Virus record (IMG/VR): IMGVR_UViG_3300009194_000010
Span: 1 to 64,000 of that record
Length of the DNA: 64,000 nucleotides
DNA from: a virus
Strand: one strand, 5' to 3'
In this document: positions 1-64,000 of the stretch, piece after piece
Numbering within the stretch: the first letter of the stretch is position 1
How the letters are laid out: the number at the start of each line of letters is the position of its first letter
Position numbers and translations under genes: made by a program
The notes under the pieces: model-generated
What the model saw: the letters and a program-made list of their open reading frames with translations, nothing else
The model's database searches: none
Told to the model about the DNA's origin: nothing

Positions 1-251
1 AGTTTATCCCGCATGGCGTACTTCGGGAGATCGCCATCCTGACTGACCACCGTGACATCGGAAAAGCCGTGCTCAGCCAGTGCCTTGGCAATAACCGTGG
101 CCACCACTGTCCTGCCTTGATGGGGACGGCTACTGGTGATCAGCACCTTAAGGCTCTCCCCCTCCGAATAATGGTTGACCACGTCCCGATGGAGTGCTTC
201 CGTTTCCTCAGGACTGGAGGTGGCGTAATCGTTTACTTCGATTTTATCCAT
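1..251 (-). CDS. Partial CDS with RNAP-like N-terminal motif and degenerate P-loop
   Basis: An open frame starts at ATG 251 after a GAGGA site and runs off the left edge, so only about 83 N-terminal residues are visible. It lies 18 bp downstream of the RNA polymerase gene and is probably co-transcribed with it. Residues 6-28 resemble residues 24-46 of that RNA polymerase subunit (15 of 23 identical: VNDY, TS, PEE, EAL, HY). Residues 36-51 (VLITSSRPHQGRTVVA) look like a Walker A of ParA/BY-kinase type with GRT in place of GKT, so nucleotide binding is doubtful. Function unknown. Confidence 0.6.
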   Translation of the reverse strand, partial: MDKIEVNDYATSSPEETEALHRDVVNHYSEGESLKVLITSSRPHQGRTVVATVIAKALAEHGFSDVTVVSQDGDLPKYAMRDK

Positions 252-269
252 GTAGCGATCCTCTTCTAT

Positions 270-1715
270 TTAGGCGGGCAGGTAATCTTCGTGGAGCCAG
301 TTCACCACTGTGTCCACTACCGGCCCCTGGAGTTCCAGGTTACCGGAGATGGTGTGGGGATCATCGGGCGACAGGACCCACAGGTGGGGGGTCAGTCGCT
401 CGGTGGCCTTGCGCATCTGGTTGTCCAGGATCAAGATCAGGTTCAGCTGATCGCCGTCGAAGTCAGCGTTCGGACTCTTGAGCGTCAGTACACTCATGCT
501 GACCGTGTTGACGTGAACGTCGGTCTTGACCTTGGTGATGTAGAACTGCTGCATCGAACCACGCTGCAGCGTCGGGTTACGGCTGAACATGACCGGCAGG
601 CCAATGCCCTCGGCTTCCGCGATGAGTTCTTTGAAGATCTCATCGAGTTCAGCGTTGTAGCGAAGCACGTTCGAATACACGAAGTTCAGTGCTTCGTTCG
701 CCGTGTAGCCCCGTTTGAGCAGTTTGTTGATGATGTGGTACTTCAGCAACTGCGTGGCCATCCCCCAGGGCACATGCAGTTCTTTCCAGTGGTGTGGATC
801 AGACAGCGAGGTGATCACACACCGTGCCGAGAAGTGCAGGCGTGAACCGAACACATGGCGACGGAACATCCCCGGCTTCTTGGACAGCCGCTGTTTCATG
901 TAGGCATCGTAGAACCCCGCCAGTTCACGGATTGCCTTGGCCACCCGATTCTCCACCACCTGCTGGCGCATGGGTACGGCGGTTGAGCGGATGCTGGATA
1001 CCGTCAGTACTGCGTCCATGGCCATCCCCAGTGGCTTGTCGATGTAGACCCCCGAGTTGGTGGACTCGACGACAAAACAGATCCGCGAAGGGATCGGCAG
1101 GTATTTGGGGAAGAAGAGGTGTCGATTCTGTTGGATGAACTCCTTCAATTCGCCTTTGTTGGCCTTGTTGGAGTCAATGATCGATGAGGTGAACAGGAAG
1201 TCCATGATCTCATCGAAATGATTGATGAAGTTGTTGAACCCACGCGGCAGGTTGGCTGCCAGGAGTTTCTCCAGCTTCTTGTTGGTTTCCTTGGAGGTAA
1301 TCTTATCCGGATCAAACCGGTAGGTGGTGTTGGTCAGATACTCCAGGAAGTTGAAGTCCTTGACCCGCAGTGCCTGCTCCAGGATCATCCAGACTTCAGG
1401 ATTGATCAGACGCGGGACTTCTTCCGGGGCACGAATCCACAGCATCGACTGGATGGGACGATCGGTCGTGCTATAGACCTGAGTGTTGCAGACCCGACAG
1501 GTGATGCCGATACGATACACGCCAGTGAGTGCGCCACAGTCACAGCTGGCCGCTTCATCGATGGTGTCGGTGTCTTGGTAATGGGTGAAGAGGTGCTGGT
1601 CCAGCGCTTCCTTCTCCTCGGGAATGGAAGTATTGTAGTCGTTTACTACAATAGGCTCGACATCCAGCCGGGCGAACTCTTCGTCATAGTCCACCAGTTG
1701 TGCGTAAATACCCAT
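270..1715 (-). CDS. Multisubunit RNA polymerase beta-prime N-terminal-type subunit (phiKZ-like)
   Basis: 481 aa, far shorter than a cellular beta-prime subunit. It carries the universal catalytic loop NADFDGD at residues 416-422, which holds the active-site magnesium, so this is the double-psi-barrel part of a split beta-prime. A CxC...CxxC cluster (C58, C60, C73, C76) fits a zinc-binding N-terminal region. The protein ends about 60 residues after the catalytic loop, so the rest of beta-prime must be encoded elsewhere. In phiKZ-type phages RNA polymerases are assembled from several such fragments. The neighbouring shell-protein gene matches the phiKZ gp54-gp55 arrangement as I recall it and suggests the non-virion enzyme, but virion versus non-virion is not settled by sequence. 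Confidence 0.93.
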   Translation of the reverse strand: MGIYAQLVDYDEEFARLDVEPIVVNDYNTSIPEEKEALDQHLFTHYQDTDTIDEAASCDCGALTGVYRIGITCRVCNTQVYSTTDRPIQSMLWIRAPEEVPRLINPEVWMILEQALRVKDFNFLEYLTNTTYRFDPDKITSKETNKKLEKLLAANLPRGFNNFINHFDEIMDFLFTSSIIDSNKANKGELKEFIQQNRHLFFPKYLPIPSRICFVVESTNSGVYIDKPLGMAMDAVLTVSSIRSTAVPMRQQVVENRVAKAIRELAGFYDAYMKQRLSKKPGMFRRHVFGSRLHFSARCVITSLSDPHHWKELHVPWGMATQLLKYHIINKLLKRGYTANEALNFVYSNVLRYNAELDEIFKELIAEAEGIGLPVMFSRNPTLQRGSMQQFYITKVKTDVHVNTVSMSVLTLKSPNADFDGDQLNLILILDNQMRKATERLTPHLWVLSPDDPHTISGNLELQGPVVDTVVNWLHEDYLPA

Positions 1716-1817
1716 CTCTGTTCTCTCTCATTACGGTAGGGAACTACGAAGTATGTATTCCGTTATGTCTTTATGGGGAGACGCCTAATCGACCTCCTCG
1801 GGAAATTAAAAAATAAA

Positions 1818-1841
1818 GAGAGCACCCCGAAGGGTGCTCTC
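1818..1841 (-). terminator. Intrinsic terminator after the shell-protein gene
   Basis: A 10-bp perfect stem (GAGAGCACCC/GGGTGCTCTC) with a four-base loop is followed on the minus strand by a T-rich tract. It sits between the shell-protein gene and the RNA polymerase gene, so the two may be separately controlled. Confidence 0.85.
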
Positions 1842-1865
1842 CTAATCACTCACTCACGGCTCGGC

Positions 1866-3770
1866 TTAGTACAGACGACCGGAGCCGGTGACACCACCGT
1901 AACCGCCACCACCGTACTGCGGAGTCGGACCGCCGTAGTTCATGGTGGCAGTGTGGCTGACAGCGTACTGGTTGACCATGGTGTTACCCATGAACCGCTG
2001 GCCGCCCATCACGGAGCTCACGTTCTCGAATTCCACGTGGACGCCGGCACCGCGGGTAGCGATGTCGAGGGCCTCGATGAACTCGGGAGTCAGCATCAGG
2101 CGAACCGCACGCCCAGTGATCTTCAGACCCTTGCTCAGGAACTGGCGTTCCATCTGCTCGCGAACCTGCAGGCGCTGCTCGGGGCGCATGGACAGATCGC
2201 AGTAGGTCTTGTACCACTCGTCGAAGGTCTTGGTGTCTCCCTGAGTGAGGTTCAGCATCGCGACCACATCCAGGTCACGGATGTCACGCTTCTCGCCGTC
2301 ATCCCCGGTGTAGTACCCGAGGTGGACTTCGGTGTCCATGGACACCACGATCGGCGTCTTGTGGTGGTCGAAGTTGGCAGAGAACCGCTGGCCGGTCAGG
2401 TTGTTGGCTGCGGCAACCAGACGATCGGTTGCTGCCTGACGGTTGACGGTATCCAGCGCGATGTCGATGAAGTAGTTCTCGATCGCACTGTTCTCACCCA
2501 CCGGATCCACGTCGATCATGAACGACGGGTTCGGACGAACCAGTTGCTGCATGTACTGCACGAAGTCCTGCTCGGAGAACTTGTCCGACTTGACTTCCAC
2601 CTTCTGACCCGCCGGGGTCTTGTAGGCCAGAGCGCCCACGTCCTTGAGGTCCACACCCTTGCTACCGATGGACGGCAGGAAGGTGCGCAGCCAGCTGGAA
2701 CCGGCAGTCACACGGAAGGCGTTGCTGATCGCCAGCAGGTACAGTTCCGGAGTCCGCATCTGGATCCAGTCCGCCTGGTCCACCGAGGTGATGACGAAGG
2801 ACGGATGGAAGATGGGCTGCGGCTGGGTCTGCTGTTGACCCCAACCCATCTGCTGCGGCTGCTCCGGCTGACCGACGTAGTCCAGATTCACGAAACCGGA
2901 CACGGAGTTGAACTCGGTCTCAACCTCGTAGAAGTCCTCCTCAGCCTTCTGGTTGTTGAGCTGCCGGCCCATGGAGACCACCAGGTCAGCACGGATCGGA
3001 TGGCCGACCAGGTTCTCGACTTGGTCGCGGGTGGTGTCGATGCGAGCGGTCAGACGCTCGTCCGGACGCTTGATGTACTCCACAGAGAAGGGGATCTCGC
3101 CAGTCAGACGGGCGATGATGTCGTCGCAGGAGTTGACGGAGGAAACCAGCAGACGGGTGGTGTCTTCGGAATCCTTGAAGTCGAAATCCGACGGCACCAG
3201 GAGCGGGCCGGAGTCGACAACCTTCGCCTGCTGGTCACCCTTGACGCGCTTGAGGAACGCGTCAATGCGGTTCCAGTACACGTCGTTATACACGTCCTGC
3301 GGCAGGGAGGGGATTTCCACCCGCTGGGTGTAGTGGCCGGTAGCCACGGTGGCGATGCGCGGCGGCAGACGAATGCCGTCGCTGTCCAGGATCAGCGGAC
3401 GCACTGCGATGTGCAGCACGTTGTTCAGCTTGATGGTCTTGACCACCAGGATGGAGGAGAGACCCACGCGGTGCTGATCCCGGTCGAAACGGACGAGCTC
3501 GAAGTCGTCGGTCAGACCCTGGGTGGCCAGGGCTTCGGCCTCGGCTTCACGAAGCGAACGCAGGGCTTCGGCGCTGCGACCTTCGCTACGATCGAAGCTG
3601 CCCGAGCGACGGAACATCTGGTTCACGGCGCCCATGCCCACGGGACCCTCACGCTCAGCACCTGCCTGAGACTGGTTCTGCTGTTCACCCGGACCGTAGC
3701 CGTAGCGGGTCTGCTCACCCTGCTGCTGCTCGCCACCGATGTTTTTCTTGCTGGTGTCATGGATAGCCAT
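1866..3770 (-). CDS. chmA: Probable chimallin-like phage nucleus shell protein (ChmA)
   Basis: 634 aa, close to the length I recall for 201phi2-1 gp105 (about 630). The N-terminal 60 residues are Gln/Gly-rich and look disordered. A long mixed alpha/beta body follows, interrupted near residue 290 by a Pro/Gln-rich loop (QPEQPQQMGWGQQQTQPQP). The C-terminus is a Gly/Tyr-rich tail. Flexible tails are what link chimallin protomers in the known lattice. It is next to the RNA polymerase beta-prime fragment, as phiKZ gp54 is next to gp55. The ATG follows GAAAGGA. In the family the protein self-assembles into a shell round replicating phage DNA. Assignment rests on length, architecture and context; I could not align it. 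The alternative is another abundant structural protein. Confidence 0.75.
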   Translation of the reverse strand: MAIHDTSKKNIGGEQQQGEQTRYGYGPGEQQNQSQAGAEREGPVGMGAVNQMFRRSGSFDRSEGRSAEALRSLREAEAEALATQGLTDDFELVRFDRDQHRVGLSSILVVKTIKLNNVLHIAVRPLILDSDGIRLPPRIATVATGHYTQRVEIPSLPQDVYNDVYWNRIDAFLKRVKGDQQAKVVDSGPLLVPSDFDFKDSEDTTRLLVSSVNSCDDIIARLTGEIPFSVEYIKRPDERLTARIDTTRDQVENLVGHPIRADLVVSMGRQLNNQKAEEDFYEVETEFNSVSGFVNLDYVGQPEQPQQMGWGQQQTQPQPIFHPSFVITSVDQADWIQMRTPELYLLAISNAFRVTAGSSWLRTFLPSIGSKGVDLKDVGALAYKTPAGQKVEVKSDKFSEQDFVQYMQQLVRPNPSFMIDVDPVGENSAIENYFIDIALDTVNRQAATDRLVAAANNLTGQRFSANFDHHKTPIVVSMDTEVHLGYYTGDDGEKRDIRDLDVVAMLNLTQGDTKTFDEWYKTYCDLSMRPEQRLQVREQMERQFLSKGLKITGRAVRLMLTPEFIEALDIATRGAGVHVEFENVSSVMGGQRFMGNTMVNQYAVSHTATMNYGGPTPQYGGGGYGGVTGSGRLY

Positions 3771-3814
3771 GGTGTCACATCCTTCTTTCGGAATGGTGTC
3801 TTACAAGAGAGATA

Positions 3815-3827
3815 GCGCTATATCTCG
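3815..3827 (-). promoter_or_regulatory. Putative promoter of the shell-protein gene
   Basis: On the minus strand CGAGATATAGCGC contains the GATATAG box shared with other start regions of this window, about 50 nt upstream of the shell-protein start. It overlaps an inverted repeat (GAGATAGCGCTATATCTC), so it could also be an operator. Confidence 0.4.
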
Positions 3828-3862
3828 TTTCGGTTGCTACAGGTCTTACACTCGCACCTAAG

Positions 3863-3985
3863 TGATATAGATGCTAAGTTATTTGGAATCCATTCCCATA
3901 CGCTGCGATATATGGGCATAGGGAATGGGCCCAACCTCTATGGAGGGGCGAAGGTGTATGCTCTACATATGATACACACTTCAGT
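3863..3985 (+). ncRNA. Candidate small structured RNA between divergent genes
   Basis: A TGATATAGATG box at 3863-3873 points rightward into about 110 nt with no credible plus-strand ORF. The stretch can form three successive stem-loops: CCATTCCC/GGGAATGG (about 3890-3928), CCTC/GAGG, and GTGTAT/ATACAC, followed by an AT-rich run. The last hairpin could instead end the minus-strand gene at 3991, so the RNA is only a candidate. Confidence 0.35.
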
Positions 3986-3990
3986 AATTA

Positions 3991-4401
3991 TTATTCTTCG
4001 TAATCTCCATTCAGGACTTTCTCCACGACGAGTTCACCTTCGACGTGATACGTCTGAACACGCATTGCCACCAACGTATAGCCTTTGTCGGTGATCTCGG
4101 TGACCCGTTTGGTCACTGACGCGAGGAGCGTGTCTACATTATTGTCCTCGTCAGTTAAAACTTCCTGACGGGGATACGGGGAGTGCGGCGTCTCGCCTTC
4201 GACGTGGGTTTCGTATTCGATGACCCCCACCCAGACGTCACGCCCTTCCTTCTGCTTCCACCGGTAATTGTGGTCGGCTTGTTCGTCGACCAGCTTGTTG
4301 CGAACCTCTTCTCCCTGACGCGGCTGCGACTGGCGAATCAGGTTCTTCTCCACTTCATGTAATGCCGCAATGGCATCACGGACTGCTTTGAGTTCGTTCA
4401 T
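3991..4401 (-). CDS. Hypothetical protein, 136 aa
   Basis: The start is set at ATG 4401 after AGGGAGAG rather than the longer frame. The N-terminal third is helical and charged (ELKAVRDAIAALHEVEKNL). The rest looks like a compact beta-rich domain ending in an acidic tail. No recognised family. It stands alone, divergent from the gene at 4493 across a short promoter region. Confidence 0.75.
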   Translation of the reverse strand: MNELKAVRDAIAALHEVEKNLIRQSQPRQGEEVRNKLVDEQADHNYRWKQKEGRDVWVGVIEYETHVEGETPHSPYPRQEVLTDEDNNVDTLLASVTKRVTEITDKGYTLVAMRVQTYHVEGELVVEKVLNGDYEE

Positions 4402-4452
4402 GGTCTCTCTCCCTCTGGGGTAAGCAGTGTTCTCTGCCTCACTGCACCACGA

Positions 4453-4466
4453 TGATATAGATGTCA
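4453..4466 (+). promoter_or_regulatory. Putative promoter/operator box TGATATAGATGTCA
   Basis: TGATATAG fits an extended -10 (TGnTAT) and lies about 30 nt upstream of the start at 4493. The same 14-mer recurs exactly at 46233-46246. It is nearly palindromic, so a protein-binding operator is the alternative. Confidence 0.45.
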
Positions 4467-4492
4467 TTTACACTTCAATGCAGGGTTCTCTC

Positions 4493-5593
4493 ATGCATGA
4501 ACTATTTAACCGCCCTCCTAGCCGCTTTAACGGCGCCTATCGTTTTCCGGAATTACCCTACCTGCAACGGACGTATGCCCGTCAATTAGACGATGTAAAA
4601 AGCTATTACCGGCGCTATCCTAAACAGGTGGACAGTCGTAACCCCTTAGCCAATATCCTGTTGCACATTCCCCGTCGGTGGGACCTGGATGACCGGCGTT
4701 ATGTCCGCTTTGTTGAAGACACCGCCAAGGGTCTGATTCGGGTGTTCAATTTCACCGACAGCACCCATAAGGGAAAAGTTCATGAAGGGGGTATCACCTT
4801 AGGTACCAAGACCGATGAGATTGTAATCTCCTCCTTTGAAGATTTCGATGTGGGGAAAGCCTCACGGGATTGGCGGACGTGGGCCGCTTACCGCTATTTA
4901 TATCACACGCGGATTGATTTAGGGCTTCCTGTCCTGAACAATAGCAGTCCTGGTAAAGGTTGGGGTGTCGGGGTTATCAATATCCCGATGCTGGCGCTGC
5001 AGTACCGTTACTGGCTGAAGTCACAAGCTGAGCGAGGTAGCGAGCAATCCGATACCGTATACCGCTTTGTGGGGAGTATGGTTCTTCCCAATACCCTCGA
5101 GAGTTATCTGGATGTGGCATTCTTTAACCGCCTAGCACGTCAGTCACGTGGGATTGGCATGCCACGTTTCCCAGTACCTCATCCTTTCTATCTGGCGGAC
5201 TATTCCTCCCGAGTGGATGGGTTGGGGAAAAAGATTCTCGAGACACAGATGCACCGCAATGCCGATATAGAACAGTTGCCCTTCAGCATCCCGGTATTGG
5301 TCAAAGATAACCTGACAGACGTCATGGCCATTCCCCGAGATCCGGTCACACGGCATAACGACTGGGCGTTACAACTCGCCCGATTGCCTTATGTGCGCTA
5401 CATTGTGGAAGCGACAGTAGAACATGGTCGTGGGGATCGCCACTATACCAACGAGGTCTACAGCAGCCTGATTGATGCCAGTTACGATCGGATATTCTCC
5501 GGTATCGGGTCACCAACGGCGGTGCAACATTACCGTGAAGAGATCCGTAAACTGATCGGATTGATCGAAGAGCGCGGACACGGTTGGGCATAA
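4493..5593 (+). CDS. Hypothetical protein, 366 aa
   Basis: Start chosen at ATG 4493 (MHELFNRPP), 12 nt after an AGGG; an in-frame ATG at 4478 and a longer frame from 4427 are possible but would overlap the promoter box. It is a soluble-looking, Arg/Tyr-rich mixed alpha/beta protein with no transmembrane segment and no recognisable catalytic motif. It is a single-gene transcription unit with its own promoter box and terminator, between minus-strand genes. Function unknown. Confidence 0.8.
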   Translation: MHELFNRPPSRFNGAYRFPELPYLQRTYARQLDDVKSYYRRYPKQVDSRNPLANILLHIPRRWDLDDRRYVRFVEDTAKGLIRVFNFTDSTHKGKVHEGGITLGTKTDEIVISSFEDFDVGKASRDWRTWAAYRYLYHTRIDLGLPVLNNSSPGKGWGVGVINIPMLALQYRYWLKSQAERGSEQSDTVYRFVGSMVLPNTLESYLDVAFFNRLARQSRGIGMPRFPVPHPFYLADYSSRVDGLGKKILETQMHRNADIEQLPFSIPVLVKDNLTDVMAIPRDPVTRHNDWALQLARLPYVRYIVEATVEHGRGDRHYTNEVYSSLIDASYDRIFSGIGSPTAVQHYREEIRKLIGLIEERGHGWA

Positions 5594-5596
5594 CAA

Positions 5597-5618
5597 TCCC
5601 TCCCCGACTGGGGAGGGA
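5597..5618 (+). terminator. Stem-loop terminator followed by CTATGCC
   Basis: A perfect 9-bp stem (TCCCTCCCC/GGGGAGGGA) with loop GACT lies just after the gene ending at 5593. It is followed by ACTATGCCG rather than a T-run, a pattern repeated across the window. Confidence 0.8.
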
Positions 5619-5630
5619 CTATGCCGCACT

Positions 5631-5978
5631 TTACACACTTTCAGGTTGGAGTTCTTCGACCTCCACCAGTAACGGCGTTCCGGCCTTACGAACGGCCACG
5701 GTCAGGTGGTAGGGTACCACCACATGGACGCCTTCCGCTACGGTGTAGATGATATCCCCCGGACACACGACCTGACCATTGCCACCATTGTCGATCCAGC
5801 CATGGACGTGAAGTGTCTTTTCACACTTCGGACAATGACTAACGCCACAAAACGTCGGGTGACGGTAGTAGCGAACGACCTTACCTTCTGAGAGAAAGGG
5901 GCGACCAAACTCATCAGTCAGCTCAACCGTGTCATCGTCGGGGTGATCCCCGTTACTAAACCATTGGATCGCATTCAT
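5631..5978 (-). CDS. Hypothetical zinc-ribbon-like protein, 115 aa
   Basis: ATG 5978 follows AAGGA. Four cysteines (C44, C49, C52 and C72) with intervening HVHGW suggest a small zinc-binding domain, and the C-terminal half is beta-rich. The N-terminal NGDHPDDD resembles the openings of phage and bacterial proteins that handle small cargo, but I assign no function. It precedes the 29-residue ORF. Confidence 0.75.
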   Translation of the reverse strand: MNAIQWFSNGDHPDDDTVELTDEFGRPFLSEGKVVRYYRHPTFCGVSHCPKCEKTLHVHGWIDNGGNGQVVCPGDIIYTVAEGVHVVVPYHLTVAVRKAGTPLLVEVEELQPESV

Positions 5979-6014
5979 GGCCGGTGTCCTTATTGTGTTG
6001 TATGGCGCGGGTGA

Positions 6015-6104
6015 TTAGCCGCCGATGAATTCCTGCCACTGCTTGTCGGCTTCGGCTTGGACGCGAGCGCGCTCGCCCAGGATATCGATGAGCTTGGGTT
6101 CCAT
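6015..6104 (-). CDS. Small protein, 29 aa
   Basis: A short frame begins at ATG 6104 with a good AGGAG seven bases upstream and a TGGTATAG box about 35 nt upstream on the same strand. It encodes an amphipathic helix-like peptide starting MEPKLIDILGERA and ending GG. It is too short for standard gene callers. The promoter plus ribosome site make translation likely; the role is unknown. Confidence 0.6.
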   Translation of the reverse strand: MEPKLIDILGERARVQAEADKQWQEFIGG

Positions 6105-6139
6105 GGTGGTTCTCCTATGGACGCGATAGACGGTAGTGT

Positions 6140-6147
6140 CTATACCA
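6140..6147 (-). promoter_or_regulatory. Putative extended -10 promoter TGGTATAG
   Basis: The minus strand reads AGATGGTATAGACAC. It matches the ATGGTATAG boxes ahead of the genes at 51707 and 52313 and lies between the DNA polymerase stop and the 29-aa gene start. Confidence 0.5.
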
Positions 6148-6170
6148 TCTATCGGTCAGTATCGGTTGTC

Positions 6171-8297
6171 TTAGTAGTAATCCGACACCAGTCGGGTCAG
6201 TTTCTTGTCCTGCAGGAAGATTCCTAAGGACTCCAACATCAGGTAGAACACCCCCATGGTGTTGAAGATGATCTTGCGGATATCCACACCGGCCACAATC
6301 TCCTTGGGAATCCCTGAGGTTTCCACCACAGTCGCTGGAATCAGTAGCGTCGACAGATCCTTACGTTTACGTTCCAACATCCACTGCTTGAGCTTGGCGG
6401 CTAACGCCGGGTTGCCCATGCGCTCACACCAGGCATCTACCTCGGTTTTGTTGCCACAGGCCAGTGAGACCTTGACCACCGCGTATGGGGGCTCCTTGGT
6501 TTCCCCGAGGAAGGGCCCAAACACATCACGCCACAGCTCGTAATGCATGTAGTTGGACACCGCAGGGTTCTTGTAGGAGTCCATCGACTTGACCTGACCT
6601 GAGGTCATGTACTCGTAGCTACCGGAATGAATGCTGGTGGTGATATCCCGTTCAATATCCCCGATGCGTTTGAGAATGTCACGCATATCCAACAGTTCTT
6701 CATTCTTGATGGTCGCGATGATCTCTTCCATCATTTCCTTGGCGGTATCGTTGATCCGCTTAGGTACCTTTGAGTCCCTCAGCCCTACACCCTTGACTTC
6801 TAGCTTGGCCTTGGCAAACATCAAGCCTTCCTGGGCGTCCTGAGAGGCGTAGTAATGCTTGGAGCGGGTGGTCATCGACAGTACGGCAAAGTAGAACTCG
6901 TTCTTCATTGCCAGCAGTCGCAGGCGTTTGTCCGACACCCCCATGTTGGCGGATTGGATGGCCAGAATATGTAGCATCAACTCACTGACCAGGAAGACCA
7001 TCGCAAATACCACTCGCTTGGCTTCCGGGGCATACGAGATATGGCCAAAGCACTGCTCCACCCAGTACTGCATGGTGAACATGGTGGAGTCAGTATCTGA
7101 TACCACCGCTGCACGCCGGTAGGCGCTGGGAAACGCATGGATCGAACTGGGCACGGTGGGGGTGAGCCACAGACCCTTGATCAACGGATCATATTTGTTC
7201 AGGACATCAATGACCCGAGCACCAGTGGCTTTGATGCGATCCCAAATTTCCGGGTTTTCTTTCAGCAGGTCTTCCTTGGGACGCCCCGCCACTTCATCAT
7301 AACACAGGAAGTTGGCCAACAACTGTACATCTTCGTCGCATTCATCAAAGCGGTCATCACTGACGGTATTGGCCTCATCGCCAATCGCCGAGAGTTCTTT
7401 CAAGAAACCCACCACGAACTCTGGGTTGTGTTTGTGGAGGTGATAAAGGTCCGACACATACACCACAGCCGCTCGTTCAACCGGAGTCATGTTCTCGGCC
7501 ATGCTTTGGAACAGGGAGACATGTTGGGGAGACTGCCAGTACAAGTCGCTAGAATAGCGTATACAGGCGACAACATCCTCGGGGGTGGGGTAGACAAGGT
7601 TAAACGTTTCGCAAGCGTGTGCGACCGCGTTGAGGTCACTGTTGTTGATAATTGACAACAGGTTGGCCTTGGTTACCTCAGGACTGTAGTAATGGCGATT
7701 ACCGGCAATGAATTTCTCGTTAGCTGAGTTGGCATACGAGGTCGCGGTTCGACAGGTTGAGGTCAGTGACGAGTGGGTAGACTTGTAATAAAGAATCGTG
7801 GCGGTAGAGACAGTTGCACCCGAATACGAGTTGTTGTTGATCTTGAGGTTGTTCTGCTCACCCTTCTTGACCAGTGCCTTCTCTTCATTACCGAGACGTT
7901 CTGCTTCAAACATCTCTTTTTTGACACCCTTACGTTTCTTGACCCCTTCTTCGATATACTGCGCATGGGTAGACTGTTTTTGAGTGTCCGGCAGATAGGC
8001 CGCCATCGAGGGCGACAAGGTAAAGTCGTTTTTCGATACCCGGGCCAGGAAGGTCATGAACGTGGCCCCTTCCTTCTGCCGATCACCGTTCTTGTCCTTG
8101 GTCAGGATCAACGCCTTAGGATCTTGCATCCCCTGAGGCGCGCCGGGGCGGGTCTGTTCTTTAACGTACTCCAGACATTCGTCGATCGGACGGCCGGTCT
8201 GAAGCTGTAGGTATTTGGCGGCGTCTTGTTGATAGCCGGTAACCACACCCAGATCACGGGTATAGTGGTCATTGGACAGAATGAACGGATTGTGCAT
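6171..8297 (-). CDS. Family-B-like DNA polymerase, C-terminal part (phiKZ-type)
   Basis: 708 aa from ATG 8297; the longer frame to 8432 crosses the terminator at 8384-8401 and is not used. Motif B is visible as LKINNNSYSG (residues 151-160) and motif C as SDTDSTMF (400-407), which carries the catalytic aspartates. I see no motif A (DxxSLYPS-like) and no DEDD exonuclease motifs in the 150 residues before motif B, so this appears to be one part of a split polymerase, with the exonuclease and motif A portions encoded elsewhere. It would replicate phage DNA inside the nucleus. Upstream is a strong terminator, so it is probably transcribed alone. Confidence 0.85.
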   Translation of the reverse strand: MHNPFILSNDHYTRDLGVVTGYQQDAAKYLQLQTGRPIDECLEYVKEQTRPGAPQGMQDPKALILTKDKNGDRQKEGATFMTFLARVSKNDFTLSPSMAAYLPDTQKQSTHAQYIEEGVKKRKGVKKEMFEAERLGNEEKALVKKGEQNNLKINNNSYSGATVSTATILYYKSTHSSLTSTCRTATSYANSANEKFIAGNRHYYSPEVTKANLLSIINNSDLNAVAHACETFNLVYPTPEDVVACIRYSSDLYWQSPQHVSLFQSMAENMTPVERAAVVYVSDLYHLHKHNPEFVVGFLKELSAIGDEANTVSDDRFDECDEDVQLLANFLCYDEVAGRPKEDLLKENPEIWDRIKATGARVIDVLNKYDPLIKGLWLTPTVPSSIHAFPSAYRRAAVVSDTDSTMFTMQYWVEQCFGHISYAPEAKRVVFAMVFLVSELMLHILAIQSANMGVSDKRLRLLAMKNEFYFAVLSMTTRSKHYYASQDAQEGLMFAKAKLEVKGVGLRDSKVPKRINDTAKEMMEEIIATIKNEELLDMRDILKRIGDIERDITTSIHSGSYEYMTSGQVKSMDSYKNPAVSNYMHYELWRDVFGPFLGETKEPPYAVVKVSLACGNKTEVDAWCERMGNPALAAKLKQWMLERKRKDLSTLLIPATVVETSGIPKEIVAGVDIRKIIFNTMGVFYLMLESLGIFLQDKKLTRLVSDYY

Positions 8298-8383
8298 GAT
8301 AGAAGCCTGCCTTGCTGACGGTTGTGTTCTCTCTATGTCATAGAGCCTTCGGGTATTTTCGCCCCGGGTTACGCGAAAAAAAA

Positions 8384-8401
8384 AGCGCCCCGAAGGGCGC
8401 T
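8384..8401 (-). terminator. Intrinsic terminator
   Basis: A 7-bp stem AGCGCCC/GGGCGCT with loop CGAA is followed by nine T on the minus strand, ending the small-gene run that starts at 12854 or the gene at 8860. Confidence 0.9.
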
Positions 8402-8449
8402 GAGGAGTATTAAACGAGGCTGTTACATACAAGGATGCTCAGCGTATTT

Positions 8450-8860
8450 TTAGACAGACTTTTGGACATCGTCGGGACGATATCCGTTGGCGGATAACGC
8501 ATTGATCATGCGCTCCAGATCCACGTCAGTCTTGTTCTCGAAGACCATGGTCACCTGACCCGCCACCGAAATCTGGATGGTCTCCTGACGAATCCACGGA
8601 ATCCCGATCATGGTGTATTCGCCATTCGGAAACTGAATCCGGATGTAGGGGTATTTGAACGGATCATTCGGTACGCCTGCTGGCAGGGTCGGATACACCG
8701 CTGCGTGCACGGCTTCGATATCCATGCCGTATGAAGCGGCGGTTTGGGCACTGACGATTCCCTCGAGTCGGACGTTACGGAAATTGTTTCCGATCACGTT
8801 GGTCGGGTAGACCTCGAAAGAGAAAATCTGGTTTAAACGAACGTCATAAATGGAAGGCAT
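8450..8860 (-). CDS. Conserved-looking hypothetical protein, 136 aa
   Basis: A well-folded-looking, mostly beta protein beginning MPSIYDVRLNQIFSFEVYP, with an alternation typical of SH3- or OB-like barrels and a short C-terminal helix (DVDLERMINALSANGY). No cysteines in clusters and no transmembrane segment. It starts 2 bp from the next gene upstream and is terminated immediately downstream. Proximity to the DNA polymerase may mean a replication role, but that is inference only. Confidence 0.75.
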   Translation of the reverse strand: MPSIYDVRLNQIFSFEVYPTNVIGNNFRNVRLEGIVSAQTAASYGMDIEAVHAAVYPTLPAGVPNDPFKYPYIRIQFPNGEYTMIGIPWIRQETIQISVAGQVTMVFENKTDVDLERMINALSANGYRPDDVQKSV

Positions 8861-8862
8861 GG

Positions 8863-9240
8863 TTAGCTCCTTGGGGTTGATAAGTGGAGAATGACCACCG
8901 CCGTCCCTTTTGCATCCACGGGAACAAATGCCAAGAATTCCCCTTCAGGAAAATGCTGAAGGGTTGCCTCTAGCTCTCGTCCTATGGTCTCCACCCCATC
9001 CATGATCAGCTCATCGACTTCATCCAGTCCGTCGAAGAGGATTTCCGGGAAGGGTTCACCAAACACTGCGTGTTCGTCATCGAGAGGTAGTTGATGCTTC
9101 TCGATTAGGTAGCGCAGTCTCAGTAGGAGACGTTTATGCTGCTGGGGACTGTACGGGGCGTCACCACTTTCGGTACTGACTATGGAGTGGTATAGCTGCT
9201 CAAGCGATGGGTATTTGACGGTGACGGTGACGAGAGACAT
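8863..9240 (-). CDS. Hypothetical protein, 125 aa
   Basis: A Leu-rich helical protein with an acidic centre (DEVDELIMDGVE) and a C-terminal beta strand pair (EFLAFVPVDAKGTAVVIL). It is the last but one member of a closely spaced minus-strand run (12854 to 8450) of unknown small genes. AAGGA precedes the ATG. Confidence 0.7.
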   Translation of the reverse strand: MSLVTVTVKYPSLEQLYHSIVSTESGDAPYSPQQHKRLLLRLRYLIEKHQLPLDDEHAVFGEPFPEILFDGLDEVDELIMDGVETIGRELEATLQHFPEGEFLAFVPVDAKGTAVVILHLSTPRS

Positions 9241-9286
9241 GGCCTGGGGTTCCTTGGCGATCGATTCACGTTTTTCTTCTACACCA

Positions 9287-9652
9287 TTAGATCACCAACG
9301 CCACGTTGCGCTGAGTATCGGTGCGTGCGTATATAGCAATTGTGTGTGGATCGTGGCCAATCGACCGTTCTAATGTCTCGCGTACCGTATGCAGATATCT
9401 CACACCATCAAACAACAGGGTGTTACGGGTTTGTTCTGTTAGGTTGTTGAACCCCTCGATACTCTCCATCACGATGCTCACATACCCGATGTAATCCTGG
9501 ATATTTTCGAGTTCTTCCATTCCAAGACGACATCGGTATTTGTAGAAGTCGTGAATGAGCGCATGCGAGAGACGGGTTCCGTATTCGGGCTGCTCTGGTG
9601 TATGCAACAACCCGAAGTCACGGATATCATGCATGCATAGGCTGGTAGACAC
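9287..9652 (-). CDS. Hypothetical helical protein, 121 aa, GTG start
   Basis: The start is GTG at 9652, chosen because AAGGAGGT lies directly upstream; ATG at residue 7 lacks a good site. The sequence is largely helical (DFYKYRCRLGMEELENIQDY) with a C-terminal hydrophobic strand. Same style as its neighbours in this run. No known family. Confidence 0.7.
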   Translation of the reverse strand: MSTSLCMHDIRDFGLLHTPEQPEYGTRLSHALIHDFYKYRCRLGMEELENIQDYIGYVSIVMESIEGFNNLTEQTRNTLLFDGVRYLHTVRETLERSIGHDPHTIAIYARTDTQRNVALVI

Positions 9653-9666
9653 GCGACCTCCTTGTT

Positions 9667-10089
9667 TTACAGCAGTGATTGTTGTATCATTTCGGGGGTG
9701 TCATCGAAGACAAGGAATAGCACCGGAAGGGACCATGCGGTCCCTTCCCATTGGCCACCTGCAGTGTCCAGGTACTGTCCACTGAAGTTATACATCACCA
9801 TCTGGAATGCATGGCGATGGGCACGTTCCAGAGACATGAAACGTTCCCGTATCAACGACAACGATACCCCTTCAAGCGAATACCCTTGCTGGATCACCTC
9901 CAGTTCCAGATCACTGGGTTCGTGGGGAGGATGTCCCAGTGGGACACATTGGTTTTTCATGTAGAAGTATTCAATGAATGCCCACCACACGCCATCGGGA
10001 TCTTGTCCTTCGTCGCTGCAGTAGTCAAACAACGGAGCCAAGTGGCCACCAACTTCCCATGGACAAAACGTGAGTGCCACGGTTTTCAT
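9667..10089 (-). CDS. Hypothetical protein, 140 aa
   Basis: Begins MKTVALTFCPWEVGG, three bases after the stop of the upstream gene, so translation is probably coupled. Aromatic-rich, mixed helical protein with the C-terminal strand pattern SLPVLFLVFDDTPEM also seen in neighbours. Function unknown. Confidence 0.7.
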   Translation of the reverse strand: MKTVALTFCPWEVGGHLAPLFDYCSDEGQDPDGVWWAFIEYFYMKNQCVPLGHPPHEPSDLELEVIQQGYSLEGVSLSLIRERFMSLERAHRHAFQMVMYNFSGQYLDTAGGQWEGTAWSLPVLFLVFDDTPEMIQQSLL

Positions 10090-10092
10090 TTC

Positions 10093-10650
10093 TTAAGCCC
10101 CCACCATCGGCCCTGCGTAGGACGATGTAAACCGCGGTCCCGGGATACGACGATGGCGATCGTAGATATCCTGCAGTTGGGCGTAAACATCCTGCATATG
10201 AAACCCGGTGTCCACCGGACAGGTTTCCACGATCAGAATAGCCAGTTGGTTACGGGGGTCGGGATGGTGACGGTTGAAGTCGAAATGCATGTCGTCGATC
10301 TCCTCCCCGTACCCTTCCAAGTGACCCACGATTTGGGCGAGCGCTGGCTGGACGGCAATGTGGGCATGGGCAAGATTGTTGGCAATCACCCCCATGGCCT
10401 CGTAGCGGCGATCCATCTGAATCCACTGACCGTTAAGATACTCATCCATCAAGTACTCAATGTCAGGTGGGGCCATGGCGTGGCTATGGACATGATAGAG
10501 ATACTGTGAGAAAACAGTGTAGACATAGTAGCGCAAGGCATTGCCTAACTCACTACCTTCGACAACTGATGGAAGTCCCACCAAATACCGCTCGATATTG
10601 ATGAGGTAGGGTTCGATCGTAGTGCGTTCTATGCTCAATGTGAATTTCAT
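10093..10650 (-). CDS. Hypothetical helical protein, 185 aa
   Basis: Starts in a TGATG overlap with the preceding gene and behind GAGGAG, so the two are translationally coupled. The body is alpha-helical with a His-rich middle (HVHSHAM, DFNRHHPDP). No transmembrane segments or recognised motif. Part of the compact small-gene run. Confidence 0.7.
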   Translation of the reverse strand: MKFTLSIERTTIEPYLINIERYLVGLPSVVEGSELGNALRYYVYTVFSQYLYHVHSHAMAPPDIEYLMDEYLNGQWIQMDRRYEAMGVIANNLAHAHIAVQPALAQIVGHLEGYGEEIDDMHFDFNRHHPDPRNQLAILIVETCPVDTGFHMQDVYAQLQDIYDRHRRIPGPRFTSSYAGPMVGA

Positions 10651-11102
10651 CAGTAACTCCTCGGGTCATGCGGCAACAGATAGTGAGTTGTTGCCTTCAC
10701 CACAAAATAGTCTGGGGTTAGCCGTTCCATGCGGAGCTCTGAGACGGCTTGTTGTTCGGTCATAGCCGTTAAGGCTGTCATGACATCACCCAAGCAGTAT
10801 TCCGTTAACCGCTCCACAACCTCCGCATAATGCTCGTACCACCCCCCATTGACTACCTGTCCGGAGTGCTGGTCGATCATTGTCCCCAGCGCGCCAAGCT
10901 CCACCAGCTCCAAATAGGCCAGTTGGTAATGCTCCGCCAGTAGGTCGTGGCTATGGGCACAACGGTTATGGAAGAGGTAGGTGGCATATTGCAGGAAGGT
11001 ATTGGCGGCCCGGCGTACGGCGTCAAAACCAAGGTGGATGTTGAGTTGTCGAGATAATGGCTTCGTGGAGAGAACGATGTAGCAGTGCATACGTTTAACC
11101 AT
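10650..11102 (-). CDS. Hypothetical helical protein, 150 aa
   Basis: Overlaps the upstream gene by 8 nt and the downstream one by 1 nt. An N-terminal strand (HCYIVLST) is followed by long helices and a C-terminal strand. A downstream ATG at residue 5 is an alternative start. No family recognised. Confidence 0.65.
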   Translation of the reverse strand: MVKRMHCYIVLSTKPLSRQLNIHLGFDAVRRAANTFLQYATYLFHNRCAHSHDLLAEHYQLAYLELVELGALGTMIDQHSGQVVNGGWYEHYAEVVERLTEYCLGDVMTALTAMTEQQAVSELRMERLTPDYFVVKATTHYLLPHDPRSY

Positions 11103-11508
11103 TGGTCAAGACCACCAGATATAGCATTTCGGGGTGGAAACATCCACTCCATGCCACCTCATAGGTGTATGTGGGAAGTAGTCGTCGGGCTAGTACGGCG
11201 GCCATGATCATTCCCTCCTCGTAATATTGCTGGATACCAAACTCATCGATCCCGGGTTGACGGTTGCCCCGCCAGTCTTCCTCATAGTAACCAATGACGT
11301 CCAATAGCATATCGCGGGTATAGACATCTGGGTACTCCACGTCGTCCGTGGCAGGAAGTAGATCAACAAGCCCAGCAAGTATTTGAAAAGAGACCTCGGT
11401 GGGAATCCCGAGCATAACCCCCCGGCCCATGAGACCGGGGTATTGATGGAAGATCCCTTTCAGATCAAGGCCGACCATCACCTTAACCGTCTTAATTGTT
11501 TCGTTCAT
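11095..11508 (-). CDS. Hypothetical protein, 137 aa
   Basis: The start is moved to ATG 11508 (MNETIKTVK) because GGAGGAG lies immediately upstream; this overlaps the previous gene by 17 nt. Layout is N-terminal strand, helices, C-terminal strands (YEVAWSGCF, MLYLVVL), like its neighbours. Function unknown. Confidence 0.7.
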   Translation of the reverse strand: MNETIKTVKVMVGLDLKGIFHQYPGLMGRGVMLGIPTEVSFQILAGLVDLLPATDDVEYPDVYTRDMLLDVIGYYEEDWRGNRQPGIDEFGIQQYYEEGMIMAAVLARRLLPTYTYEVAWSGCFHPEMLYLVVLTNG

Positions 11509-12505
11509 ACTCCTCCAAGCGACGGCGCTCACGCTCGGGAATCCAGTCTCCCCGTACAATGGATTGACGGAGTTCTTCGAAATAGGACGCTTCCTCGTTC
11601 TGTGGTAGCTCTGAATGATAGAACCGGACAGTAAAAGTTTGCGTCAATTCGGCCCGATAGGGCATGAAGGGTTTGATGTTGGACCTCAGGAACATCAGGT
11701 CGAAATCCTTCATTACTGGATCTACGAAGCGCTGGAAGAACTCTTCGTATGAAGGAACTCCCATATTGAGCAGGATCTCTTCGGTGCAGGGACCGTCTTG
11801 ACCAAACACCACGCGCGGGTAACGGCGGCGAATGGCATCCATTAACATGGGACGCAGTGGGATGTGACGTGAGGCCTCGCCGATGTGGGTGTACAGCTGC
11901 TGGTAGATGTAATTGGCTACCGTGCTGATATCCACCGCCAAGCACTCATTCTCGTCGTCACTGTACCCATGGGTACGTTCCCAGTCGGCGATACGGTAAT
12001 CTTGACCACCGATCAACGCCAGCATCGATGGGGTATCAAACACATCCCATTGACGCCACACCTCACCGCCAATATGGGTACCCAGCATCCGGTGCAGTTC
12101 GATGACCGTGGTATCCACCAGCTCATGTGAGAGGAAGTCCTCCGCCAATAGCAAGTCGGCATCTTCTGGGATGGCGCAATCCCGCAGTGCCTGGGCAATG
12201 CTGGTCACCGGAGAGGCCGGTGTCCGATACCGCACCGTTTGACTCACACACTCGTCAATTAACGCCTTGACGATCAGCAACGCACGTGGCCGCGTCAGTT
12301 TGGTGATTGGTGGTACGGTGATTTCAACGTCTTCTTCGGTCGTTTCGAAACGACTGATCTGTTGCCCACCAACGTTCATCTGGCGATACCGTCCGGTAAC
12401 TCGACTCTCTTGTGTCACGAACGGCTTCTTGGTATATGCCTCCGATGCATGTATCAGCGCATTCACGTAACCCATGGTGTCAAGTACAACAAATACATTT
12501 TGCAT
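11492..12505 (-). CDS. Hypothetical protein, 337 aa
   Basis: The start is placed at ATG 12505 (MQNVFVVLD), two bases after the upstream stop, with GGGAA as ribosome site. It is the largest protein of this run. Segments around residues 70-110 (VPPITKLTRPRALLIVKAL) and 240-300 look globular. It ends with a charged helix rich in Glu and Arg. No nuclease, ATPase or other motif seen. Confidence 0.7.
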   Translation of the reverse strand: MQNVFVVLDTMGYVNALIHASEAYTKKPFVTQESRVTGRYRQMNVGGQQISRFETTEEDVEITVPPITKLTRPRALLIVKALIDECVSQTVRYRTPASPVTSIAQALRDCAIPEDADLLLAEDFLSHELVDTTVIELHRMLGTHIGGEVWRQWDVFDTPSMLALIGGQDYRIADWERTHGYSDDENECLAVDISTVANYIYQQLYTHIGEASRHIPLRPMLMDAIRRRYPRVVFGQDGPCTEEILLNMGVPSYEEFFQRFVDPVMKDFDLMFLRSNIKPFMPYRAELTQTFTVRFYHSELPQNEEASYFEELRQSIVRGDWIPERERRRLEEYERNN

Positions 12506-12506
12506 G

Positions 12507-12854
12507 TCAGTTCCCGTCCGGCGTATAGTAGTCATCCAGATAAGCAACCCACATCGTCGTGTCATGATGTTTGGTGATCACGCGTTTCCCTTCCTCGAAT
12601 AACGTGGGAAACCGTAACAACCGGTACATGGCGCTGATGGCGTGCGTCTGGTGGTCGAAATGATTTATTCGGTCTGCCAACCGTTGGGGGTAGAATCCCT
12701 CAACGGTGTGATGAAGATAGCGGTGTAGGACAAAATGCGTAAAGTCAACGATGTCCGGTTGACTCAGTTCAGGCAGCAGGTCAATTACGCTCGACAGGTC
12801 ATAGGCGACCACTGTGGCTCGTGACGTAAAATGACTGGGAGGTGCCGATAACAT
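12507..12854 (-). CDS. Hypothetical protein, 115 aa
   Basis: First gene of the 12.9-8.4 kb minus-strand run, with AAGGA before the ATG. Helical with several His residues (FVLHRYLHH, NHFDHQTHA) and a C-terminal strand (TMWVAYLDDYY). It diverges from the plus-strand gene at 13009 across a 150-bp control region. Confidence 0.7.
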   Translation of the reverse strand: MLSAPPSHFTSRATVVAYDLSSVIDLLPELSQPDIVDFTHFVLHRYLHHTVEGFYPQRLADRINHFDHQTHAISAMYRLLRFPTLFEEGKRVITKHHDTTMWVAYLDDYYTPDGN

Positions 12855-12866
12855 AATTGGATCCTT

Positions 12867-12907
12867 ATCACTAGGGTTAGTTTCTCCTAGTGATGATGTA
12901 GATGTGA
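12867..12907. promoter_or_regulatory. Inverted repeat overlapping a TGATGTAG box
   Basis: Perfect 9-bp inverted repeat ATCACTAGG (12867-12875) / CCTAGTGAT (12886-12894) ends inside TGATGTAGATGTGA (12894-12907), a variant of the recurrent TGATATAGATG box. It lies between divergent genes. It could be an operator controlling the rightward promoter. Confidence 0.4.
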
Positions 12908-13008
12908 AAAGCCGTAGGATTGTCTCTCAGGGGCTTTCCTATAGTATTCTGGGCCCACGTACTTCTTCCGGACAAAACGGCTCACAGAGCCTTATAGGAG
13001 CTTCTTGA

Positions 13009-13806
13009 ATGAACCCCATCACAAAAGCCATGGACGAGATCCAGTTCTCGATTCCACGGGAAATTCTCAATCAGGTCTTCATTACGCAGGATCTGCAGTT
13101 CTGTAATAACATGGTCTCGCTGGAAACTAGAATACGCGAGCAGGTCCTAGACCCGCGTGTACTGGTGGATCTGGACCTGCATGGGGGGACCGAAGCGTTT
13201 ATCCCACTTGACAGTCCGGTGCGGACCGAACAAGCCGATCCCTATACTGTCATCTACCATATTCCGGATGAAGTGGTGCAAAACCGTCCCATTGTTCAGG
13301 TCTTTTCCGTCCACTTTGCGATCCTTGGGTATCAGAATGCGGGGATGGCCCTACACTATACCGAATCCCCCATGGCGGCCGAAACCCGTCGGGTGTTGGA
13401 CAGCGCGATGCGGGTCCCGCCGGCGATGACGTCTTACCTGAACTTGATTGCCCACAACACCGTCATGGCCCGTTACGTATACCTGCCTTACCGCACCGCA
13501 TTCATGCGTGTTCGGTTGGGGAACGATAACGCCCTGAGCCATATTCGTCCGCAGTCGTTCCCAGACTTCGCGCAACTTTGTGTGTTGGCGGTTAAGGCTT
13601 ACATCTACAATCGGATGTACATCGCCATTGACCAAGGGCAGCTGTCTGGCGGTCAGATGCTCGGGGCGTTCAAAGAGATGGTCATGAACTACGCCGATGC
13701 CGATCAGATGTATCGGGATTATCTGCGTCGTTGGAAGAAAATTAGCGTGTTTAATGACGCTGAAGCCAACAGAAGACATATAAGAACAATAGTCGGGGGG
13801 CCCTAA
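13009..13806 (+). CDS. Conserved-type unknown protein, 265 aa, with recoded 3' end
   Basis: AGGAGCTTCTTGA precedes ATG 13009. Mixed alpha/beta protein without motifs I recognise; a phage structural or assembly protein is possible. The last 18 codons (13750-13806) encode FNDAEANRRHIRTIVGGP using AT-rich codons (AGA, ATA). Nearly the same peptide is encoded again at 14940-14993 with the GC-rich codons usual in this genome. The natural reading is that insertion of the endonuclease cassette displaced the original end of the gene and supplied a recoded replacement, leaving the protein intact. Homing endonucleases usually target conserved genes, which argues that this gene matters to the phage. Confidence 0.85.
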   Translation: MNPITKAMDEIQFSIPREILNQVFITQDLQFCNNMVSLETRIREQVLDPRVLVDLDLHGGTEAFIPLDSPVRTEQADPYTVIYHIPDEVVQNRPIVQVFSVHFAILGYQNAGMALHYTESPMAAETRRVLDSAMRVPPAMTSYLNLIAHNTVMARYVYLPYRTAFMRVRLGNDNALSHIRPQSFPDFAQLCVLAVKAYIYNRMYIAIDQGQLSGGQMLGAFKEMVMNYADADQMYRDYLRRWKKISVFNDAEANRRHIRTIVGGP

Positions 13807-13825
13807 TGAAATAGGGACAGACAAA

Positions 13826-13852
13826 AGAGAGTTCGCCAGCGGCGAACTCTCT
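13826..13852 (+). terminator. Strong stem-loop, followed by TTATG
   Basis: 12-bp perfect stem AGAGAGTTCGCC/GGCGAACTCTCT with a three-base loop, then TTATG. It ends the 13009 gene inside the cassette and may also end the convergent endonuclease transcript. Confidence 0.85.
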
Positions 13853-13857
13853 TTATG

Positions 13858-14880
13858 TTAATCAACATAAAACCAATCCTTGTATTCTTCAGTGTTGCCA
13901 TTAATCCAACGATGTACTGTAGAAAAATTAAGGCCCAAACTACGCGCTGCGTCTCTTACGCTCGTATAAACAACCCCATTGATACATACTTTACGGGGCG
14001 TTGCTCCTGCATTACTGATTTTTCTGGCCTTGCTCATATTTTCCCTACGGGTGTCAGAAAAAACCACACCCTTATATGAAACTAAAGCCAATGAATTGCG
14101 TGCATCGGGGGAACTATTAAACAGTTGTTTTGTTTCCCAGTTAACTTCTAGAAGATACTGCTCAATTTGGTATGCGTGTTCTCTATTCTTTACCATGAAA
14201 CACGATGCTTTGATTAATGGATCTTCATTGTACGCTGTTTGTAAATTATAATTTTGGTGTTTATTTCTTTTAAGTGCGTGTCGGTGCGTTATTAAACGAG
14301 TATATAGGTTGGATGTGCTACCGATATAAAACTGCTCTGTTTTGGGGTGGTATATCACATACACCCCCGGTATTTTAGATCCAAAACATACGTCCTCAGT
14401 TACATTATCTAGACCTTCAACCCCATACAGAGAAAGTTCGTCTAATGTAATAAGTTCTAAGAACTTTTCGTTATCTTTCTCAGGCGGGACACCTAAACGT
14501 ATTGTGGGGTCCGTATCGCTTTGTAAAGCTACAGTTTTAGCTTTCTCTGATATTTCCTCATCGGGTACCAAACTACCGACTATTGGATTTAGAGATCTTC
14601 CTTCCTTAACAAAATACTCAATTAAAGCATTCTTTATTTTCTGACGATCCTCTTTCTCTTTTACAACATAATACACGTGGTATAAATCTTTAGAATCATT
14701 GTAAATTTCTTGTAGAATACGGTTATGGTGTTGGTTCCTGCTTAGAAGCCAATAATGTTTGTATACACTTTTATTAGGGTTGATCGAAGTACCTACATAA
14801 ACCTTACGTGTTTTGACATGGTGTATCACATAAACCACACGTTCATGTTCGTTGTGTTTGAACTCGACTTTACAAAACAT
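13858..14880 (-). CDS. Free-standing GIY-YIG homing endonuclease with two GIY-YIG modules
   Basis: 340 aa, ATG after GGAAGGT. The second module (about residues 167-250) has GVYVIYHPKTEQFYIGST, a conserved Arg in SNLYTRLITH, and a downstream Glu, as in active GIY-YIG nucleases. An N-terminal module (VVYVIHH...VYVGTS, residues 15-32) has the two strands but not the expected Arg and looks degenerate. The C-terminus has a NUMOD3-like SDTRRENMSKA and a NUMOD1-like DNA-binding repeat (SVRDAARSLGLNFSTVHRWI). It is AT-rich compared with neighbours, convergent with the gene it invaded, and not inside an intron. It would cut phage genomes lacking the cassette and spread by recombination repair. Confidence 0.92.
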   Translation of the reverse strand: MFCKVEFKHNEHERVVYVIHHVKTRKVYVGTSINPNKSVYKHYWLLSRNQHHNRILQEIYNDSKDLYHVYYVVKEKEDRQKIKNALIEYFVKEGRSLNPIVGSLVPDEEISEKAKTVALQSDTDPTIRLGVPPEKDNEKFLELITLDELSLYGVEGLDNVTEDVCFGSKIPGVYVIYHPKTEQFYIGSTSNLYTRLITHRHALKRNKHQNYNLQTAYNEDPLIKASCFMVKNREHAYQIEQYLLEVNWETKQLFNSSPDARNSLALVSYKGVVFSDTRRENMSKARKISNAGATPRKVCINGVVYTSVRDAARSLGLNFSTVHRWINGNTEEYKDWFYVD

Positions 14881-14939
14881 ATACCTTCCCCATTTTTCAG
14901 TTCTGTGTATGTGATTGGTAACGCTAGTTTAAAATTTCC

Positions 14940-14996
14940 TTCAACGACCCGGAAGCCCATCGTCGTCACATCCGCACCATCGTGGGTGGGCCGTAA
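14940..14996 (+). pseudogene. Displaced original 3' end of the 13009 gene
   Basis: Reads FNDPEAHRRHIRTIVGGP then TAA: 16 of 18 residues match the end of the 13009 product, but 19 of 57 nucleotides differ, mostly at silent positions. Stops occur in frame just upstream, so it is not translated as part of a gene. It is followed by its own terminator at 15015. Confidence 0.85.
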
Positions 14997-15014
14997 CAAA
15001 AAAATAAGGCATAT

Positions 15015-15038
15015 AGGTCGTCCCCTAGGGGACGACCT
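15015..15038 (+). terminator. Stem-loop, probably the original terminator of the 13009 gene
   Basis: 11-bp perfect stem AGGTCGTCCCC/GGGGACGACCT with a two-base gap, followed by GTTTATG on the plus strand. On the minus strand it would serve the gene at 15050. Confidence 0.8.
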
Positions 15039-15049
15039 GTTTATGTCAT

Positions 15050-15514
15050 TTACCAGAATGGAGCATCCAGAATGGCATTCTCCAGTAAGGTAATTACCTG
15101 GGTGGTCTCCGCATCGTTCCGTGCCGACCAGCGCAGAATAATGGCTGGGTAGGTTGGTGGCAAATCGAACTCTTCGACATCTTCCTCGTCGACATCGAAT
15201 TCCCACGGCAGCCAGGCGATCTCGCATTTAACGGGGACCGACATGGGTCTTACTGCCAACATCCCCGATAAAGCAAGATACAGGAAGGGTCCGACTAGCT
15301 CCGTTCCAGGGTTTTCGTCAAAGACCAGTATCAGATAACCGTCTTCGCCATACATCGGTGCCCCCACTGACGACTTGAGCACCTCCACACCTTTGTGTGA
15401 CCTTATTGCCTTGACTAACGGTTCTATCTCTTCATCAACATACCGATAGCCCAGCTCTTCGTTTTCAGATTTGATATAGCCGAAGTAGAAACCGTCAATG
15501 CATAATTCTTTCAT
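15050..15514 (-). CDS. Hypothetical acidic protein, 154 aa
   Basis: AAGGAG precedes the ATG. It begins MKELCIDGFYFGYIKSE and contains a strongly acidic stretch (EFDVDEEDVEEFDLP). A hydrophobic strand region lies around residue 80. No family recognised. Single gene between two stem-loops. Confidence 0.75.
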   Translation of the reverse strand: MKELCIDGFYFGYIKSENEELGYRYVDEEIEPLVKAIRSHKGVEVLKSSVGAPMYGEDGYLILVFDENPGTELVGPFLYLALSGMLAVRPMSVPVKCEIAWLPWEFDVDEEDVEEFDLPPTYPAIILRWSARNDAETTQVITLLENAILDAPFW

Positions 15515-15546
15515 TTTGTTTCTCCTTTATGCGTTGTGGCATAAAT

Positions 15547-15570
15547 GTCCTCCCCGGAATTGGGGAGGAC
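15547..15570 (-). terminator. Stem-loop followed by TTTATGCC on the minus strand
   Basis: 9-bp perfect stem GTCCTCCCC/GGGGAGGAC separates the gene ending at 15605 from the gene starting at 15514. On the transcribed strand it is followed by ATTTATGCC. Confidence 0.8.
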
Positions 15571-15604
15571 TTATGTCGTATTATCCATGATCACCCAAGA
15601 AGGG

Positions 15605-16135
15605 TTAGGCCGGTTCCAGTTCCTGTACGGACCGTTTCCGGACGGTGGATTTCAGGATGTGAGGTTTAGATGTTACATCTTCCCACGTGACCTTGGATTG
15701 GCGAACCCCAACCAGGGGCTTTTTACGTAAGAACATTGTGTCTGGAAGTGCTACGACATGAGAACGGAAACCCGGACTGTCAGTATTGACCCACCAAAAC
15801 TCTTCCAACAGAGTTCCGACCTTGCATACTTGGAGTGGGTAGAGGTAGTCTTTATCTTCAAAATACCACCGTGTATAGGCTTTATTGATGAGGCGTTCTC
15901 GCACCTGTTCAGGGAGCAAGATTCGTTCGGGTTTCTTACGAAGGCCCATTACCTGAGACACGACTTCGGCGCGATCATAATAAATCACGTTATCTCGGGT
16001 ATAGGCGAACACAAACCCCTTACCGATTTGGTTCAAGCACTTGACATGCTTATACGTCAACGTAAACGGAGACAGGGCTTTATCGAGTTCACACGCCATA
16101 GTCACATCCAGCTCTTTCTTGCTGGACTTGGCCAT
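15605..16135 (-). CDS. Hypothetical basic protein, 176 aa
   Basis: GAGGAAATACC precedes the ATG. Basic, mixed alpha/beta protein with aromatic patches (TRWYFEDKDYLYPL, EFWWVNTDSP) and a basic C-terminus. No cysteine cluster or known motif. First gene after a minus-strand run whose upstream members are 16145-18457. Confidence 0.75.
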   Translation of the reverse strand: MAKSSKKELDVTMACELDKALSPFTLTYKHVKCLNQIGKGFVFAYTRDNVIYYDRAEVVSQVMGLRKKPERILLPEQVRERLINKAYTRWYFEDKDYLYPLQVCKVGTLLEEFWWVNTDSPGFRSHVVALPDTMFLRKKPLVGVRQSKVTWEDVTSKPHILKSTVRKRSVQELEPA

Positions 16136-16144
16136 GGTATTTCC

Positions 16145-16600
16145 TCAAACGGGTAAGGGGATGGTATCACTGACCATTTCGCCGTGATAGGTGCGTGACA
16201 TACAGGCTCGCCACAGGCCTTCGTGTGACTCCTCAACGGTCCAGTCAATGGGAAGTTGGAGACTTCCGGATGCGGCATTAACACGGGCCATGGGTTGATC
16301 AGGTCCCATGATAATGAGTAATCGCGGGATCTGGCTAACGTCATCAAACGCAAACCGGGTGATGCGTTTCCCGGTAACAATCAACGGTGGTGGGGTTTCC
16401 CATTCAATGGTGAGCAGTTGCCCACTGGAGTTGTGGGGACGGAATCGCAGTCGATAGTCCGCATTGAGATCGAGGTCAATGTGAGCGTCGGCGGTGCCGC
16501 TATTGTGGATCTGAAGGCTTTGTGCAACCGGATGCACCCAGCCATGTACCACAGCGTTGTAAAACCATTTCGGGGTTCCTTCTAGCAGTTTATACAGCAT
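16145..16600 (-). CDS. Hypothetical beta-rich protein, 151 aa
   Basis: AAGGA before the ATG. Predominantly beta strands, with DLNADYRLRF and LLTIEWETP segments resembling an Ig- or jelly-roll-type domain. Its C-terminal third weakly resembles that of the next gene upstream (LQLPIDWT versus LQIPPCWT), so the two may be distant paralogues. Confidence 0.7.
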   Translation of the reverse strand: MLYKLLEGTPKWFYNAVVHGWVHPVAQSLQIHNSGTADAHIDLDLNADYRLRFRPHNSSGQLLTIEWETPPPLIVTGKRITRFAFDDVSQIPRLLIIMGPDQPMARVNAASGSLQLPIDWTVEESHEGLWRACMSRTYHGEMVSDTIPLPV

Positions 16601-16609
16601 TGGGTTTCC

Positions 16610-17134
16610 TTAAGATGGGTTGATGGTGTTAATCATACCATCGGTCAGGGTGACGACTCGGTAGGGGACTGGGGAACATATCCACGGACGAATGGTTTTT
16701 GCTTCGTCCTTCGCGGTCACGGACATTGTCCAGCATGGTGGTATCTGCAACGACTGGAAAGTCTCGGGCGACATTACGTGGGTAAAGGTAATCTCACTTC
16801 CCCCGTACGTGTAGAACACCCGTAATACATAAACGACTTCCACACGGTCATCGTATTCGCGTATCCGTGGCTTTCCCAGTACAATGCGTAGCACCTTACC
16901 AACTGGGACATCATCGCTAAAGTCTTCTTCGTAGATAATGTTGTCAGTCGGGTGGTAGGAAACGGTATTGGGATAAAATGTCACGTGAAGGGGGCCAGAA
17001 AGATCCCAACGGCGTTCGAAACGGAACGTCACTCGACGACGATCCCGTAGTTTAACCCACCCCCGCATGGGATTAACACAACGGATCCCTGCATACACCT
17101 GGGCGGTACATGTATTTTTTAATGCAGTTAGCAT
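16610..17134 (-). CDS. Hypothetical beta-rich protein, 174 aa
   Basis: Nine bases separate it from the downstream gene. Arg-rich N-terminal part (LRDRRRVTFRFERRW) followed by beta strands. Possible distant paralogue of the 16145 product. Function unknown. Confidence 0.7.
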   Translation of the reverse strand: MLTALKNTCTAQVYAGIRCVNPMRGWVKLRDRRRVTFRFERRWDLSGPLHVTFYPNTVSYHPTDNIIYEEDFSDDVPVGKVLRIVLGKPRIREYDDRVEVVYVLRVFYTYGGSEITFTHVMSPETFQSLQIPPCWTMSVTAKDEAKTIRPWICSPVPYRVVTLTDGMINTINPS

Positions 17135-17142
17135 GACATCAC

Positions 17143-17457
17143 CTATTTCACACGCTGACGGAAGACACGGGTCAGGGCGTGATTACCCACCACCCAGGGT
17201 TCGGGTTGGACATTCCTGATGGTCACTGGAATGCCTTTCTCTTTAAACCGTTCCTGGAGCAAGTCCACCATGCGTTCCCAGTTGAAACATGCCAGTTCCT
17301 GCCGCGTGTATTTTGAGACTACCGTACACCGATACTTTCGGTTGTCCAAATCAACGATGATCATGTCCAGCATGTTCGGACGTACTTTATACTGACGCGA
17401 CTCCGGAATAACCCGCAGCCCAGGAAACCAGTCGATGCCTCCGATCCACTCCGTCAC
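17143..17457 (-). CDS. Hypothetical protein, 104 aa, GTG start
   Basis: The start is placed at GTG 17457 (VTEWIGGID) because GAGGAG lies eight bases upstream. The longer ATG frame to 17532 would overlap the phage-tubulin stop and run through a terminator hairpin, so it is rejected. Small mixed protein with a basic C-terminus (ALTRVFRQRVK). Function unknown. Confidence 0.7.
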   Translation of the reverse strand: MTEWIGGIDWFPGLRVIPESRQYKVRPNMLDMIIVDLDNRKYRCTVVSKYTRQELACFNWERMVDLLQERFKEKGIPVTIRNVQPEPWVVGNHALTRVFRQRVK

Positions 17458-17481
17458 GATATACTCCTCAACGTAATAAGG

Positions 17482-17502
17482 CCTGGGGTAGCGAACCCCA
17501 GG
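17482..17502 (-). terminator. Stem-loop after the phage tubulin gene
   Basis: 7-bp stem CCTGGGG/CCCCAGG with a seven-base loop lies 14 nt after the tubulin stop and is followed on the minus strand by CCTTATTACG. Only a partial match to the TTATG pattern. Confidence 0.65.
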
Positions 17503-17515
17503 CGCATGATGTGGG

Positions 17516-18457
17516 TTAGAGAACCAGACCATCGCCGGTCAGGTTATCGTCGATGTCCACCCGAGTACGACGCTGGCGGTAATTGCCCAGTGCCTTGTTG
17601 AGCTCGGTCTGACGTTCGGTCAGGTGGGTGAAGGTGTCCTCCACATCCGCCGTGTTGATCACGAAGTGGAGTTGTTCGGCCAGGCCAGAAGAGCTGCGCG
17701 GATACCCCACGGTAGCGTAGTACGGCGTACCGAACGGGTTGTCCTTGTTTGGGTCCTCGTACAGGGAAGCGATTGAGATAGGTTCCACCTGTTTGGATGC
17801 TTCCTGGCGGGAGTCGAAGATAGCCAGCGCTGACAGCTGCGGCGTCACCCCGGGAGCCACCTTCTGGTACTGTACCCAGTTGGTCAGGTCCTTGGTGTCA
17901 AGTTCCTGGTTGTTCTGGCTGGTGAGTTCCCCCAGTGCTTCCAAGACGAAGAGGACCTCATCGTCGATCATCGACCGGGACACGCCAGCGGTGTTTTCAT
18001 GATAGGCCATGATCACCGGCTGGCCTGAGACCGCGGAGATGGACTCCAGAGACTTCAGGGTATTGATGGTGTTGGTCACCGCGATAGAGCTGTCGTCAGC
18101 CCCCACCACGATCACCACCGCGGGACAACCACGTTCCAGCAGGTTCTTCTCGATCAGCGGTCCGATCACTGAACCACTACCACCGGCACCGGAAAACATC
18201 ACGATGTTGAAATCACCGGGAGGGAAACGGTCGAGAATGGTTTCGACTTCCCCGATGATCGGCTCATAGTTCTCGCGGCGGTTCTTACCACTACCATCCA
18301 GACCGGCGATGTAATGGCAGATGGTGGGGTCCAGTCCTTCAGTACGGTTGGATTCGCTGGTATCGATGAAACACGCGTCGAGATGCTCGCTCATGATGCG
18401 CTGGGCGAGGTTGGTACCACAACCACCTGCCGCGTAAACTCGGGTTTTAACGGTCAT
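17516..18457 (-). CDS. phuZ: PhuZ-like phage tubulin/FtsZ homologue
   Basis: 313 aa from ATG 18457 (MTVKTRVYAAGG), about the 315 residues of known PhuZ proteins. The start at 18496 is rejected because GAGAGG lies before the shorter one. AGGCGTN (residues 10-16) is the first nucleotide-binding loop and SGAGGSGSV (89-97) is the tubulin signature G-loop, here GAGGSGS instead of the usual GGGTGSG. The C-terminal tail is acidic (DIDDNLTGDG), as in PhuZ where the tail mediates filament contacts. In the family, PhuZ forms a dynamic spindle that centres the phage nucleus and carries capsids. It lies downstream of the 18506 gene. Confidence 0.9.
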   Translation of the reverse strand: MTVKTRVYAAGGCGTNLAQRIMSEHLDACFIDTSESNRTEGLDPTICHYIAGLDGSGKNRRENYEPIIGEVETILDRFPPGDFNIVMFSGAGGSGSVIGPLIEKNLLERGCPAVVIVVGADDSSIAVTNTINTLKSLESISAVSGQPVIMAYHENTAGVSRSMIDDEVLFVLEALGELTSQNNQELDTKDLTNWVQYQKVAPGVTPQLSALAIFDSRQEASKQVEPISIASLYEDPNKDNPFGTPYYATVGYPRSSSGLAEQLHFVINTADVEDTFTHLTERQTELNKALGNYRQRRTRVDIDDNLTGDGLVL

Positions 18458-18505
18458 TCTCACTACCTCTCGTGTGGGTGAAACTACATTAGACATACCG
18501 TCGGG

Positions 18506-19696
18506 TTAGGCGGTATTTTTCTTTGGGGGTGTCAAGGTATCGAGGAACGGTTCCAGTAGGTTATCAAACAGCTGTAGCGCACAATCCACCGCATGGTCAG
18601 ACCGATTCGTCTCATGGGAGCTGGTGCGTTCGTGTGGGAGTTCATCACGCATCATTTCGTAGCGCTTGTATTGCGGCATCGCCCGTGTACTGTCCATCAA
18701 CGGCCGTGCCCACCGGAAACATTCTTCGATGATACGCTGAACCACGATGACCCGGGAGAACGGAGCAAGGCAACTCATTTCTGCCTCTACGTTGTAGAAC
18801 ACCCCCACGGTCACCGTACTGGCCATTAACTGACTGAGGAACGTACATTCCGGTGCGGCCTCTACGGCCCAAGCCACATAATCGATGCCCAACATTTTGC
18901 AGGCGAACACCAGTGCATGTTTCCACAGGATGTCTGGGTTGGTGGCAATGTCCAGCGATGTCGCCCCATAGGCATCGGCCCGGACCAGCCATTCCGTACC
19001 GAGTACCGAGCACCAGTTATACGCCAGTCGTTCCCATTCAGCCACCAGACCCACCCGGCGTTGACGGATCAACGTTAGACAGGACTCGACCTCCGCTTCG
19101 GTGGGGAATACCAGTTCATGCGCTGCGGGTAGAGTCAATGCATCAACATGGCCCCATTCGACATCACGTTGGTGTCGAAACCAGATCGGACCTCGATGGT
19201 GACGAGTTGGGGGGTGGCCCTCGGGACGAGGACGGAGTGCCAGTGGGATACGACATTCCCATGGGCTCGGACGGGGATCGATTACCTGGATACCGTCGGT
19301 TTGGAATACCACGCGGCGATGTTCAGGAAGATCATCGGGCTCCCAGTTGAACCAGATCCAACCGATGCCGTTGATGTAGCGTTTATTGGTTCCGGCTTCC
19401 AACGTCAACATATGGCTGGCGATGGGGGTGTCATCTTCCAGTTCCATGTTCAACCACCAACGTGTCACCAGATCATCTTTCCAAGCGTCCCACTGGATCA
19501 TCTCCAACACCCGGCGGTCATAAAAATCCACCGCCACGTCATTGAGCTTGTTGTAGAGTTCGAACGCTCCACCCTGATGATCACTTACTACCTGTCGACA
19601 TTGGCTTTCCAGATCTTCCAGATGTGGGGCCAGTCTCTCCAATCGCGCCTGCACTGATTCCCCGTAGGTAACGTAGGGGATATGAATGTAACTCAT
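18506..19696 (-). CDS. Hypothetical protein, 396 aa
   Basis: GGAGAAACCCC precedes the ATG. Trp-rich (WWLNMELEDD, GWIWFNWEPDD) with a long helical C-terminal half containing a conserved-looking ERLAYNWCSVLGTEW. No motif recognised. It sits directly upstream of the phage tubulin with 49 bp between them, so co-transcription is likely and a role linked to the spindle is conceivable but unproven. Confidence 0.75.
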   Translation of the reverse strand: MSYIHIPYVTYGESVQARLERLAPHLEDLESQCRQVVSDHQGGAFELYNKLNDVAVDFYDRRVLEMIQWDAWKDDLVTRWWLNMELEDDTPIASHMLTLEAGTNKRYINGIGWIWFNWEPDDLPEHRRVVFQTDGIQVIDPRPSPWECRIPLALRPRPEGHPPTRHHRGPIWFRHQRDVEWGHVDALTLPAAHELVFPTEAEVESCLTLIRQRRVGLVAEWERLAYNWCSVLGTEWLVRADAYGATSLDIATNPDILWKHALVFACKMLGIDYVAWAVEAAPECTFLSQLMASTVTVGVFYNVEAEMSCLAPFSRVIVVQRIIEECFRWARPLMDSTRAMPQYKRYEMMRDELPHERTSSHETNRSDHAVDCALQLFDNLLEPFLDTLTPPKKNTA

Positions 19697-19724
19697 GGGG
19701 TTTCTCCGAATGGCGGAATAACGC

Positions 19725-19744
19725 CCTCCCCTTTTACGGGGAGG
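19725..19744 (-). terminator. Stem-loop ending the structured non-coding stretch
   Basis: 7-bp stem CCTCCCC/GGGGAGG with a six-base loop, followed on the minus strand by GCGTTATTCC. It lies between the non-coding stretch and the gene at 18506-19696. Confidence 0.7.
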
Positions 19745-20165
19745 ATGTCAGTATAGGGTGAGAGGGGACCTGATGTGACACAGGGCAGGTATCACCAAGC
19801 AGGAGCAGGGCCAGACCCCCTCTCATGAACAGACCGGGGCCGGGGTAGCCAGTCGGGACCTAGCCGACCCAAGTCTGAAGTGGGATGCTACTGGTTTCAC
19901 GCCATCAGCAGATTGCCGATTGGAATTGGGGTCGGATGACCCCGTGGCTTTGCCGTTATGTCACATCCCGAAACATAACCACAAAGAGGGTGGAGGTGGA
20001 ACCAAGAACCCGCTGGGGAACGGGCAAGAAGGAGACCCGGCTCCACCTCCGTAAATAGCGTCGGGACTTGCTTCCTTGAGGCATGGGACTGCCCGACAGC
20101 GTCCCAGGAAGACCAGCAACGAGAGAGTAAGAGAGAACACGCTATGTCCGGAGGGACTTCTAGCA
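19745..20165 (-). ncRNA. Candidate large structured RNA, about 420 nt
   Basis: No credible CDS on either strand: the plus and minus frames here lack ribosome sites. Instead there are many complementary pairs in order: GCTA..TAGC around a GTCC/GGAC hairpin (20135-20165), GTCGGG/CCCGAC (20060-20097), GGAGGTGGA/TCCACCTCC (19992-20050), GTGG-TTATGT/ACATAA-CCAC (19945-19983), GGGGTC/GACCCC (19928-19943), GTCGG/CCGAC (19854-19867) and GAGAGGGG/CCCCTCTC (19761-19824). Minus-strand transcription is favoured because both flanking genes and the terminal stem-loop lie that way. It does not match any RNA family I can recognise (not RNase P, tmRNA, a tRNA or a group I intron). Confidence 0.55.
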
Positions 20166-20169
20166 TATC

Positions 20170-20331
20170 TTAAACACTCTCAGTATTTCTTCCGGCAACT
20201 TTACCGATCTCGAGGAGAATGCCGCGGATTTCGGCTCGCCGCCGTTTACGATCTTGCTCCTGTTCCTGGCGACCTTGACGGAGTACACGGGCCATTTCCT
20301 GACCACCGGGGGTGTAGGCACCAACGCCCAT
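20170..20331 (-). CDS. Small basic coiled protein, 53 aa
   Basis: ATG 20331 begins two bases after the upstream stop, with GGAG inside the upstream gene's end. The sequence is Gln/Arg/Glu-rich (RQEQEQDRKRRR) and likely a single long helix. The coding density and ribosome site make it a real small gene. Last CDS before the structured non-coding stretch. Confidence 0.65.
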   Translation of the reverse strand: MGVGAYTPGGQEMARVLRQGRQEQEQDRKRRRAEIRGILLEIGKVAGRNTESV

Positions 20332-20333
20332 AT

Positions 20334-20489
20334 TCAGTTCTCCGCGGTGTGTGACGTTTTGGGAAGCTCCCCTGGGGGTAGGGTCCGCCCCTTCTTCTGC
20401 GCCGCCTCACGACGCTCATGACGGCGGCGATAGGCAGGGTTGGTCTGCATCATCCGTTCGTGGATTTCTTTGGGGAGTTGGTTGGTCAT
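20334..20489 (-). CDS. Small basic protein, 51 aa
   Basis: Starts at ATG 20489, overlapping the stop of the upstream gene as ATGA, so it is translationally coupled. Contains RRRHERREAAQKKG, the basic HERR-type helix common in small phage proteins and possibly nucleic-acid binding. Function unknown. Confidence 0.65.
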   Translation of the reverse strand: MTNQLPKEIHERMMQTNPAYRRRHERREAAQKKGRTLPPGELPKTSHTAEN

Positions 20490-21655
20490 GACATAGACTC
20501 CTTATGGGATTTCATGATGGGTAAGGATCGGAATATTCCTTCAATGCGTTCCACCAGATAAGGGGAGTAGGCCAGCTTGGTTCTGAAGGTGACCATTGTC
20601 TCTTCCATGGTTTTTCCCAATGTCCCAGGGATCGGACTATGGTTTTTCATTGCTCCTTGGATGTGTACCAAAGCAGACCACAAACGAAAGAGCGACGTAG
20701 CTGCCGCTTCTTGATCCATCGCTTTCAAAATCTTTTCGTCGTTGATCGTGCAGGCCAGCAGATAGCCGATCCAGAACGTTTCCTCGGGGTACTGTTCGAG
20801 GTGTTCTGCCACAGCACTCACAGTACAGAGTCGTGTCAACAACACCAAACCCTGTAGAATAAGTCTATCGGGTTTATAGAGCGCGTCAAACTGGGTGATC
20901 CACCCTATCGCCCAATCTGGGTCCACACTGGACAATAGTTTGCGGGCAAGGACGGTCCACTGGGCTGTAATCCCCATCCGCCAATAATCCAGTTGGTAAA
21001 ACTGCTGATTGAGCGTTATACCCGATGGACTCATAAGTTCCATGATCGCAGGCAACCCACAGTCGTCTGTCAGATACCCCCAGAATTCGCTTTTATCAGC
21101 ATCCAAAGTCGGGGACATGGTTAGGTTCGTATCACAGGCAAAGCCGCGTGGCGTGAGACCCTGCTTCAATTCGGGTCGGGGGTCTGTTCTCACATGTTCC
21201 GGTAACAGCACATTCGGTCGAATGATCACCTGGTCCGTTCCCTTTAAGGTGTGTCGGACACTGAGTAGTCGCTTACTGGTCATATAACGACCTAAATGAC
21301 CGATTCCCGGGACATAAACGGCGCGGTGTGTATCAGCGCGGAAGTGAGCTAGGTCACTAAAATCGTCTTCCCCCAGTATCCATCGGTTGAACGCATCCAA
21401 TGCCATTTCCCTGGCCTGTCGCTTGAATTTTCTATTCTCCAGACTGGGAAGTGATATTGCTGTCATGAGACGCATCGAGAGTTCAGTGAGATCCGTATCG
21501 TGCTGATGCCTTTCCACTGCGTCCAGAAGATGAACCGTCTGGCGTTTCTTGAATTCATTGAACTCCCGCAAACGTTCGGTGGTTCCTTCCGATACATAGG
21601 AATGTTTAAGGCGGATGGGCCTCGTCGGGTCTTGAAGATCCTGTGACCTGAGCAT
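20486..21655 (-). CDS. Hypothetical protein, 389 aa
   Basis: AAGGAGAGTGTC precedes ATG 21655. Mostly alpha-helical, Leu-rich protein; the first 60 residues are charged and the middle contains LGRYMTSKRLLSVRHTLKG. No transmembrane segments and no catalytic motif recognised. First large gene of an operon with the small genes at 20489 and 20331 and upstream 21917. Confidence 0.75.
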   Translation of the reverse strand: MLRSQDLQDPTRPIRLKHSYVSEGTTERLREFNEFKKRQTVHLLDAVERHQHDTDLTELSMRLMTAISLPSLENRKFKRQAREMALDAFNRWILGEDDFSDLAHFRADTHRAVYVPGIGHLGRYMTSKRLLSVRHTLKGTDQVIIRPNVLLPEHVRTDPRPELKQGLTPRGFACDTNLTMSPTLDADKSEFWGYLTDDCGLPAIMELMSPSGITLNQQFYQLDYWRMGITAQWTVLARKLLSSVDPDWAIGWITQFDALYKPDRLILQGLVLLTRLCTVSAVAEHLEQYPEETFWIGYLLACTINDEKILKAMDQEAAATSLFRLWSALVHIQGAMKNHSPIPGTLGKTMEETMVTFRTKLAYSPYLVERIEGIFRSLPIMKSHKESMS

Positions 21656-21665
21656 GACACTCTCC

Positions 21666-21917
21666 TTATTGTTGTGCTTCGCGCTGGCGCAGGTTGCGCT
21701 GACGCTTCCTCTCGCGCCGTGCTTCGGCTTGTGACAGACGACGTTGTACTTCAGCCTCCGACCGCGTGTCTCGTTCCCGAACCGGGGTAGGTGATGGCGT
21801 CTCTTGGATAAAGCGTTCCGGTGTCATACCAAACATTCCTCCAATGGATAGGGCCAGACGGGCCTTGTCTCGTTTACGTTTTACCTCAGTTCCCTCAAGT
21901 GCTTCCATGTCCCACAT
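21666..21917 (-). CDS. Small basic protein, 83 aa
   Basis: AGGAGAACACACC precedes ATG 21917. The C-terminal half is an Arg/Gln/Glu-rich helix (LSQAEARRERKRQRNLRQRE), probably nucleic-acid binding or a coiled coil. It starts an operon of four minus-strand genes. Confidence 0.7.
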   Translation of the reverse strand: MWDMEALEGTEVKRKRDKARLALSIGGMFGMTPERFIQETPSPTPVRERDTRSEAEVQRRLSQAEARRERKRQRNLRQREAQQ

Positions 21918-21947
21918 GGTGTGTTCTCCTGGTTAGCTGCATAAACC

Positions 21948-21964
21948 CGCTCCTTGAGGGAGCG
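21948..21964 (-). terminator. Stem-loop followed by TTTATGC
   Basis: 6-bp stem CGCTCC/GGAGCG followed on the minus strand by GGGTTTATGCAG, immediately upstream of the gene at 21917. It closes whatever is transcribed from the 22-kb region. Confidence 0.65.
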
Positions 21965-22123
21965 CTGTTCAATGTAAAATAATACGGAACTATTACTATC
22001 CTGTGAATTCAGGGGTACCTTATCTAGGAGGGGCGGCCCTCCGGGTCCGCCGAACAGGGTTTTCGTCGCATCCGCTCCTCAACTTTTTAGTCAAATAATT
22101 TAAACCCCTCAGTATTTTTTTAA

Positions 22124-22246
22124 TCACTTTCTCGAAGAGAAAGGAACCATCCCATCGAGGAGAGCCCGAAGGGTAAGCTCTCCTCGTTTATGCCTTCTCT
22201 GTTGGTAATGCACATCAGCCCTCCTTCGTCGGTCTTCAGTGCCCAT
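22124..22246 (-). CDS. Possible small basic protein, 40 aa
   Basis: Start at ATG 22246 (MGTEDRRRR) after AAGGA; the longer frame from 22312 lacks a site. Very Arg-rich in its first half. It overlaps a strong hairpin (22156-22186) oriented for the opposite strand, which weakens the case for coding. It is the last of a chain of tiny frames. Confidence 0.4.
   Translation of the reverse strand: MGTEDRRRRADVHYQQRRHKRGELTLRALLDGMVPFSSRK
22156..22186 (+). terminator. 10-bp stem-loop followed by TTTATGCC on the plus strand
   Basis: CGAGGAGAGC/GCTCTCCTCG with TTTATGCC after it, the form seen after genes elsewhere, but no plus-strand gene lies upstream. It may end an unannotated plus-strand RNA starting near 21975, or act on the minus strand. 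Confidence 0.5.
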
Positions 22247-22250
22247 TGGT

Positions 22251-22489
22251 TCATCCTTCGCCAATGGAGAACAGAGCAGGAAGAGACAAGCTCTTCCCTT
22301 TATTAACCCCAACCCCCTCCATCTTAGCTTACCTTCCCTTTGCCTTTCATAGTCCGGATCGGACAGAAGGCAAAGCGGAAGTTACCGGAAGGTCCTTCGG
22401 ACGAGAGATCTTTATCATCCTAGCCAAACGATCAGCCTTGGCTTCGCCGGCATCGGAGACATTGGGGATAGCCAAGTTAGCGGACGCAT
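22251..22489 (-). other. Chain of four tiny overlapping frames
   Basis: Frames 22415-22489 (24 aa), 22347-22418 (23 aa), 22324-22350 (8 aa) and 22251-22322 (23 aa) follow one another with two ATGA overlaps and a 1-nt gap, leading into the 40-aa frame at 22246. Ribosome sites are weak. They may be coupled micro-ORFs, the remains of a gene, or coincidence. I see nothing else in this interval. Confidence 0.25.
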
Positions 22490-22528
22490 ATTAGTAAAGA
22501 CTTATTTGATCCCGTAGAAAATTTTAAA

Positions 22529-22547
22529 GGCGCGGACAAGCCGCGCC
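22529..22547 (-). terminator. Terminator after the 22558 gene
   Basis: 7-bp stem GGCGCGG/CCGCGCC with a five-base loop, followed on the minus strand by TTTAAAATTTT, 11 nt after the stop codon. Confidence 0.8.
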
Positions 22548-22557
22548 AGTGGAGAGG

Positions 22558-23016
22558 TCAATCCTCCACCGCCTGTTTGTCGGGGTGGTACTGGTTCCAC
22601 AGGGCTTCCACACCCAAGGCTCGGGCCTCGATGTAGGTCAGTTTGCTGATGGCGGCTTCACGGTCCTCCTGCAAGGGATGGTCGGCTTCGTGGTAGGCCG
22701 AGGCGTTTACTACATTAGCTAACGGACAGCTAATAACGTCGGTTCCGTACTCCACCTCCATCCAGTATGCCTGATGTTGATCTTGATGGCCGATCAACCA
22801 GTTCATGAAGTTACGAACGGCATAACGCTCGTTGTGATCTTCCTGGGTATCCGGCACATTGCTTTCGGGACACAGCATGATACTGCGAAACCCAAAGGGG
22901 GTAGTAGCCAATTGCCAGACCGCTTCGATTCCTAACCACCTCGCTTGTGCGGCGATCTCCTTGATGTGTTTGTCTTTTGCGGTGATGATAACCGCACGAT
23001 GAACGACGTGATTCAT
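22558..23016 (-). CDS. Hypothetical protein, 152 aa
   Basis: Begins MNHVVHRAVIITAKD, with a beta-alpha pattern over the first 60 residues (AVIITAKDKHIKEIAAQA...LGIEAVWQL) and a conserved-looking GIEAVW / GVEALW repeat near both ends (residues 29-34 and 133-138). No motif recognised. GAGGG lies upstream of the ATG. Downstream of the AAA ATPase gene, probably the same operon. Confidence 0.75.
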   Translation of the reverse strand: MNHVVHRAVIITAKDKHIKEIAAQARWLGIEAVWQLATTPFGFRSIMLCPESNVPDTQEDHNERYAVRNFMNWLIGHQDQHQAYWMEVEYGTDVISCPLANVVNASAYHEADHPLQEDREAAISKLTYIEARALGVEALWNQYHPDKQAVED

Positions 23017-23042
23017 TAAGGTACCCTCACGGTTTGTAGGAA

Positions 23043-24155
23043 TTAGACAAAACCAAAACCATGGTTGTCTAAGTCGTGGCTGATTTCTTCGTAGTTGATG
23101 GCTTCGGCCAGAGTGTAGTCACGATCCAAGGTTAGGTCACCTGGATCCTTATCCATGTACTGGCGGACATCACGGGCCTGTTGATGGCTCATTCCCTTGA
23201 ACTCCAAGATCCGGAATGTTCTGCCGGGCCTCAGGAATGCAGTGTCCACTGATTTCAGGTTGGGTAGATTGGTGGTGAAGATAAGTCGAACGCTGGTTGT
23301 TGCAATACCTGAGGTGCTGTTCAGCACTGTGGACATGATTTCATTGCCTTCGGTACGCTTCATGAGCATTTGGTCGGCGTCTTCAAATACCACTACCGAT
23401 CCATCGGGAAGACCCCGGAGGTAATCCCCCAATCCTTCATGTTTGTAAACCAGGGTGTGGTCAACGATGTAGAGTCTCTCGTTATCCCACCCACGACATT
23501 TTAACATGTCACGCAGGTAACTGGATTTACCGGTACCCACGTCCCCTTGAAGCAACAGAATTTTACTTTCTGATTCAGAGAAGCCGTCCCATACTTCCTT
23601 GGGGTCGGGAAGGTTTGGATAAAACAGATCCGGTCGCTCACAGGCTGTTGGTATAGTAATACGTTCAGGGCTACTGAATAAGGAACCAGTTCGGTTATCG
23701 ATCTTGACCCGCCGTATAACAACCGAGTCATCGGGAAGTAGGACGTTCCCCATGTAATTATAGACCGCCTCCCTGAGCGCCGCCGTTCCGTAGATACTGT
23801 ATACCTCCATTATCGGATCCAGCTTTTTTATCACCCCACCAATGCAACAGTTGTCGGCGTTACTGTAAAATAATGTTAGGAGGCTGCTTACATCCAGGCA
23901 AGTGAAGCCGAGTTCTTCTCCTAACCCTTCAAAGAGTTCCCGTTGCCTGACATGACGGTTTAAGTAATCTGAATGTTTACGCCGGTGCTCATAAACGATC
24001 TTGTCATTAGCTCCGATCCCATGGTAGGCAATAAATGCGCGGTTCGCCACACCAGAGGTGGCTAATTTGGAATACTCGACATACCGGTCCATGTCTTGAT
24101 TGATCACAGCTTTGAGTGTGGTGCTCAAGTTAGGACGAAAAGCGGGATTAGTCAT
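23043..24155 (-). CDS. AAA-family ATPase (BCS1-like module)
   Basis: 370 aa from ATG 24155 after AAGGA; the longer frame from 24236 overlaps the upstream gene and terminator. The N-terminal 190 residues are of unknown fold. The AAA module has Walker A GDVGTGKS (204-211), Walker B VVVFEDAD (254-261), a sensor-1-like IFTTNL and an Arg-finger-like FLRPGRTF. The short distance between motifs and LRPGR resemble BCS1 and related AAA proteins rather than helicases. Likely remodels a protein complex in the infected cell; the substrate is unknown. Confidence 0.85.
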   Translation of the reverse strand: MTNPAFRPNLSTTLKAVINQDMDRYVEYSKLATSGVANRAFIAYHGIGANDKIVYEHRRKHSDYLNRHVRQRELFEGLGEELGFTCLDVSSLLTLFYSNADNCCIGGVIKKLDPIMEVYSIYGTAALREAVYNYMGNVLLPDDSVVIRRVKIDNRTGSLFSSPERITIPTACERPDLFYPNLPDPKEVWDGFSESESKILLLQGDVGTGKSSYLRDMLKCRGWDNERLYIVDHTLVYKHEGLGDYLRGLPDGSVVVFEDADQMLMKRTEGNEIMSTVLNSTSGIATTSVRLIFTTNLPNLKSVDTAFLRPGRTFRILEFKGMSHQQARDVRQYMDKDPGDLTLDRDYTLAEAINYEEISHDLDNHGFGFV

Positions 24156-24194
24156 TACGTAAATCCTTTTTATGGAGTGATGGGAAAGACAAAA

Positions 24195-24220
24195 ATGAGG
24201 AGGGGATATCCCCTCCTCAT
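24195..24220 (-). terminator. Intrinsic terminator
   Basis: 11-bp perfect stem ATGAGGAGGGG/CCCCTCCTCAT with loop ATAT, followed by TTTTT on the minus strand, just after the stop at 24223 and before the AAA gene. Confidence 0.9.
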
Positions 24221-24222
24221 CA

Positions 24223-24909
24223 TTAGGCGTATCCATTACGATCGTTTAACCTTACTGTAATGTTTTCCAAGTTACCAGAAGGACCTTCGGGCAGGAAACC
24301 ACGACCGGCGGTTTCCAGATAATGGCGCATGGCCTTCGCCACTTGCTGGGGATCGATTTTACTCCAGAAAGCACTAGGATCGTCACAGAGGCGACTGTAA
24401 AGTTCGACCAACGGAAACTCTAGTGCTTCGGTCATACCGCTTGCCGTTGTAACCACACACTTAACGGCATGGGGTTCTCTATCACGCTCTCCCACATAGG
24501 GCTCACGAGCATATAGTCCTAATTGCAACATGATCGCTTCTGGATGATGTCCCAGCGCATCAGGCAATGCGTAATTACCTAGAATATGATAATCATCCAC
24601 AAAGTACTCGTCGCGACCCCATACATCAGCGATTGCTCCGAACAAATCAGCCGTGACCGACTCCATGTCAAGTTTTGGGACATTGATAAAATACGTATTT
24701 AATCCTTCAGTGCTGACGTAAGCGTAGTAGGTAGCCCGCTCCCCCGTTTCTGTGTGGCGGAGATTAATTTCGAGATTAGGAAATACCGTTTTACCGAGAA
24801 ACGCATTCGGTATGGCACTTTCTTTACGGAATGGATGTAGGTCCCAATCGTTGAGCTTACCTGTATGAATACATTCAAAAATCGGACCGATGGTGGTTTT
24901 CATGCTCAT
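24223..24909 (-). CDS. Hypothetical protein, 228 aa, paralogue of the 43783 gene product
   Basis: Start at ATG 24909 because AGGAG lies nine bases upstream. Residues about 40-75 (KTVFPNLEINLRHTETGE then YYAYV) resemble 43783-44439 (VVFPNLEIVTRDDTDGK, YYGYI), and the C-terminal halves align loosely around LGLY / PGVYL. Mixed alpha/beta, no catalytic motif. Flanked by two stem-loops, so transcribed alone. Confidence 0.75.
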   Translation of the reverse strand: MSMKTTIGPIFECIHTGKLNDWDLHPFRKESAIPNAFLGKTVFPNLEINLRHTETGERATYYAYVSTEGLNTYFINVPKLDMESVTADLFGAIADVWGRDEYFVDDYHILGNYALPDALGHHPEAIMLQLGLYAREPYVGERDREPHAVKCVVTTASGMTEALEFPLVELYSRLCDDPSAFWSKIDPQQVAKAMRHYLETAGRGFLPEGPSGNLENITVRLNDRNGYA

Positions 24910-24935
24910 GAAATTAACTCCTATTAGTGACATAA

Positions 24936-24955
24936 AGCCCCACCATAATGGGGCT
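24936..24955 (-). terminator. Stem-loop followed by TTTATGTC
   Basis: 6-bp stem AGCCCC/GGGGCT with an eight-base loop, then TTTATGTCAC on the minus strand, between the genes at 24965 and 24909. Confidence 0.7.
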
Positions 24956-24964
24956 AGGATAAAA

Positions 24965-25678
24965 TCAGGTAGTGGTGTTTTTGGGGATAAGCGTCACCTG
25001 TCCCGCTGAACACAACCCTAAGTCGAGAATGCGTTCCATCATGCAGGTCGGACACAACAAACCCGCCCCTGGGGCTTTATGGGCGGGTTTTATCTGCTCC
25101 CAGATCTCATCATCGGCCAACAGATCCGCCCGGTAGGGGCGATGACACGATTGACAGAGACACCCGGACTGCTCCATCCTGTATTGTGGCTGTTTGGCAT
25201 CCCGATACTGATGGTTGGGGGGTGTCATCTGCGGGTTCATTGATCCCGAGTAGGTACTCGGACCCCCGAACGGTGACGGACCAAACCCACGCTGAGGTCC
25301 CCATCCCTGGTGGGTGGGTTCTTGCGGGGGCATACTGGGACCGCCCCAGTGGTCCATTCCAGGCGGCGTGATTACCCCAGGCGGTTGGTGGGGTGGAATC
25401 ATTCCGCGTGAGTGAAGGTTAAGATAAACCTGCCATTCGTCTTCTTTGTTTACCGATGCCAAAGCACGGAGTTCATCCTTGATGGCCGTGGCCACGTAGG
25501 TATAGTCTTGTGGAGAAAATCGACCGAGTTCTTGACTGTTATAGGCGGCGAATGCCATGGCCTCGAACATCGTGGGGAAAGTGGCAATGAGAGGGCCGTT
25601 CTTTTCCACCGTACTAAAGACGTCGATTTTTTCTTTGTTAACAGCTACCAGACAGAACTGGCTAGATTGACCAAACAT
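24965..25678 (-). CDS. Proline-rich linker protein with C-terminal zinc finger, 237 aa
   Basis: GAGGAG precedes the ATG. An N-terminal globular domain (1-90), then about 70 residues rich in Pro, Gly, Gln and Met that look disordered, then a C-terminal domain with CLCQSC and CPTC pairs, in the arrangement CxxC-x(n)-IWEQIKP-CxxC of small phage/bacterial zinc fingers. Probably a binding adaptor. Partner unknown. Confidence 0.8.
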   Translation of the reverse strand: MFGQSSQFCLVAVNKEKIDVFSTVEKNGPLIATFPTMFEAMAFAAYNSQELGRFSPQDYTYVATAIKDELRALASVNKEDEWQVYLNLHSRGMIPPHQPPGVITPPGMDHWGGPSMPPQEPTHQGWGPQRGFGPSPFGGPSTYSGSMNPQMTPPNHQYRDAKQPQYRMEQSGCLCQSCHRPYRADLLADDEIWEQIKPAHKAPGAGLLCPTCMMERILDLGLCSAGQVTLIPKNTTT

Positions 25679-25691
25679 GGTGTGTAACTCC

Positions 25692-26087
25692 TCAGTTGAC
25701 AGTACAGTCCAGCTCGATGAATTGGTTGGTGGTGATGTGGATCTTGCGGTTCTCGCCCTTCAGGGTGGTGTAGATGAAGCCCTGCTGGAACAGTGCATCT
25801 TCCACGGAGACCCCACCTTGCCGGATCAGTGCGTCAGCGATCGCACAGAGTTGGGGAATCCATTCCTGTGCCAGGGAGGTCACGTCACCCTCGATTACGC
25901 CTTGCAGTCGATTCTCCAGTTGCAGGCAGGTACGGAAGGTAATCAGGTCCTGCACGAGGGCCTGGGTTTGGAGGCGCAGGGTCTCTGCCTTATCCATCGC
26001 GGCATAACTCCCCGTCGCCACGGTAGCGAGGGGCATAGCGGGGGTACGCTGATCGACGATTGCGGATTGAGCGAGTTGCAGTGACAT
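25692..26087 (-). CDS. Hypothetical helical protein, 131 aa
   Basis: Start at ATG 26087 (MSLQLAQ) with GGAG eight bases upstream; a longer frame reaches 26180 without a site. Largely helical with a C-terminal beta segment (KIHITTNQFIELD). Ends 13 bp before the zinc-finger gene start, so co-transcribed with it. Function unknown. Confidence 0.75.
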   Translation of the reverse strand: MSLQLAQSAIVDQRTPAMPLATVATGSYAAMDKAETLRLQTQALVQDLITFRTCLQLENRLQGVIEGDVTSLAQEWIPQLCAIADALIRQGGVSVEDALFQQGFIYTTLKGENRKIHITTNQFIELDCTVN

Positions 26088-26214
26088 AACAGTCTCCATC
26101 AGATTAGGTTGGGTAGTATCTTTTGCGGTATGCACGTTAATAATGTAGACCTGTAAACTGGTGGAGTCCGCGCCAATCATGTGATCGCCTTATATCTCCC
26201 AACGGTGAACCCCC

Positions 26215-27444
26215 ATGTCCCCTACATTGAAAGATGTTTTCGACGCACAGTTTGATCAGGTCACGTTTGACCGCAAGCTCTGCGAACGCGTGATTCGTTT
26301 CTCGCAGTCCTACATGACCCGTAATGACGACCACAGTGCTTTCTTTGGTGGTGTGTTGTTAGGCGTCAACCCGATTCGTTTTCTGGAGTCTGATCGCGAA
26401 GCGTGGTACGAGGACGTCCTGGATGTTGATGAATCCTTATTGATGAACGAGTTCCGTAAGGTGCGTTCGATCAACCATGAGTTCAAGGTAATGGCGGATG
26501 TGTTCAACTACACGCCCATCTACCTGGCCCATCGGTTGGAGAAAGAAACCCGTATTCCCCAGCGCCTGCGTAAGGAAGCCCAGATCCACGGGTTCATGGT
26601 CCTGCATTATCGCTTCCTGACCAGTCTGTTGATCACCCGTTTCAAGTACCCGGCTGATCCGGCAGTTGCCCGTGCCACCTACAGCATGCTCTCGGGTCGT
26701 TATGACATTCGCCGTTACGGTTCCTGGCGTGCCCTGTTAGAAGCACGGAGCGAGGATCTGGTCTCTCCCAATTCCATCTATCGCCGCAGTATCCAGAACT
26801 TCTCCCCCGACCAGGGACTGATTCGTGTCGTCACTGACACCCAGGGACGTATCCGCGAAGTGGTCAAGAAAATCTACGCGGTATATCTGACCACCCTGGA
26901 ATCCAACAGTCGGGTTTCTACTGTTAGTGCCACTACCGTCTCTACCGACGGGGAAATGCTCCTCAAGGACCGTAAGAGCGGTTACGCCGGGTATCTGCGT
27001 TATGCCAATGAAGTGATCCAATCCGAACGCAACTTCATTCGGGATGAATTGGTGGATGTGGTCGTATCGGCGATGCGTACCATGCCGGAACCGTTATTGC
27101 GGGAGAGCCTGCAATACCTGTCACGCAACTACAACCAGCGTGGTCAACAGTACCTCGAAGAGATTGTCAAGGAAGACCTGCTGTATGTCTTTGACTATCT
27201 GCAGAGTAACCGGGCGGTTCTGCGTCAAGGCCGTGATCTGGCTGGTTTGATCTCACGTCTGCGTAACCAGTTAATGGCCTCTCGGTCATCGGACCCGTCC
27301 GTGTTGAAACTGCGGGAGCAAACAGAGAAGCTGGTCAAGAACTCTGTCAAAACGCGCAATCAACCCGTCATCGCCTCGGTGCGCACTGGTGTATTACTAT
27401 ACATTGCCCTTCGGGCACTTACTAAGCAACATTATACTCAGTAA
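26215..27444 (+). CDS. Conserved-type hypothetical protein, 409 aa
   Basis: Long, mainly helical, Arg-rich protein with Gln/Asn-rich loops and a Val-rich C-terminal helix (VRTGVLLYIALRAL). No enzymatic motif. It starts the plus-strand block leading to RNR, Fe-S carrier and terminase. Virion or packaging role is possible from context but I cannot show it. Confidence 0.8.
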   Translation: MSPTLKDVFDAQFDQVTFDRKLCERVIRFSQSYMTRNDDHSAFFGGVLLGVNPIRFLESDREAWYEDVLDVDESLLMNEFRKVRSINHEFKVMADVFNYTPIYLAHRLEKETRIPQRLRKEAQIHGFMVLHYRFLTSLLITRFKYPADPAVARATYSMLSGRYDIRRYGSWRALLEARSEDLVSPNSIYRRSIQNFSPDQGLIRVVTDTQGRIREVVKKIYAVYLTTLESNSRVSTVSATTVSTDGEMLLKDRKSGYAGYLRYANEVIQSERNFIRDELVDVVVSAMRTMPEPLLRESLQYLSRNYNQRGQQYLEEIVKEDLLYVFDYLQSNRAVLRQGRDLAGLISRLRNQLMASRSSDPSVLKLREQTEKLVKNSVKTRNQPVIASVRTGVLLYIALRALTKQHYTQ

Positions 27445-27767
27445 GGACACACCATGATATGTAGATAGACACTACGCCGCGTTGGTCACCAATGGGTTCC
27501 CTTTCGAGGGAACCCGCTTATGCCACCTCCCTTTTATTTTTGATAGTCAATCGACCCATAACGGTCATAGACAGCGTTACTCGACCGACCCAGTATGGTG
27601 GGGTACCTAGCCCGTAAAACGCCTTAGAACGACGCTTTGGTGGTCCTGTGATGGGGTCGCTGTAAGCCGCATTGGGTGGGGTTTTCCCGTTAATTTACTC
27701 AGAGTACTATGATATGCCCGAAAGGAAAAGACTTTAGATTTTCCATCATCAACGAACGAGAATTCCC
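27445..27767 (+). promoter_or_regulatory. Intergenic region: two TGATATG boxes, terminator, RNR leader
   Basis: TGATATG at 27455-27461 is followed by a short stretch ending in a perfect 8-bp stem-loop GGGTTCCC/GGGAACCC (27494-27515) and CTTATGCC, so it may encode a roughly 50-nt RNA or simply terminate the 26215 gene. About 190 nt without coding follow. A second TGATATG (27710-27716, in ACTATGATATGCCC) lies 52 nt before the RNR start and is the likely RNR promoter. No cobalamin-riboswitch features were recognised. Confidence 0.45.
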
Positions 27768-30126
27768 ATGAGCCAAGACGTCAAAACCGCCACGCAGGCC
27801 ACCACCGAAGTACCGATGCAATTACCCTCCCTGGACATCTGGGAGTCGAAGTATCGTCTGCGTGATCGCCACGGTAACCCGGTTGACGCTACTGTTTACG
27901 ACACCCACAAACGTGTCGCTAAAGCCCTCGCCCTGGTCGAGGGCGATGCTGCCCCTGAATGGGCCGCTAAGTTCATGTGGGCGCTGGAGAACGGCGCGAT
28001 CCCCGCGGGTCGTATTACCTCCAACGCTGGCGCTTCGGAGCATAAAACCGCGGTATCCCTGATCAACTGTACGGTATCCCAAAACGTCCGTGATTCCATG
28101 GCCGATATCCTGGACTCGGTCTCAGCTGCCGGCCTGACCCTGAAAGCGGGCTGTGGTATTGGGTACTGCTTCTCGACCATTCGTCCACGGGGTGCTTACG
28201 TCCATGGCGCTGGTGCAGGCACCAATGGTCCGCTGGCCTTTATGGACATCTTCGACAAGATGTGTTTCACCGTGGCCTCCGCGGGTGGTCGACGCGGTGC
28301 CCAGATGGGAACCTTCGACGTGTCCCATCCCGATGTCGAGGAGTTTATCGATGCCAAACGCGAAGATGGTCGCCTGCGTCAGTTCAATCTGTCGCTGCTG
28401 ATCACCGATGAATTCGTGGAAGCCGTCAAACAGGATGCCGAATGGCCGCTGATCTTCCCGGTGAAGGCCGAAGAATATTCGGACCTGTCTGTGGAGAACA
28501 TTGTCTATCGTGATTGGCCGGTGATTGAAGACGACTACATTGTCGATGATGAAGGGCGTGTTGCCTGCCGGGTGTACCGTCGGGTAAATGCTCGTTCGCT
28601 GTGGGCCAAGATCATGGAGTCCACTTACGACTACGCCGAGCCGGGCTTCATTCTGATCGATGCGGTCAACCGCATGAACAACAACTGGTGGTGCGAAACC
28701 ATCACCGCAACCAACCCGTGTGGTAAAGCGTTTGCCTCACGTTAAACATCGGGTGAACTCAGGGAAGCCTTCTCGTCAAAGACGATGGTAATCCTGAGCC
28801 AAGCTGGCTGAAGACGCAAGCGTAAGCCAGAAGGTGCAGAGACTAGGTGGTGAGGACGTCAACCAATAACCCACCCACGAGCGCCCGACATCGTAAACGA
28901 TGAAGATATAGTCCGACACTCCAGCGAAAGCCGGAGAGGTGAGATAAAGAGCTCACCATTAACTGATGGAACAACCCCTCCCCCCGGAAGGCGCGTGCCT
29001 GCTTGGGAGCATCAACCTGACCAAGTTCGTGCTCGATCCGTTCACCGACAAGGCCCGTTTCGATTGGGACCGGTATCGCGAAGTGGTGGCGGTGTTCACT
29101 CGGATGCTGGATAATGTGGTTGAGATCAATGGTCTCCCGCTGGATAACCAACGTCACGAGATCGAACACAAACGCCGTCACGGTATGGGATATCTGGGCT
29201 TGGGCTCGACCCTGACCATGCTGGGCATGCCTTACGGTAAATACGAGTCGATCATCTTTACCGACGAAGTCACCCGCGAGCTGGCGATGGTTGGTTGGGA
29301 ACAAGCATTCGAACTGGCCAAAGAGAAAGGCCCGGCCCCGATCATGACCGAGGAGTTCGAGGTCACCCCGAAGATGTTGCGTCAGCGTCCGCAGATGGTC
29401 AAGGATGGCTACAAGGTCGGTGATAAAGTGGCTGGTCGTATCCTGCACGCTAAGTACAGTGAATACATGGCCCGTATTGCCAAGGTCAATCCTGAGCTGG
29501 TGGATAAGCTGGCCAAAGTGGGGGCGCGTTTTACCCACCATTCATCTATCGCCCCGACGGGAACCATTTCCTTGTCGTTGGGTAACAATGCCTCCAACGG
29601 TATCGAGCCGAGCTTCTCGCATCGCTACTACCGTAACATCATCCAGTCGGGCAAGAAGACCAAGGAGCAGGTGGAAGTCGCCTCCTTCGAACTGCTGGCC
29701 TATCGCCACTTCGTCAAGCCCGATGCCGTGGAAGAGGATCTGCCGGAGTACTTTGTCACGGCCGATAACATCACGCCGGAAGAACACGTCCTGGTGCAAT
29801 CCGCCTCACAATACTGGATCGATTCGTCGATCTCCAAGACGGTTAACGTACCGACCGAGTTCCCGTTCGACCGGTTCGAGAACCTGTACATGGATGCCTA
29901 CGAGCGGGGTCTGAAGGGCTGCACCACCTTCCGCTTTAACCCGGCCGCCTTCCAGGGTGTGTTGGTGCGTGAAGATGACCTCAAGGACACCACTTACGTA
30001 TTCACTCTCGACACCGGTGAAACGGTAGAGCTGGCTGGTAATGAAAAGGTCATCTACGACGGTGAAGAGCATGTGGCCGCCAACCTGTACGATGCGCTCA
30101 AGGAAGGCACCTACGGTAAGTGGTAA
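27768..30126 (+). CDS. nrdJa: Class II ribonucleotide reductase large chain, two exons
   Basis: Exon 1 is 27768-28724 (319 codons), exon 2 is 28969-30126 (385 codons and stop), giving 704 aa, close to the 731 or so of Pseudomonas NrdJa. Joining restores NPCGEQPLPPEGACLLGSIN, the conserved active-site segment with the thiyl-radical Cys, the Asn and the Glu. Residues 19-45 (LPSLDIWESKYRLRD) and PTGTIS, required by the family, are present. It reduces ribonucleotides to dNTP precursors using adenosylcobalamin. The redox-active C-terminal cysteines are not here but in the next gene. Without splicing only a 325-aa truncated product would be made. Exon 2 alone lacks a ribosome site. Confidence 0.93.
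28725..28968 (+). ncRNA. Group I self-splicing intron in nrdJa, 244 nt
   Basis: The exon end CGTGTGGT (28717-28724) pairs with GCCTCACG (28734-28741) as P1, placing the obligatory U-G at the splice site. CTCAGG (28758-28763) pairs with CCTGAG (28793-28798) as P4; GACTA (28841-28845) pairs with TAGTC (28909-28913) as P7; CATCGT/ACGATG forms P8. The core strings AATCCTGAGCCAAGC, GTGCAGAGACTA and AAGATATAGTCC are classic group I. The intron ends with G at 28968. It has no endonuclease ORF and sits between Gly and the catalytic Glu of NPCGE. Confidence 0.95.
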
Positions 30127-30147
30127 GACCTGAACAATCGACATAAC

Positions 30148-30168
30148 CCCTCCCCGACCTGGGGAGGG
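30148..30168 (+). terminator. Stem-loop after nrdJa
   Basis: 8-bp stem CCCTCCCC/GGGGAGGG with a five-base loop, between nrdJa and nrdJb; followed by TATCGC, not a T-run. Likely attenuates or processes rather than separating the two subunit genes. Confidence 0.7.
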
Positions 30169-30198
30169 TATCGCTAACGAGACAGAGCAACGACGATC

Positions 30199-30963
30199 AT
30201 GGCAACTGAACTAAACGGTAAAATCGTTTCCTACGCTATCAAGAAAGATAATGATGAAGCCGCCGCTCCGGTGGTAACGGACATTGACCCGCTGACCTTG
30301 CGTATCGAGTCCCGCCCGGAAGGTGCCCTGGAAGCGGTGTCGGAAAAGATTTCCATGGTAGGTGCCGAAGGCAAGAAGAAGATCTACGTACTGGTCTCCT
30401 TCATGCCCGTCACCGGCATCAAAGATGGCAAGGAAATCACCATTGAACGCCCGGTGGAATTCTTTATCCCCTCCGGTCAACTGTCCACTGAACACCAGTG
30501 GGTGACAGCGACCATGCGGAGTCTCTCCCTGGCAGCACGCGGTGGCTACGCGACCCAAGCCCTCCAGGATCTACGTAAGGTTGCGTGGGACAAGGGCCTG
30601 GTACGGTGTGGCTGGAACAAGTACGGTAAGCCGGCCTTCCACGACTCGGAAGTCGCCGCTATTGCTTGGGCGATCCAACAGATCCTGCTGCGCCGTGGGT
30701 TCCTTGATGATGAAGGTTTCCAGGAACCGCTGGATAAGCTGATTCATTCCCACAACGTGCGGTATGGTAAAGTCCACGTGGACTTCGACCCGAGCCAGAT
30801 CACCAACGTTGGTCCCGACGATCCCGCGGTAGCAACTGTGGACACCCCGTCAACCCCCAGCAAGAATTCTGTGGGTAACTGCCCGGAGTGTCGTGGTGAG
30901 CTGCAACTGATGGACGGTTGTCCGACCTGCGTGGAAGGCTGTGGTTGGAGCAAGTGCGGTTAA
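30199..30963 (+). CDS. nrdJb: Class II ribonucleotide reductase small chain (NrdJb-like)
   Basis: 254 aa. The C-terminus has CPEC, then GCPTCVEGCGWSKCG, the redox/zinc cysteine motif found at the end of class II reductases and, in Pseudomonas, on the separate NrdJb chain. The middle of the protein (VEFFIPSG, GLVRCGWNKYGKP, SEVAAIAWAIQQIL) fits the same family. It would deliver reducing equivalents to the NrdJa active site. The two-gene order nrdJa-nrdJb matches Pseudomonas, suggesting acquisition from such a host. Confidence 0.88.
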   Translation: MATELNGKIVSYAIKKDNDEAAAPVVTDIDPLTLRIESRPEGALEAVSEKISMVGAEGKKKIYVLVSFMPVTGIKDGKEITIERPVEFFIPSGQLSTEHQWVTATMRSLSLAARGGYATQALQDLRKVAWDKGLVRCGWNKYGKPAFHDSEVAAIAWAIQQILLRRGFLDDEGFQEPLDKLIHSHNVRYGKVHVDFDPSQITNVGPDDPAVATVDTPSTPSKNSVGNCPECRGELQLMDGCPTCVEGCGWSKCG

Positions 30964-30970
30964 CGACACG

Positions 30971-30989
30971 GCCCCGTCACAGGCGGGGC
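30971..30989 (+). terminator. Stem-loop after nrdJb
   Basis: 6-bp stem GCCCCG/CGGGGC followed by TTTGTTT, directly after the stop codon. Confidence 0.75.
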
Positions 30990-31011
30990 TTTGTTTAACC
31001 CAGGAGGTAAC

Positions 31012-31374
31012 ATGGCCCATTGTGGTAAAACCCAACCGACACCCATGGCGAGTCCCTGTACCCGCCAGTGTGGGTTGATCAAAGGTCATCTCTGCCAAGG
31101 CTGTTACCGAACCCGCCACGAAATCATGGGATGGAGTCGCATGTCAGCTAGTGATCGCATGGCATTGATGCAACAACTCAAAGGACAGGTCTCCACACAC
31201 GACTGTCCGAGCTGTACGGGCCCGGCCTATTGTGCCATGGAAGCCGGTAAGTCAGCGTCACTGTGTTGGTGCATGGAAGAAGAATGTACCACCAATGTGA
31301 ACACCGATTATGGCGACAAGTGCCTGTGTCGTCAGTGTTTAGCGAAGGAACACCTCGCAACGGAAGTCACGTAA
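31012..31374 (+). CDS. DUF1289-like plus cysteine-rich CWC-like fusion, 120 aa
   Basis: Start at ATG 31012 after AGGAGG; an upstream ATG is ignored. Residues about 14-50 (SPCTRQCGLIKGHLCQGC...EIMGWSRMSASDR) match the DUF1289 pattern PCxxxC...CxGC.R...EI..WSRM. The second half has CPSC and CWCMEEECTTN...CLCRQC, resembling the small bacterial cysteine-rich CWC domain. Both are probably metal-binding. The combination in one phage protein, between RNR and an Fe-S carrier, suggests metal or redox chemistry. Confidence 0.8.
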   Translation: MAHCGKTQPTPMASPCTRQCGLIKGHLCQGCYRTRHEIMGWSRMSASDRMALMQQLKGQVSTHDCPSCTGPAYCAMEAGKSASLCWCMEEECTTNVNTDYGDKCLCRQCLAKEHLATEVT

Positions 31375-31398
31375 TACCGAATTATCACGGAGACCAAG

Positions 31399-31725
31399 AT
31401 GCAGTTATCAATTACGCCCGCCGCTGCTAAACAGATCCGTCAGGTCATCGACGAACAAGGCCATGGTGAGGGCCTGCGAGTTTCCGTTAAACCCAGCGGA
31501 TGTTCCGGGTATAGTTATGTCCTTGGGATTGCCGATTGGATTGATCTGGACGATGCTGTTGTTGAGGATCAGGGCGTTGCCGTCATTGTTGCCCCCGAAG
31601 CAGTCTCAATGGTTGACGGTAGTGAAATCGACTACGTCACGGAAGGACTCAATCGTTTCTTCCGGTTCAACAACCCCAATGTGCAAGACGAGTGTGGGTG
31701 TGGTGAAAGTTTCAGTATCGATTGA
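31399..31725 (+). CDS. A-type iron-sulfur carrier (IscA/ErpA/HesB family)
   Basis: 108 aa, the usual length. The three ligand cysteines are all present: C35 in SGCSGYSY, and C99 and C101 in ECGCGESF. Family members accept [2Fe-2S] or [4Fe-4S] clusters from the Isc or Suf scaffold and pass them to apo-enzymes. A phage copy may support an Fe-S enzyme made during infection. It follows the cysteine-rich gene with 24 bp between them, in a plus-strand operon. Confidence 0.93.
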   Translation: MQLSITPAAAKQIRQVIDEQGHGEGLRVSVKPSGCSGYSYVLGIADWIDLDDAVVEDQGVAVIVAPEAVSMVDGSEIDYVTEGLNRFFRFNNPNVQDECGCGESFSID

Positions 31726-31764
31726 CAAACCCAACCTGAAGAAGCTGTTTGCACAGGAGGTCAA

Positions 31765-31914
31765 ATGACACCCGAACAACCTATACGTAGCTCAGACCAG
31801 ACGGTATTTCCTATAGAGACGATTGGTGAAGAACCCAAAGGTAATCGTCACGAACGCCGTTTTGCGGCAAAACAACAACGGTCACAACGACCCATTCGTT
31901 CACGGCGTTCCTAA
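31765..31914 (+). CDS. Small basic protein, 49 aa
   Basis: AGGAGGTCAA precedes ATG 31765. The C-terminal half (NRHERRFAAKQQRSQR) is the NRHERR-type basic segment common in small phage proteins. Not long enough for usual gene calling, but the ribosome site is excellent. Function unknown. Confidence 0.7.
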   Translation: MTPEQPIRSSDQTVFPIETIGEEPKGNRHERRFAAKQQRSQRPIRSRRS

Positions 31915-31929
31915 AAGAGGAAGCAATAC

Positions 31930-32106
31930 ATGTCAGCATCTTTTGCAGTTAACCGCCAGGTTCCCGCTCACGAAAAGGCCCGTTTTCTAGGCGCTGGGCT
32001 GGGTGATAGTTACGTCACCCATCAGCTCGAATACCCGAGTACGACCTACCACAATCCACCAACACCGAAGAAGCGGTGGTGGCAATGTTTGGCGTTTTGG
32101 CGGTAA
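31930..32106 (+). CDS. Small protein, 58 aa
   Basis: GAGGAAGCAATAC precedes ATG 31930. Begins MSASFAVNRQVPAHEKARF and ends in PKKRWWQCLAFWR, a basic aromatic tail that might touch membrane. Between the basic protein gene and the terminase terminator. Function unknown. Confidence 0.65.
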   Translation: MSASFAVNRQVPAHEKARFLGAGLGDSYVTHQLEYPSTTYHNPPTPKKRWWQCLAFWR

Positions 32107-32110
32107 AATC

Positions 32111-32130
32111 CCCTCCCCGCCTGGGGAGGG
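32111..32130 (+). terminator. Stem-loop followed by CTATGCC
   Basis: 8-bp stem CCCTCCCC/GGGGAGGG with loop GCCT, then CTCTATGCCG, between the small-gene operon and terminase. Confidence 0.8.
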
Positions 32131-32210
32131 CTCTATGCCGTCTTTGTCACAAAGAGGACCAATCATTATAGAACATACCTATTCCGCACCGTCGACACAG
32201 GTGAGCCGTC

Positions 32211-34379
32211 ATGATATTCCACCGCACGGATTGGATACGCTTCCCCAATGCGGTCGTTGACTATAATACCGATAATGAATCGTTCAAACGACTGGTCTAT
32301 CTCTACAAGGAGATGGGCATTGAGAATGCTGAGTTCCCGCTGGCGTTAATGCAGCCCGAACTCTCGGGAGTGGATCCGTTTGATGAAAACCTCTCTAAGG
32401 AAATCAAGTTCAAGATTGCCTTGGAATGCAAATATAACCCCTGGTATTACTTCCGCGAGATTTGCCGTATTCCACCTAACGCGGGTACGGTGCCGATCCG
32501 CTTCCAGGCCAACCGGGGCAACATTGCCTTGATTTGGTCGTTCTTTAACCATGTGGACTTTGGATTGCTCCAACCCCGTCAGACGGGTAAATCGGTATCG
32601 ACTGACTGTTTGATGGTCGGGGTACAGTTTATCTGGGCGGCCAACACGACCTCGTATCTGATCACCAAAGATAACTCACTGCGTAACAACAACATCGAAC
32701 GTCTTAAGGAGATTCGTGATCTCCTACCGGATTACATTTATTACCCCAACCGTAATGATGCCGACAACAACGAGATGATGACCAACATCGAAGACGGCAA
32801 CTATTACAAGACGGCGGTGGGGCGTAATGATCGGGTCGGTGCCGATAAGCTGGGTCGTGGTTTGACCGTGCCTATCTTGCATATCGATGAGCTGGCGTTC
32901 ATTAACCAGATTGAACTGTCGCTTCCCGTGGCTCTGTCATCGGGCTCAGCGGCACGCGATGAAGCACGCGCGGCTAACCAACCCTTTGGTAACATCTACA
33001 CGACAACGGCAGGTAACATCAACTCCCGCGATGGTGCTTACGCCTACAAGTTTATGACCGGTGGGGCCCCGTGGAGTGAGAAGTATCTGGATGCGGGTTC
33101 ATCCGAACGACTTGCTGAAATCGTGGAGCGTAACTCTACCGGGTTAAAGCCATTGATCTATGGTGCCTTCAATCATCGGCAGTTGGGTAAGACCGATGAG
33201 TGGTTGTACCGTAAGCTGCGTGAATCCAACTCCTCAGGTGAGCTGGCAGATCGTGACTACTTTAACATCTGGACCAGTGGTAACGAGGGGACCCCGCTGT
33301 CCACTGAGGAGAAACACAACGTCAAGGGCAGTGAGCGCGAGGTACTGCACACCGAGATCACCGAGGACGGCTACGCCATTCGCTGGTATATTCCGTACCA
33401 TGAAATTGCGGATCGCATGGCCAGCGGACACTACGTGATGGGCATTGACCCCAGTGAAGCCTTGGGGGAGGAGAACGATGCCACGGGTATGGTGATCATT
33501 GATGCCAATACTCACGATGTCATCTGTACGGGCCGGTATAACGAAACCAACCTGACGCGGATGAGTATCTTCATTGCCAATATGTTGATCCGTTTCCCGA
33601 ACCTGACATTGATCCCCGAGCGCAAGTCCTCCGGTACGGCATTGTTGGATACCATGTTTATCCATCTGCCGGTGAAAGGGGTGGATCCCTTCAAGCGGAT
33701 CTACAACCGGATCGTCGATGAACCGGAAACCTTCAGGACTGAATTCCGGGAGATCCAGAAACCACTGGGGTCACGACCGTCGTACTTCTACGATCGGTTC
33801 AAGAAATACTTCGGGTTCAATACTACCGGCGCGGGTCGCCATGCCCGTGATGCCCTGTATGGGGAAGCCTTGAAATCCGCCCTGCGTTTAGGCTCCAAGC
33901 GGGTGTACGATAAGACCCTGATCAATGAGTTGTTGTCACTGACCATTCGTAATGGACGCATTGACCACTCAGCAGGGAACCATGACGACATGGTGATCTC
34001 CTGGCTGCTAACGCACTGGTTCTGTACCAAGGCCCGTCATCTGCACAGTTACGGCATTGATGCTGCCCGCATCTTCTCGGCAGCGATCAACAACCCTGAC
34101 GAGATGACCCCGGAAGAGCAGTTCAAGCGTGAGCAACAACAGCGTTACCAAGAAGAGTTCAATGGATTAGTGGAGGAGTTGAAAACGGCCCAAGATCCGA
34201 TGATCATTCAGAAACTGGAAATGAAACTTCGTCAGCTCTCCGGACGCATTGATGTTCAGGAGATGATGGGAGTGGGCATTGACGCGATGATTCGTCAAGC
34301 CCAGGAAGAACGGAGTCGTAAATCCAAACTGCAACGGTTTACCTCGCGAGCGGGAAAACGTCTGCGCTTGGTGGCATAA
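32211..34379 (+). CDS. terL: Large terminase subunit
   Basis: 722 aa, start after AGGTGAG. The ATPase has a Walker A-like LLQPRQTGKSVS (119-130) and Walker B TVPILHIDELAF (219-230, acid pair DE at 226-227). The nuclease half starts with MGIDPSEALGEENDATG (about 410-426), whose Asp lies at a typical RNase H-fold catalytic position. It pumps DNA into the prohead and cuts the concatemer. No small subunit is recognisable nearby. The following three structural genes and the sheath-tube pair agree with the phiKZ gene 25-30 order as I recall it. Confidence 0.93.
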   Translation: MIFHRTDWIRFPNAVVDYNTDNESFKRLVYLYKEMGIENAEFPLALMQPELSGVDPFDENLSKEIKFKIALECKYNPWYYFREICRIPPNAGTVPIRFQANRGNIALIWSFFNHVDFGLLQPRQTGKSVSTDCLMVGVQFIWAANTTSYLITKDNSLRNNNIERLKEIRDLLPDYIYYPNRNDADNNEMMTNIEDGNYYKTAVGRNDRVGADKLGRGLTVPILHIDELAFINQIELSLPVALSSGSAARDEARAANQPFGNIYTTTAGNINSRDGAYAYKFMTGGAPWSEKYLDAGSSERLAEIVERNSTGLKPLIYGAFNHRQLGKTDEWLYRKLRESNSSGELADRDYFNIWTSGNEGTPLSTEEKHNVKGSEREVLHTEITEDGYAIRWYIPYHEIADRMASGHYVMGIDPSEALGEENDATGMVIIDANTHDVICTGRYNETNLTRMSIFIANMLIRFPNLTLIPERKSSGTALLDTMFIHLPVKGVDPFKRIYNRIVDEPETFRTEFREIQKPLGSRPSYFYDRFKKYFGFNTTGAGRHARDALYGEALKSALRLGSKRVYDKTLINELLSLTIRNGRIDHSAGNHDDMVISWLLTHWFCTKARHLHSYGIDAARIFSAAINNPDEMTPEEQFKREQQQRYQEEFNGLVEELKTAQDPMIIQKLEMKLRQLSGRIDVQEMMGVGIDAMIRQAQEERSRKSKLQRFTSRAGKRLRLVA

Positions 34380-34384
34380 AAGAT

Positions 34385-34406
34385 GGCTCCCCCAGTCGGG
34401 GGAGCC
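34385..34406. terminator. Convergent stem-loop between terminase and structural genes
   Basis: Perfect 9-bp stem GGCTCCCCC/GGGGGAGCC with loop AGTC between converging genes; can serve both strands. Confidence 0.8.
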
Positions 34407-34415
34407 TGTCTGCCG

Positions 34416-36077
34416 TTATTGGCCGGTGAGACGACGGACCGGAAGGCCCACGATTGCCAACTGTAGGTCGGTGTCGTAGGTTTCCCGCTTGAAGGTGAGA
34501 TACAGCAGCTCACCATCCTCCAGGTCATTGTTGATGACCAGTTCGTCATTCCACTGATCCACACTGTAGGTGTAGGTATTGTGGAGGGTGTGTACGGTGA
34601 AGTGAGTGGGGGTTGGCGGATACGACTCGGTCTGTTGGTTAATGAGCGGTTCGACGCGCTCATAGATGGTCTTGAGCCAGACTTCTTTCGATGGCAGACC
34701 TTGACCCAGGTGTAGCTTCCAGTTATTGGTGCCCACCAGTTCCATCTCGGCAGCCACCCCACGACCGAAGCTTTCGGTCTGGTCGGGACGGAAGAAGATT
34801 TCCCACAGATCACGGTACTCATCACCACGTGCCAACAGCGCCAGCTGGAACGTCTGGACATGTCGATAAGGCGCGAACTTGCCATCCACTCGGTTAAGGT
34901 CTACCGCGACAGTGATCGTTTGGGTCGTCCCGTATTGTTTCGGGTTAAACGCACTGGAGGTAGTGCCCAGCTCCACATAGGGCGTGACGTTGTAGTAGGT
35001 CTGACGATCCAGGTTATACAACCAGTACTCGAGACGATAGCCCACCTCAGCACTGACCCACACCGGATAAACAAACAGCTTGACTTCGTACGCCCCATCG
35101 GCGGTGGTGGTCCGGGCCTGATAGGACATGGTCAGGCGGCGGTTGGCCGTGGGCTCCAGGGTGTAGGACACCTCGTCCTCCGCCAAGTTGTAGGCCAACA
35201 CCATCGGGAACTCTTGGCCCACGATAGTCGCCACGTAGTTCCGCAGGCCGTACAGGGTGAACTTCGAGCCATCGATCGGCAGGCGATGACGACTACCATC
35301 GCTGTAATGCACCACCCCGGTCATGGGCAGGGATTCCACGGTGACGTTGAGCGGAAACTCGATCGTCTGGGGGTCGGCACTGCTCAGGAACGGCGTATCG
35401 ATCTGAATCGACTTCACGTACTTGCGTGACGCGTCGGCCTGTCGAATCGCTGCAGTGTTATTCACCAACAACTGAGCACGCGACACCACACCACCTTCAT
35501 CGTCGTATGCCACCAGCGTGACGATTTCGCCATCTTCGAGGGACTCACTGGTGTAGCCCACCATGGGCGCCTTGATCACATTCTGGGTGGTTCCCGGAAC
35601 TTCCACTGCCTCCACGGGGACGGAGGTGCCCAGGAAGTTACCCGACGGGTCAAAGAAGGCCGAGATCACTTGCCCGTAATCAGCGCTGATGTCGGTTCCC
35701 AAAAACACCTTGTACGATTGCACCATGGATCCATAGAAATGCAGTCGGCTATCCGGGGCGAAGGTGTGGGGTGTTACCGTCTGGTCCAGGAAGATCCGGT
35801 AGGACTCCGAGGCGTAGCCCGGACCGTTCCCCAGGAGAATGTCAGTGGACTCCGCATCGTCCGGCTCATCCGGGGTGGTCCACAACTGGAGTACCGAGTA
35901 CCCGGTGGTGAAGTCTACCTCGATGACCTGCAGAAACCCTTGGGCGGGATCAAACACCAGGTCCCCCACATTGGGAACCCACTTGCCATCACCGCCGGCC
36001 TCGACAATCTCACTACGTTGCCAGAGGCGGAACCCCCGATCGGGGTCCCGGTAGTTTGTCTTGGGTGGAAATGCCAT
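34416..36077 (-). CDS. Probable virion structural protein, 553 aa (phiKZ gp26-like position)
   Basis: Almost entirely beta-rich (repeated strand-turn patterns, for example LTMSYQARTTTADGAYEVKL) with Tyr/Thr-rich strands, typical of tail or baseplate proteins. No enzymatic motif. It is the last gene of a minus-strand trio lying between terminase and tail sheath, the place of phiKZ genes 26-28. Name by position only. Confidence 0.7.
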   Translation of the reverse strand: MAFPPKTNYRDPDRGFRLWQRSEIVEAGGDGKWVPNVGDLVFDPAQGFLQVIEVDFTTGYSVLQLWTTPDEPDDAESTDILLGNGPGYASESYRIFLDQTVTPHTFAPDSRLHFYGSMVQSYKVFLGTDISADYGQVISAFFDPSGNFLGTSVPVEAVEVPGTTQNVIKAPMVGYTSESLEDGEIVTLVAYDDEGGVVSRAQLLVNNTAAIRQADASRKYVKSIQIDTPFLSSADPQTIEFPLNVTVESLPMTGVVHYSDGSRHRLPIDGSKFTLYGLRNYVATIVGQEFPMVLAYNLAEDEVSYTLEPTANRRLTMSYQARTTTADGAYEVKLFVYPVWVSAEVGYRLEYWLYNLDRQTYYNVTPYVELGTTSSAFNPKQYGTTQTITVAVDLNRVDGKFAPYRHVQTFQLALLARGDEYRDLWEIFFRPDQTESFGRGVAAEMELVGTNNWKLHLGQGLPSKEVWLKTIYERVEPLINQQTESYPPTPTHFTVHTLHNTYTYSVDQWNDELVINNDLEDGELLYLTFKRETYDTDLQLAIVGLPVRRLTGQ

Positions 36078-36086
36078 GTTAACCTC

Positions 36087-38753
36087 TTACTGTTGGACGT
36101 AGATGAAAGGCGCTACATCGGGTGGATGGCGCAAGTAGGTCTCCAGTATCCGAATGTAGAACGTGTACTGATAGAGGGTAAGTCCCACCGGTTCGTCATG
36201 CCAGTGTGGGTAGATCTCCAGGTGACTGTCCACGAAGTCCCGATTACACGGATCGTAAGGCAGTAACCATTCGTAGCCCTTACACCACTGCCGGATCTCA
36301 TGTTCGCTGTACTGATCTTCAATCCCTTCCGGGTAGAAGATATCGTTCATCAGGTCATGCAGTACCTTGTTGGCGAACGGCGAAACCAGGTGATACTGGG
36401 TCTCGATAAAGTCCGGTCCGTCACGGTCCCGTTTGGGGAACTGCGCGTCCATGTAGTCACTTACGGCCTTGTCACGAACATCATCTTCTTGACGGGCCAC
36501 ACGATCAACAGGATACACATCCCGGAACACCACCGGCGGTGTCTGCAGGGCGTAAGGTGCCCCATTGCGCTCCCCCTCGATGACTAGCTCATTGCGCTGT
36601 TCATCGTAGACCAGATCATCCTGATCGCGGTAATGGCCATCGATCACGATGCGCAGTACCTTGTGGGTATGGATGTTGTAGGTCGCGTTATTGGACAAGA
36701 CCCCGTAGCGGATAAAGCCGGTTTCGGTGGTGGCCAACCGTGACAAGTCACTATTGGGGAAGCCGTAGCCACGGACAGTGATCTTGTGGGACATGCTGTC
36801 ACCCAGATACTCAAGGTGACTGAATACCACTTCGGGCCAACGTACCACATAATCGATATCTTCGATCAATGGCCGACCATCAAGATAGATGTCCAATTGC
36901 CCGGGTGGGAGCGTGGATACTTCCTCTTCTTCTACGGTGTTGTGAACCTCCATTGAGGTGACGGAGAACCGTAGATGACCATCGGTGCGGGTCAACATCA
37001 GGTCGTAGCAAAGGAAGGCATCATCCTGCATCACTGCCCCATACTGGGACACGTCATCCAGCTGCCATACCCAGCGGTGTGGCTCGACGGTGTTATCCAG
37101 GAACCCGTATTCGTGACGGTTAGGGTGTTCGGTGATATCCACCCAGTTACCCTGACGCACGTCCGCCCACACATCTTCAACGTAGAGTCGGAAATTGTGA
37201 CCGTAGGCAATTTCCACCGGATCATTTCCATAGACCACGTTGGACTTATACCGCCCATGACCGGTCAATGCCTCGACCCGAACCGTGTTGGGGTTCCGTG
37301 GCATGTAGTAGGTACCGCTTAAATGGCGGTGGTACTCCAACAATACCCCATCCGCATCGTACTCGAACACGGTGCTGTTATGTTGGTGCTCGAAGGCCAG
37401 GTCAGCGTACTTCCGATTGTCGAGGACATAGACATCAGATGGTGTGTCGGCCAATACCGTGGCTGCCGCGTGATACCCATAGACATCACCGACAAACGCT
37501 TGAGCGTCTTCTTTATCGGGATGGGTAGCGGTGAAACGACCGTACGTGATTGGGTAGACCACTTCCGGGGGTGCGGACATGAAGCGCACATAGGGACACT
37601 GTTCCAACGTGGCAGCATGCCACAGTGGCAGGGAGTCCATTCCCGTCATGGCCCGTACGATTTGGTTACTGGACAGCCGATACAGTTCCTGGATACGGTT
37701 AGCATCCGCCACCAGGGGCCGCTCATAGCCGGAGTGACGAATATAGAGACGCAACCGCATGCCACTCAATGAGGTCCACTCATCCGACGGCCAGGTATCA
37801 GGCATAAGCTGGTGGCGAGGATCAGTGGGGTGGGTCTGAACAAAACTCTCCAGACGTTCGATGGGAATGCTGTAATCCTTGTGCGTCAGCATGCGTAACC
37901 AGGTACCTTCGTTGTGATGGTACCACACCCCCATGAACCGGTTCTGGATACCCGGCTTGATCAGAAACAGATCCACGTCGTCCAGGTATTCGATGGTATC
38001 GACCGAGGGATCATCGTAGTGCAGGATGTATTTGCGTCCCGTGTCCAGTGTCGAGATGAAGGAGGGCAGCTCATCAATATCAAACTCGACCATGCGTTTG
38101 ATGGAGCTGTCCAGGACAAACTCAACAATGTCATCGACCCCAGCGGTTACCAGTGAGATGTTTTGAACGAACCTACCGTTGACGTAATAGTGGGGGTAAC
38201 CTCCTCGCTCATCGACCAGTTTCTTCAGGTCGCGCTGGAAGATCAGCAGGTCGTTGTCGGACTTGACACGCATGCCATCCGTGATCAGATACGCCTGACC
38301 ATCCGAGCGTTCGCTCTGGAAATAGGCATTACTGTAAAGTCGCAGGTAAAGGTCCACCCCTTCGAGTTCGTGAATGCGTGGATTGATCTTTACCGCTATC
38401 ACCAGATTGCGACTGGGGGTGATCCACACGTAGGTCTCAAACCGGGGAAACTGAATCCCGTCGTTGGTGTAGATGTCGGTGTGGAGGAGATGTTCATTGG
38501 CGAGATAGGCCAGACTCATCCATTGGCGTTTATTGGCGGGAATCCCCACCCGACGTGGCAACACCTGGCCAATCTGGTAGACATGGTAGGTGTCGCTTTG
38601 GGTGGGGAGCACCAAGCGTTCGTAAAACAGGTTTATTGTCTGACGGGCCCCGCGCTTAGGGGTCAGCCGGGCCAGGCGGTAGGTAAACTGGCGATCCTGT
38701 CCGGGATTACACCAGATGTTCTCTACGGCATGGCGTAACAGATACTCGTTCAT
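36087..38753 (-). CDS. Probable virion structural protein, 888 aa (phiKZ gp27-like position)
   Basis: Large beta-rich protein with many short domains; sequence such as VVWPEVVFSHLEY and repeated Y-rich strands fits a fibre or baseplate component. The C-terminal 150 residues become helical and charged. It is separated by 9 bp from the downstream structural gene. No known catalytic residues. Confidence 0.7.
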   Translation of the reverse strand: MNEYLLRHAVENIWCNPGQDRQFTYRLARLTPKRGARQTINLFYERLVLPTQSDTYHVYQIGQVLPRRVGIPANKRQWMSLAYLANEHLLHTDIYTNDGIQFPRFETYVWITPSRNLVIAVKINPRIHELEGVDLYLRLYSNAYFQSERSDGQAYLITDGMRVKSDNDLLIFQRDLKKLVDERGGYPHYYVNGRFVQNISLVTAGVDDIVEFVLDSSIKRMVEFDIDELPSFISTLDTGRKYILHYDDPSVDTIEYLDDVDLFLIKPGIQNRFMGVWYHHNEGTWLRMLTHKDYSIPIERLESFVQTHPTDPRHQLMPDTWPSDEWTSLSGMRLRLYIRHSGYERPLVADANRIQELYRLSSNQIVRAMTGMDSLPLWHAATLEQCPYVRFMSAPPEVVYPITYGRFTATHPDKEDAQAFVGDVYGYHAAATVLADTPSDVYVLDNRKYADLAFEHQHNSTVFEYDADGVLLEYHRHLSGTYYMPRNPNTVRVEALTGHGRYKSNVVYGNDPVEIAYGHNFRLYVEDVWADVRQGNWVDITEHPNRHEYGFLDNTVEPHRWVWQLDDVSQYGAVMQDDAFLCYDLMLTRTDGHLRFSVTSMEVHNTVEEEEVSTLPPGQLDIYLDGRPLIEDIDYVVRWPEVVFSHLEYLGDSMSHKITVRGYGFPNSDLSRLATTETGFIRYGVLSNNATYNIHTHKVLRIVIDGHYRDQDDLVYDEQRNELVIEGERNGAPYALQTPPVVFRDVYPVDRVARQEDDVRDKAVSDYMDAQFPKRDRDGPDFIETQYHLVSPFANKVLHDLMNDIFYPEGIEDQYSEHEIRQWCKGYEWLLPYDPCNRDFVDSHLEIYPHWHDEPVGLTLYQYTFYIRILETYLRHPPDVAPFIYVQQ

Positions 38754-38768
38754 AGTGCCCTCATGCGG

Positions 38769-39689
38769 TTAGGCAAAACGGGATTCCACCAGCCGGTAGG
38801 TTTGATCCAGGAATTGCTTGTGATCCATCTGCCGTCCCGCGGTTTCGGCACGACGGGTAATCATCGTTTTGCGGTAGCTGCGATCACCGAGGCCCATGTA
38901 GACCATGGCAATAAAGGTCGGAATATGTTCTAGCGCCACCCCGACATTCTCCCGGCTATTAACCCCGACCCAAGAGGATGCCAGTAACAGAAACAGATCG
39001 GTGAACTTGATTCCGCTCAGGCGAACCGACCCACCGTGTTCGGCAATCGCCCCGGCCAGTGCTGGTCCATCAGTCAGTGCCCCAACCGGCTCAATGATCT
39101 CGAGGACTTGCGGCGTGGGGATCGAGACGATACGACTCACCTGGTTGGCGAGACGATTACGGTCGGCTTCACTCAGTTCCCGGGTAGCGGTTAATTGGGT
39201 GTAATAATAGTAGGCGACAATCACCGACAGGCGCATCTGGTCTTCGAGGGACAGATTGAACCGCTGTGAAATTCCCAGGGTCACCCACCGCACAAAGGTT
39301 TTGATGGGTACGTCACCGAGGCGCATGAACGGGCGTTCCCCGTCGGTTTCGGCCACTTGGGATAAGGCAACCCGTGAGGTCTGAAACGAAAAGTCATTCT
39401 CGGCCAGCAAACGGTATGAGTCGTGACGACGATCCCACCGCATGAACGGGCGTCCATCTACGATCCATTTTGGTTGCTTAGCGGTGCCAATGTTGACACA
39501 TTGTGTGAACCCCGACACTTGCGTGTAGTTGTCATTAGGGGGTACCATGCGTGCGTCACGTACGGTATTTCCGGCCGGTGATTCCAGTGTGGGAAACGGG
39601 GATTCAATGTCGGCCCGTTGCAGACCACGGACCAGGTGGTCGAGACGATACATAGAGCAGATGGTAGTGTGGTACGGATGCACTAACAT
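38769..39689 (-). CDS. Probable virion or assembly protein, 306 aa (phiKZ gp28-like position)
   Basis: ATG 39689 follows TGGAGTCTACAC; Met 13 is an alternative. Mixed alpha/beta, more helical than its neighbours. First gene of the minus-strand trio, diverging from the tail sheath gene across 148 bp. Assignment by synteny. Confidence 0.65.
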   Translation of the reverse strand: MLVHPYHTTICSMYRLDHLVRGLQRADIESPFPTLESPAGNTVRDARMVPPNDNYTQVSGFTQCVNIGTAKQPKWIVDGRPFMRWDRRHDSYRLLAENDFSFQTSRVALSQVAETDGERPFMRLGDVPIKTFVRWVTLGISQRFNLSLEDQMRLSVIVAYYYYTQLTATRELSEADRNRLANQVSRIVSIPTPQVLEIIEPVGALTDGPALAGAIAEHGGSVRLSGIKFTDLFLLLASSWVGVNSRENVGVALEHIPTFIAMVYMGLGDRSYRKTMITRRAETAGRQMDHKQFLDQTYRLVESRFA

Positions 39690-39837
39690 GTGTAGACTCC
39701 AGAGTAGTGACGAAGGGTAAGTGAAAAGTTACTTGGCACTCTAATATGGTTCTCAGCGGTAATACTATGACCCGCGTGTGTAACTATTGTCCATATCATC
39801 GAGTTAGAACACTCCATACCCGGAGGGAGGAAAGGAA

Positions 39838-41931
39838 ATGGCGACACTGACTAACGCCGCGCCGAAAATCATTTTCGGTGGTATTAACGACCGGTCTCGC
39901 GGCACTTTGGTGCGCGATCCGGAAACGTATCCGCAGCATTTACCGCTGGTGCGCCTGTTTACCCAGACCGGTCCCGAAGAGACCACCCTGGTGAACAGCA
40001 ACAGCGCTTCGTTCAACGACATCTTCGGTAACCAGACCCTGGCCCGGCGAAGCAAGTTCCACAACCTGCAATCTCTCCTGGTCGAGACGCTGCTGGCTGA
40101 AGGCAACCCCATCTTCGTCAAGCGTCTGCGTCCGGAAGATGCACCGAACCCGGCCCGCATCATCGTGGCCATCGATCTGGTAAATGATCAGATCCCCAAA
40201 CGCATCACCGGCATCGGTGGTTTCGACTACCCGCCCTCAGTTGAAGGCGACTTCGAGTATGACGATAACGGGGACGTGGTTACCATTCCCGGTGTCCGTG
40301 GCAAGATCGTACTGATCGAAGACAACGGTAGTGAAGTGGGTCAGCAAGAAGTTGTTGACGGTAGCTTCGTTTCTGAAACCGATGGCACGCAGTCTCAGCT
40401 TTATCCGCTTTTCGAACTCCCCGCCAGCTTCTTCGGCGAAATGGGCAATCTGCTGGGTTTCCGGATGTGGACTCCGACCACTGCCGATACTCTGCCGTTT
40501 GACGAGAAAACCGCAGACGAATTCAAGACCCGGATGTACCGGGCGCAGTTTATGCGTCGGGATACTGCAGGCTCTTCTCCGGTTGTGACCCGCACCGCCC
40601 GCGGTGAGGACTATGTGGATTTCTGTTTTACCCCCGGTGCTTACAGCGATTCTACCGACAAGGAATACTACGCCCAAGACGTCGTGGCACAAGCCTACGG
40701 CGACGACGGTATCGAGTCCGGCACTCAGCCGCTGTATTCCCCGTTCAGTCAGATGTTCGTTTACCAGGACAACCTGGAAGCAGTCCAGACCTGGATTTAC
40801 GACCATGAGATGAACGTCAACCCGGCCGCTGCAGTGCACGTGCAAGGTCCCGGTCAGATCGATGTGTTTACCGGCATCGACATTGACGGCGATCCCCACC
40901 ACGCGCTGCTGCTGGAAGGTCCGCTCAAAGGCGGCCTGCGCATCGGTAAGGACACCACCATTTATGCATCTGGTGGCGGTGACGGGACCACCGATCTGGC
41001 CATGTACGAGCGTCTGGTCAACCGGGAGAACATGAACTTCGGTGATCTGGGCGACGAGTACGACAACATGCCGGTCTACCCGTTCTCCGTCATCTACGAT
41101 ACTGGCCTGACTATGGACGGCAAGTATCAAATGATGAACGTCCTGGGCCGTCGTCCCGATCTGCGGTGTATTTTCACCACCTACGTGGAAGCCGATCAGC
41201 GTGCTCCGACGCGTTCCGAAGAAGTGTCCCGTGCTCAGGCACTGATGGCGCGTCTGCGGGCCTATCCGGAATCCACCCTGTATTCCACCCCGGTGTGTCG
41301 TGCCGAGATCATCCAGCAGACCGGTTCTCTGACCGGTGGCGGTTACAGCAAGCCGGTGCCGCTGGTGCTCGACTATGCACAGCGCTGGGCGCGGATGGCA
41401 GGTGCGGGTACCGGTAACATGCGTGAGGGTGCTGACATCGACGTGAGCCCCAACAACCGGGTGGAGCTGGTCAAGGACCTGAACGTCAAGTTCTTCAATG
41501 ACCGTACCCAGTCCGACCTGTGGGACAACGGGGCTACCTACACCCTGTCCTACGATCGTCGCAGCCAGTACTATCCGGCCCTGCATTCGGTCTACAACGA
41601 TGACACCTCGGTACTGATCTCCCCGATCACGGTGGCCATCTGCTGTGATGTGATGCGTCTGGTGCGCCAGGTCCATGCGGATCTGTCCGGCAACGCAAAG
41701 CTCACCAAACCGCAATTCATTGAGCGCAGTGATAACCTGGTTCTGCAGAAGGTGGAAGGTCGTTACAACGACCGGGTAGAAATCATTCCGCAGACCTACT
41801 TCACCGAGGCCGATGACCAGCGTGGCTTTAGCTGGCGCTGCCGTGTGACGGTGTACGCGAACAACCCGCGTAACGTGATGATCTTCGATCTCGAAACCCG
41901 CCGCATGGAAGACCTCCCGGTTCAGCAGTAA
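39838..41931 (+). CDS. Tail sheath protein (phiKZ gp29-like)
   Basis: 697 aa, near the 695 I recall for phiKZ gp29, behind AGGAAAGGAA. The start (MATLTNAAPKIIFGGINDRS) and the motif VRLFTQTGPEETTLVNS are those of contractile sheath proteins: an N-terminal strand that links to neighbours and a fold around LFTQTG. It forms the contractile outer tube. Followed after 34 bp by the tube gene, as usual in myoviruses. GC-rich, highly biased codons suggest strong late expression. Confidence 0.9.
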   Translation: MATLTNAAPKIIFGGINDRSRGTLVRDPETYPQHLPLVRLFTQTGPEETTLVNSNSASFNDIFGNQTLARRSKFHNLQSLLVETLLAEGNPIFVKRLRPEDAPNPARIIVAIDLVNDQIPKRITGIGGFDYPPSVEGDFEYDDNGDVVTIPGVRGKIVLIEDNGSEVGQQEVVDGSFVSETDGTQSQLYPLFELPASFFGEMGNLLGFRMWTPTTADTLPFDEKTADEFKTRMYRAQFMRRDTAGSSPVVTRTARGEDYVDFCFTPGAYSDSTDKEYYAQDVVAQAYGDDGIESGTQPLYSPFSQMFVYQDNLEAVQTWIYDHEMNVNPAAAVHVQGPGQIDVFTGIDIDGDPHHALLLEGPLKGGLRIGKDTTIYASGGGDGTTDLAMYERLVNRENMNFGDLGDEYDNMPVYPFSVIYDTGLTMDGKYQMMNVLGRRPDLRCIFTTYVEADQRAPTRSEEVSRAQALMARLRAYPESTLYSTPVCRAEIIQQTGSLTGGGYSKPVPLVLDYAQRWARMAGAGTGNMREGADIDVSPNNRVELVKDLNVKFFNDRTQSDLWDNGATYTLSYDRRSQYYPALHSVYNDDTSVLISPITVAICCDVMRLVRQVHADLSGNAKLTKPQFIERSDNLVLQKVEGRYNDRVEIIPQTYFTEADDQRGFSWRCRVTVYANNPRNVMIFDLETRRMEDLPVQQ

Positions 41932-41965
41932 TTTCGTCAATTAAGCGCTCAAGAGGATAGCTCTC

Positions 41966-42829
41966 ATGGCACGATACACCAATCCGTTTATTGGCAGCCG
42001 CGGCTATGGTCGTGGTCAGGCAGCCAATACCATCGACATGACCCAGGCGGGGACGAAGCAATTCGCCCCCAACCTGGCTAACCTGGCGGCGAACACTCCG
42101 TACGTTCGTCGTAATGTGGTGCCGTTTCTGATTGAAGCCCCGCGCTTCTTCCAGTTCGCTCCCGACCCGGACCTGATGGTCCGGTGTCTCAAGGCTTTCA
42201 TCGAGAACCATACCCGGACCATCGATGGCCTTAACCAACAGCTGACCGTGGACACCGCTGAGTCTCCGGTGGGTGGTTCTGGTGAACGTATCCAGACCCC
42301 GACCAACGTGACCCGGGCAGTGTCCAACCCGACCCACGGTACTTGGGAACTGCAAGGTCGTGCGATCTCTAAGTTCATCAAGTGGTGGATCACCTACGGC
42401 ATCGGTGACGAGAACACCAAGGTCCCGCTGGTGGTGTCCAATGGCGATGTGTCGGCTGAGGATTACGATGCGACCTTCTATGGTGCAACCATCCTCTACG
42501 TCGAACCCGACCCCACCTTCACCGATGTGGTCAGTGCCTGGCTGTGCACCAACATGTTCCCCACCGCCACGCCGGTGTGGGAAGGGTCCAAGGATGCGTC
42601 GCAGATGGGTCAGAACCTCGATATCAACGTCGAGTTCACGGCTACCTCTGATGTCTCCATGGGTACCATCCTGTTCGCTCGGGAAATCCTCCAGAACCTG
42701 AACCTGGCTGGCATGAACCCGAACGAGAACCCGCTGTGGCTCGAGAACATCGGCGCAGACGTTAAGTCGGCCGATAACGGTATCGAGTCTCAGCTTGCAC
42801 AAGGCGCCTCTCAGCGGATCAGCTACTGA
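41966..42829 (+). CDS. Tail tube protein (phiKZ gp30-like)
   Basis: 287 aa, the length expected for the phiKZ inner tube protein, and directly downstream of the sheath gene. GAGGATAG precedes the ATG. Beta-rich with [21 protein letters not shown] early and long strands later. It would form the rigid inner tube through which DNA passes. Same codon bias as the sheath, so same transcript. Confidence 0.85.
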
Positions 42830-42847
42830 GGTTAAGGAGGCATAAGA

Positions 42848-42997
42848 ATGGCGAGTAATCGAATGCCTCCCCGTACGAGGCAAGCCCAGGCCGATCGGTT
42901 AAAGTACCCGTCACAGGTAGCACGTAATGTGGCGGAGGCTAAGGTGGGTCTGGTCTCTCAGCTGGAACTCGGCGCCCGGCGTCGATTGAAAGTGTAA
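42848..42997 (+). CDS. Small basic protein, 49 aa
   Basis: AAGGAGGCATAAGA precedes ATG 42848, a near-perfect ribosome site, 18 bp after the tube gene. Arg/Ala/Gln-rich helix (RQAQADRLKYPSQVARN) ending GARRRLKV. Same transcript as sheath and tube; could be a minor virion or DNA-binding peptide. Confidence 0.7.
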   Translation: MASNRMPPRTRQAQADRLKYPSQVARNVAEAKVGLVSQLELGARRRLKV

Positions 42998-43004
42998 AAA
43001 AAAA

Positions 43005-43024
43005 GGGCCGTCTTCGGGCGGTCC
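43005..43024. terminator. Terminator of the sheath-tube operon
   Basis: Stem GGGCCG/CGGTCC (one wobble) flanked by nine A on the left and TTTTATG on the right, so able to act on both strands. Confidence 0.75.
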
Positions 43025-43095
43025 TTTTATGACGACAATAACAGACGGCGTGGGGACCTGGAGGAAACACCAATAATCCCGAAGGGTGGTCGTCA

Positions 43096-43350
43096 ATGAA
43101 AGAAGTCAAACATATCGCTGTCCATGCCGCGATTGATTTTTTAATCAAGTCACAACTTAATGTGTTAACCAGCGACGCACTGCACGACATAGTGTTCAGT
43201 GCTCATCGGTGGCAGAGTACCGCCGCCGCCAAGCGTCATTACGTCAAGGATCGTGTTCGGGGTATCGAACATGGGTGTAGTGAACCCACGGTGAGATTAG
43301 TGACCGAGTTAGCGATGTATCGTTATCAGTATCGTGAGCAACGGCGATAG
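43096..43350 (+). CDS. Hypothetical protein, 84 aa
   Basis: GGGTGG lies before ATG 43096. Helical, His- and Arg-containing (AHRWQSTAAAKRHYVKDR), ending in YQYREQRR. Single gene between two strong hairpins. Function unknown. Confidence 0.6.
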   Translation: MKEVKHIAVHAAIDFLIKSQLNVLTSDALHDIVFSAHRWQSTAAAKRHYVKDRVRGIEHGCSEPTVRLVTELAMYRYQYREQRR

Positions 43351-43361
43351 GCAAAAAAAAA

Positions 43362-43383
43362 AGAGGTCCCCGTAGGGACCTCT
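43362..43383. terminator. Bidirectional terminator
   Basis: 9-bp perfect stem AGAGGTCCC/GGGACCTCT with loop CGTA, preceded by ten A (T-run for the minus-strand gene) and followed by GTTATGCC on plus. Confidence 0.85.
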
Positions 43384-43395
43384 GTTATGCCGTGG

Positions 43396-43749
43396 TTAAT
43401 GAATCAACCGACGATAGGCCACCCATGAGTTATCCGAGAAACGGATTTTGAGGTGATGGACCATTTTATCATCGATCCAGGTGGCGAGCCAGGCGTCATC
43501 TTCCTGCGCCTTATAACTCACCGCATCGGGAATCCCATAGGCCTTGAGAAAGGCCTTGGTCGTGGCTGCCTTGGGGGTCAGACGAAAATCCCGGTAGAGG
43601 TTCTCCGTCCCCAAGACAACAATGAGCATTGTGTAAGGCGCTGCAGCATACAGGTACATGCCAGTGCGCTGCTCACTGTGGGCGACGACCATACGGCGGT
43701 CAGGTGAGGAAGTCAGATGACGTTCCAGTTGTTTCACTGTGGATGACAT
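43396..43749 (-). CDS. Hypothetical protein, 117 aa
   Basis: AGGAAGGGACCCT precedes the ATG. Small alpha/beta protein with MYLYAAAPYTMLIVVLG as its hydrophobic core. Last gene of the minus-strand run that begins at 46188. No family recognised. Confidence 0.75.
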   Translation of the reverse strand: MSSTVKQLERHLTSSPDRRMVVAHSEQRTGMYLYAAAPYTMLIVVLGTENLYRDFRLTPKAATTKAFLKAYGIPDAVSYKAQEDDAWLATWIDDKMVHHLKIRFSDNSWVAYRRLIH

Positions 43750-43782
43750 AGGGTCCCTTCCTCTTTCAGTTATCCAGGTTCT

Positions 43783-44439
43783 TCAGTAGTTCGGTCGGAT
43801 GATACCCACACTGAATTTACTGCTGTGTTCGGGGTCATCGAGGATGCCCTCATCCATCAGGTCTTGAATACCCCGCGTCATTGTATCCACTGCGTAGTCG
43901 TCACCCCGCAGTAGGCGACAGATGGTGGCATATTCGGCCATCTCGTCGCATCCGCCATGACGGACCGGGAACTGGAAAATGATCGGGAAGAACCACGTCA
44001 CGCCAGTATCCCAGGTAACACGCAGCAGCTCACACCCACTCGGAGGTTGGAGCCACTTTTCATTCGCCAAGTATACTCCGGGTTGGATAAGCAGATGTGC
44101 GGGGTCACAGAGACCGCCCTTTAGTGGAATCTCGTTGGTGGTGAGATGAGCTTCCACGAAAGTATCGTGTGCCTGACTGACAAACTCCTTACCTGCCCGG
44201 TTGATCAGGTACTCGACGTCGTATTCACTACCGATGGCGTCTTCGGCTAGGTTCTCGATGTAACCGTAGTAGCGGTGGAGTTTCCCATCGGTGTCGTCAC
44301 GAGTCACAATCTCGAGATTGGGAAATACGACCCCGATGAAATCGCTGGTGAGTTTCTCGACGTCATTAAGGCCCCACATTCCGGCTTCGTTATTGATGTA
44401 GAGGCGCAGGTCGCTAGGCAACGGAAATTCGATCAGCAT
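43783..44439 (-). CDS. Hypothetical protein, 218 aa, paralogue of the 24223 gene product
   Basis: CAAGGAG precedes the ATG. VVFPNLEIVTRDDTDGK followed by YYGYI resembles the protein at 24223-24909, and both continue with a similar order of segments (PGVYL / LGLYA; aromatic strand; helix near the end). Duplication within the phage is the simplest reading. Function unknown. Confidence 0.75.
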   Translation of the reverse strand: MLIEFPLPSDLRLYINNEAGMWGLNDVEKLTSDFIGVVFPNLEIVTRDDTDGKLHRYYGYIENLAEDAIGSEYDVEYLINRAGKEFVSQAHDTFVEAHLTTNEIPLKGGLCDPAHLLIQPGVYLANEKWLQPPSGCELLRVTWDTGVTWFFPIIFQFPVRHGGCDEMAEYATICRLLRGDDYAVDTMTRGIQDLMDEGILDDPEHSSKFSVGIIRPNY

Positions 44440-44463
44440 GGTAGTGCTCCTTGAGGGTTGGTG

Positions 44464-45039
44464 TTACTGGACGGGTTCGGCAAGAATACCGAGGGCGATA
44501 CGAGGGTCGCCCGTGATGAGCTCACCTTCGAGCAGTGGGGGAAGAGGTCGGTCTTCCAGTTCATGCGCATACTGCAGTTCCCGTTCACTCATCGGCAACC
44601 GCAGGCTGAACACCGGTTCGTTTTCGATGAATCCCATCCGGCGGGTGACACTAGTCGGACGCAGGGCATGATAGAGACGACCACCATTGCACAGGAAATG
44701 GAAATGTCCATTACGCCCGGGGGCATGTTGGGTAGGGATGGCGATATCTGATTGACCCCGATCATGGATCAGCCGGTAGGCATTGATGATCAGCGAACTG
44801 CCCTGGATGGTGGCGATCAACACCAGTGGCGAGCGGATGCGACGCAACAAGTTCATTTGCGGTGAATACTTGAGCTTGTTGAACAGCGTCAGTTCCAGTT
44901 GCGGGCCTTTGGCGGCATAAGAGACCCCATCATCGATGCGGGTCGTCAGTGGATAGCGCCACCCTGGTATCTGGTGCATCACACACAGGAAGCCCGAGTA
45001 GAGGGTCATGAACAGGTTCATCAGTGAATGGCGGAACAT
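44464..45039 (-). CDS. Hypothetical protein, 191 aa
   Basis: AAGGAGAACTGCC precedes the ATG. A hydrophobic N-terminal segment (LMNLFMTLYSGFLCVM) may be a buried helix or a membrane anchor; the rest is soluble with a Leu-rich C-terminus. No motif recognised. Confidence 0.7.
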   Translation of the reverse strand: MFRHSLMNLFMTLYSGFLCVMHQIPGWRYPLTTRIDDGVSYAAKGPQLELTLFNKLKYSPQMNLLRRIRSPLVLIATIQGSSLIINAYRLIHDRGQSDIAIPTQHAPGRNGHFHFLCNGGRLYHALRPTSVTRRMGFIENEPVFSLRLPMSERELQYAHELEDRPLPPLLEGELITGDPRIALGILAEPVQ

Positions 45040-45051
45040 GGCAGTTCTCCT

Positions 45052-45249
45052 TCAATCGAGGATGTAGGACTGGGTGAGCAGATAACGGCGATACTGTTCG
45101 AGAGAGGTCTTGGCTTCTTGGGCCAGCTTTTGGGCCCGCCCATCGTTCGGTACGGTACTGGACAGTGACCGATCGACATCCTGGAGGTTCAACAGCAAAT
45201 TGTTAGCGCGCCCGTGGGCGCGCTGGTAGGCTTTGCGGTGGTCAATCAT
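45052..45249 (-). CDS. Small helical protein, 65 aa
   Basis: AAGGGAAGTTC precedes the ATG. Gln/Asp/Arg-rich helical protein (AYQRAHGRANNLLLNLQDVDR) likely to form a coiled coil. Nine bases follow the upstream stop, so it is co-translated with the 46188 gene. Confidence 0.7.
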   Translation of the reverse strand: MIDHRKAYQRAHGRANNLLLNLQDVDRSLSSTVPNDGRAQKLAQEAKTSLEQYRRYLLTQSYILD

Positions 45250-45258
45250 GAACTTCCC

Positions 45259-46188
45259 TTACACGCGACAGGCATGACGCAGTTGGTGGGTAGCGAGTAA
45301 CAGTTGTACCGTTTCTTCCCCGACGTACCGATCGTCGGGTACTTGGTACTGTTTGGCGAAGACGTCAGGAATGGCAAAGCAGTAGTAGGGGCGGATTCCC
45401 TCCCCGTGTCCATGAAGAATAACCAACCAACCTTGGGTGGTTTTCAATGCCAGCCCCGGACAGTCATTGAAAGGGCCTCCAGATAGCGCTGTGAAGGCCT
45501 TCACGGGCCACGAGCCTGGGAAGTAGGATAACCTACCGCCTTGGTGGATAACGGCCTCTAGAGAGCTTAGATCGCGAAAGAAGACTTTGTGCTCAGATCC
45601 CTTGGCTTGTTGGTGGTAATAATGGAACAGCCCACCCCCGGAGAGTGTCATGGCGTCATCGACCTCCGTCGGAGTGACATCGCCATCTTCGGGATCGGTG
45701 GTGAAGTCAAAACCTTCGTTTACCACGACGCGGCCAGAGCGGTTGGTCGCAGATAATCCCAGCCGATACCCAGTGAAGCGGGTATGGATGTCCAGACGCA
45801 GGACCTGATCCTCAGACACCTGACGCATTAACATCACCGTGAGGCTATTGGCGACATGGAGTTGTTGAACGGACTGTTTGTAATGGTCGGGACCTTCCCC
45901 CACCAACCGCGCAATTTGAGTGGCCGTGGTGCCGGCCTCACTGTAGCGCTTTGCCTTATCGCGGATGGGTATATCATCGAGAACATACCCCATCGGGTAA
46001 TCGACATCATCGTAGGCGATCAGGCGAAGATGTTGTTCCAACCCGTTAAGTTCGATGGCGTACCGGGTACACCGAGGGAACGAACGCATGGTCTTGGTCA
46101 GGTCGAAAGTGTGGTTCTGCGGCAGGTCACAGAACCACCGTACAAGTTGTTTGGCGATGTCAGTGAACAAGGAGGTATGAGTCAGCAC
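45259..46188 (-). CDS. Hypothetical protein, 309 aa, GTG start
   Basis: Starts at GTG 46188 with AAGGAG upstream. Mixed alpha/beta; residues about 225-285 include a Gly-rich stretch (LSGGPFNDCPGLALKTTQGWLVIL) but no known catalytic motif. A minus-strand TGATATG box with an upstream TTGACA (46222-46246) is a likely promoter, making this the first gene of the run down to 43396. Confidence 0.7.
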   Translation of the reverse strand: MLTHTSLFTDIAKQLVRWFCDLPQNHTFDLTKTMRSFPRCTRYAIELNGLEQHLRLIAYDDVDYPMGYVLDDIPIRDKAKRYSEAGTTATQIARLVGEGPDHYKQSVQQLHVANSLTVMLMRQVSEDQVLRLDIHTRFTGYRLGLSATNRSGRVVVNEGFDFTTDPEDGDVTPTEVDDAMTLSGGGLFHYYHQQAKGSEHKVFFRDLSSLEAVIHQGGRLSYFPGSWPVKAFTALSGGPFNDCPGLALKTTQGWLVILHGHGEGIRPYYCFAIPDVFAKQYQVPDDRYVGEETVQLLLATHQLRHACRV

Positions 46189-46221
46189 GATAGAACTCCT
46201 TTTGGGTTATGGCTGGTGGAG

Positions 46222-46246
46222 GTTCATATCAGTGATATAGATGTCA
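46222..46246 (-). promoter_or_regulatory. Putative promoter of the 46188 gene; palindromic box
   Basis: On the minus strand TTGACA is followed by CTGATATGAAC, resembling -35 and extended -10 elements. On the plus strand the same bases include TGATATAGATGTCA (46233-46246), an exact copy of 4453-4466. Orientation is therefore ambiguous. Confidence 0.4.
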
Positions 46247-47107
46247 AGCTGACTGGGATATATACCGTTCCTCGTCCATGCTCAACATGAAACCCGCAGC
46301 ATGCTCATGCCCCCCACCGCCAAAATGGGAGGCCATTGCATCTACATTGGGACCATTCTTCTTACTAACCAAGCGTACCCGTATGCCATCTTCCAGATAC
46401 CAAAGCACCGCCACCACAGGATGGTCGACCTTAGTCAATAACATCGCGGCTAACTCAGAGCGTTCTTCCGGGTAGTCGGTGAACACACCGGGGAGTGTTA
46501 GTGTACTACCATCCTTATACGGTAAGTTGAGCGTCACTTGACGAGTTGCAATGGTTTCCTGACACCGACGCTTTAAGTCATCCCGATAGATGCGTCCCCG
46601 CTTGATCAACTGAGTGGTACCTTCATGGGTACTGGCATAATGGTAGTCATTGAAGCAGTAGGGCAACTGTCTGAGTCCGTCACAGAAGTTACGCGTATCT
46701 TCGAGTGTGAAGCGCCATAGATCCCGATCTTCAACATAGTCGATGAGCTTAGGTCGGGGCTGATTGGGGTAAAGGGCATCCCAGGTAATGCCTGCCCCAC
46801 TGCGATTGACATCGTAGACCCCCTGGAAGCGCTCACCACTAAATTCATGATGAAGCTTGTCGATGATCTTCTGTGCCGGTAGGTGATGGTCATAGACAGT
46901 GACGCGGTCGGCGGTATGAATGATGTCACGCATTACCGCAATATCGGTAAAGATGAAATCAACAAACAGCACCTCGCCCGTGGGGAGTAGTGGTGGAAGC
47001 TCGTTATACGTCACCGGAATAAACCGGACATCGGGGTAGCGTTGCTTAACTACCCAAGCACTAGCAAAACCGTCCAGACAGTCTTTGTGATAAAAACAGG
47101 TAATCAT
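46244..47107 (-). CDS. DHH/DHHA1-family phosphoesterase
   Basis: 287 aa. N-terminal YHKDCLDGFASA (residues 6-17) supplies metal-binding His and Asp residues, YDHH at 72-75 is the family signature, and GGGGHEHAAGF (263-273) is the C-terminal DHHA1 substrate-binding motif. Family members are exonucleases of RecJ type, nanoRNases, or cyclic-dinucleotide phosphodiesterases. The short length fits a small-oligonucleotide hydrolase rather than full RecJ. It overlaps the preceding gene as ATGA, so they are coupled. Confidence 0.9.
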   Translation of the reverse strand: MITCFYHKDCLDGFASAWVVKQRYPDVRFIPVTYNELPPLLPTGEVLFVDFIFTDIAVMRDIIHTADRVTVYDHHLPAQKIIDKLHHEFSGERFQGVYDVNRSGAGITWDALYPNQPRPKLIDYVEDRDLWRFTLEDTRNFCDGLRQLPYCFNDYHYASTHEGTTQLIKRGRIYRDDLKRRCQETIATRQVTLNLPYKDGSTLTLPGVFTDYPEERSELAAMLLTKVDHPVVAVLWYLEDGIRVRLVSKKNGPNVDAMASHFGGGGHEHAAGFMLSMDEERYISQSA

Positions 47108-47601
47108 GATATTGCCTTTTTGGTGCAGTAGGGAATATAGAGCGGCACGTCTCGACCGTTGTGTTCAATCCCTAACCGCCAGTCGGGGTAATCATCCGCA
47201 TCGTAATACTGATCAAAGATGGGAAGTTCATCAGTGACCATCATAGTGTCGTGAGGACGCACTCGGTGCTTTACCACAGGTCCGGCATACCCTAATATGA
47301 CGTCATGTCGTTCAGCGACCTGCTCTAGACTTTCGCGCTGTAATGCCACCGTGTCGTAGATACACAGTTTGCTCCAGTCCTGGTTGGGGAAAATTGCCGT
47401 GTAGCGATAGAGCCCCAACATACCCTGAATGACAACCTCGGCCAGACTCTCAGTGTGTTTGGTACGTGTCACAATTTCATACGGTGTGAGGGTCAACTGT
47501 ACATGGAGTTCGGTGCCGTTGTCCAGCGAACCCCGCCCGTTGATCGGTAAATAGAAATCTAACATGTATGGACGGTTTTTAACCAACAACGTGTGTCCCA
47601 T
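47104..47601 (-). CDS. Hypothetical protein, 165 aa
   Basis: Start at ATG 47601, six bases after GAGG; the frame also opens at TTG 47607. Beta-rich first half (HTLLVKNRPYMLDFYLPI, YEIVTRTKHT) vaguely similar to the VFPNLEIVTR proteins. Coupled to the downstream phosphoesterase by an ATGA overlap. Function unknown. Confidence 0.7.
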   Translation of the reverse strand: MGHTLLVKNRPYMLDFYLPINGRGSLDNGTELHVQLTLTPYEIVTRTKHTESLAEVVIQGMLGLYRYTAIFPNQDWSKLCIYDTVALQRESLEQVAERHDVILGYAGPVVKHRVRPHDTMMVTDELPIFDQYYDADDYPDWRLGIEHNGRDVPLYIPYCTKKAIS

Positions 47602-47633
47602 TAACAACCTCTTTTGTTATAGTGCATAAAGTC

Positions 47634-47651
47634 ACCCTCCCCGTAGGGAGG
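47634..47651 (-). terminator. Stem-loop followed by TTTATGC
   Basis: 7-bp stem CCCTCCC/GGGAGGG with loop CGTA, then TGACTTTATGCAC on the minus strand; separates dCTP deaminase from the 47601 gene. Confidence 0.75.
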
Positions 47652-47657
47652 GATGCA

Positions 47658-49562
47658 TTAAAGTCGGGCTAGCGTTAATCCGGTTTGGTTCTGGTACTTA
47701 CCGCCCTTGTCGGCGTAGGACACCTCGCAGGGACGGTCACCCTTAAAGAACAGGAACTGGGCAATGCCTTGTCCTGCGTAAACTTTAAGGGGTAGGGGTG
47801 AACAGTTGGCAATTTCAATCACCACTTGACCCTTGAACTCCGGCTCGATTGGGGTGACGTTGACAATTGCTGCCAACCGGGCGTAGGTAGAGTTATGGAC
47901 AACAATTCCACTTGCGATGAAGTTATGCACTTCAGGCACAGTGTAATCGTAGGCCAGTTGCTCTTCTGCGGGAGCTATATCAACTACTTTATCCCACACT
48001 ACATCTGGATTGGCAAGGCATGTCAGTTCCTCGTCGCCGATACTTGCTGCTATTTTACGTAGGTTCGGCAATGAAATCCCTTGAGTAGTAGACCTCCTTA
48101 GTCCAATTTGACGCCATGATATATTTAGGCGTTTTAAAATGCGCTCTATGTCGTCCCATGCATCGACCGGTAGTGTATCCCAGTTGGTATGAGTGCTCTT
48201 TACATCGAGGGTTAGCCAATGTTTCAATTTGGTGTGTTTTAGACTACCTGGGATGAAACCGATGGTTTGCGCAAATGCTTTTATTGTATCTGGCGTGGTT
48301 GTGATCAACGAATAAAGTTTATGTTTAGTCTCCCCCAGAAATTTCTCTTTTTCCGTCATTCCGAAGAATAGTCCAAAACGACGGAGCAAAATCTGCACCT
48401 GTTTGGCCAGTAACTCACTGGTTGTGTAATACTCTAGCTGCGCACCAACTCCGTCCTCGCGCACATGACCAAAATAGGAATCGCAGGTGAATAACGCAGC
48501 GATATACTCAGCCACTCCTTCCAAGGTTGCTGTTTGAATCGTCTCGGGAACTGTTTTTTCTTTGGAAAGAACATTAAGGTTATGGTTCTCTAACCAAAGG
48601 GCGGCTTTGTTTCTTTCCATACTGCCGCCGCGACCTTGACGGTTCACTAACCGCACACTTACTTCGTCACGAGAAGCGGCGATGAACCCGAAGGTTTCAG
48701 CATCGTTAATAAACGCAGCCATAACCGCAGGATCCGCTTTAGTGAATACCGGGGAGTGGCCAGATGTATCACATTGACCGTCGGCAGTCATATAACCAAG
48801 GAGACGAGCTTCTTGAGGACTGATTACATTGGTGCCTTCAACATACTCGCGTCGCGCAACCGCAATGCGATCGTCAATTGAAAGTTCACTTATCGGCGAC
48901 CAACCGTTCCATTTACGCAAAGGATGTGTTTCGGTTGCAGTGATGGTTAAACCTCGGGCAGTAGTGACCTTAACCATCGGTAACCTGCCATTGCAGATAA
49001 GTCCTTCGGTTGCATATTTGTTTATGTTGGTGGCTGTGGTGTCAACTCCCTGAATGTTAACCATCCCCCTGGTTTCATCCATCCTCCGGATAAGTCCGGT
49101 GTCGGGATCGGTGATCAGCGTATCCCCAGCAAGACATTTACCCACCGCCACGACCATGACATCCCGAGGAATATCAAAGGTTTCGATGGTGTGACCGAGG
49201 ATGTAGCTGTTCGGGGGAATGATACAGTGATCACCCCGATGCTCGATGAAACAATCCGGGTCAGGGTTGAGGGGATCGATAATGGCATTGCGGACGTTGG
49301 TGAAAATCTTGAACTCATCCGCGAGACGAACGTCGTAGCCATATGACGCCAAACCATAACTGACGATCTTCTGTTCGTCGACCTCACGTACTTGTTCGGA
49401 AACAAACGGGGCGATCATCGGCTTCCCATCATTATAAATACTTCGACTTGAGTCGATGGTTGCGCTTCTTACCCCGCTTTCATATTCCCGGATCTCTACG
49501 GCGTGTTCGTAATGGTAGGGTGGTTCACACAGTGATTTTATTGTACGGTCCGACAGGATCAT
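47658..49562 (-). CDS. dcd: dCTP deaminase precursor containing an intein
   Basis: 634-aa precursor. Removing residues 143-557 joins VVAVGK to STYARLAAIVNVTP, giving a 219-aa mature enzyme, near the 193 of E. coli Dcd. SYGLASYGYDVRL (68-80), the GKSTYAR segment and EFKGQVVIEIAN (with the catalytic Glu) are family signatures. The enzyme deaminates dCTP to dUTP, feeding dTMP synthesis. It starts in an ATGA overlap with the upstream gene. Activity requires protein splicing because the intein sits in the conserved GKS motif. Confidence 0.93.
   Translation of the reverse strand: MILSDRTIKSLCEPPYHYEHAVEIREYESGVRSATIDSSRSIYNDGKPMIAPFVSEQVREVDEQKIVSYGLASYGYDVRLADEFKIFTNVRNAIIDPLNPDPDCFIEHRGDHCIIPPNSYILGHTIETFDIPRDVMVVAVGKCLAGDTLITDPDTGLIRRMDETRGMVNIQGVDTTATNINKYATEGLICNGRLPMVKVTTARGLTITATETHPLRKWNGWSPISELSIDDRIAVARREYVEGTNVISPQEARLLGYMTADGQCDTSGHSPVFTKADPAVMAAFINDAETFGFIAASRDEVSVRLVNRQGRGGSMERNKAALWLENHNLNVLSKEKTVPETIQTATLEGVAEYIAALFTCDSYFGHVREDGVGAQLEYYTTSELLAKQVQILLRRFGLFFGMTEKEKFLGETKHKLYSLITTTPDTIKAFAQTIGFIPGSLKHTKLKHWLTLDVKSTHTNWDTLPVDAWDDIERILKRLNISWRQIGLRRSTTQGISLPNLRKIAASIGDEELTCLANPDVVWDKVVDIAPAEEQLAYDYTVPEVHNFIASGIVVHNSTYARLAAIVNVTPIEPEFKGQVVIEIANCSPLPLKVYAGQGIAQFLFFKGDRPCEVSYADKGGKYQNQTGLTLARL
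47892..49136 (-). mobile_element. Intein with LAGLIDADG homing endonuclease in dCTP deaminase
   Basis: 415 residues. It begins with Cys1 (CLAGDTLI), has block B TITATETHPL, LAGLIDADG-type blocks LLGYMTADGQ and AALFTCDSYFG, and ends VHNFIASGIVVHN, with the penultimate His and final Asn needed for cyclisation; the +1 extein residue is Ser. All splicing residues are present, so it should be active. The insertion point is between Lys and Ser of GKS. The two DOD motifs have Asp, so the endonuclease may also work. Confidence 0.95.
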
Positions 49563-50020
49563 GCCGCTTTCCCTTTGATGATGTTGTCAACGCGGGCCAG
49601 AGTCCCGTCGCTATGATGAGAGGTCACGAACAAGACGTTGCGTTGGTGATCGTAGCGCAATGCAAGGTCATCGTTGGCGTGAGCATCAAACTCCAACTCT
49701 ACCCGCTGATGCGTGAGGCCGTCATGGTCTTCAATGGCCAATGTCGCAAGATATTGGGTATCTCCCAAGTATGTCAGGATGCCAATGTAGACACCACCAT
49801 GATCCGGGAGGGGCTCTACAGAAATGGCCATCAGTGCCCCGTCGGCATGGATGAAGGTGTGTGGTTCCCGTGCCCCTTGGAAAAGCTTCAGTGCCGTACT
49901 GGCCACTCCATCTTCAACGTGTTCCTGAACGGCAAAGCACGAGTCACCAATCTGGTAGGTGATCGGCCGGGAACTAACGATGTTGGGGCGTTCTTTTTCG
50001 GGAGAGCTATCTGCGCTCAT
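49559..50020 (-). CDS. Hypothetical protein, 153 aa
   Basis: AGGAGACCAT precedes ATG 50020. Beta-rich (ITYQIGDSCFAVQEHV, YIGILTYLGDTQYLATLAIED) with a short basic C-terminus. Ends in an ATGA overlap with the dCTP deaminase start, so translation is coupled. No family recognised. Confidence 0.75.
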   Translation of the reverse strand: MSADSSPEKERPNIVSSRPITYQIGDSCFAVQEHVEDGVASTALKLFQGAREPHTFIHADGALMAISVEPLPDHGGVYIGILTYLGDTQYLATLAIEDHDGLTHQRVELEFDAHANDDLALRYDHQRNVLFVTSHHSDGTLARVDNIIKGKAA

Positions 50021-50096
50021 ATGGTCTCCTAAGGCATGGGTGTGGGCTTAACACAGGATTGATAGAACGGGTAGTTTTTCCTGCATCTGGGCATAC

Positions 50097-50123
50097 ACCC
50101 CTCCCATCACTTGGGAGGGTGTG
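50097..50123 (-). terminator. Stem-loop followed by GTATGCCC
   Basis: About 10 bp with a bulge (ACACCCCTCCC/GGGAGGGTGT), then GTATGCCC on the minus strand, between the genes at 50132 and 50020. Confidence 0.7.
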
Positions 50124-50131
50124 CTACATCG

Positions 50132-50623
50132 TCACCGCGGTTTGTAAATGGGACAGGTATTGCGAAGTCCACTTTCTAAACATTGCGTGACTTTAAGTTT
50201 ACTACGTCCCCCGAGGGAGACTTTCAATAGACCGTAGTCATTGAGTCGATTGGTCAGATATTCAGCCAGGCGTGGTGGGTACTTCATTTTGCCGTGACTA
50301 TAAAAGGCATTGAGTTGTCGCCATAGCTCCCAGCGATTGCCGGAAGATAACTCATCCCACCGCATTGGTTCCCCAGCAAACACCTGCATGTGACACCATG
50401 GTTCTTCTCTCGTAAAGAAGTAGAAGAAGACACCTAACCCTCCATGAGGATGACAGATAGATAACAATTTAGGTCGGTTGTCATCCATCTGGAAATACCC
50501 ATTACCCAACCACATTGGTGTGCGGCTATAGTCCTCGATGGGGTGGGGTGCAACATCTACCAAATCAAGGTGGTAGAGTTCCAGTGCACGACGGGTCATC
50601 ATGGTATCGGTAATCGACTGCAT
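50132..50623 (-). CDS. Hypothetical protein, 163 aa
   Basis: GAGAGG before the ATG. Aromatic-rich alpha/beta protein (GVFFYFFTREEPWCHMQVF) with a Lys/Arg-rich C-terminus. No motif recognised. It is followed by a stem-loop, so it forms a unit with the small gene upstream. Confidence 0.75.
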   Translation of the reverse strand: MQSITDTMMTRRALELYHLDLVDVAPHPIEDYSRTPMWLGNGYFQMDDNRPKLLSICHPHGGLGVFFYFFTREEPWCHMQVFAGEPMRWDELSSGNRWELWRQLNAFYSHGKMKYPPRLAEYLTNRLNDYGLLKVSLGGRSKLKVTQCLESGLRNTCPIYKPR

Positions 50624-50649
50624 GCTACGAGCCTCTCACGGTTAGGGTG

Positions 50650-50820
50650 TTATTGTTGATTTAGTAGATAGAGGTCACAATTATCGTTTTCCATTTCGGG
50701 TGTGAAATGGGTCATCTCTAGAGGCGGGTCCATGAAGGTCTCAAACCCTTCCCAAAAATCGCAATCTAAACAAAGGTGTTGAGGTTCTATGTCACTTATG
50801 CTAGCTGGATCTAATTCCAT
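50650..50820 (-). CDS. Small acidic protein, 56 aa
   Basis: ATG 50820 after GAGAGAACACC. Strongly acidic with CLDCD and NDNCD cysteines (MELDPASISDIEPQHLC). A minus-strand box AAATGGTATGACG about 55 nt upstream resembles the promoters of the 51.7 and 52.3 kb genes. Acidic small proteins in phages are often inhibitors, but nothing here shows that. Confidence 0.65.
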   Translation of the reverse strand: MELDPASISDIEPQHLCLDCDFWEGFETFMDPPLEMTHFTPEMENDNCDLYLLNQQ

Positions 50821-50872
50821 GGTGTTCTCTCTGCGTGTGTGAGTAAAATTCTTTTAATGAGTCTCACTGATC

Positions 50873-50886
50873 TCGTCATACCATTT
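50873..50886 (-). promoter_or_regulatory. Putative promoter AAATGGTATGACG
   Basis: Minus-strand match to AAATGGTATAGCG (51643-51655), about 55 nt upstream of the 56-aa gene. Confidence 0.4.
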
Positions 50887-50918
50887 ATATTAGATCCGTA
50901 ATACTTTACGGCATAAAC

Positions 50919-50962
50919 CCCCTCCTCGGCCCCCAGTGTCAACACCGGAGAGCGAAGGAGGG
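50919..50962 (-). terminator. Stem-loop followed by TTTATGCCG
   Basis: CCCTCCTCG pairs with CGAAGGAGGG across a roughly 25-nt internal segment; the minus strand continues GGGTTTATGCCG. It would end a minus-strand transcript from the 51.0-51.3 kb ORF. Confidence 0.5.
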
Positions 50963-51042
50963 TGGTTTAGCCATCGAGCCCTCATGGGCGACTCCCGCTG
51001 GGGAGTATCTATGCGATAATAGCACTACATGGTGGTGGGTTC

Positions 51043-51303
51043 TTAGCCTAAATGCAGGTCCATACAACGGCCACGACGTTGCGGTGCGCAGGCATCATCC
51101 GGCGATTGAGTACCGACGGCCCTTTTGGCGTTGATGACACCACGGACACAGTTTCCTGGATTCCACACCCACCACGGATGGAATACCACTGCACCAGTGT
51201 CAGCCAGAAAAGGAACCACGGTGATGGATTTAAGATCACGTCTACTAACGTGCTCCTTTACTACGCTCAAATAGGCGAACGCTACATTCACCTGTATTAT
51301 CAT
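51043..51303 (-). CDS. Possible protein, 86 aa
   Basis: Open frame with codon use like neighbouring genes and a downstream stem-loop on the same strand, but its ATG lacks a proper ribosome site and overlapping frames exist on the plus strand. Contains VFHPWWVWNPGN. Treat as tentative. Confidence 0.4.
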   Translation of the reverse strand: MIIQVNVAFAYLSVVKEHVSRRDLKSITVVPFLADTGAVVFHPWWVWNPGNCVRGVINAKRAVGTQSPDDACAPQRRGRCMDLHLG

Positions 51304-51307
51304 CCAC

Positions 51308-51341
51308 TTAAGTATTTGTTTGTGTAGTAATGATATAGTGT
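51308..51341 (+). promoter_or_regulatory. Strong promoter, copy 1 of a duplicated element
   Basis: TTAAGTATTTGTTTGTGTA (51308-51326), six bases, then ATATAGTG (51333-51340). The same 19-mer and box recur with identical spacing at 51520. The conserved block spans -35 to -10, so sequence conservation here suggests promoter function. Confidence 0.7.
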
Positions 51342-51506
51342 TGGTAGTGTCGACCTACAGGTCATACTACAAGGGGGTGATCCAGTCGCAAAGGGGTCCG
51401 TAGGAGGATAAGTTCCGATACTACGGGCTGAGGGCAAACCAATCACCGAGAGGTGACCGTATCCTCACCCAGGCTACCAACACAACGCCCTCCCTTCGGG
51501 GAGGGC
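51339..51506 (+). ncRNA. Small structured RNA with closing stem and terminator
   Basis: About 145 nt without coding, closed by a 9-bp stem TGTTGGTAG (51339-51347) with CTACCAACA (51474-51482). Inside are GTAGT...ACTAC enclosing GACCT/AGGTC, GAGGATA/TATCCTC, and TCACC-GAGA-GGTGA. It ends in a perfect 8-bp UUCG stem-loop GCCCTCCC/GGGAGGGC (51487-51506) followed by CTATGCC. Strong promoter upstream. Not a tRNA or other family I recognise. Confidence 0.75.
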
Positions 51507-51519
51507 ATCTATGCCGTAG

Positions 51520-51553
51520 TTAAGTATTTGTTTGTGTACGTATTATATAGTGC
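51520..51553 (+). promoter_or_regulatory. Strong promoter, copy 2 of the duplicated element
   Basis: Identical 19-mer (51520-51538) and ATATAGTG (51545-51552) as in copy 1, spacing unchanged, 212 nt downstream of it. Confidence 0.7.
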
Positions 51554-51630
51554 TGGACGTGTCCTTTCGGAAATGGCCTGTGCTCTTGCTTGCTCGTTAC
51601 GGTTGATTGCCCTCCCCTTACCGGGAGGGC
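51551..51630 (+). ncRNA. Second short RNA, about 80 nt, with terminator
   Basis: Starts after copy 2 of the promoter, contains a small GGAC/GTCC hairpin, no coding potential, and ends in an 8-bp stem-loop GCCCTCCC/GGGAGGGC (51609-51630) followed by TCTTTTA. Its internal sequence does not resemble the first RNA. Confidence 0.6.
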
Positions 51631-51640
51631 TCTTTTACGT

Positions 51641-51654
51641 CGAAATGGTATAGC
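51641..51654 (+). promoter_or_regulatory. Promoter CGAAATGGTATAGC, copy 1
   Basis: 14 nt identical to 52268-52281, containing extended -10-like TGGTATAG, 53 nt upstream of the 51707 gene. Confidence 0.6.
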
Positions 51655-51706
51655 GTAACTAACATGCAATGTTTCCGTTTTCCCGACCAGCAACAAGGAG
51701 CAACCG

Positions 51707-52228
51707 ATGGACCTTACTGCATTAAGGGCATCATTAGAAGGATACGTCAACGCCGTTAAGGATAAGTTCGATACTGTCCAAGCGGCCATTACACACAATC
51801 AGACAATCGCGGTTTCTGATCCAGGGAGTACTCGAGTCTTTTCTGGTGATCAGACCGCGATCAGTGGAACGGATATCTTCCTGACCACTGATGTCACTCT
51901 AGAGACTGGGGTGGAGTATCTCGTCGAAGGGTATCTGGAACTCGTGACCGAAGGTGCCACCGCTGAAGCACTGGACGGCATTGAAGTTCAATCGCGCGTC
52001 GACGTGGATACCGTCACTCAAGCGTCAACCCTGCAACGCCTGTGGCGTGAGTACGACAATACCCAACACGTACCCATTATCCTGAAAACCATGGTGACAG
52101 GTACCGGGGCGGCAATGACCTTGGACCTGAGTGTCTACCATGAGACTGCCGGGTTTACCCAGACGGGTGATTCCACGTTCCGGGCGCAGAACTGTGTACT
52201 GACCATTCGCCCAACCGTGGCCAGTTAA
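51707..52228 (+). CDS. Hypothetical protein, 173 aa
   Basis: AAGGAGCAACCG precedes the ATG. N-terminal helix (LTALRASLEGYVNAVKDKFD) followed by a beta-rich Thr/Asp-rich domain, a layout seen in phage fibre or decoration proteins. Single gene with its own promoter and terminator. The virion role is a guess. Confidence 0.75.
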   Translation: MDLTALRASLEGYVNAVKDKFDTVQAAITHNQTIAVSDPGSTRVFSGDQTAISGTDIFLTTDVTLETGVEYLVEGYLELVTEGATAEALDGIEVQSRVDVDTVTQASTLQRLWREYDNTQHVPIILKTMVTGTGAAMTLDLSVYHETAGFTQTGDSTFRAQNCVLTIRPTVAS

Positions 52229-52238
52229 TGCCATACCG

Positions 52239-52261
52239 CCCCTCCCCTTTAGTGGGAGGGG
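52239..52261 (+). terminator. Stem-loop followed by TTTATGC
   Basis: 8-bp stem CCCCTCCC/GGGAGGGG with a seven-base loop, then TTTATGCG. The next promoter begins seven bases later. Confidence 0.8.
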
Positions 52262-52267
52262 TTTATG

Positions 52268-52281
52268 CGAAATGGTATAGC
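52268..52281 (+). promoter_or_regulatory. Promoter CGAAATGGTATAGC, copy 2
   Basis: Identical to 51641-51654; lies 32 nt upstream of the helicase start. Repeated use supports function. Confidence 0.6.
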
Positions 52282-52312
52282 ATTAATTATTCACTCACGT
52301 TAAGGGATCGTT

Positions 52313-54361
52313 ATGTTTTCCAAGGTTAGGCGCATACTCGGGAATATCAAGGTTGTACAAACGGAAAAAGAAATTGTGGTAACAGGGATTCCTGCCGATA
52401 CCATGGCACGTGACATCTCTAAAATCTGGCGTACGTCGCGTATCAATAAAAACATGTTCACGACACTGTCGCGTAACACGTTAGCCTTCCCCCTGTTCTT
52501 CGCCACTGATGTCATGTACATGTTGGAAACGATGACGACCCACCGGAGTCGCCATACCAATGTGCGCACACTCACCAAGATCAAGAACCTGCTACTGGAG
52601 AATACCTGGTTACAGGACACACAGTTAGAGACCACCCCGCGTCTGGATCTACGTAAATTGACGAATCTGATCTATACCCCGAAGGACTACCAGCAGGAGT
52701 TTTTCGAGGCGTACGATCGTCTGACCCAACAATACCAGCTCCGTGGGTATCTACTGGCTGCCGCTGCGGGTAGTGGTAAGACCTACATCAATCTGGCATT
52801 GGCGGAGTGTCTGGGGGCTGAACGTATTATCGTCATCTCACCCAAGAATGCTACCGAACGGGTTTGGGAGGCAGAAGTCCAGAAGCTCTTCAAGAAACCT
52901 CCGACCTATTGGGTTCAACAGCACGGCAAACCGTATAACGGGGAGCGGGTGGTCATTGCCCACTATGAGTCACTGAATAAACTCCTACCGATTGTAGATA
53001 AACTCAAATCACGTAAGACGATGGTGATTCTCGATGAGTCTCATAACCTCAACGAGATGTCCTCGCAACGCACCCAACTCTATCTCCAGTTGATTGAAGA
53101 AGTAGCAGCAGATGATGTTATCTGGGCATCGGGTACTCCCATCAAAGCCCTGGGCGCTGAAGCCCTGCCTCTGTTGAGAGCAATCGACCCCTACTTCACC
53201 CCGGATGTTGAGGAACGGTTCCGTAAGATCTACGGTCGGGATGGTAACCGTGGGTTGGATATCCTCAAACACCGCATCGGACTGATCTCGTTCAAAGTGG
53301 AGAAACACCAGTTAGGTCTGGATAAGCCCATCATCAAGAAACTCCCCGTGGTGATCCCGAATGGCAAGGACTACACCCTTACTGCTATTCGCCGGGACAT
53401 GAAAGCCTTCATCGATGAGCGCGCCAAGTATTACAACAGTCGACGCAAGGACGACCAGAAGTTCTACGACGAGATGTTGGATGTGTTCTTGAAGACAACG
53501 TCGAATAAGCGTCACAAGGACGAACTCAAACAGTACCGTACCTATGTCAAAGCTATCCAGAAAGCCGGTGGTGATGCGCGGTTTGTTGCTGAGGAGATCA
53601 AGTGGACCAACCGCTGGGAGAAAGAGGTCGTTATCCCGATGCTACCCAAGGAACACCGGGAACGGTTCAAGGATGTCAAGTCGGTGATCAAGTACGTTAA
53701 CTTGAAAATCCAAGGCGAAGCGCTGGGTCGGGTATTGGGGCGTAAGCGTATTGAGTGTCACGTGGATATGGTTCCCCATGTGGACTTTGCTGGTGTCTGT
53801 GGGTCCACGCCCAAGAAGACGGTGGTCTTCACCTCGTTTGTGGAAGCGCTGGAAGCCACCAAGGCGCACCTCGAAAAGAGTGACCTTAACCCGGTGGTGG
53901 TCTATGGGAAAACCAACAGTGAGTTGAATAAAACGGTCCAACTGTTTGAACAGCAAGAAGACCTCAACCCGCTGGTGGCAACCTACCAGTCACTGTCAAC
54001 CGCAGTGCCGCTGACCATGGCTGACACCATGATCATGTTGAATGCCCCTTTCCGCGCCTATATCCATGAGCAAGCCATTAGTCGTATCCACCGTCTGGGG
54101 GCTGATACTCAGACGACGGTATGGGAGTGCCATCTGGATACGGGGAATGAACCCAATATCTCAACACGTTCCGGCGATATACTGGCCTGGAGCCAACAAC
54201 AGGTCAGTGCTATTATGGGTATTCGTTCGCCCTTTGAGGTTGAGGAAAGCGATGGTACGTTGACCGTCTCTAGTGAAGACTATGAAGTGTCTGCTACTTA
54301 CAACCTCAAGCAAGAACAGCGTGAGGTGATGTCCACGCGTCCTCAATACCTGGATTGGTGA
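52313..54361 (+). CDS. SNF2-like superfamily 2 helicase
   Basis: 682 aa. Walker A AAAGSGKT (150-157), motif II VILDESHN (238-245), motif III WASGTPI and a C-terminal helicase motif VI-like AISRIHRLGAD identify an SF2 DNA-dependent ATPase of the Snf2/DEAD-like group. An N-terminal 110 residues are unique. Related proteins occur in phiKZ-type phages, where the role (transcription, repair or chromatin-like remodelling) is unknown. Alone between its own promoter and a strong terminator. Confidence 0.9.
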   Translation: MFSKVRRILGNIKVVQTEKEIVVTGIPADTMARDISKIWRTSRINKNMFTTLSRNTLAFPLFFATDVMYMLETMTTHRSRHTNVRTLTKIKNLLLENTWLQDTQLETTPRLDLRKLTNLIYTPKDYQQEFFEAYDRLTQQYQLRGYLLAAAAGSGKTYINLALAECLGAERIIVISPKNATERVWEAEVQKLFKKPPTYWVQQHGKPYNGERVVIAHYESLNKLLPIVDKLKSRKTMVILDESHNLNEMSSQRTQLYLQLIEEVAADDVIWASGTPIKALGAEALPLLRAIDPYFTPDVEERFRKIYGRDGNRGLDILKHRIGLISFKVEKHQLGLDKPIIKKLPVVIPNGKDYTLTAIRRDMKAFIDERAKYYNSRRKDDQKFYDEMLDVFLKTTSNKRHKDELKQYRTYVKAIQKAGGDARFVAEEIKWTNRWEKEVVIPMLPKEHRERFKDVKSVIKYVNLKIQGEALGRVLGRKRIECHVDMVPHVDFAGVCGSTPKKTVVFTSFVEALEATKAHLEKSDLNPVVVYGKTNSELNKTVQLFEQQEDLNPLVATYQSLSTAVPLTMADTMIMLNAPFRAYIHEQAISRIHRLGADTQTTVWECHLDTGNEPNISTRSGDILAWSQQQVSAIMGIRSPFEVEESDGTLTVSSEDYEVSATYNLKQEQREVMSTRPQYLDW

Positions 54362-54366
54362 CATAT

Positions 54367-54388
54367 CCCCTCCCCGACTGGGGAGGGG
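54367..54388 (+). terminator. Terminator after the helicase gene
   Basis: 9-bp perfect stem CCCCTCCCC/GGGGAGGGG with loop GACT, then TTCTTTTATGC; only six bases from the minus-strand gene end at 54394, so it can serve both. Confidence 0.85.
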
Positions 54389-54393
54389 TTCTT

Positions 54394-55092
54394 TTATGCT
54401 GCAACCACACGTAAGTCCTGGTCATGACAGGTTAGGGTCTTGGTGGAAAGGGAGATATGGAAGAACGGTTTGGTGAGGCTGGCCACCACGGAGTTTACTA
54501 CATCAGCGTAACGCACGGTTTGTTTTTCCGTGGTAAACTTAACCTCTTCTAAGGACCCACCTCCTTGCTGAATGTCCTTTTTCTGTAATTCCCACTTAGC
54601 CCGTTCAATCGCTTTTTCCCGTTTGAAATGGGGAACCGAAACCTGATAGAATTCCTGAATAAGGTACTCGGCTAGGTCTTTAATTTTCATGTCGTGTAGT
54701 TCGATTTCGGCATGATCGAGTTGAACATTGATGTCACACAGCGCCTCGTGATTCTGGCGGATGTCCTTGATCTGTTCCATGTCTGGATCAATTACCAGGC
54801 GCTTGACCTTCAGATGAATCACGTCACCAACCCGCTGGAGTTCCATATAGCGTGGGAAGTCCAGAAAACTCATGTCCTTCTCTTCATTACATAACATGGT
54901 CGCTAGGTCGAACAGAGACTTGGTCTCTTGCTCCCCAGCCGCTTTCACCAGTGTCATGGCTACGTTACTGAACAGGGCGTGGGGATAGCTGGTGGCCATT
55001 AAACGACGCAGGGTGGATTCCGCCCGGGTCCGCCGAACAGGTCGCTGCTCAATCAGCGCTAGGGGAGATTGAATGTTTTTATGTGATTTCAT
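54394..55092 (-). CDS. Hypothetical protein, 232 aa
   Basis: Overlaps the upstream stop as TAATG. Basic N-terminus (RPVRRTRAESTLRRL), then a helical domain and a C-terminal half with HFKREKAIERAKWELQKKD. No motif recognised. Last gene of a run of four coupled genes from 56136. Confidence 0.75.
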   Translation of the reverse strand: MKSHKNIQSPLALIEQRPVRRTRAESTLRRLMATSYPHALFSNVAMTLVKAAGEQETKSLFDLATMLCNEEKDMSFLDFPRYMELQRVGDVIHLKVKRLVIDPDMEQIKDIRQNHEALCDINVQLDHAEIELHDMKIKDLAEYLIQEFYQVSVPHFKREKAIERAKWELQKKDIQQGGGSLEEVKFTTEKQTVRYADVVNSVVASLTKPFFHISLSTKTLTCHDQDLRVVAA

Positions 55093-55319
55093 TAAAGAGA
55101 TTCCTGTTCACGATGAGCTTGGTCGATGGCGAGTTGAAGCTGCTCCTTTAATGCTTCAGCACCACTGATAAAGTTAGTGTGGGCTTCCGAACGATCGGCC
55201 CCGTAGCCGGTCAGATCAATGTGTCCATAACAATCGACACCACAGTCACTGTGACTAAAGTGAACTTCATGACTTTGGTGTTTTTGTTTCTTATCATCGT
55301 GGTGGTGTAAGATAGCCAT
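55092..55319 (-). CDS. Small His-rich protein, 75 aa
   Basis: Begins MAILHHHDDKKQKHQSHEVHF; eleven or so His residues in 75 suggest metal binding, with two Cys at SDCGVDC. Overlaps both neighbours by 1 nt as TAATG. Function unknown. Confidence 0.7.
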   Translation of the reverse strand: MAILHHHDDKKQKHQSHEVHFSHSDCGVDCYGHIDLTGYGADRSEAHTNFISGAEALKEQLQLAIDQAHREQESL

Positions 55320-55753
55320 TAGTCAACCGCTCCCTCCAGGGCCAGCCAGCTATCACGGATCGCCCGACTGTCGTGTAACGCGTTATGGGGTACCTTGGAC
55401 GCCTTACCCGACAACTCTTCCAGGATCTCAAAGGTAATCGGTTGGATCTCCATCCAATCCCCTGGTCCGGTTTCCAGACACTGACACAAATGCATAATGT
55501 CAATGGGGTAGTCGGCCATCACGTGAACCTTGGGGAACTGCTTGAGGAAGGCACGCAGTTTGGATTGGAACTCGGCATAGGTGACCGGGGCTTTTTCCAA
55601 ATACGGCATGACGTTCTTCTGGACCCAGGGGTCAATGGTATCTTGGACATCCAGGACTTCGTAGAATTCCCGCTGACCATCTTCCGATACCAACGCCAGT
55701 GAAATCAATTTACCGCCCAGGCTATTGAATTCACAATCACAAAATAAAATCAT
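55319..55753 (-). CDS. DEDDh-type 3'-5' exonuclease (RNase T/oligoribonuclease-like)
   Basis: 144 aa, short for the family. Exo I is FCDCEFNSLGGKLISLAL (D6, E8), Exo II ADYPIDIMH, Exo III HNALHDSRAIRDSW with the His and Asp. The full DEDDh set is visible, so it should be a single-strand nuclease or nanoRNase. It could be the exonuclease missing from the DNA polymerase, but the size fits an independent enzyme. ATGA overlap with the upstream gene. Confidence 0.85.
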   Translation of the reverse strand: MILFCDCEFNSLGGKLISLALVSEDGQREFYEVLDVQDTIDPWVQKNVMPYLEKAPVTYAEFQSKLRAFLKQFPKVHVMADYPIDIMHLCQCLETGPGDWMEIQPITFEILEELSGKASKVPHNALHDSRAIRDSWLALEGAVD

Positions 55754-56136
55754 GCCAGCTCCTCCAGGGTTTTCTTGCGTAAATAAAGTTGTGCTGCAGT
55801 TAAGGTAACCGTGTCCCGAAACGTCTGTTGGGGGTGTCGACCTGTCAGGACCATTGCGGCAATATGCCCACCAGGAACATGCACGACTACCTGTACTTGA
55901 TCGCTTTTCAGCCAGGTAGTTCCGACATGGAAACCCCCGAGCGTGACCAGATCCAGGGCATGATCACCAACACCGAGTGGGCACCACGGTCCTTCCCTGT
56001 GAGGAAGCCAAAAAGTACTGCCGTCAGTGGCCCATTGTCCACCCGTTAACCCCACACCGAGCGCCGCATATTCGATTAAATTCGGGTCTTCTAATGCAAT
56101 CCGATCGCCAGGACGATAACTCAATTGGTCAGCCAT
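55750..56136 (-). CDS. Hypothetical beta-rich protein, 128 aa
   Basis: Gly- and Thr-rich beta protein (YAALGVGLTGGQWATDG) with a helical C-terminus. First gene of the coupled run to 54394. No clear ribosome site, so the start is less sure. Confidence 0.7.
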   Translation of the reverse strand: MADQLSYRPGDRIALEDPNLIEYAALGVGLTGGQWATDGSTFWLPHREGPWCPLGVGDHALDLVTLGGFHVGTTWLKSDQVQVVVHVPGGHIAAMVLTGRHPQQTFRDTVTLTAAQLYLRKKTLEELA

Positions 56137-56190
56137 TACGAAACTCGCTAAAGTAACATTGTCATGTAATGGGTAACTTTTGTATTTTGC

Positions 56191-56220
56191 AAAAAAAAAA
56201 AGAGGCCCCGAAGGGCCCCT
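56191..56220 (-). terminator. Intrinsic terminator
   Basis: 8-bp stem with one mismatch, loop CGAA, and eleven T on the minus strand, three bases after the 56223 gene. Confidence 0.85.
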
Positions 56221-56222
56221 AG

Positions 56223-56771
56223 TTATTCTCCCCGAGGTGCGATCGGAACGACCCGACCACCCCCAGAGCCCCGGCGGTTGCTTTTAACCTCCCGGATCTT
56301 CAGGTAGTTCATACCACACTGGTATTTCCCATCATCACTGATGTACATCTGGAAGTGATGACGGAACTCCGCGCGGATCAGACTTTGCAGATCACTGGGG
56401 ACGTGGAACACCTTGAGGTATTCGTTGACCAGCCGCATCCCCACCGTGGACTTGAGTTCGCGGTTTTCTTCCTTCGCCCGCTCCCGAACCAGCCACATGC
56501 AAATTGTACCCACCACCGAGGCATCCAGGTTGTAGGTAGAGTTGCCGGTTCCCCGGTTCTTGATCTCACTGCCCAGTGCACCAATTTGACGTGCAAGGCC
56601 GATGAAGCAGTAGGTGTGTCGGGTGAACAGCCACCGCAGACCAGTGTGGCCCAGGGTGAAGTTCAGGGTAATAAGCCCAGCCTGGATCAGGCTGGAGTCA
56701 TGGATGGTGTCCAGCTCGTGGGGTCGGATGACGTCTCGGACAGCTTCGAGTGCATCGTTGAGTTCTGACAT
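56223..56771 (-). CDS. Hypothetical protein, 182 aa
   Basis: Start preferred at ATG 56771 (MSELND) because AGAGGA lies eight bases upstream; ATG 56813 is also possible. Helical protein with several Cys and Arg residues, and a basic Gly/Arg-rich tail (NRRGSGGGRVVP) that could bind nucleic acid. Function unknown. Confidence 0.7.
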   Translation of the reverse strand: MSELNDALEAVRDVIRPHELDTIHDSSLIQAGLITLNFTLGHTGLRWLFTRHTYCFIGLARQIGALGSEIKNRGTGNSTYNLDASVVGTICMWLVRERAKEENRELKSTVGMRLVNEYLKVFHVPSDLQSLIRAEFRHHFQMYISDDGKYQCGMNYLKIREVKSNRRGSGGGRVVPIAPRGE

Positions 56772-56869
56772 ACGGTTGTCCTCTTGAAGACGACGGTTCA
56801 GCATAGTGCTCATCTAATAGCCCCTTTGGGTTCTTTTACATTCTTCCGATTAAAGATAACTACTGGATG

Positions 56870-57250
56870 TTACTCGAACTTGGCCCTGCAGCGACGACAG
56901 TAATGCTCGCTCAACTCCAGCGCATCGTCGATCTGTTGTCCGGCTGTGGCACCTGAGAATGCGCCAGCACCTGCCCCAGTCATCGTCGACATCAGGATGC
57001 CGGCGAGGCCAGCGGCCGTCAGCCCAGCGGCAATCGCGGGGATGTTCCACCCCGCAAACGTAAAGACCGTGTTCTTGAAGCCGAAGTGTGCTGCGAGCTC
57101 AGACGCTCCTTTAGCGCCTGCATAGCCAGCAGCAAACCCCAGGCACGCACCACCCACAGCACCGGCGGAGGCACAGACTTTTCTGGCGGTGTTCACTTTG
57201 TGAACCCGGGAAGAAGATTTACAGATAGGACATTCCGGTTTGTTCGTCAT
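56870..57250 (-). CDS. Zinc-ribbon membrane protein with glycine-zipper, 126 aa
   Basis: CPICKSS near the N-terminus and CRRC at the C-terminus frame two Gly/Ala-rich hydrophobic segments (about 25-50 and 70-100). GAGAGAFSGATAGQQIDD resembles glycine-zipper membrane domains. Probably inserted in the inner membrane with a split zinc site. No recognised family. Confidence 0.75.
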   Translation of the reverse strand: MTNKPECPICKSSSRVHKVNTARKVCASAGAVGGACLGFAAGYAGAKGASELAAHFGFKNTVFTFAGWNIPAIAAGLTAAGLAGILMSTMTGAGAGAFSGATAGQQIDDALELSEHYCRRCRAKFE

Positions 57251-57267
57251 GGGTGATGCTCCTTGGG

Positions 57268-58053
57268 TTATTGCCGGAACAGGTGGTAGTTGGGATTTAG
57301 CCCAATCACCTCCATGTCGGCATTGTGGCAGACTTCCATGTAACAGTCACTGGTATCGGTGGCAATGGGGATATACTCCGGAAGCTCTTCACGCCGCAAC
57401 CGGTAATCGATCCCCTCATCGTCGGTATAGTCACAGAAGTCCCCACGTGGGTTACACCACAACGTGTAGGTTTTCTGGGCGTTGGTCGTTTCTTGAGACG
57501 TGGTGTTACTGACAGGTGCCATCCCCTCGGTGTGACGGTAGAAGGCATCGGCATCGTTCTCGATCAGGGGTACCTGGAATGCATCTGCCAACGGTCCAGT
57601 ACCTTTACGGTAGATACGGGCATACCCGGTATCAGGATCGCGGTTGAGGTAGAAGCCTCGAAGCAGTTGGATTTGGTCCATGTGCAGACCTTTCCAAACA
57701 TCGCTATCGGCAGGGTAGTCCAGTTTACCGAGGTATTCTCCTGTGGTGGTGTCGACGCAGGTACCCCCGGTGCAGTCCGCATGGGTGATCCGTTGAATGG
57801 TTTCAACGTAGATCTGCCCGCCATCCTCCTTGATGGTGACCCGTTCGGTTATCGAGTCCATCTCCTTAGGACGACATCGGACCAGAAGTTTTTGGCCCAG
57901 GTACTGTGGCCCCACCTCCATGTAACAACCCATCTCGTTGGGGAACTCAGCGGTATAGAACGAAGGTGTTTCGTAGTACCACCAGTCGGCGTGAGCATCC
58001 GCCATGCCACCAAAGGCAACCATAGCGAACAGCATCAGAAAGAACTTTTTCAT
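57268..58053 (-). CDS. Secreted protein with signal peptide, 261 aa
   Basis: Start at ATG 58053 after AAGGAG; the longer frame to 58152 is rejected. Residues 1-21 (MKKFFLMLFAMVAFGGMADA) form a classical signal peptide, so the protein is likely exported to the periplasm. The mature part has about nine Cys, suited to disulfides. Phage-encoded periplasmic proteins can block superinfection or help lysis; nothing here decides which. Confidence 0.85.
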   Translation of the reverse strand: MKKFFLMLFAMVAFGGMADAHADWWYYETPSFYTAEFPNEMGCYMEVGPQYLGQKLLVRCRPKEMDSITERVTIKEDGGQIYVETIQRITHADCTGGTCVDTTTGEYLGKLDYPADSDVWKGLHMDQIQLLRGFYLNRDPDTGYARIYRKGTGPLADAFQVPLIENDADAFYRHTEGMAPVSNTTSQETTNAQKTYTLWCNPRGDFCDYTDDEGIDYRLRREELPEYIPIATDTSDCYMEVCHNADMEVIGLNPNYHLFRQ

Positions 58054-58127
58054 GGGTGACTCCTTGACGGTCTCGTAGCGGTGATGATTGGGGACAGTAC
58101 GCCCCACGTTTTTCGGGTTCATTTTAG

Positions 58128-58709
58128 TTACTCTGCATAACGGAAATACCACCGTCCCCGGCAGGGACGGTAGGTATGTTTTTGATCGTGGTGACGATGG
58201 TAGAAAGACACCATCCCGTTTTCCTTCAGTACGATTTCCAGTGTGTCCGTTTCACGGGTACGGACCTCATCCAACAGGAGACGTAGCTGTTCTTTCATTT
58301 CGTTATGGGAGACGACCCCGCTGGTGATTTGGGCGGGGGTATCACCATAGGCCGGTAAGTGGCCTTGGCGCTCTACGCTCCCATGACCCTCGTAGATACA
58401 ACGCAGTAGCTCCATAAGGTCATCACACAGACTCACCAACGAAGAGCGCTTAGCGAGCAGCTGTGGGAGTTCTAGTGACTGGATCACACGCAGCTCACTG
58501 GGTTCGGTACTGTAGGGCCGACCTAACACCAGCTGTTCGGGTGAAATGCGAATCGCCAGCCGCCGCTGGTCCATCCCTTCACGCCGGTCGGTAGGTTGAA
58601 GGTGCAGGTCCGGAACTTGGCCTTCCCCGTAACCGGCCAACACAACCTGCAGAAACTGGACGAAACAACGCTCAGTACTGGCTGATGCAAAACTTAGAAG
58701 ACGGAACAT
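58128..58709 (-). CDS. Hypothetical protein, 193 aa
   Basis: AGGGGG before the ATG. Leu-rich helical protein with a basic aromatic C-terminus (SFYHRHHDQKHTYRPCRGRWYF). Terminator on the 5' side, so it may lead an operon with the secreted protein. No family recognised. Confidence 0.7.
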   Translation of the reverse strand: MFRLLSFASASTERCFVQFLQVVLAGYGEGQVPDLHLQPTDRREGMDQRRLAIRISPEQLVLGRPYSTEPSELRVIQSLELPQLLAKRSSLVSLCDDLMELLRCIYEGHGSVERQGHLPAYGDTPAQITSGVVSHNEMKEQLRLLLDEVRTRETDTLEIVLKENGMVSFYHRHHDQKHTYRPCRGRWYFRYAE

Positions 58710-58739
58710 GCTAAACCCCCTAGATAAAAAAATAAATAA

Positions 58740-58757
58740 CCGCCTCCGTAGAGGCGG
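58740..58757 (-). terminator. Intrinsic terminator
   Basis: 7-bp stem CCGCCTC/GAGGCGG with loop CGTA, followed by TTATTTATTTTTT on the minus strand. Confidence 0.9.
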
Positions 58758-58766
58758 CGGTATCTG

Positions 58767-59012
58767 TTACGCGTTGCTACGGCTGTTGGCCAACACCAGC
58801 ATCAGTACCCGAACACACCCAGCAAGCAAGACGCCGAGGGTAGCGAAGTTGAATCCAATGTAGCCAAGGGCTGATGCGACAACCACCGTCAGTACCAGGT
58901 TGACCACGATGATCGAGGTCGGCAGGTTGGGAAGCACCTTCCAGCCAACGATGATTTGGTTCAGAGCGATGAGGAGGGTAGCGGCGAAAATGACGAGATC
59001 AAGTGCGAACAT
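58767..59012 (-). CDS. Small membrane protein, 81 aa
   Basis: AAGGAAATCAGC precedes the ATG. Two or three hydrophobic stretches (VIFAATLLIALNQI, IIVVNLVLTVVVASALG, ATLGVLLAGCVRVLMLVL). Similar in layout to the next gene, so possibly a duplicated pair. A holin-like or superinfection role is imaginable but not shown. Confidence 0.8.
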   Translation of the reverse strand: MFALDLVIFAATLLIALNQIIVGWKVLPNLPTSIIVVNLVLTVVVASALGYIGFNFATLGVLLAGCVRVLMLVLANSRSNA

Positions 59013-59051
59013 GCTGATTTCCTTTTTACGTTCTTTCGTTTTTTAATGGGG

Positions 59052-59312
59052 TTATGCGTAACGGGACATCTTGACCCAACCGCTCAGGGCGAGAGGACCA
59101 AGGCTTGCCGCAACTGCCAGAGAGGTGAACACGTAGCCCGCCTCTTTCAGTTCGATGGTGGCGACCACGGCCACGATAGCGATAAGGATAACCTTAAAGC
59201 CATTGGGTCGACCCATGGGGTACGGGAAACCCCACATGGCGCCCTTACGCCACAGGGCGATAAGAGCGATCAGACCAGCAATGGCGATGTCGGGGGTGAT
59301 ATGTTCCATCAT
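59052..59312 (-). CDS. Small membrane protein, 86 aa
   Basis: GGGAGCAGGAAC precedes the ATG. Hydrophobic segments IAIAGLIALIAL, VILIAIVAVVATIEL and SLAVAASLGPLAL. The second half (ELKEAGYVFTSLAV) is laid out like the same part of the 58767 product. Function unknown. Confidence 0.8.
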   Translation of the reverse strand: MMEHITPDIAIAGLIALIALWRKGAMWGFPYPMGRPNGFKVILIAIVAVVATIELKEAGYVFTSLAVAASLGPLALSGWVKMSRYA

Positions 59313-59326
59313 GTTCCTGCTCCCTT

Positions 59327-59428
59327 TTAACGTTGTTGGCTGAGACGGGCAAGGGCTTCTGCCGCGAGGCGCTGGGCTTCACGCTGCTGATAGGCTTTGC
59401 GATACTCTTGGAATTCTTGGATGCTCAT
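59327..59428 (-). CDS. Small helical protein, 33 aa
   Basis: ATG 59428 follows TAGGAGGTGTGCC, an excellent site. Gln/Arg/Ala-rich single helix (MSIQEFQEYRKAYQQREAQ). Too short for gene callers but very likely translated; first of a three-gene unit with the two membrane proteins. Confidence 0.65.
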   Translation of the reverse strand: MSIQEFQEYRKAYQQREAQRLAAEALARLSQQR

Positions 59429-59512
59429 GGCACACCTCCTAAGGATAAGTACTTTATAATTCTTTCCGTTTATTCACCTTAGTTATATAGGTCTCAGATT
59501 TTTTAGAATGCT

Positions 59513-59544
59513 AAAAAAAAAAGACCTCTCCGTAAAAGAGAGGC
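59513..59544 (-). terminator. Intrinsic terminator
   Basis: Stem GACCTCTC/GAGAGGCC with a T-run of ten on the minus strand, after the 59555 gene. Confidence 0.85.
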
Positions 59545-59554
59545 CTGTGGTCCA

Positions 59555-60268
59555 CTACTCGTCGTCAGGATAGATGCGATCGAGCATCTCCTGGGCGAGC
59601 GACCCCTTTTCAGTGAGGTCCAAACCGATTGTCACTGGTCCGTCTGCCTTGTATTCTTCGTAGCATTTTTCGCTGGCAGGCATCATCCGCAGATCGTCGG
59701 TCTTTTCGATCAGGAAGTACCCTTTCCCTGAACCCCCGTTGTCGATGACATTGAGGACATCCACGGCAGTTCCCCGGATTTGTTCACGAACCAGTTCCTC
59801 CATGCAGTCACTGGGACAGTCCTCGACTTCATCGGCGGCAGTGACGATGCGCCGATCCACGGCATCGACCACCTGCTCCATGAACTTGTCGCGCTCTTCC
59901 TTGAGGATAACCTCACTGTCCCGATCATAGTAGTCTTCGGTGCGCGTCTTGGTTTCAGCGGCTTGCTCGGTCATAGGTGTTTCCTTGAGTCGTTTGATGT
60001 TGGTCACCATCTGACGGCTTTCACCGCGATGGCCTGGTTTGCCGGTCTTCTGGTAACTGTGGATCTCAAACTGCCGTCCAAAGCGTGGGTGGGTGATCCA
60101 CTCCCCACTTAGCTGGTACTCCACGGTCTTGCGTGGTGGTGGGGCGTCCGTTCCCCGGTAAGTGGCGGTTTCAAACTTACCCCCTGGACAATACAGGACG
60201 TAAAGATGGAACTCACCATTGTCGGTTTCATAGGTCTTACGTATGAGCTTGCCGATTTGCAGTGTCAT
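59555..60268 (-). CDS. Protein with RecD2-like N-terminal OB domain, 237 aa
   Basis: AGGAGGTTGT precedes ATG 60268. Residues 1-75 (with FHLYVLYCPGGK and GEWITHPRFGRQFEIHSY) resemble the N-terminal OB domain of RecD2 helicases, but no helicase follows. The second part (from Met 99) is acidic and helical, with a separate AAGGA site eight bases before its ATG, so a shorter second product may be made. The first part may bind DNA or a partner. Confidence 0.7.
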   Translation of the reverse strand: MTLQIGKLIRKTYETDNGEFHLYVLYCPGGKFETATYRGTDAPPPRKTVEYQLSGEWITHPRFGRQFEIHSYQKTGKPGHRGESRQMVTNIKRLKETPMTEQAAETKTRTEDYYDRDSEVILKEERDKFMEQVVDAVDRRIVTAADEVEDCPSDCMEELVREQIRGTAVDVLNVIDNGGSGKGYFLIEKTDDLRMMPASEKCYEEYKADGPVTIGLDLTEKGSLAQEMLDRIYPDDE

Positions 60269-60310
60269 ACAACCTCCTGCCTAACACAGGGAGATGGACG
60301 CCCTCAGGGG

Positions 60311-60856
60311 TTAATCGAGATAGGGCGCGAGTTTCTCGATCACGGCATCATAGTTCGGAGCACCATACATGTTCAGCACCGGTACCCCATTACGCAATGC
60401 CAGTTGGACGGCAGTGTTGGTTCCTCCTTTGACGACGTTGCGGTTGTTACCCTGATACTCCGCCCAGCAGAGCAGAAAGCGACTGGGGGTTTTCAGGTCA
60501 AGCCCCAGCACCTGATACACGTTTCGGGTATGGAGGGCCCTCGCCCCACGGGACAGTCGATCCCACGCAGGGTGAATGGTCTCGGCGATGCTGGCGGCTT
60601 CCCCGCGGTTTTCCAGACCGGTCATGTCGATCACTCCAGGTCCACCGGTATAGCCGTTAAAGCCCGACCAGGGAACAAAGATCTCCTTGTACTCCGGTAC
60701 GGTCACGCCCTTTTCGAAGGCGTTATCGGACCCTTTAGCGCCTCCGGAGCGCAACACATAACCTCGCCCCTCCAGGTGCATGGCCAGCTGTTGTTGGATC
60801 AGCTGGATAGCCTCAGGGGTATTGCGGCTACCGACGCCGGTATAAAACATCGACAT
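60311..60856 (-). CDS. SLOG/DprA-like Rossmann-fold protein, 181 aa
   Basis: AGGAG precedes the ATG. YTGVGSRNTPEAI at the start, SGGAKGSDNAFEKG (about 38-51) and VKGGTNTAVQLAL (about 143-155) are the nucleotide/ligand-binding loops of SLOG-superfamily proteins (LOG, DprA, TIR-associated SLOG). Such domains bind nucleotides or NAD derivatives. In a phage it could sense or sequester a host signal; not demonstrable here. Confidence 0.8.
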   Translation of the reverse strand: MSMFYTGVGSRNTPEAIQLIQQQLAMHLEGRGYVLRSGGAKGSDNAFEKGVTVPEYKEIFVPWSGFNGYTGGPGVIDMTGLENRGEAASIAETIHPAWDRLSRGARALHTRNVYQVLGLDLKTPSRFLLCWAEYQGNNRNVVKGGTNTAVQLALRNGVPVLNMYGAPNYDAVIEKLAPYLD

Positions 60857-60870
60857 AGCGATGACTCCTC

Positions 60871-61476
60871 TCAGCGGTTGAGATACACGACCACTTTGCG
60901 TTTGGGGCGTGCTTCGTTGGGCGTCAGTAGACGCCAGTGACTGGGCAGGGTCTTTCCATCCACCTCAGTCGGGTCAGGTACAAAGACGTAGCGATTGCGG
61001 GTAAGGAACTTTTCGATCCGCGGTACGCCCTCCGGGTGGGATGAGACGATACAGACCCGCTTGGGAAGACGGTCAGTCAGGAGGGCCCATTCCAGGACGT
61101 CCAGACCAGTGTCCCCGATGCCCAGGGAATAATCGAGAAACAGGACCTCGACGGGCTTCGACCGAATGGCCCAGCAGGCATCCTCTGCATTACGGACCAC
61201 CGTGTCAGCCAGCGCGTTTTCACGCCAGTCATCCACCAACAGCCAACCATTATGGTCGGCGCCGGTCCGTTCCGGTGTTACCGGATCGACTCGGGCAGCA
61301 CCACCATGTTCATTGATCACGCGGGCATTGTGTTCAGCCTCGTATTGGTCGATGTGCCAACCCAGGACACCAGCACCAAGGCCTGGGTGTCCACCCACGA
61401 CCTTATAGTGTGCCTTGCTGTAACTGGTGCTGGGATAGAGGCTCCCTTGGGCGATTTCTTCAGCATGTATGTTCAT
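60871..61476 (-). CDS. Receiver-like domain protein (cREC type), 201 aa
   Basis: AAGGAACGGTAATC precedes the ATG. Residues about 78-160 show WLLVDDWREN, then EVLFLDYSLGIGDTGLDVLEW and VCIVSSHPEGVPRI, the order of the cyclic-phosphate-processing receiver domain (DD, LDxxL, TG, SxxPxG). The first 75 residues are extra. In the literature such domains accompany RNA repair or cyclic-nucleotide systems. Alternative: an ordinary response-regulator receiver, less likely. Confidence 0.7.
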   Translation of the reverse strand: MNIHAEEIAQGSLYPSTSYSKAHYKVVGGHPGLGAGVLGWHIDQYEAEHNARVINEHGGAARVDPVTPERTGADHNGWLLVDDWRENALADTVVRNAEDACWAIRSKPVEVLFLDYSLGIGDTGLDVLEWALLTDRLPKRVCIVSSHPEGVPRIEKFLTRNRYVFVPDPTEVDGKTLPSHWRLLTPNEARPKRKVVVYLNR

Positions 61477-61496
61477 GATTACCGTTCCTTTTTGTA

Positions 61497-62039
61497 TTAC
61501 TCGAGGTGAGTGTTCCGGACAACAAACTTAACGCCATCGAACCACCAATCAACACCGTCGTGAGTAACGGTGGTGCCGATAGCTAGGGAGATGATGTTGA
61601 AGCCACGATTGGACCACGGTATTTGGTCGGTCAGCAGGGTGATCATCTTCTTGTCATGAGGACTGTAGACGTAGTGGAGGTCGGTGGGCGCGTAATGGTA
61701 GAGGGGCTCGCCTTGTTCCAATCGAAGTGGGTACCACTGACCGTTGAGGTTCCCTCCGGGAGTTCCTGGGGCGTTTAACCCACAGCGCCAGCGTCCATAT
61801 CCGACCTTCGTAGGGAACATCATCAACAGGTAGTGGATTACCGTACCACATTGACACAGGTAGTGCCAGTGGTAATCGGTGTCCCGAAAGCGCACCACGG
61901 TATCGTCGGCATGCATGGGACGTTCACACCCCGGACATTTTGTTTCCCATCCGTACCGATCCAGTGCCTCTTTGCGTTGTTTCTTTGCCTGCCGTGCCTC
62001 GTGGCGGTCAATCATCATCCGTAACCAACGATACATCAT
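61497..62039 (-). CDS. Hypothetical zinc-ribbon protein, 180 aa
   Basis: Start at ATG 62039 (MMYRWLRM) after AGGAGTACC. Basic N-terminus (HEARQAKKQRKEALD), CPGC and CQCG cysteines, then a beta-rich aromatic domain. Downstream of DNA ligase with a 16-bp gap. Function unknown. Confidence 0.75.
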   Translation of the reverse strand: MMYRWLRMMIDRHEARQAKKQRKEALDRYGWETKCPGCERPMHADDTVVRFRDTDYHWHYLCQCGTVIHYLLMMFPTKVGYGRWRCGLNAPGTPGGNLNGQWYPLRLEQGEPLYHYAPTDLHYVYSPHDKKMITLLTDQIPWSNRGFNIISLAIGTTVTHDGVDWWFDGVKFVVRNTHLE

Positions 62040-62055
62040 GGTACTCCTCTCGTAT

Positions 62056-64000
<1,945 letters not shown>

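What the first reader, a model, noticed from the sequence alone, without database searches (positions are those of the whole stretch)
13736..14996. Endonuclease cassette that replaced and recoded the end of its target gene
The last 18 codons of the 13009 gene occur twice: at 13750-13806, attached to the gene, and at 14940-14996, stranded after the endonuclease. The peptides share 16 of 18 residues, but 19 of 57 bases differ, nearly all silent. The attached copy uses AT-rich codons (AGA, ATA), the stranded one the genome's usual CGT/ATC. This suggests the mobile element carried its own recoded 3' end, keeping the target gene functional while removing the endonuclease cut site. Comparable gene-end replacement is described for fungal mitochondrial mobile elements (Allomyces atp6); I do not know of a phage case.
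Basis: partly seen in the sequence, partly recalled or inferred. Interest (0 to 1): 0.85.

Follow-up and report, generated by a model that had tools for sequence, protein, structure and literature searches.

The report
Homing endonuclease that rebuilds gene ends
A selfish DNA-cutting gene in a giant bacterial virus sits in the end of a conserved viral gene, having swapped that end for a differently spelled copy and left the old end behind it; the same trick turns up at five other phage genes, at gene starts as well as gene ends, so it looks like an overlooked way for selfish genes to live inside needed genes without splicing.

Summary
A phiKZ-like jumbo phage gene (13009-13806, DUF7484, homologue of PHIKZ042) carries a silently recoded 3' end. 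Behind it lie a hairpin, a convergent GIY-YIG homing endonuclease (13858-14880, minus strand), and the displaced native end (14931-14996) with its own hairpin. Nineteen cassette-free homologues use 0/46 AGR among Arg codons and 0/34 ATA among Ile codons at this end. The attached ends of three cassette carriers use 6/10 and 4/5. By codon usage the attached end belongs with the endonuclease and the stranded end with the genome, so the direction is shown: replacement by the cassette, native end stranded. A close relative (L003) and a remote one with a different GIY-YIG endonuclease (L032) have the same layout, and L004 keeps a remnant. Other GIY-YIG or HNH endonucleases do the same at nrdB, an sbcC-like gene and, mirror-image at gene starts, a head-tail joining gene, clpP and thioredoxin. 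This works like yeast WHO elements and fungal mitochondrial mobile ORFs; I found no phage report. That the recoding blocks self-cleavage is inferred, not shown. No cultured carrier was found.

The parts
13009..13806 (+). Target gene, DUF7484 (PF24302, phrog_3179), homologue of PHIKZ042; intact 265-aa ORF whose last ~21 codons come from the cassette
   Evidence: Pfam E 1.3e-89, PHROG E 6.9e-93; 247 phage records with homologues; 201phi2-1 gp73, a homologue, is noted in its record as identified by mass spectrometry
13738..13806 (+). Recoded (attached) 3' end, KISVFNDAEANRRHIRTIVGGP*; AGA/ATA-rich
   Evidence: z -6.2 vs genome codon usage, fits HEG codon usage by about +10 nats; 0/46 AGR and 0/34 ATA in 19 native homologues
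13824..13854 (.). Hairpin of the cassette between the gene stop and the HEG stop; terminator-like in both directions
   Evidence: -26.4 kcal/mol, z -7.6 on the + strand and -25.8 on the - strand; hairpins at the same place in L003, L004, L032, L067
13858..14880 (-). GIY-YIG homing endonuclease, 340 aa, convergent to the target gene
   Evidence: PF01541 E 1.1e-9, two stretches; phrog_314 homing endonuclease E 1.5e-14; 58% and 34% identical HEGs at the same place in L003 and L004
14146..14367 (-). Catalytic GIY-YIG domain of the HEG, with Y174, Y185, G187, R195, E240, N255 conserved in all three HEGs at this site
   Evidence: GIY-YIG match over cut-off; invariant columns; weak alignment to I-TevI 1mk0
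14611..14838 (-). Second, N-terminal GIY-YIG-like repeat, apparently degenerate (active-site Arg and Glu not kept)
   Evidence: Sub-threshold GIY-YIG match, 16.4 bits; alignment
13912..13998 (-). C-terminal I-TevI-type DNA-binding / NUMOD-like helix-turn-helix
   Evidence: PF20987 E 1.5e-4, below its cut-off here; 28.6 bits, over cut-off, in the L003 homologue
14881..14930 (.). Short spacer upstream of the HEG start, presumably its promoter and RBS
   Evidence: GGGGAAGG shortly before the ATG; spacer of similar length in L003; promoter not identified
14931..14996 (+). Displaced (stranded) native 3' end of the target gene, KISFNDPEAHRRHIRTIVGGP*, without a start codon of its own
   Evidence: z +2.2 to +2.4 vs genome usage; silent-codon distance to natives 0.43, inside the native range 0.38-0.69, against 0.73 for the attached end
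15015..15038 (+). Ancestral terminator-like hairpin of the target gene, in the position seen in cassette-free D6
   Evidence: -27.2 kcal/mol, z -5.6; same stop, A-run, hairpin layout in D6 and L018

Best explanation
This is a splicing-free homing cassette. The mobile unit is [recoded 3' end of the target gene + hairpin + antisense GIY-YIG endonuclease]. In a mixed infection the endonuclease would cut the native gene end of a cassette-free phage. Repair would copy the cassette in, using the gene body as left homology arm and the native end downstream of the cut as right arm. The recipient gene is then completed by the cassette's own synonymous end, so it stays functional and is probably no longer cut; the native end is pushed behind the endonuclease as a non-coding remnant. 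Shown from sequence: the layout, which end is native, that the foreign end and the endonuclease share codon usage, and recurrence of the layout. Inferred: cleavage, homing and resistance by recoding.
For: Layout and codon contrast in the window. Same layout in relative L003 with a 58% identical HEG; in L004 with a 34% identical HEG and a 7-codon remnant. Same layout at the same gene in remote phage L032 with a differently built GIY-YIG HEG: 12/14 residues identical, 22/42 bases different, three Ser AGY/TCG swaps. Cassette-free homologues have native-type ends running into a hairpin (D6, L016-L018) or the next gene. Same architecture at other genes: nrdB (L067), sbcC-like (L070), and at gene starts a head-tail joining gene (L066), clpP (L181, identical in three further contigs) and thioredoxin (L209). 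Catalytic residues of the second GIY-YIG domain are conserved. No Rfam intron over the locus. In FBA1, WHO endonuclease cleavage is allele-specific and element-bearing alleles are resistant (PMC7282813). In phiKZ-like phages a gp178 copy with 17 silent changes was built expressly to escape recognition by gp210 (PMC11620839).
Against: No cleavage or homing data exist. In L003 the stranded end is also codon-atypical (z -2.4), so it is not simply native there; a prior cassette or decay must be invoked. For L004 the recoding is weak apart from ATA AGG. For L070 the attached end fits HEG codon usage no better than genome usage. The right homology arm would be short (about 60 bp), shorter than the ~400 bp FBA1 fragments of WHO elements. 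Eight T4 GIY-YIG loci and 17 HNH loci in jumbo phages show no such duplication, so it is one mode among several. All carriers are uncultured contigs.
Confidence: 0.85

Rival explanations
1. Passive donor end: the AT-rich end is simply the gene end of a diverged phage in which the cassette arose, carried along with the endonuclease. It is not selected recoding. Any resistance to cutting is a by-product of divergence.
For: The attached ends share the AT-rich codon usage of the endonucleases themselves. The three DUF7484 carriers' attached ends differ from one another by 19-21 of 57 bases. PMC12724721 describes resistance of free-standing HEG recipients as replacement of the cleavage sequence by an alternative donor sequence.
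Against: No homologue with an AGA/ATA-type native end was found among 19 close cassette-free phages. The peptide is nearly unchanged while the silent-codon distance of the window and L003 attached ends to natives exceeds that of every native compared. This rival is compatible with the best explanation except for the cause of the recoding.
Confidence: 0.45
2. Duplication in place: the endonuclease gene inserted with a ~60-bp duplication of the gene end, and the two copies then drifted apart.
For: A duplication flanks the insert.
Against: The free copy is the conserved, genome-like one, while the constrained copy on the gene carries the silent changes and matches the endonuclease's codon usage. 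Drift predicts the reverse. The same polarity recurs in L032, L067 and L066.
Confidence: 0.04
3. Interference weapon: a stably inherited endonuclease kept because it damages co-infecting relatives, as shown for phiPA3 gp210, rather than because it homes.
For: phiPA3 gp210 inhibits phiKZ by cutting a conserved gene (PMC11620839). The targets here are conserved genes.
Against: The scattered distribution, different HEG lineages at one site and displaced native ends point to insertion and spread. The two roles are not exclusive.
Confidence: 0.1
4. Group I intron or other spliced element, with 14931-14996 the true last exon.
For: GIY-YIG enzymes with I-TevI-type C-termini are typical of phage introns (general knowledge).
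Against: No Rfam intron match. The endonuclease is antisense to the gene. The gene already has a complete end with stop and hairpin before the endonuclease.
Confidence: 0.02
5. Assembly chimera of two related phages.
For: All carriers are metagenomic contigs.
Against: The layout repeats in L003, L032, L067, L066, L070 and L209, and the clpP cassette is 100% identical in four contigs. The cassette has its own regular structure.
Confidence: 0.02

Closest known systems
WHO elements of Torulaspora/Lachancea yeasts at FBA1 (Coughlan et al. 2020, PMC7282813)
   Same: Endonuclease gene placed after a conserved gene whose 3' end was replaced; old 3' end left as a fragment beyond the endonuclease; resistance comes from allelic sequence differences rather than interruption; some WHO genes are in opposite orientation; [quoted passage not shown]
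   Different: Nuclear yeast genes; intein-zinc-finger endonucleases; ~400-bp fragments; tandem clusters; cleavage and allele specificity shown experimentally. Here: phage, GIY-YIG or HNH, ~14-36-codon ends, single insertions, also mirror-image gene-start forms, no experiment.
Mobile ORFs of fungal mitochondria (Allomyces atp6; Glomus atp6, atp9, cox2, nad3; PMC3630166)
   Same: Carboxy-terminal duplication around an endonuclease ORF; inserted end divergent at DNA level (64-81% identity) but nearly the same peptide; native end displaced downstream; one of them (atp9) GIY-YIG.
   Different: Mitochondrial; in the Glomus cases the endonuclease ORF is part of the gene's transcript and sometimes in phase with it (atp6, nad3), whereas every 3'-type phage case here is antisense.
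Free-standing phage homing endonucleases (T4 Seg/Mob, intronless homing; PMC2988022)
   Same: Stand-alone GIY-YIG/HNH genes next to conserved phage genes; recipient thought to become resistant by replacement of its cut site with donor sequence (PMC12724721).
   Different: Reviewed as intergenic with cut sites hundreds or thousands of bp away; none of 8 T4 GIY-YIG loci has a duplicated gene end.
phiPA3 gp210 (PMC11620839)
   Same: Homing endonuclease of a phiKZ-like phage cutting a conserved gene of relatives.
   Different: HNH enzyme encoded in an intron; the intron, not a rebuilt gene end, protects the host gene.

Membership tests
GIY-YIG homing endonuclease | GIY-YIG domain with catalytic Tyr, Arg, Glu | tested here: met
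   PF01541 E 1.1e-9; Y174, Y185, G187, R195, E240, N255 invariant in the three HEGs at this site
GIY-YIG homing endonuclease | Modular DNA-binding C-terminus (NUMOD / I-TevI type) | tested here: inconclusive
   PF20987 below cut-off in the window (22 of 27 bits), above it in L003, L067 and L070
GIY-YIG homing endonuclease | Site-specific cleavage and mobility | not testable with these tools
   No experiment possible
WHO-type gene-end-replacing homing element | Host gene intact with an end differing allelically from native relatives | tested here: met
WHO-type gene-end-replacing homing element | Displaced native end fragment beyond the endonuclease gene | tested here: met
   Window 14931-14996; L003, L032, L067, L070; remnant in L004
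WHO-type gene-end-replacing homing element | Endonuclease cuts sensitive but not resistant alleles | not testable with these tools
   Needs a cleavage assay
WHO-type gene-end-replacing homing element | Intein-zinc-finger endonuclease in yeast | tested here: not met
   GIY-YIG enzymes in phage: works like a WHO element, not a member of that family
WHO-type gene-end-replacing homing element | Tandem clusters from repeated homing | tested here: inconclusive
   None seen; the atypical stranded end of L003 could be an older cassette end
Free-standing phage HEG (intronless homing) | Endonuclease gene outside intron and intein | tested here: met
   No intron in Rfam; antisense gene
Free-standing phage HEG (intronless homing) | Intergenic insertion with distant cut site, no change of gene end | tested here: not met
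   Insertion lies within the gene end and replaces it; T4 controls show none
Group I intron with HEG | Intron RNA around the HEG | tested here: not met

The most novel reading that the evidence does not exclude
Phages carry a widespread, so far unnamed third class of homing element, neither intron nor intein, that lives inside conserved genes by replacing one end of the gene with its own synonymous copy. Different endonuclease families arrived at it independently, at gene ends (antisense endonuclease, own hairpin in most) and at gene starts (sense endonuclease behind the displaced native start and, in one case, fused to it in frame).
Probability: 0.75. Interest if true: 0.85.

Novelty: new variant of a known kind. 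Interest (0 to 1): 0.78.

Why it matters
Selfish endonuclease genes were thought to occupy coding sequence safely only by splicing, as introns or inteins, until yeast WHO elements were described as a third class. Finding the same solution in phages, with GIY-YIG and HNH enzymes, at six different genes and in both gene-end and gene-start forms, would make it a general and probably recurrent strategy. Each displaced end is a ready-made record of the pre-insertion sequence, so the endonuclease's likely target is written next to it and can be tested directly. It also explains abrupt codon changes at gene ends and would flag wrongly annotated gene starts.

Tried and rejected
HEG search of viral contigs with the single protein found nothing; the three-protein profile found only L003 and L004; a seven-HEG alignment was too diverse to search. 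The first codon run placed L032 in the wrong frame; corrected. HNH_3 endonucleases in the same jumbo phages: no duplication in 17 scorable loci; the high score for L088 is an overlap of its own flanks. T4, and HEGs of JA29, SURPRISE13, hairong, Moabite, Wadjak 1, Goe14, W16, RPN226, PT1-4, KP27 and Psa21: no duplication, so I have no cultured carrier. Named phages checked at DUF7484 (phiKZ, 201phi2-1, FLC9, Noxifer, PS119XW and others) are cassette-free there. High scores for L167, L170 and L193 are flank overlap, and for L172 low complexity. phiKZ early-promoter-like TATATTAY does not occur in the window, so a shared HEG promoter is not claimed. Near-identical empty site for the clpP case: the conserved-motif scan returned only cassette carriers. 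Ten literature searches found no phage example; the library holds open-licence papers only, so this is weak evidence of absence.

Full report
WHAT IS THERE. The window is part of a 69.8-kb virus record from a phiKZ-like jumbo phage; a PhuZ-type tubulin ORF lies at 17516-18496, as near the D6 and Noxifer homologues. The gene at 13009-13806 is DUF7484 (PF24302), the homologue of PHIKZ042, found in 247 phage records. It ends with an end piece that matches, peptide for peptide, a second piece at 14931-14996. Between them lie a strong hairpin (13824-13854), a convergent 340-aa GIY-YIG homing endonuclease (13858-14880, minus) and a 50-bp spacer. The second piece is followed by another strong hairpin (15015-15038).

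WHICH END IS NATIVE. Three tests agree. (i) Codon usage: the attached end has z = -6.2 against 47 other genes of the window, lower than all 1696 same-length windows, and fits the endonuclease's codon usage about 10 nats better than the genome's. The stranded end is the reverse, z = +2.4 and about -9 nats. The break is sharp: other windows along the gene lie between -1.8 and +1.3, the last one at -4.0. (ii) Homologues: in 19 cassette-free homologues with similar ends, 0 of 46 Arg codons are AGR and 0 of 34 Ile codons are ATA. In the attached ends of the window, L003 and L004 they are 6 of 10 and 4 of 5. Among codons for the same residue, the stranded end differs from natives at 43%, inside the native range of 38-69%; the window and L003 attached ends differ at 73% and 84%, above every native. 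(iii) Context: in D6 and L018 the native gene runs directly into stop, A-run and hairpin, the layout that follows the stranded end. So the attached end came in with the endonuclease and the native end was displaced.

RECURRENCE AT THE SAME GENE. L003 (gene 85% identical, HEG 58%) has the whole arrangement with a stranded end 1.2 kb downstream. L004 (81%, HEG 34%) has the HEG and a remnant, ACC ATC ACC GGT GCA CCG TAA, in front of the ancestral A-run and hairpin. L011 (76%), L012/L005 (69%) and L013 (64%) have no cassette. L032, a remote lineage (38%), has a convergent GIY-YIG HEG of different build (one recognisable GIY-YIG domain mid-protein, NUMOD1-like C-terminus) and a stranded end at the contig edge: SMRRFISLLSGGNR against attached SMTRFISLLSGGTR, 12/14 residues the same but 22/42 bases different, including three Ser AGY/TCG swaps. 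L003's stranded end is itself codon-atypical, which would fit repeated replacement but is not proof.

RECURRENCE AT OTHER GENES. GIY-YIG loci in 22 related records gave 23 distinct endonucleases, 24 with the window. Six have strong gene-end duplications (scores 56-142): window, L003, L032, L067, L066, L070. Controls: of 90 ordinary genes 89 score at most 47 and the one outlier (97) is two adjacent genes ending alike. HNH_3 loci gave 0 of 17 and T4 GIY-YIG loci 0 of 8. The sample is biased, because records were chosen for carrying DUF7484. L067: ribonucleotide reductase small subunit, attached YMVNLMDAAGEQEVFDM*, stranded YQVNLMDSHGEQEVFEM*, convergent HEG, hairpin between. L070: SbcC-like gene, ~36-residue duplicated end, convergent HEG abutting the gene's stop. 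Its stranded end (..FNEHVVIN*) resembles the cassette-free FLC9 end (..YNEHVTIY*) more than the attached end does (..YNKHVEMK*). L066: mirror image at a head-tail joining gene (PF24214). The native first 33 codons, from the original ATG, now read in frame into the HEG, and an AT-rich recoded copy of the same 33 codons (z -6.5) starts the real gene. A NUMOD1-motif scan added two more gene-start cases: clpP (L181, identical in L158, L159, L177) with a GIY-YIG HEG, and a thioredoxin-like gene (L209) with an HNH-type HEG; the clpP, thioredoxin and HNH assignments are my reading of the sequence motifs. A cassette-free clpP relative has SSMNLHYYQK where the displaced start has SSMQLHYWEK and the attached start SGMQLQSWEN, so there too the displaced piece looks native.

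HOW IT MOST LIKELY WORKS. Shown: the layout; which end is native at the window locus, with the same codon polarity at L032, L067 and L066; shared codon usage of recoded end and endonuclease; intact target ORF; conserved catalytic residues in the second GIY-YIG domain; no intron. Inferred: the endonuclease cuts the native gene end of a co-infecting phage; repair copies the cassette in, using the gene body and the native end as arms; the gene is completed by the cassette's synonymous end, which escapes recognition; the native end is pushed aside. This is the scheme proposed, with cleavage data, for WHO elements at yeast FBA1 (PMC7282813) and the layout described for fungal mitochondrial mobile ORFs (PMC3630166). 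In phiKZ-like phages a rescue gene with 17 silent changes was designed to escape gp210 recognition (PMC11620839). For free-standing phage enzymes, resistance is assumed to come from replacing the cut site with donor sequence (PMC12724721). Whether the codons were selected to evade the enzyme or come passively from a diverged AT-rich donor cannot be decided from these data.

COMPARISON AND NOVELTY. It works like a WHO element or mobile ORF but is not a member of those families: phage, GIY-YIG/HNH, short ends. It differs from reviewed T4 free-standing enzymes, whose genes lie between genes with cut sites hundreds of bp away (PMC2988022). Within the open-licence library I found no phage report of it. 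I therefore call it a new variant of a known kind, with the 5' mirror-image form as the least expected part.

LIMITS. No biochemical evidence; all carriers are uncultured contigs; codon tests for the 14-36 codon pieces in L032 and L070 and the short one in L004 are individually weak; the literature search cannot see subscription papers.

Noticed in passing
L066:1336-2115 and 2131-3225: Gene-start version: the native first 33 codons of a head-tail joining gene now form the N-terminus of a GIY-YIG endonuclease ORF, and a recoded start is attached to the real gene. An annotator could easily call the wrong gene start.
   Followed up: yes
L181:975-2520 (also L158, L159, L177): clpP gene start duplicated around a GIY-YIG endonuclease in a large phage; four contigs from different metagenomes are 100% identical over the shared region.
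   Followed up: partly
L209:12590-13580 (minus strand): Thioredoxin-like gene start (MKKILYFSA.WC) duplicated around an HNH-type endonuclease with a NUMOD1-like end.
   Followed up: partly
L067:1001-1930: Ribonucleotide reductase small-subunit gene end replaced by a GIY-YIG cassette with its own hairpin.
   Followed up: yes
L058 (Psa21 27299-30532): In Psa21 a GIY-YIG endonuclease sits about 150 bp upstream of the start of the same DUF7484 gene, without a duplicated gene piece.
   Followed up: no
window 14611-14838 (minus strand): The window endonuclease has an extra N-terminal GIY-YIG-like repeat that seems to have lost active-site residues; L003 and L004 share it, and L032 may have a similar one.
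   Followed up: partly
L003, L004, L067 just upstream of the endonuclease start: TATATTAT occurs upstream of three of these endonucleases, resembling the phiKZ early-promoter motif as I recall it; it is absent from the window, so possibly chance.
   Followed up: partly
L147 around 3670-5043: Two adjacent genes of that phage end in similar peptides (KQRVLKFFNL / RQRVFNYFNV), probably tandem paralogous genes.
   Followed up: no
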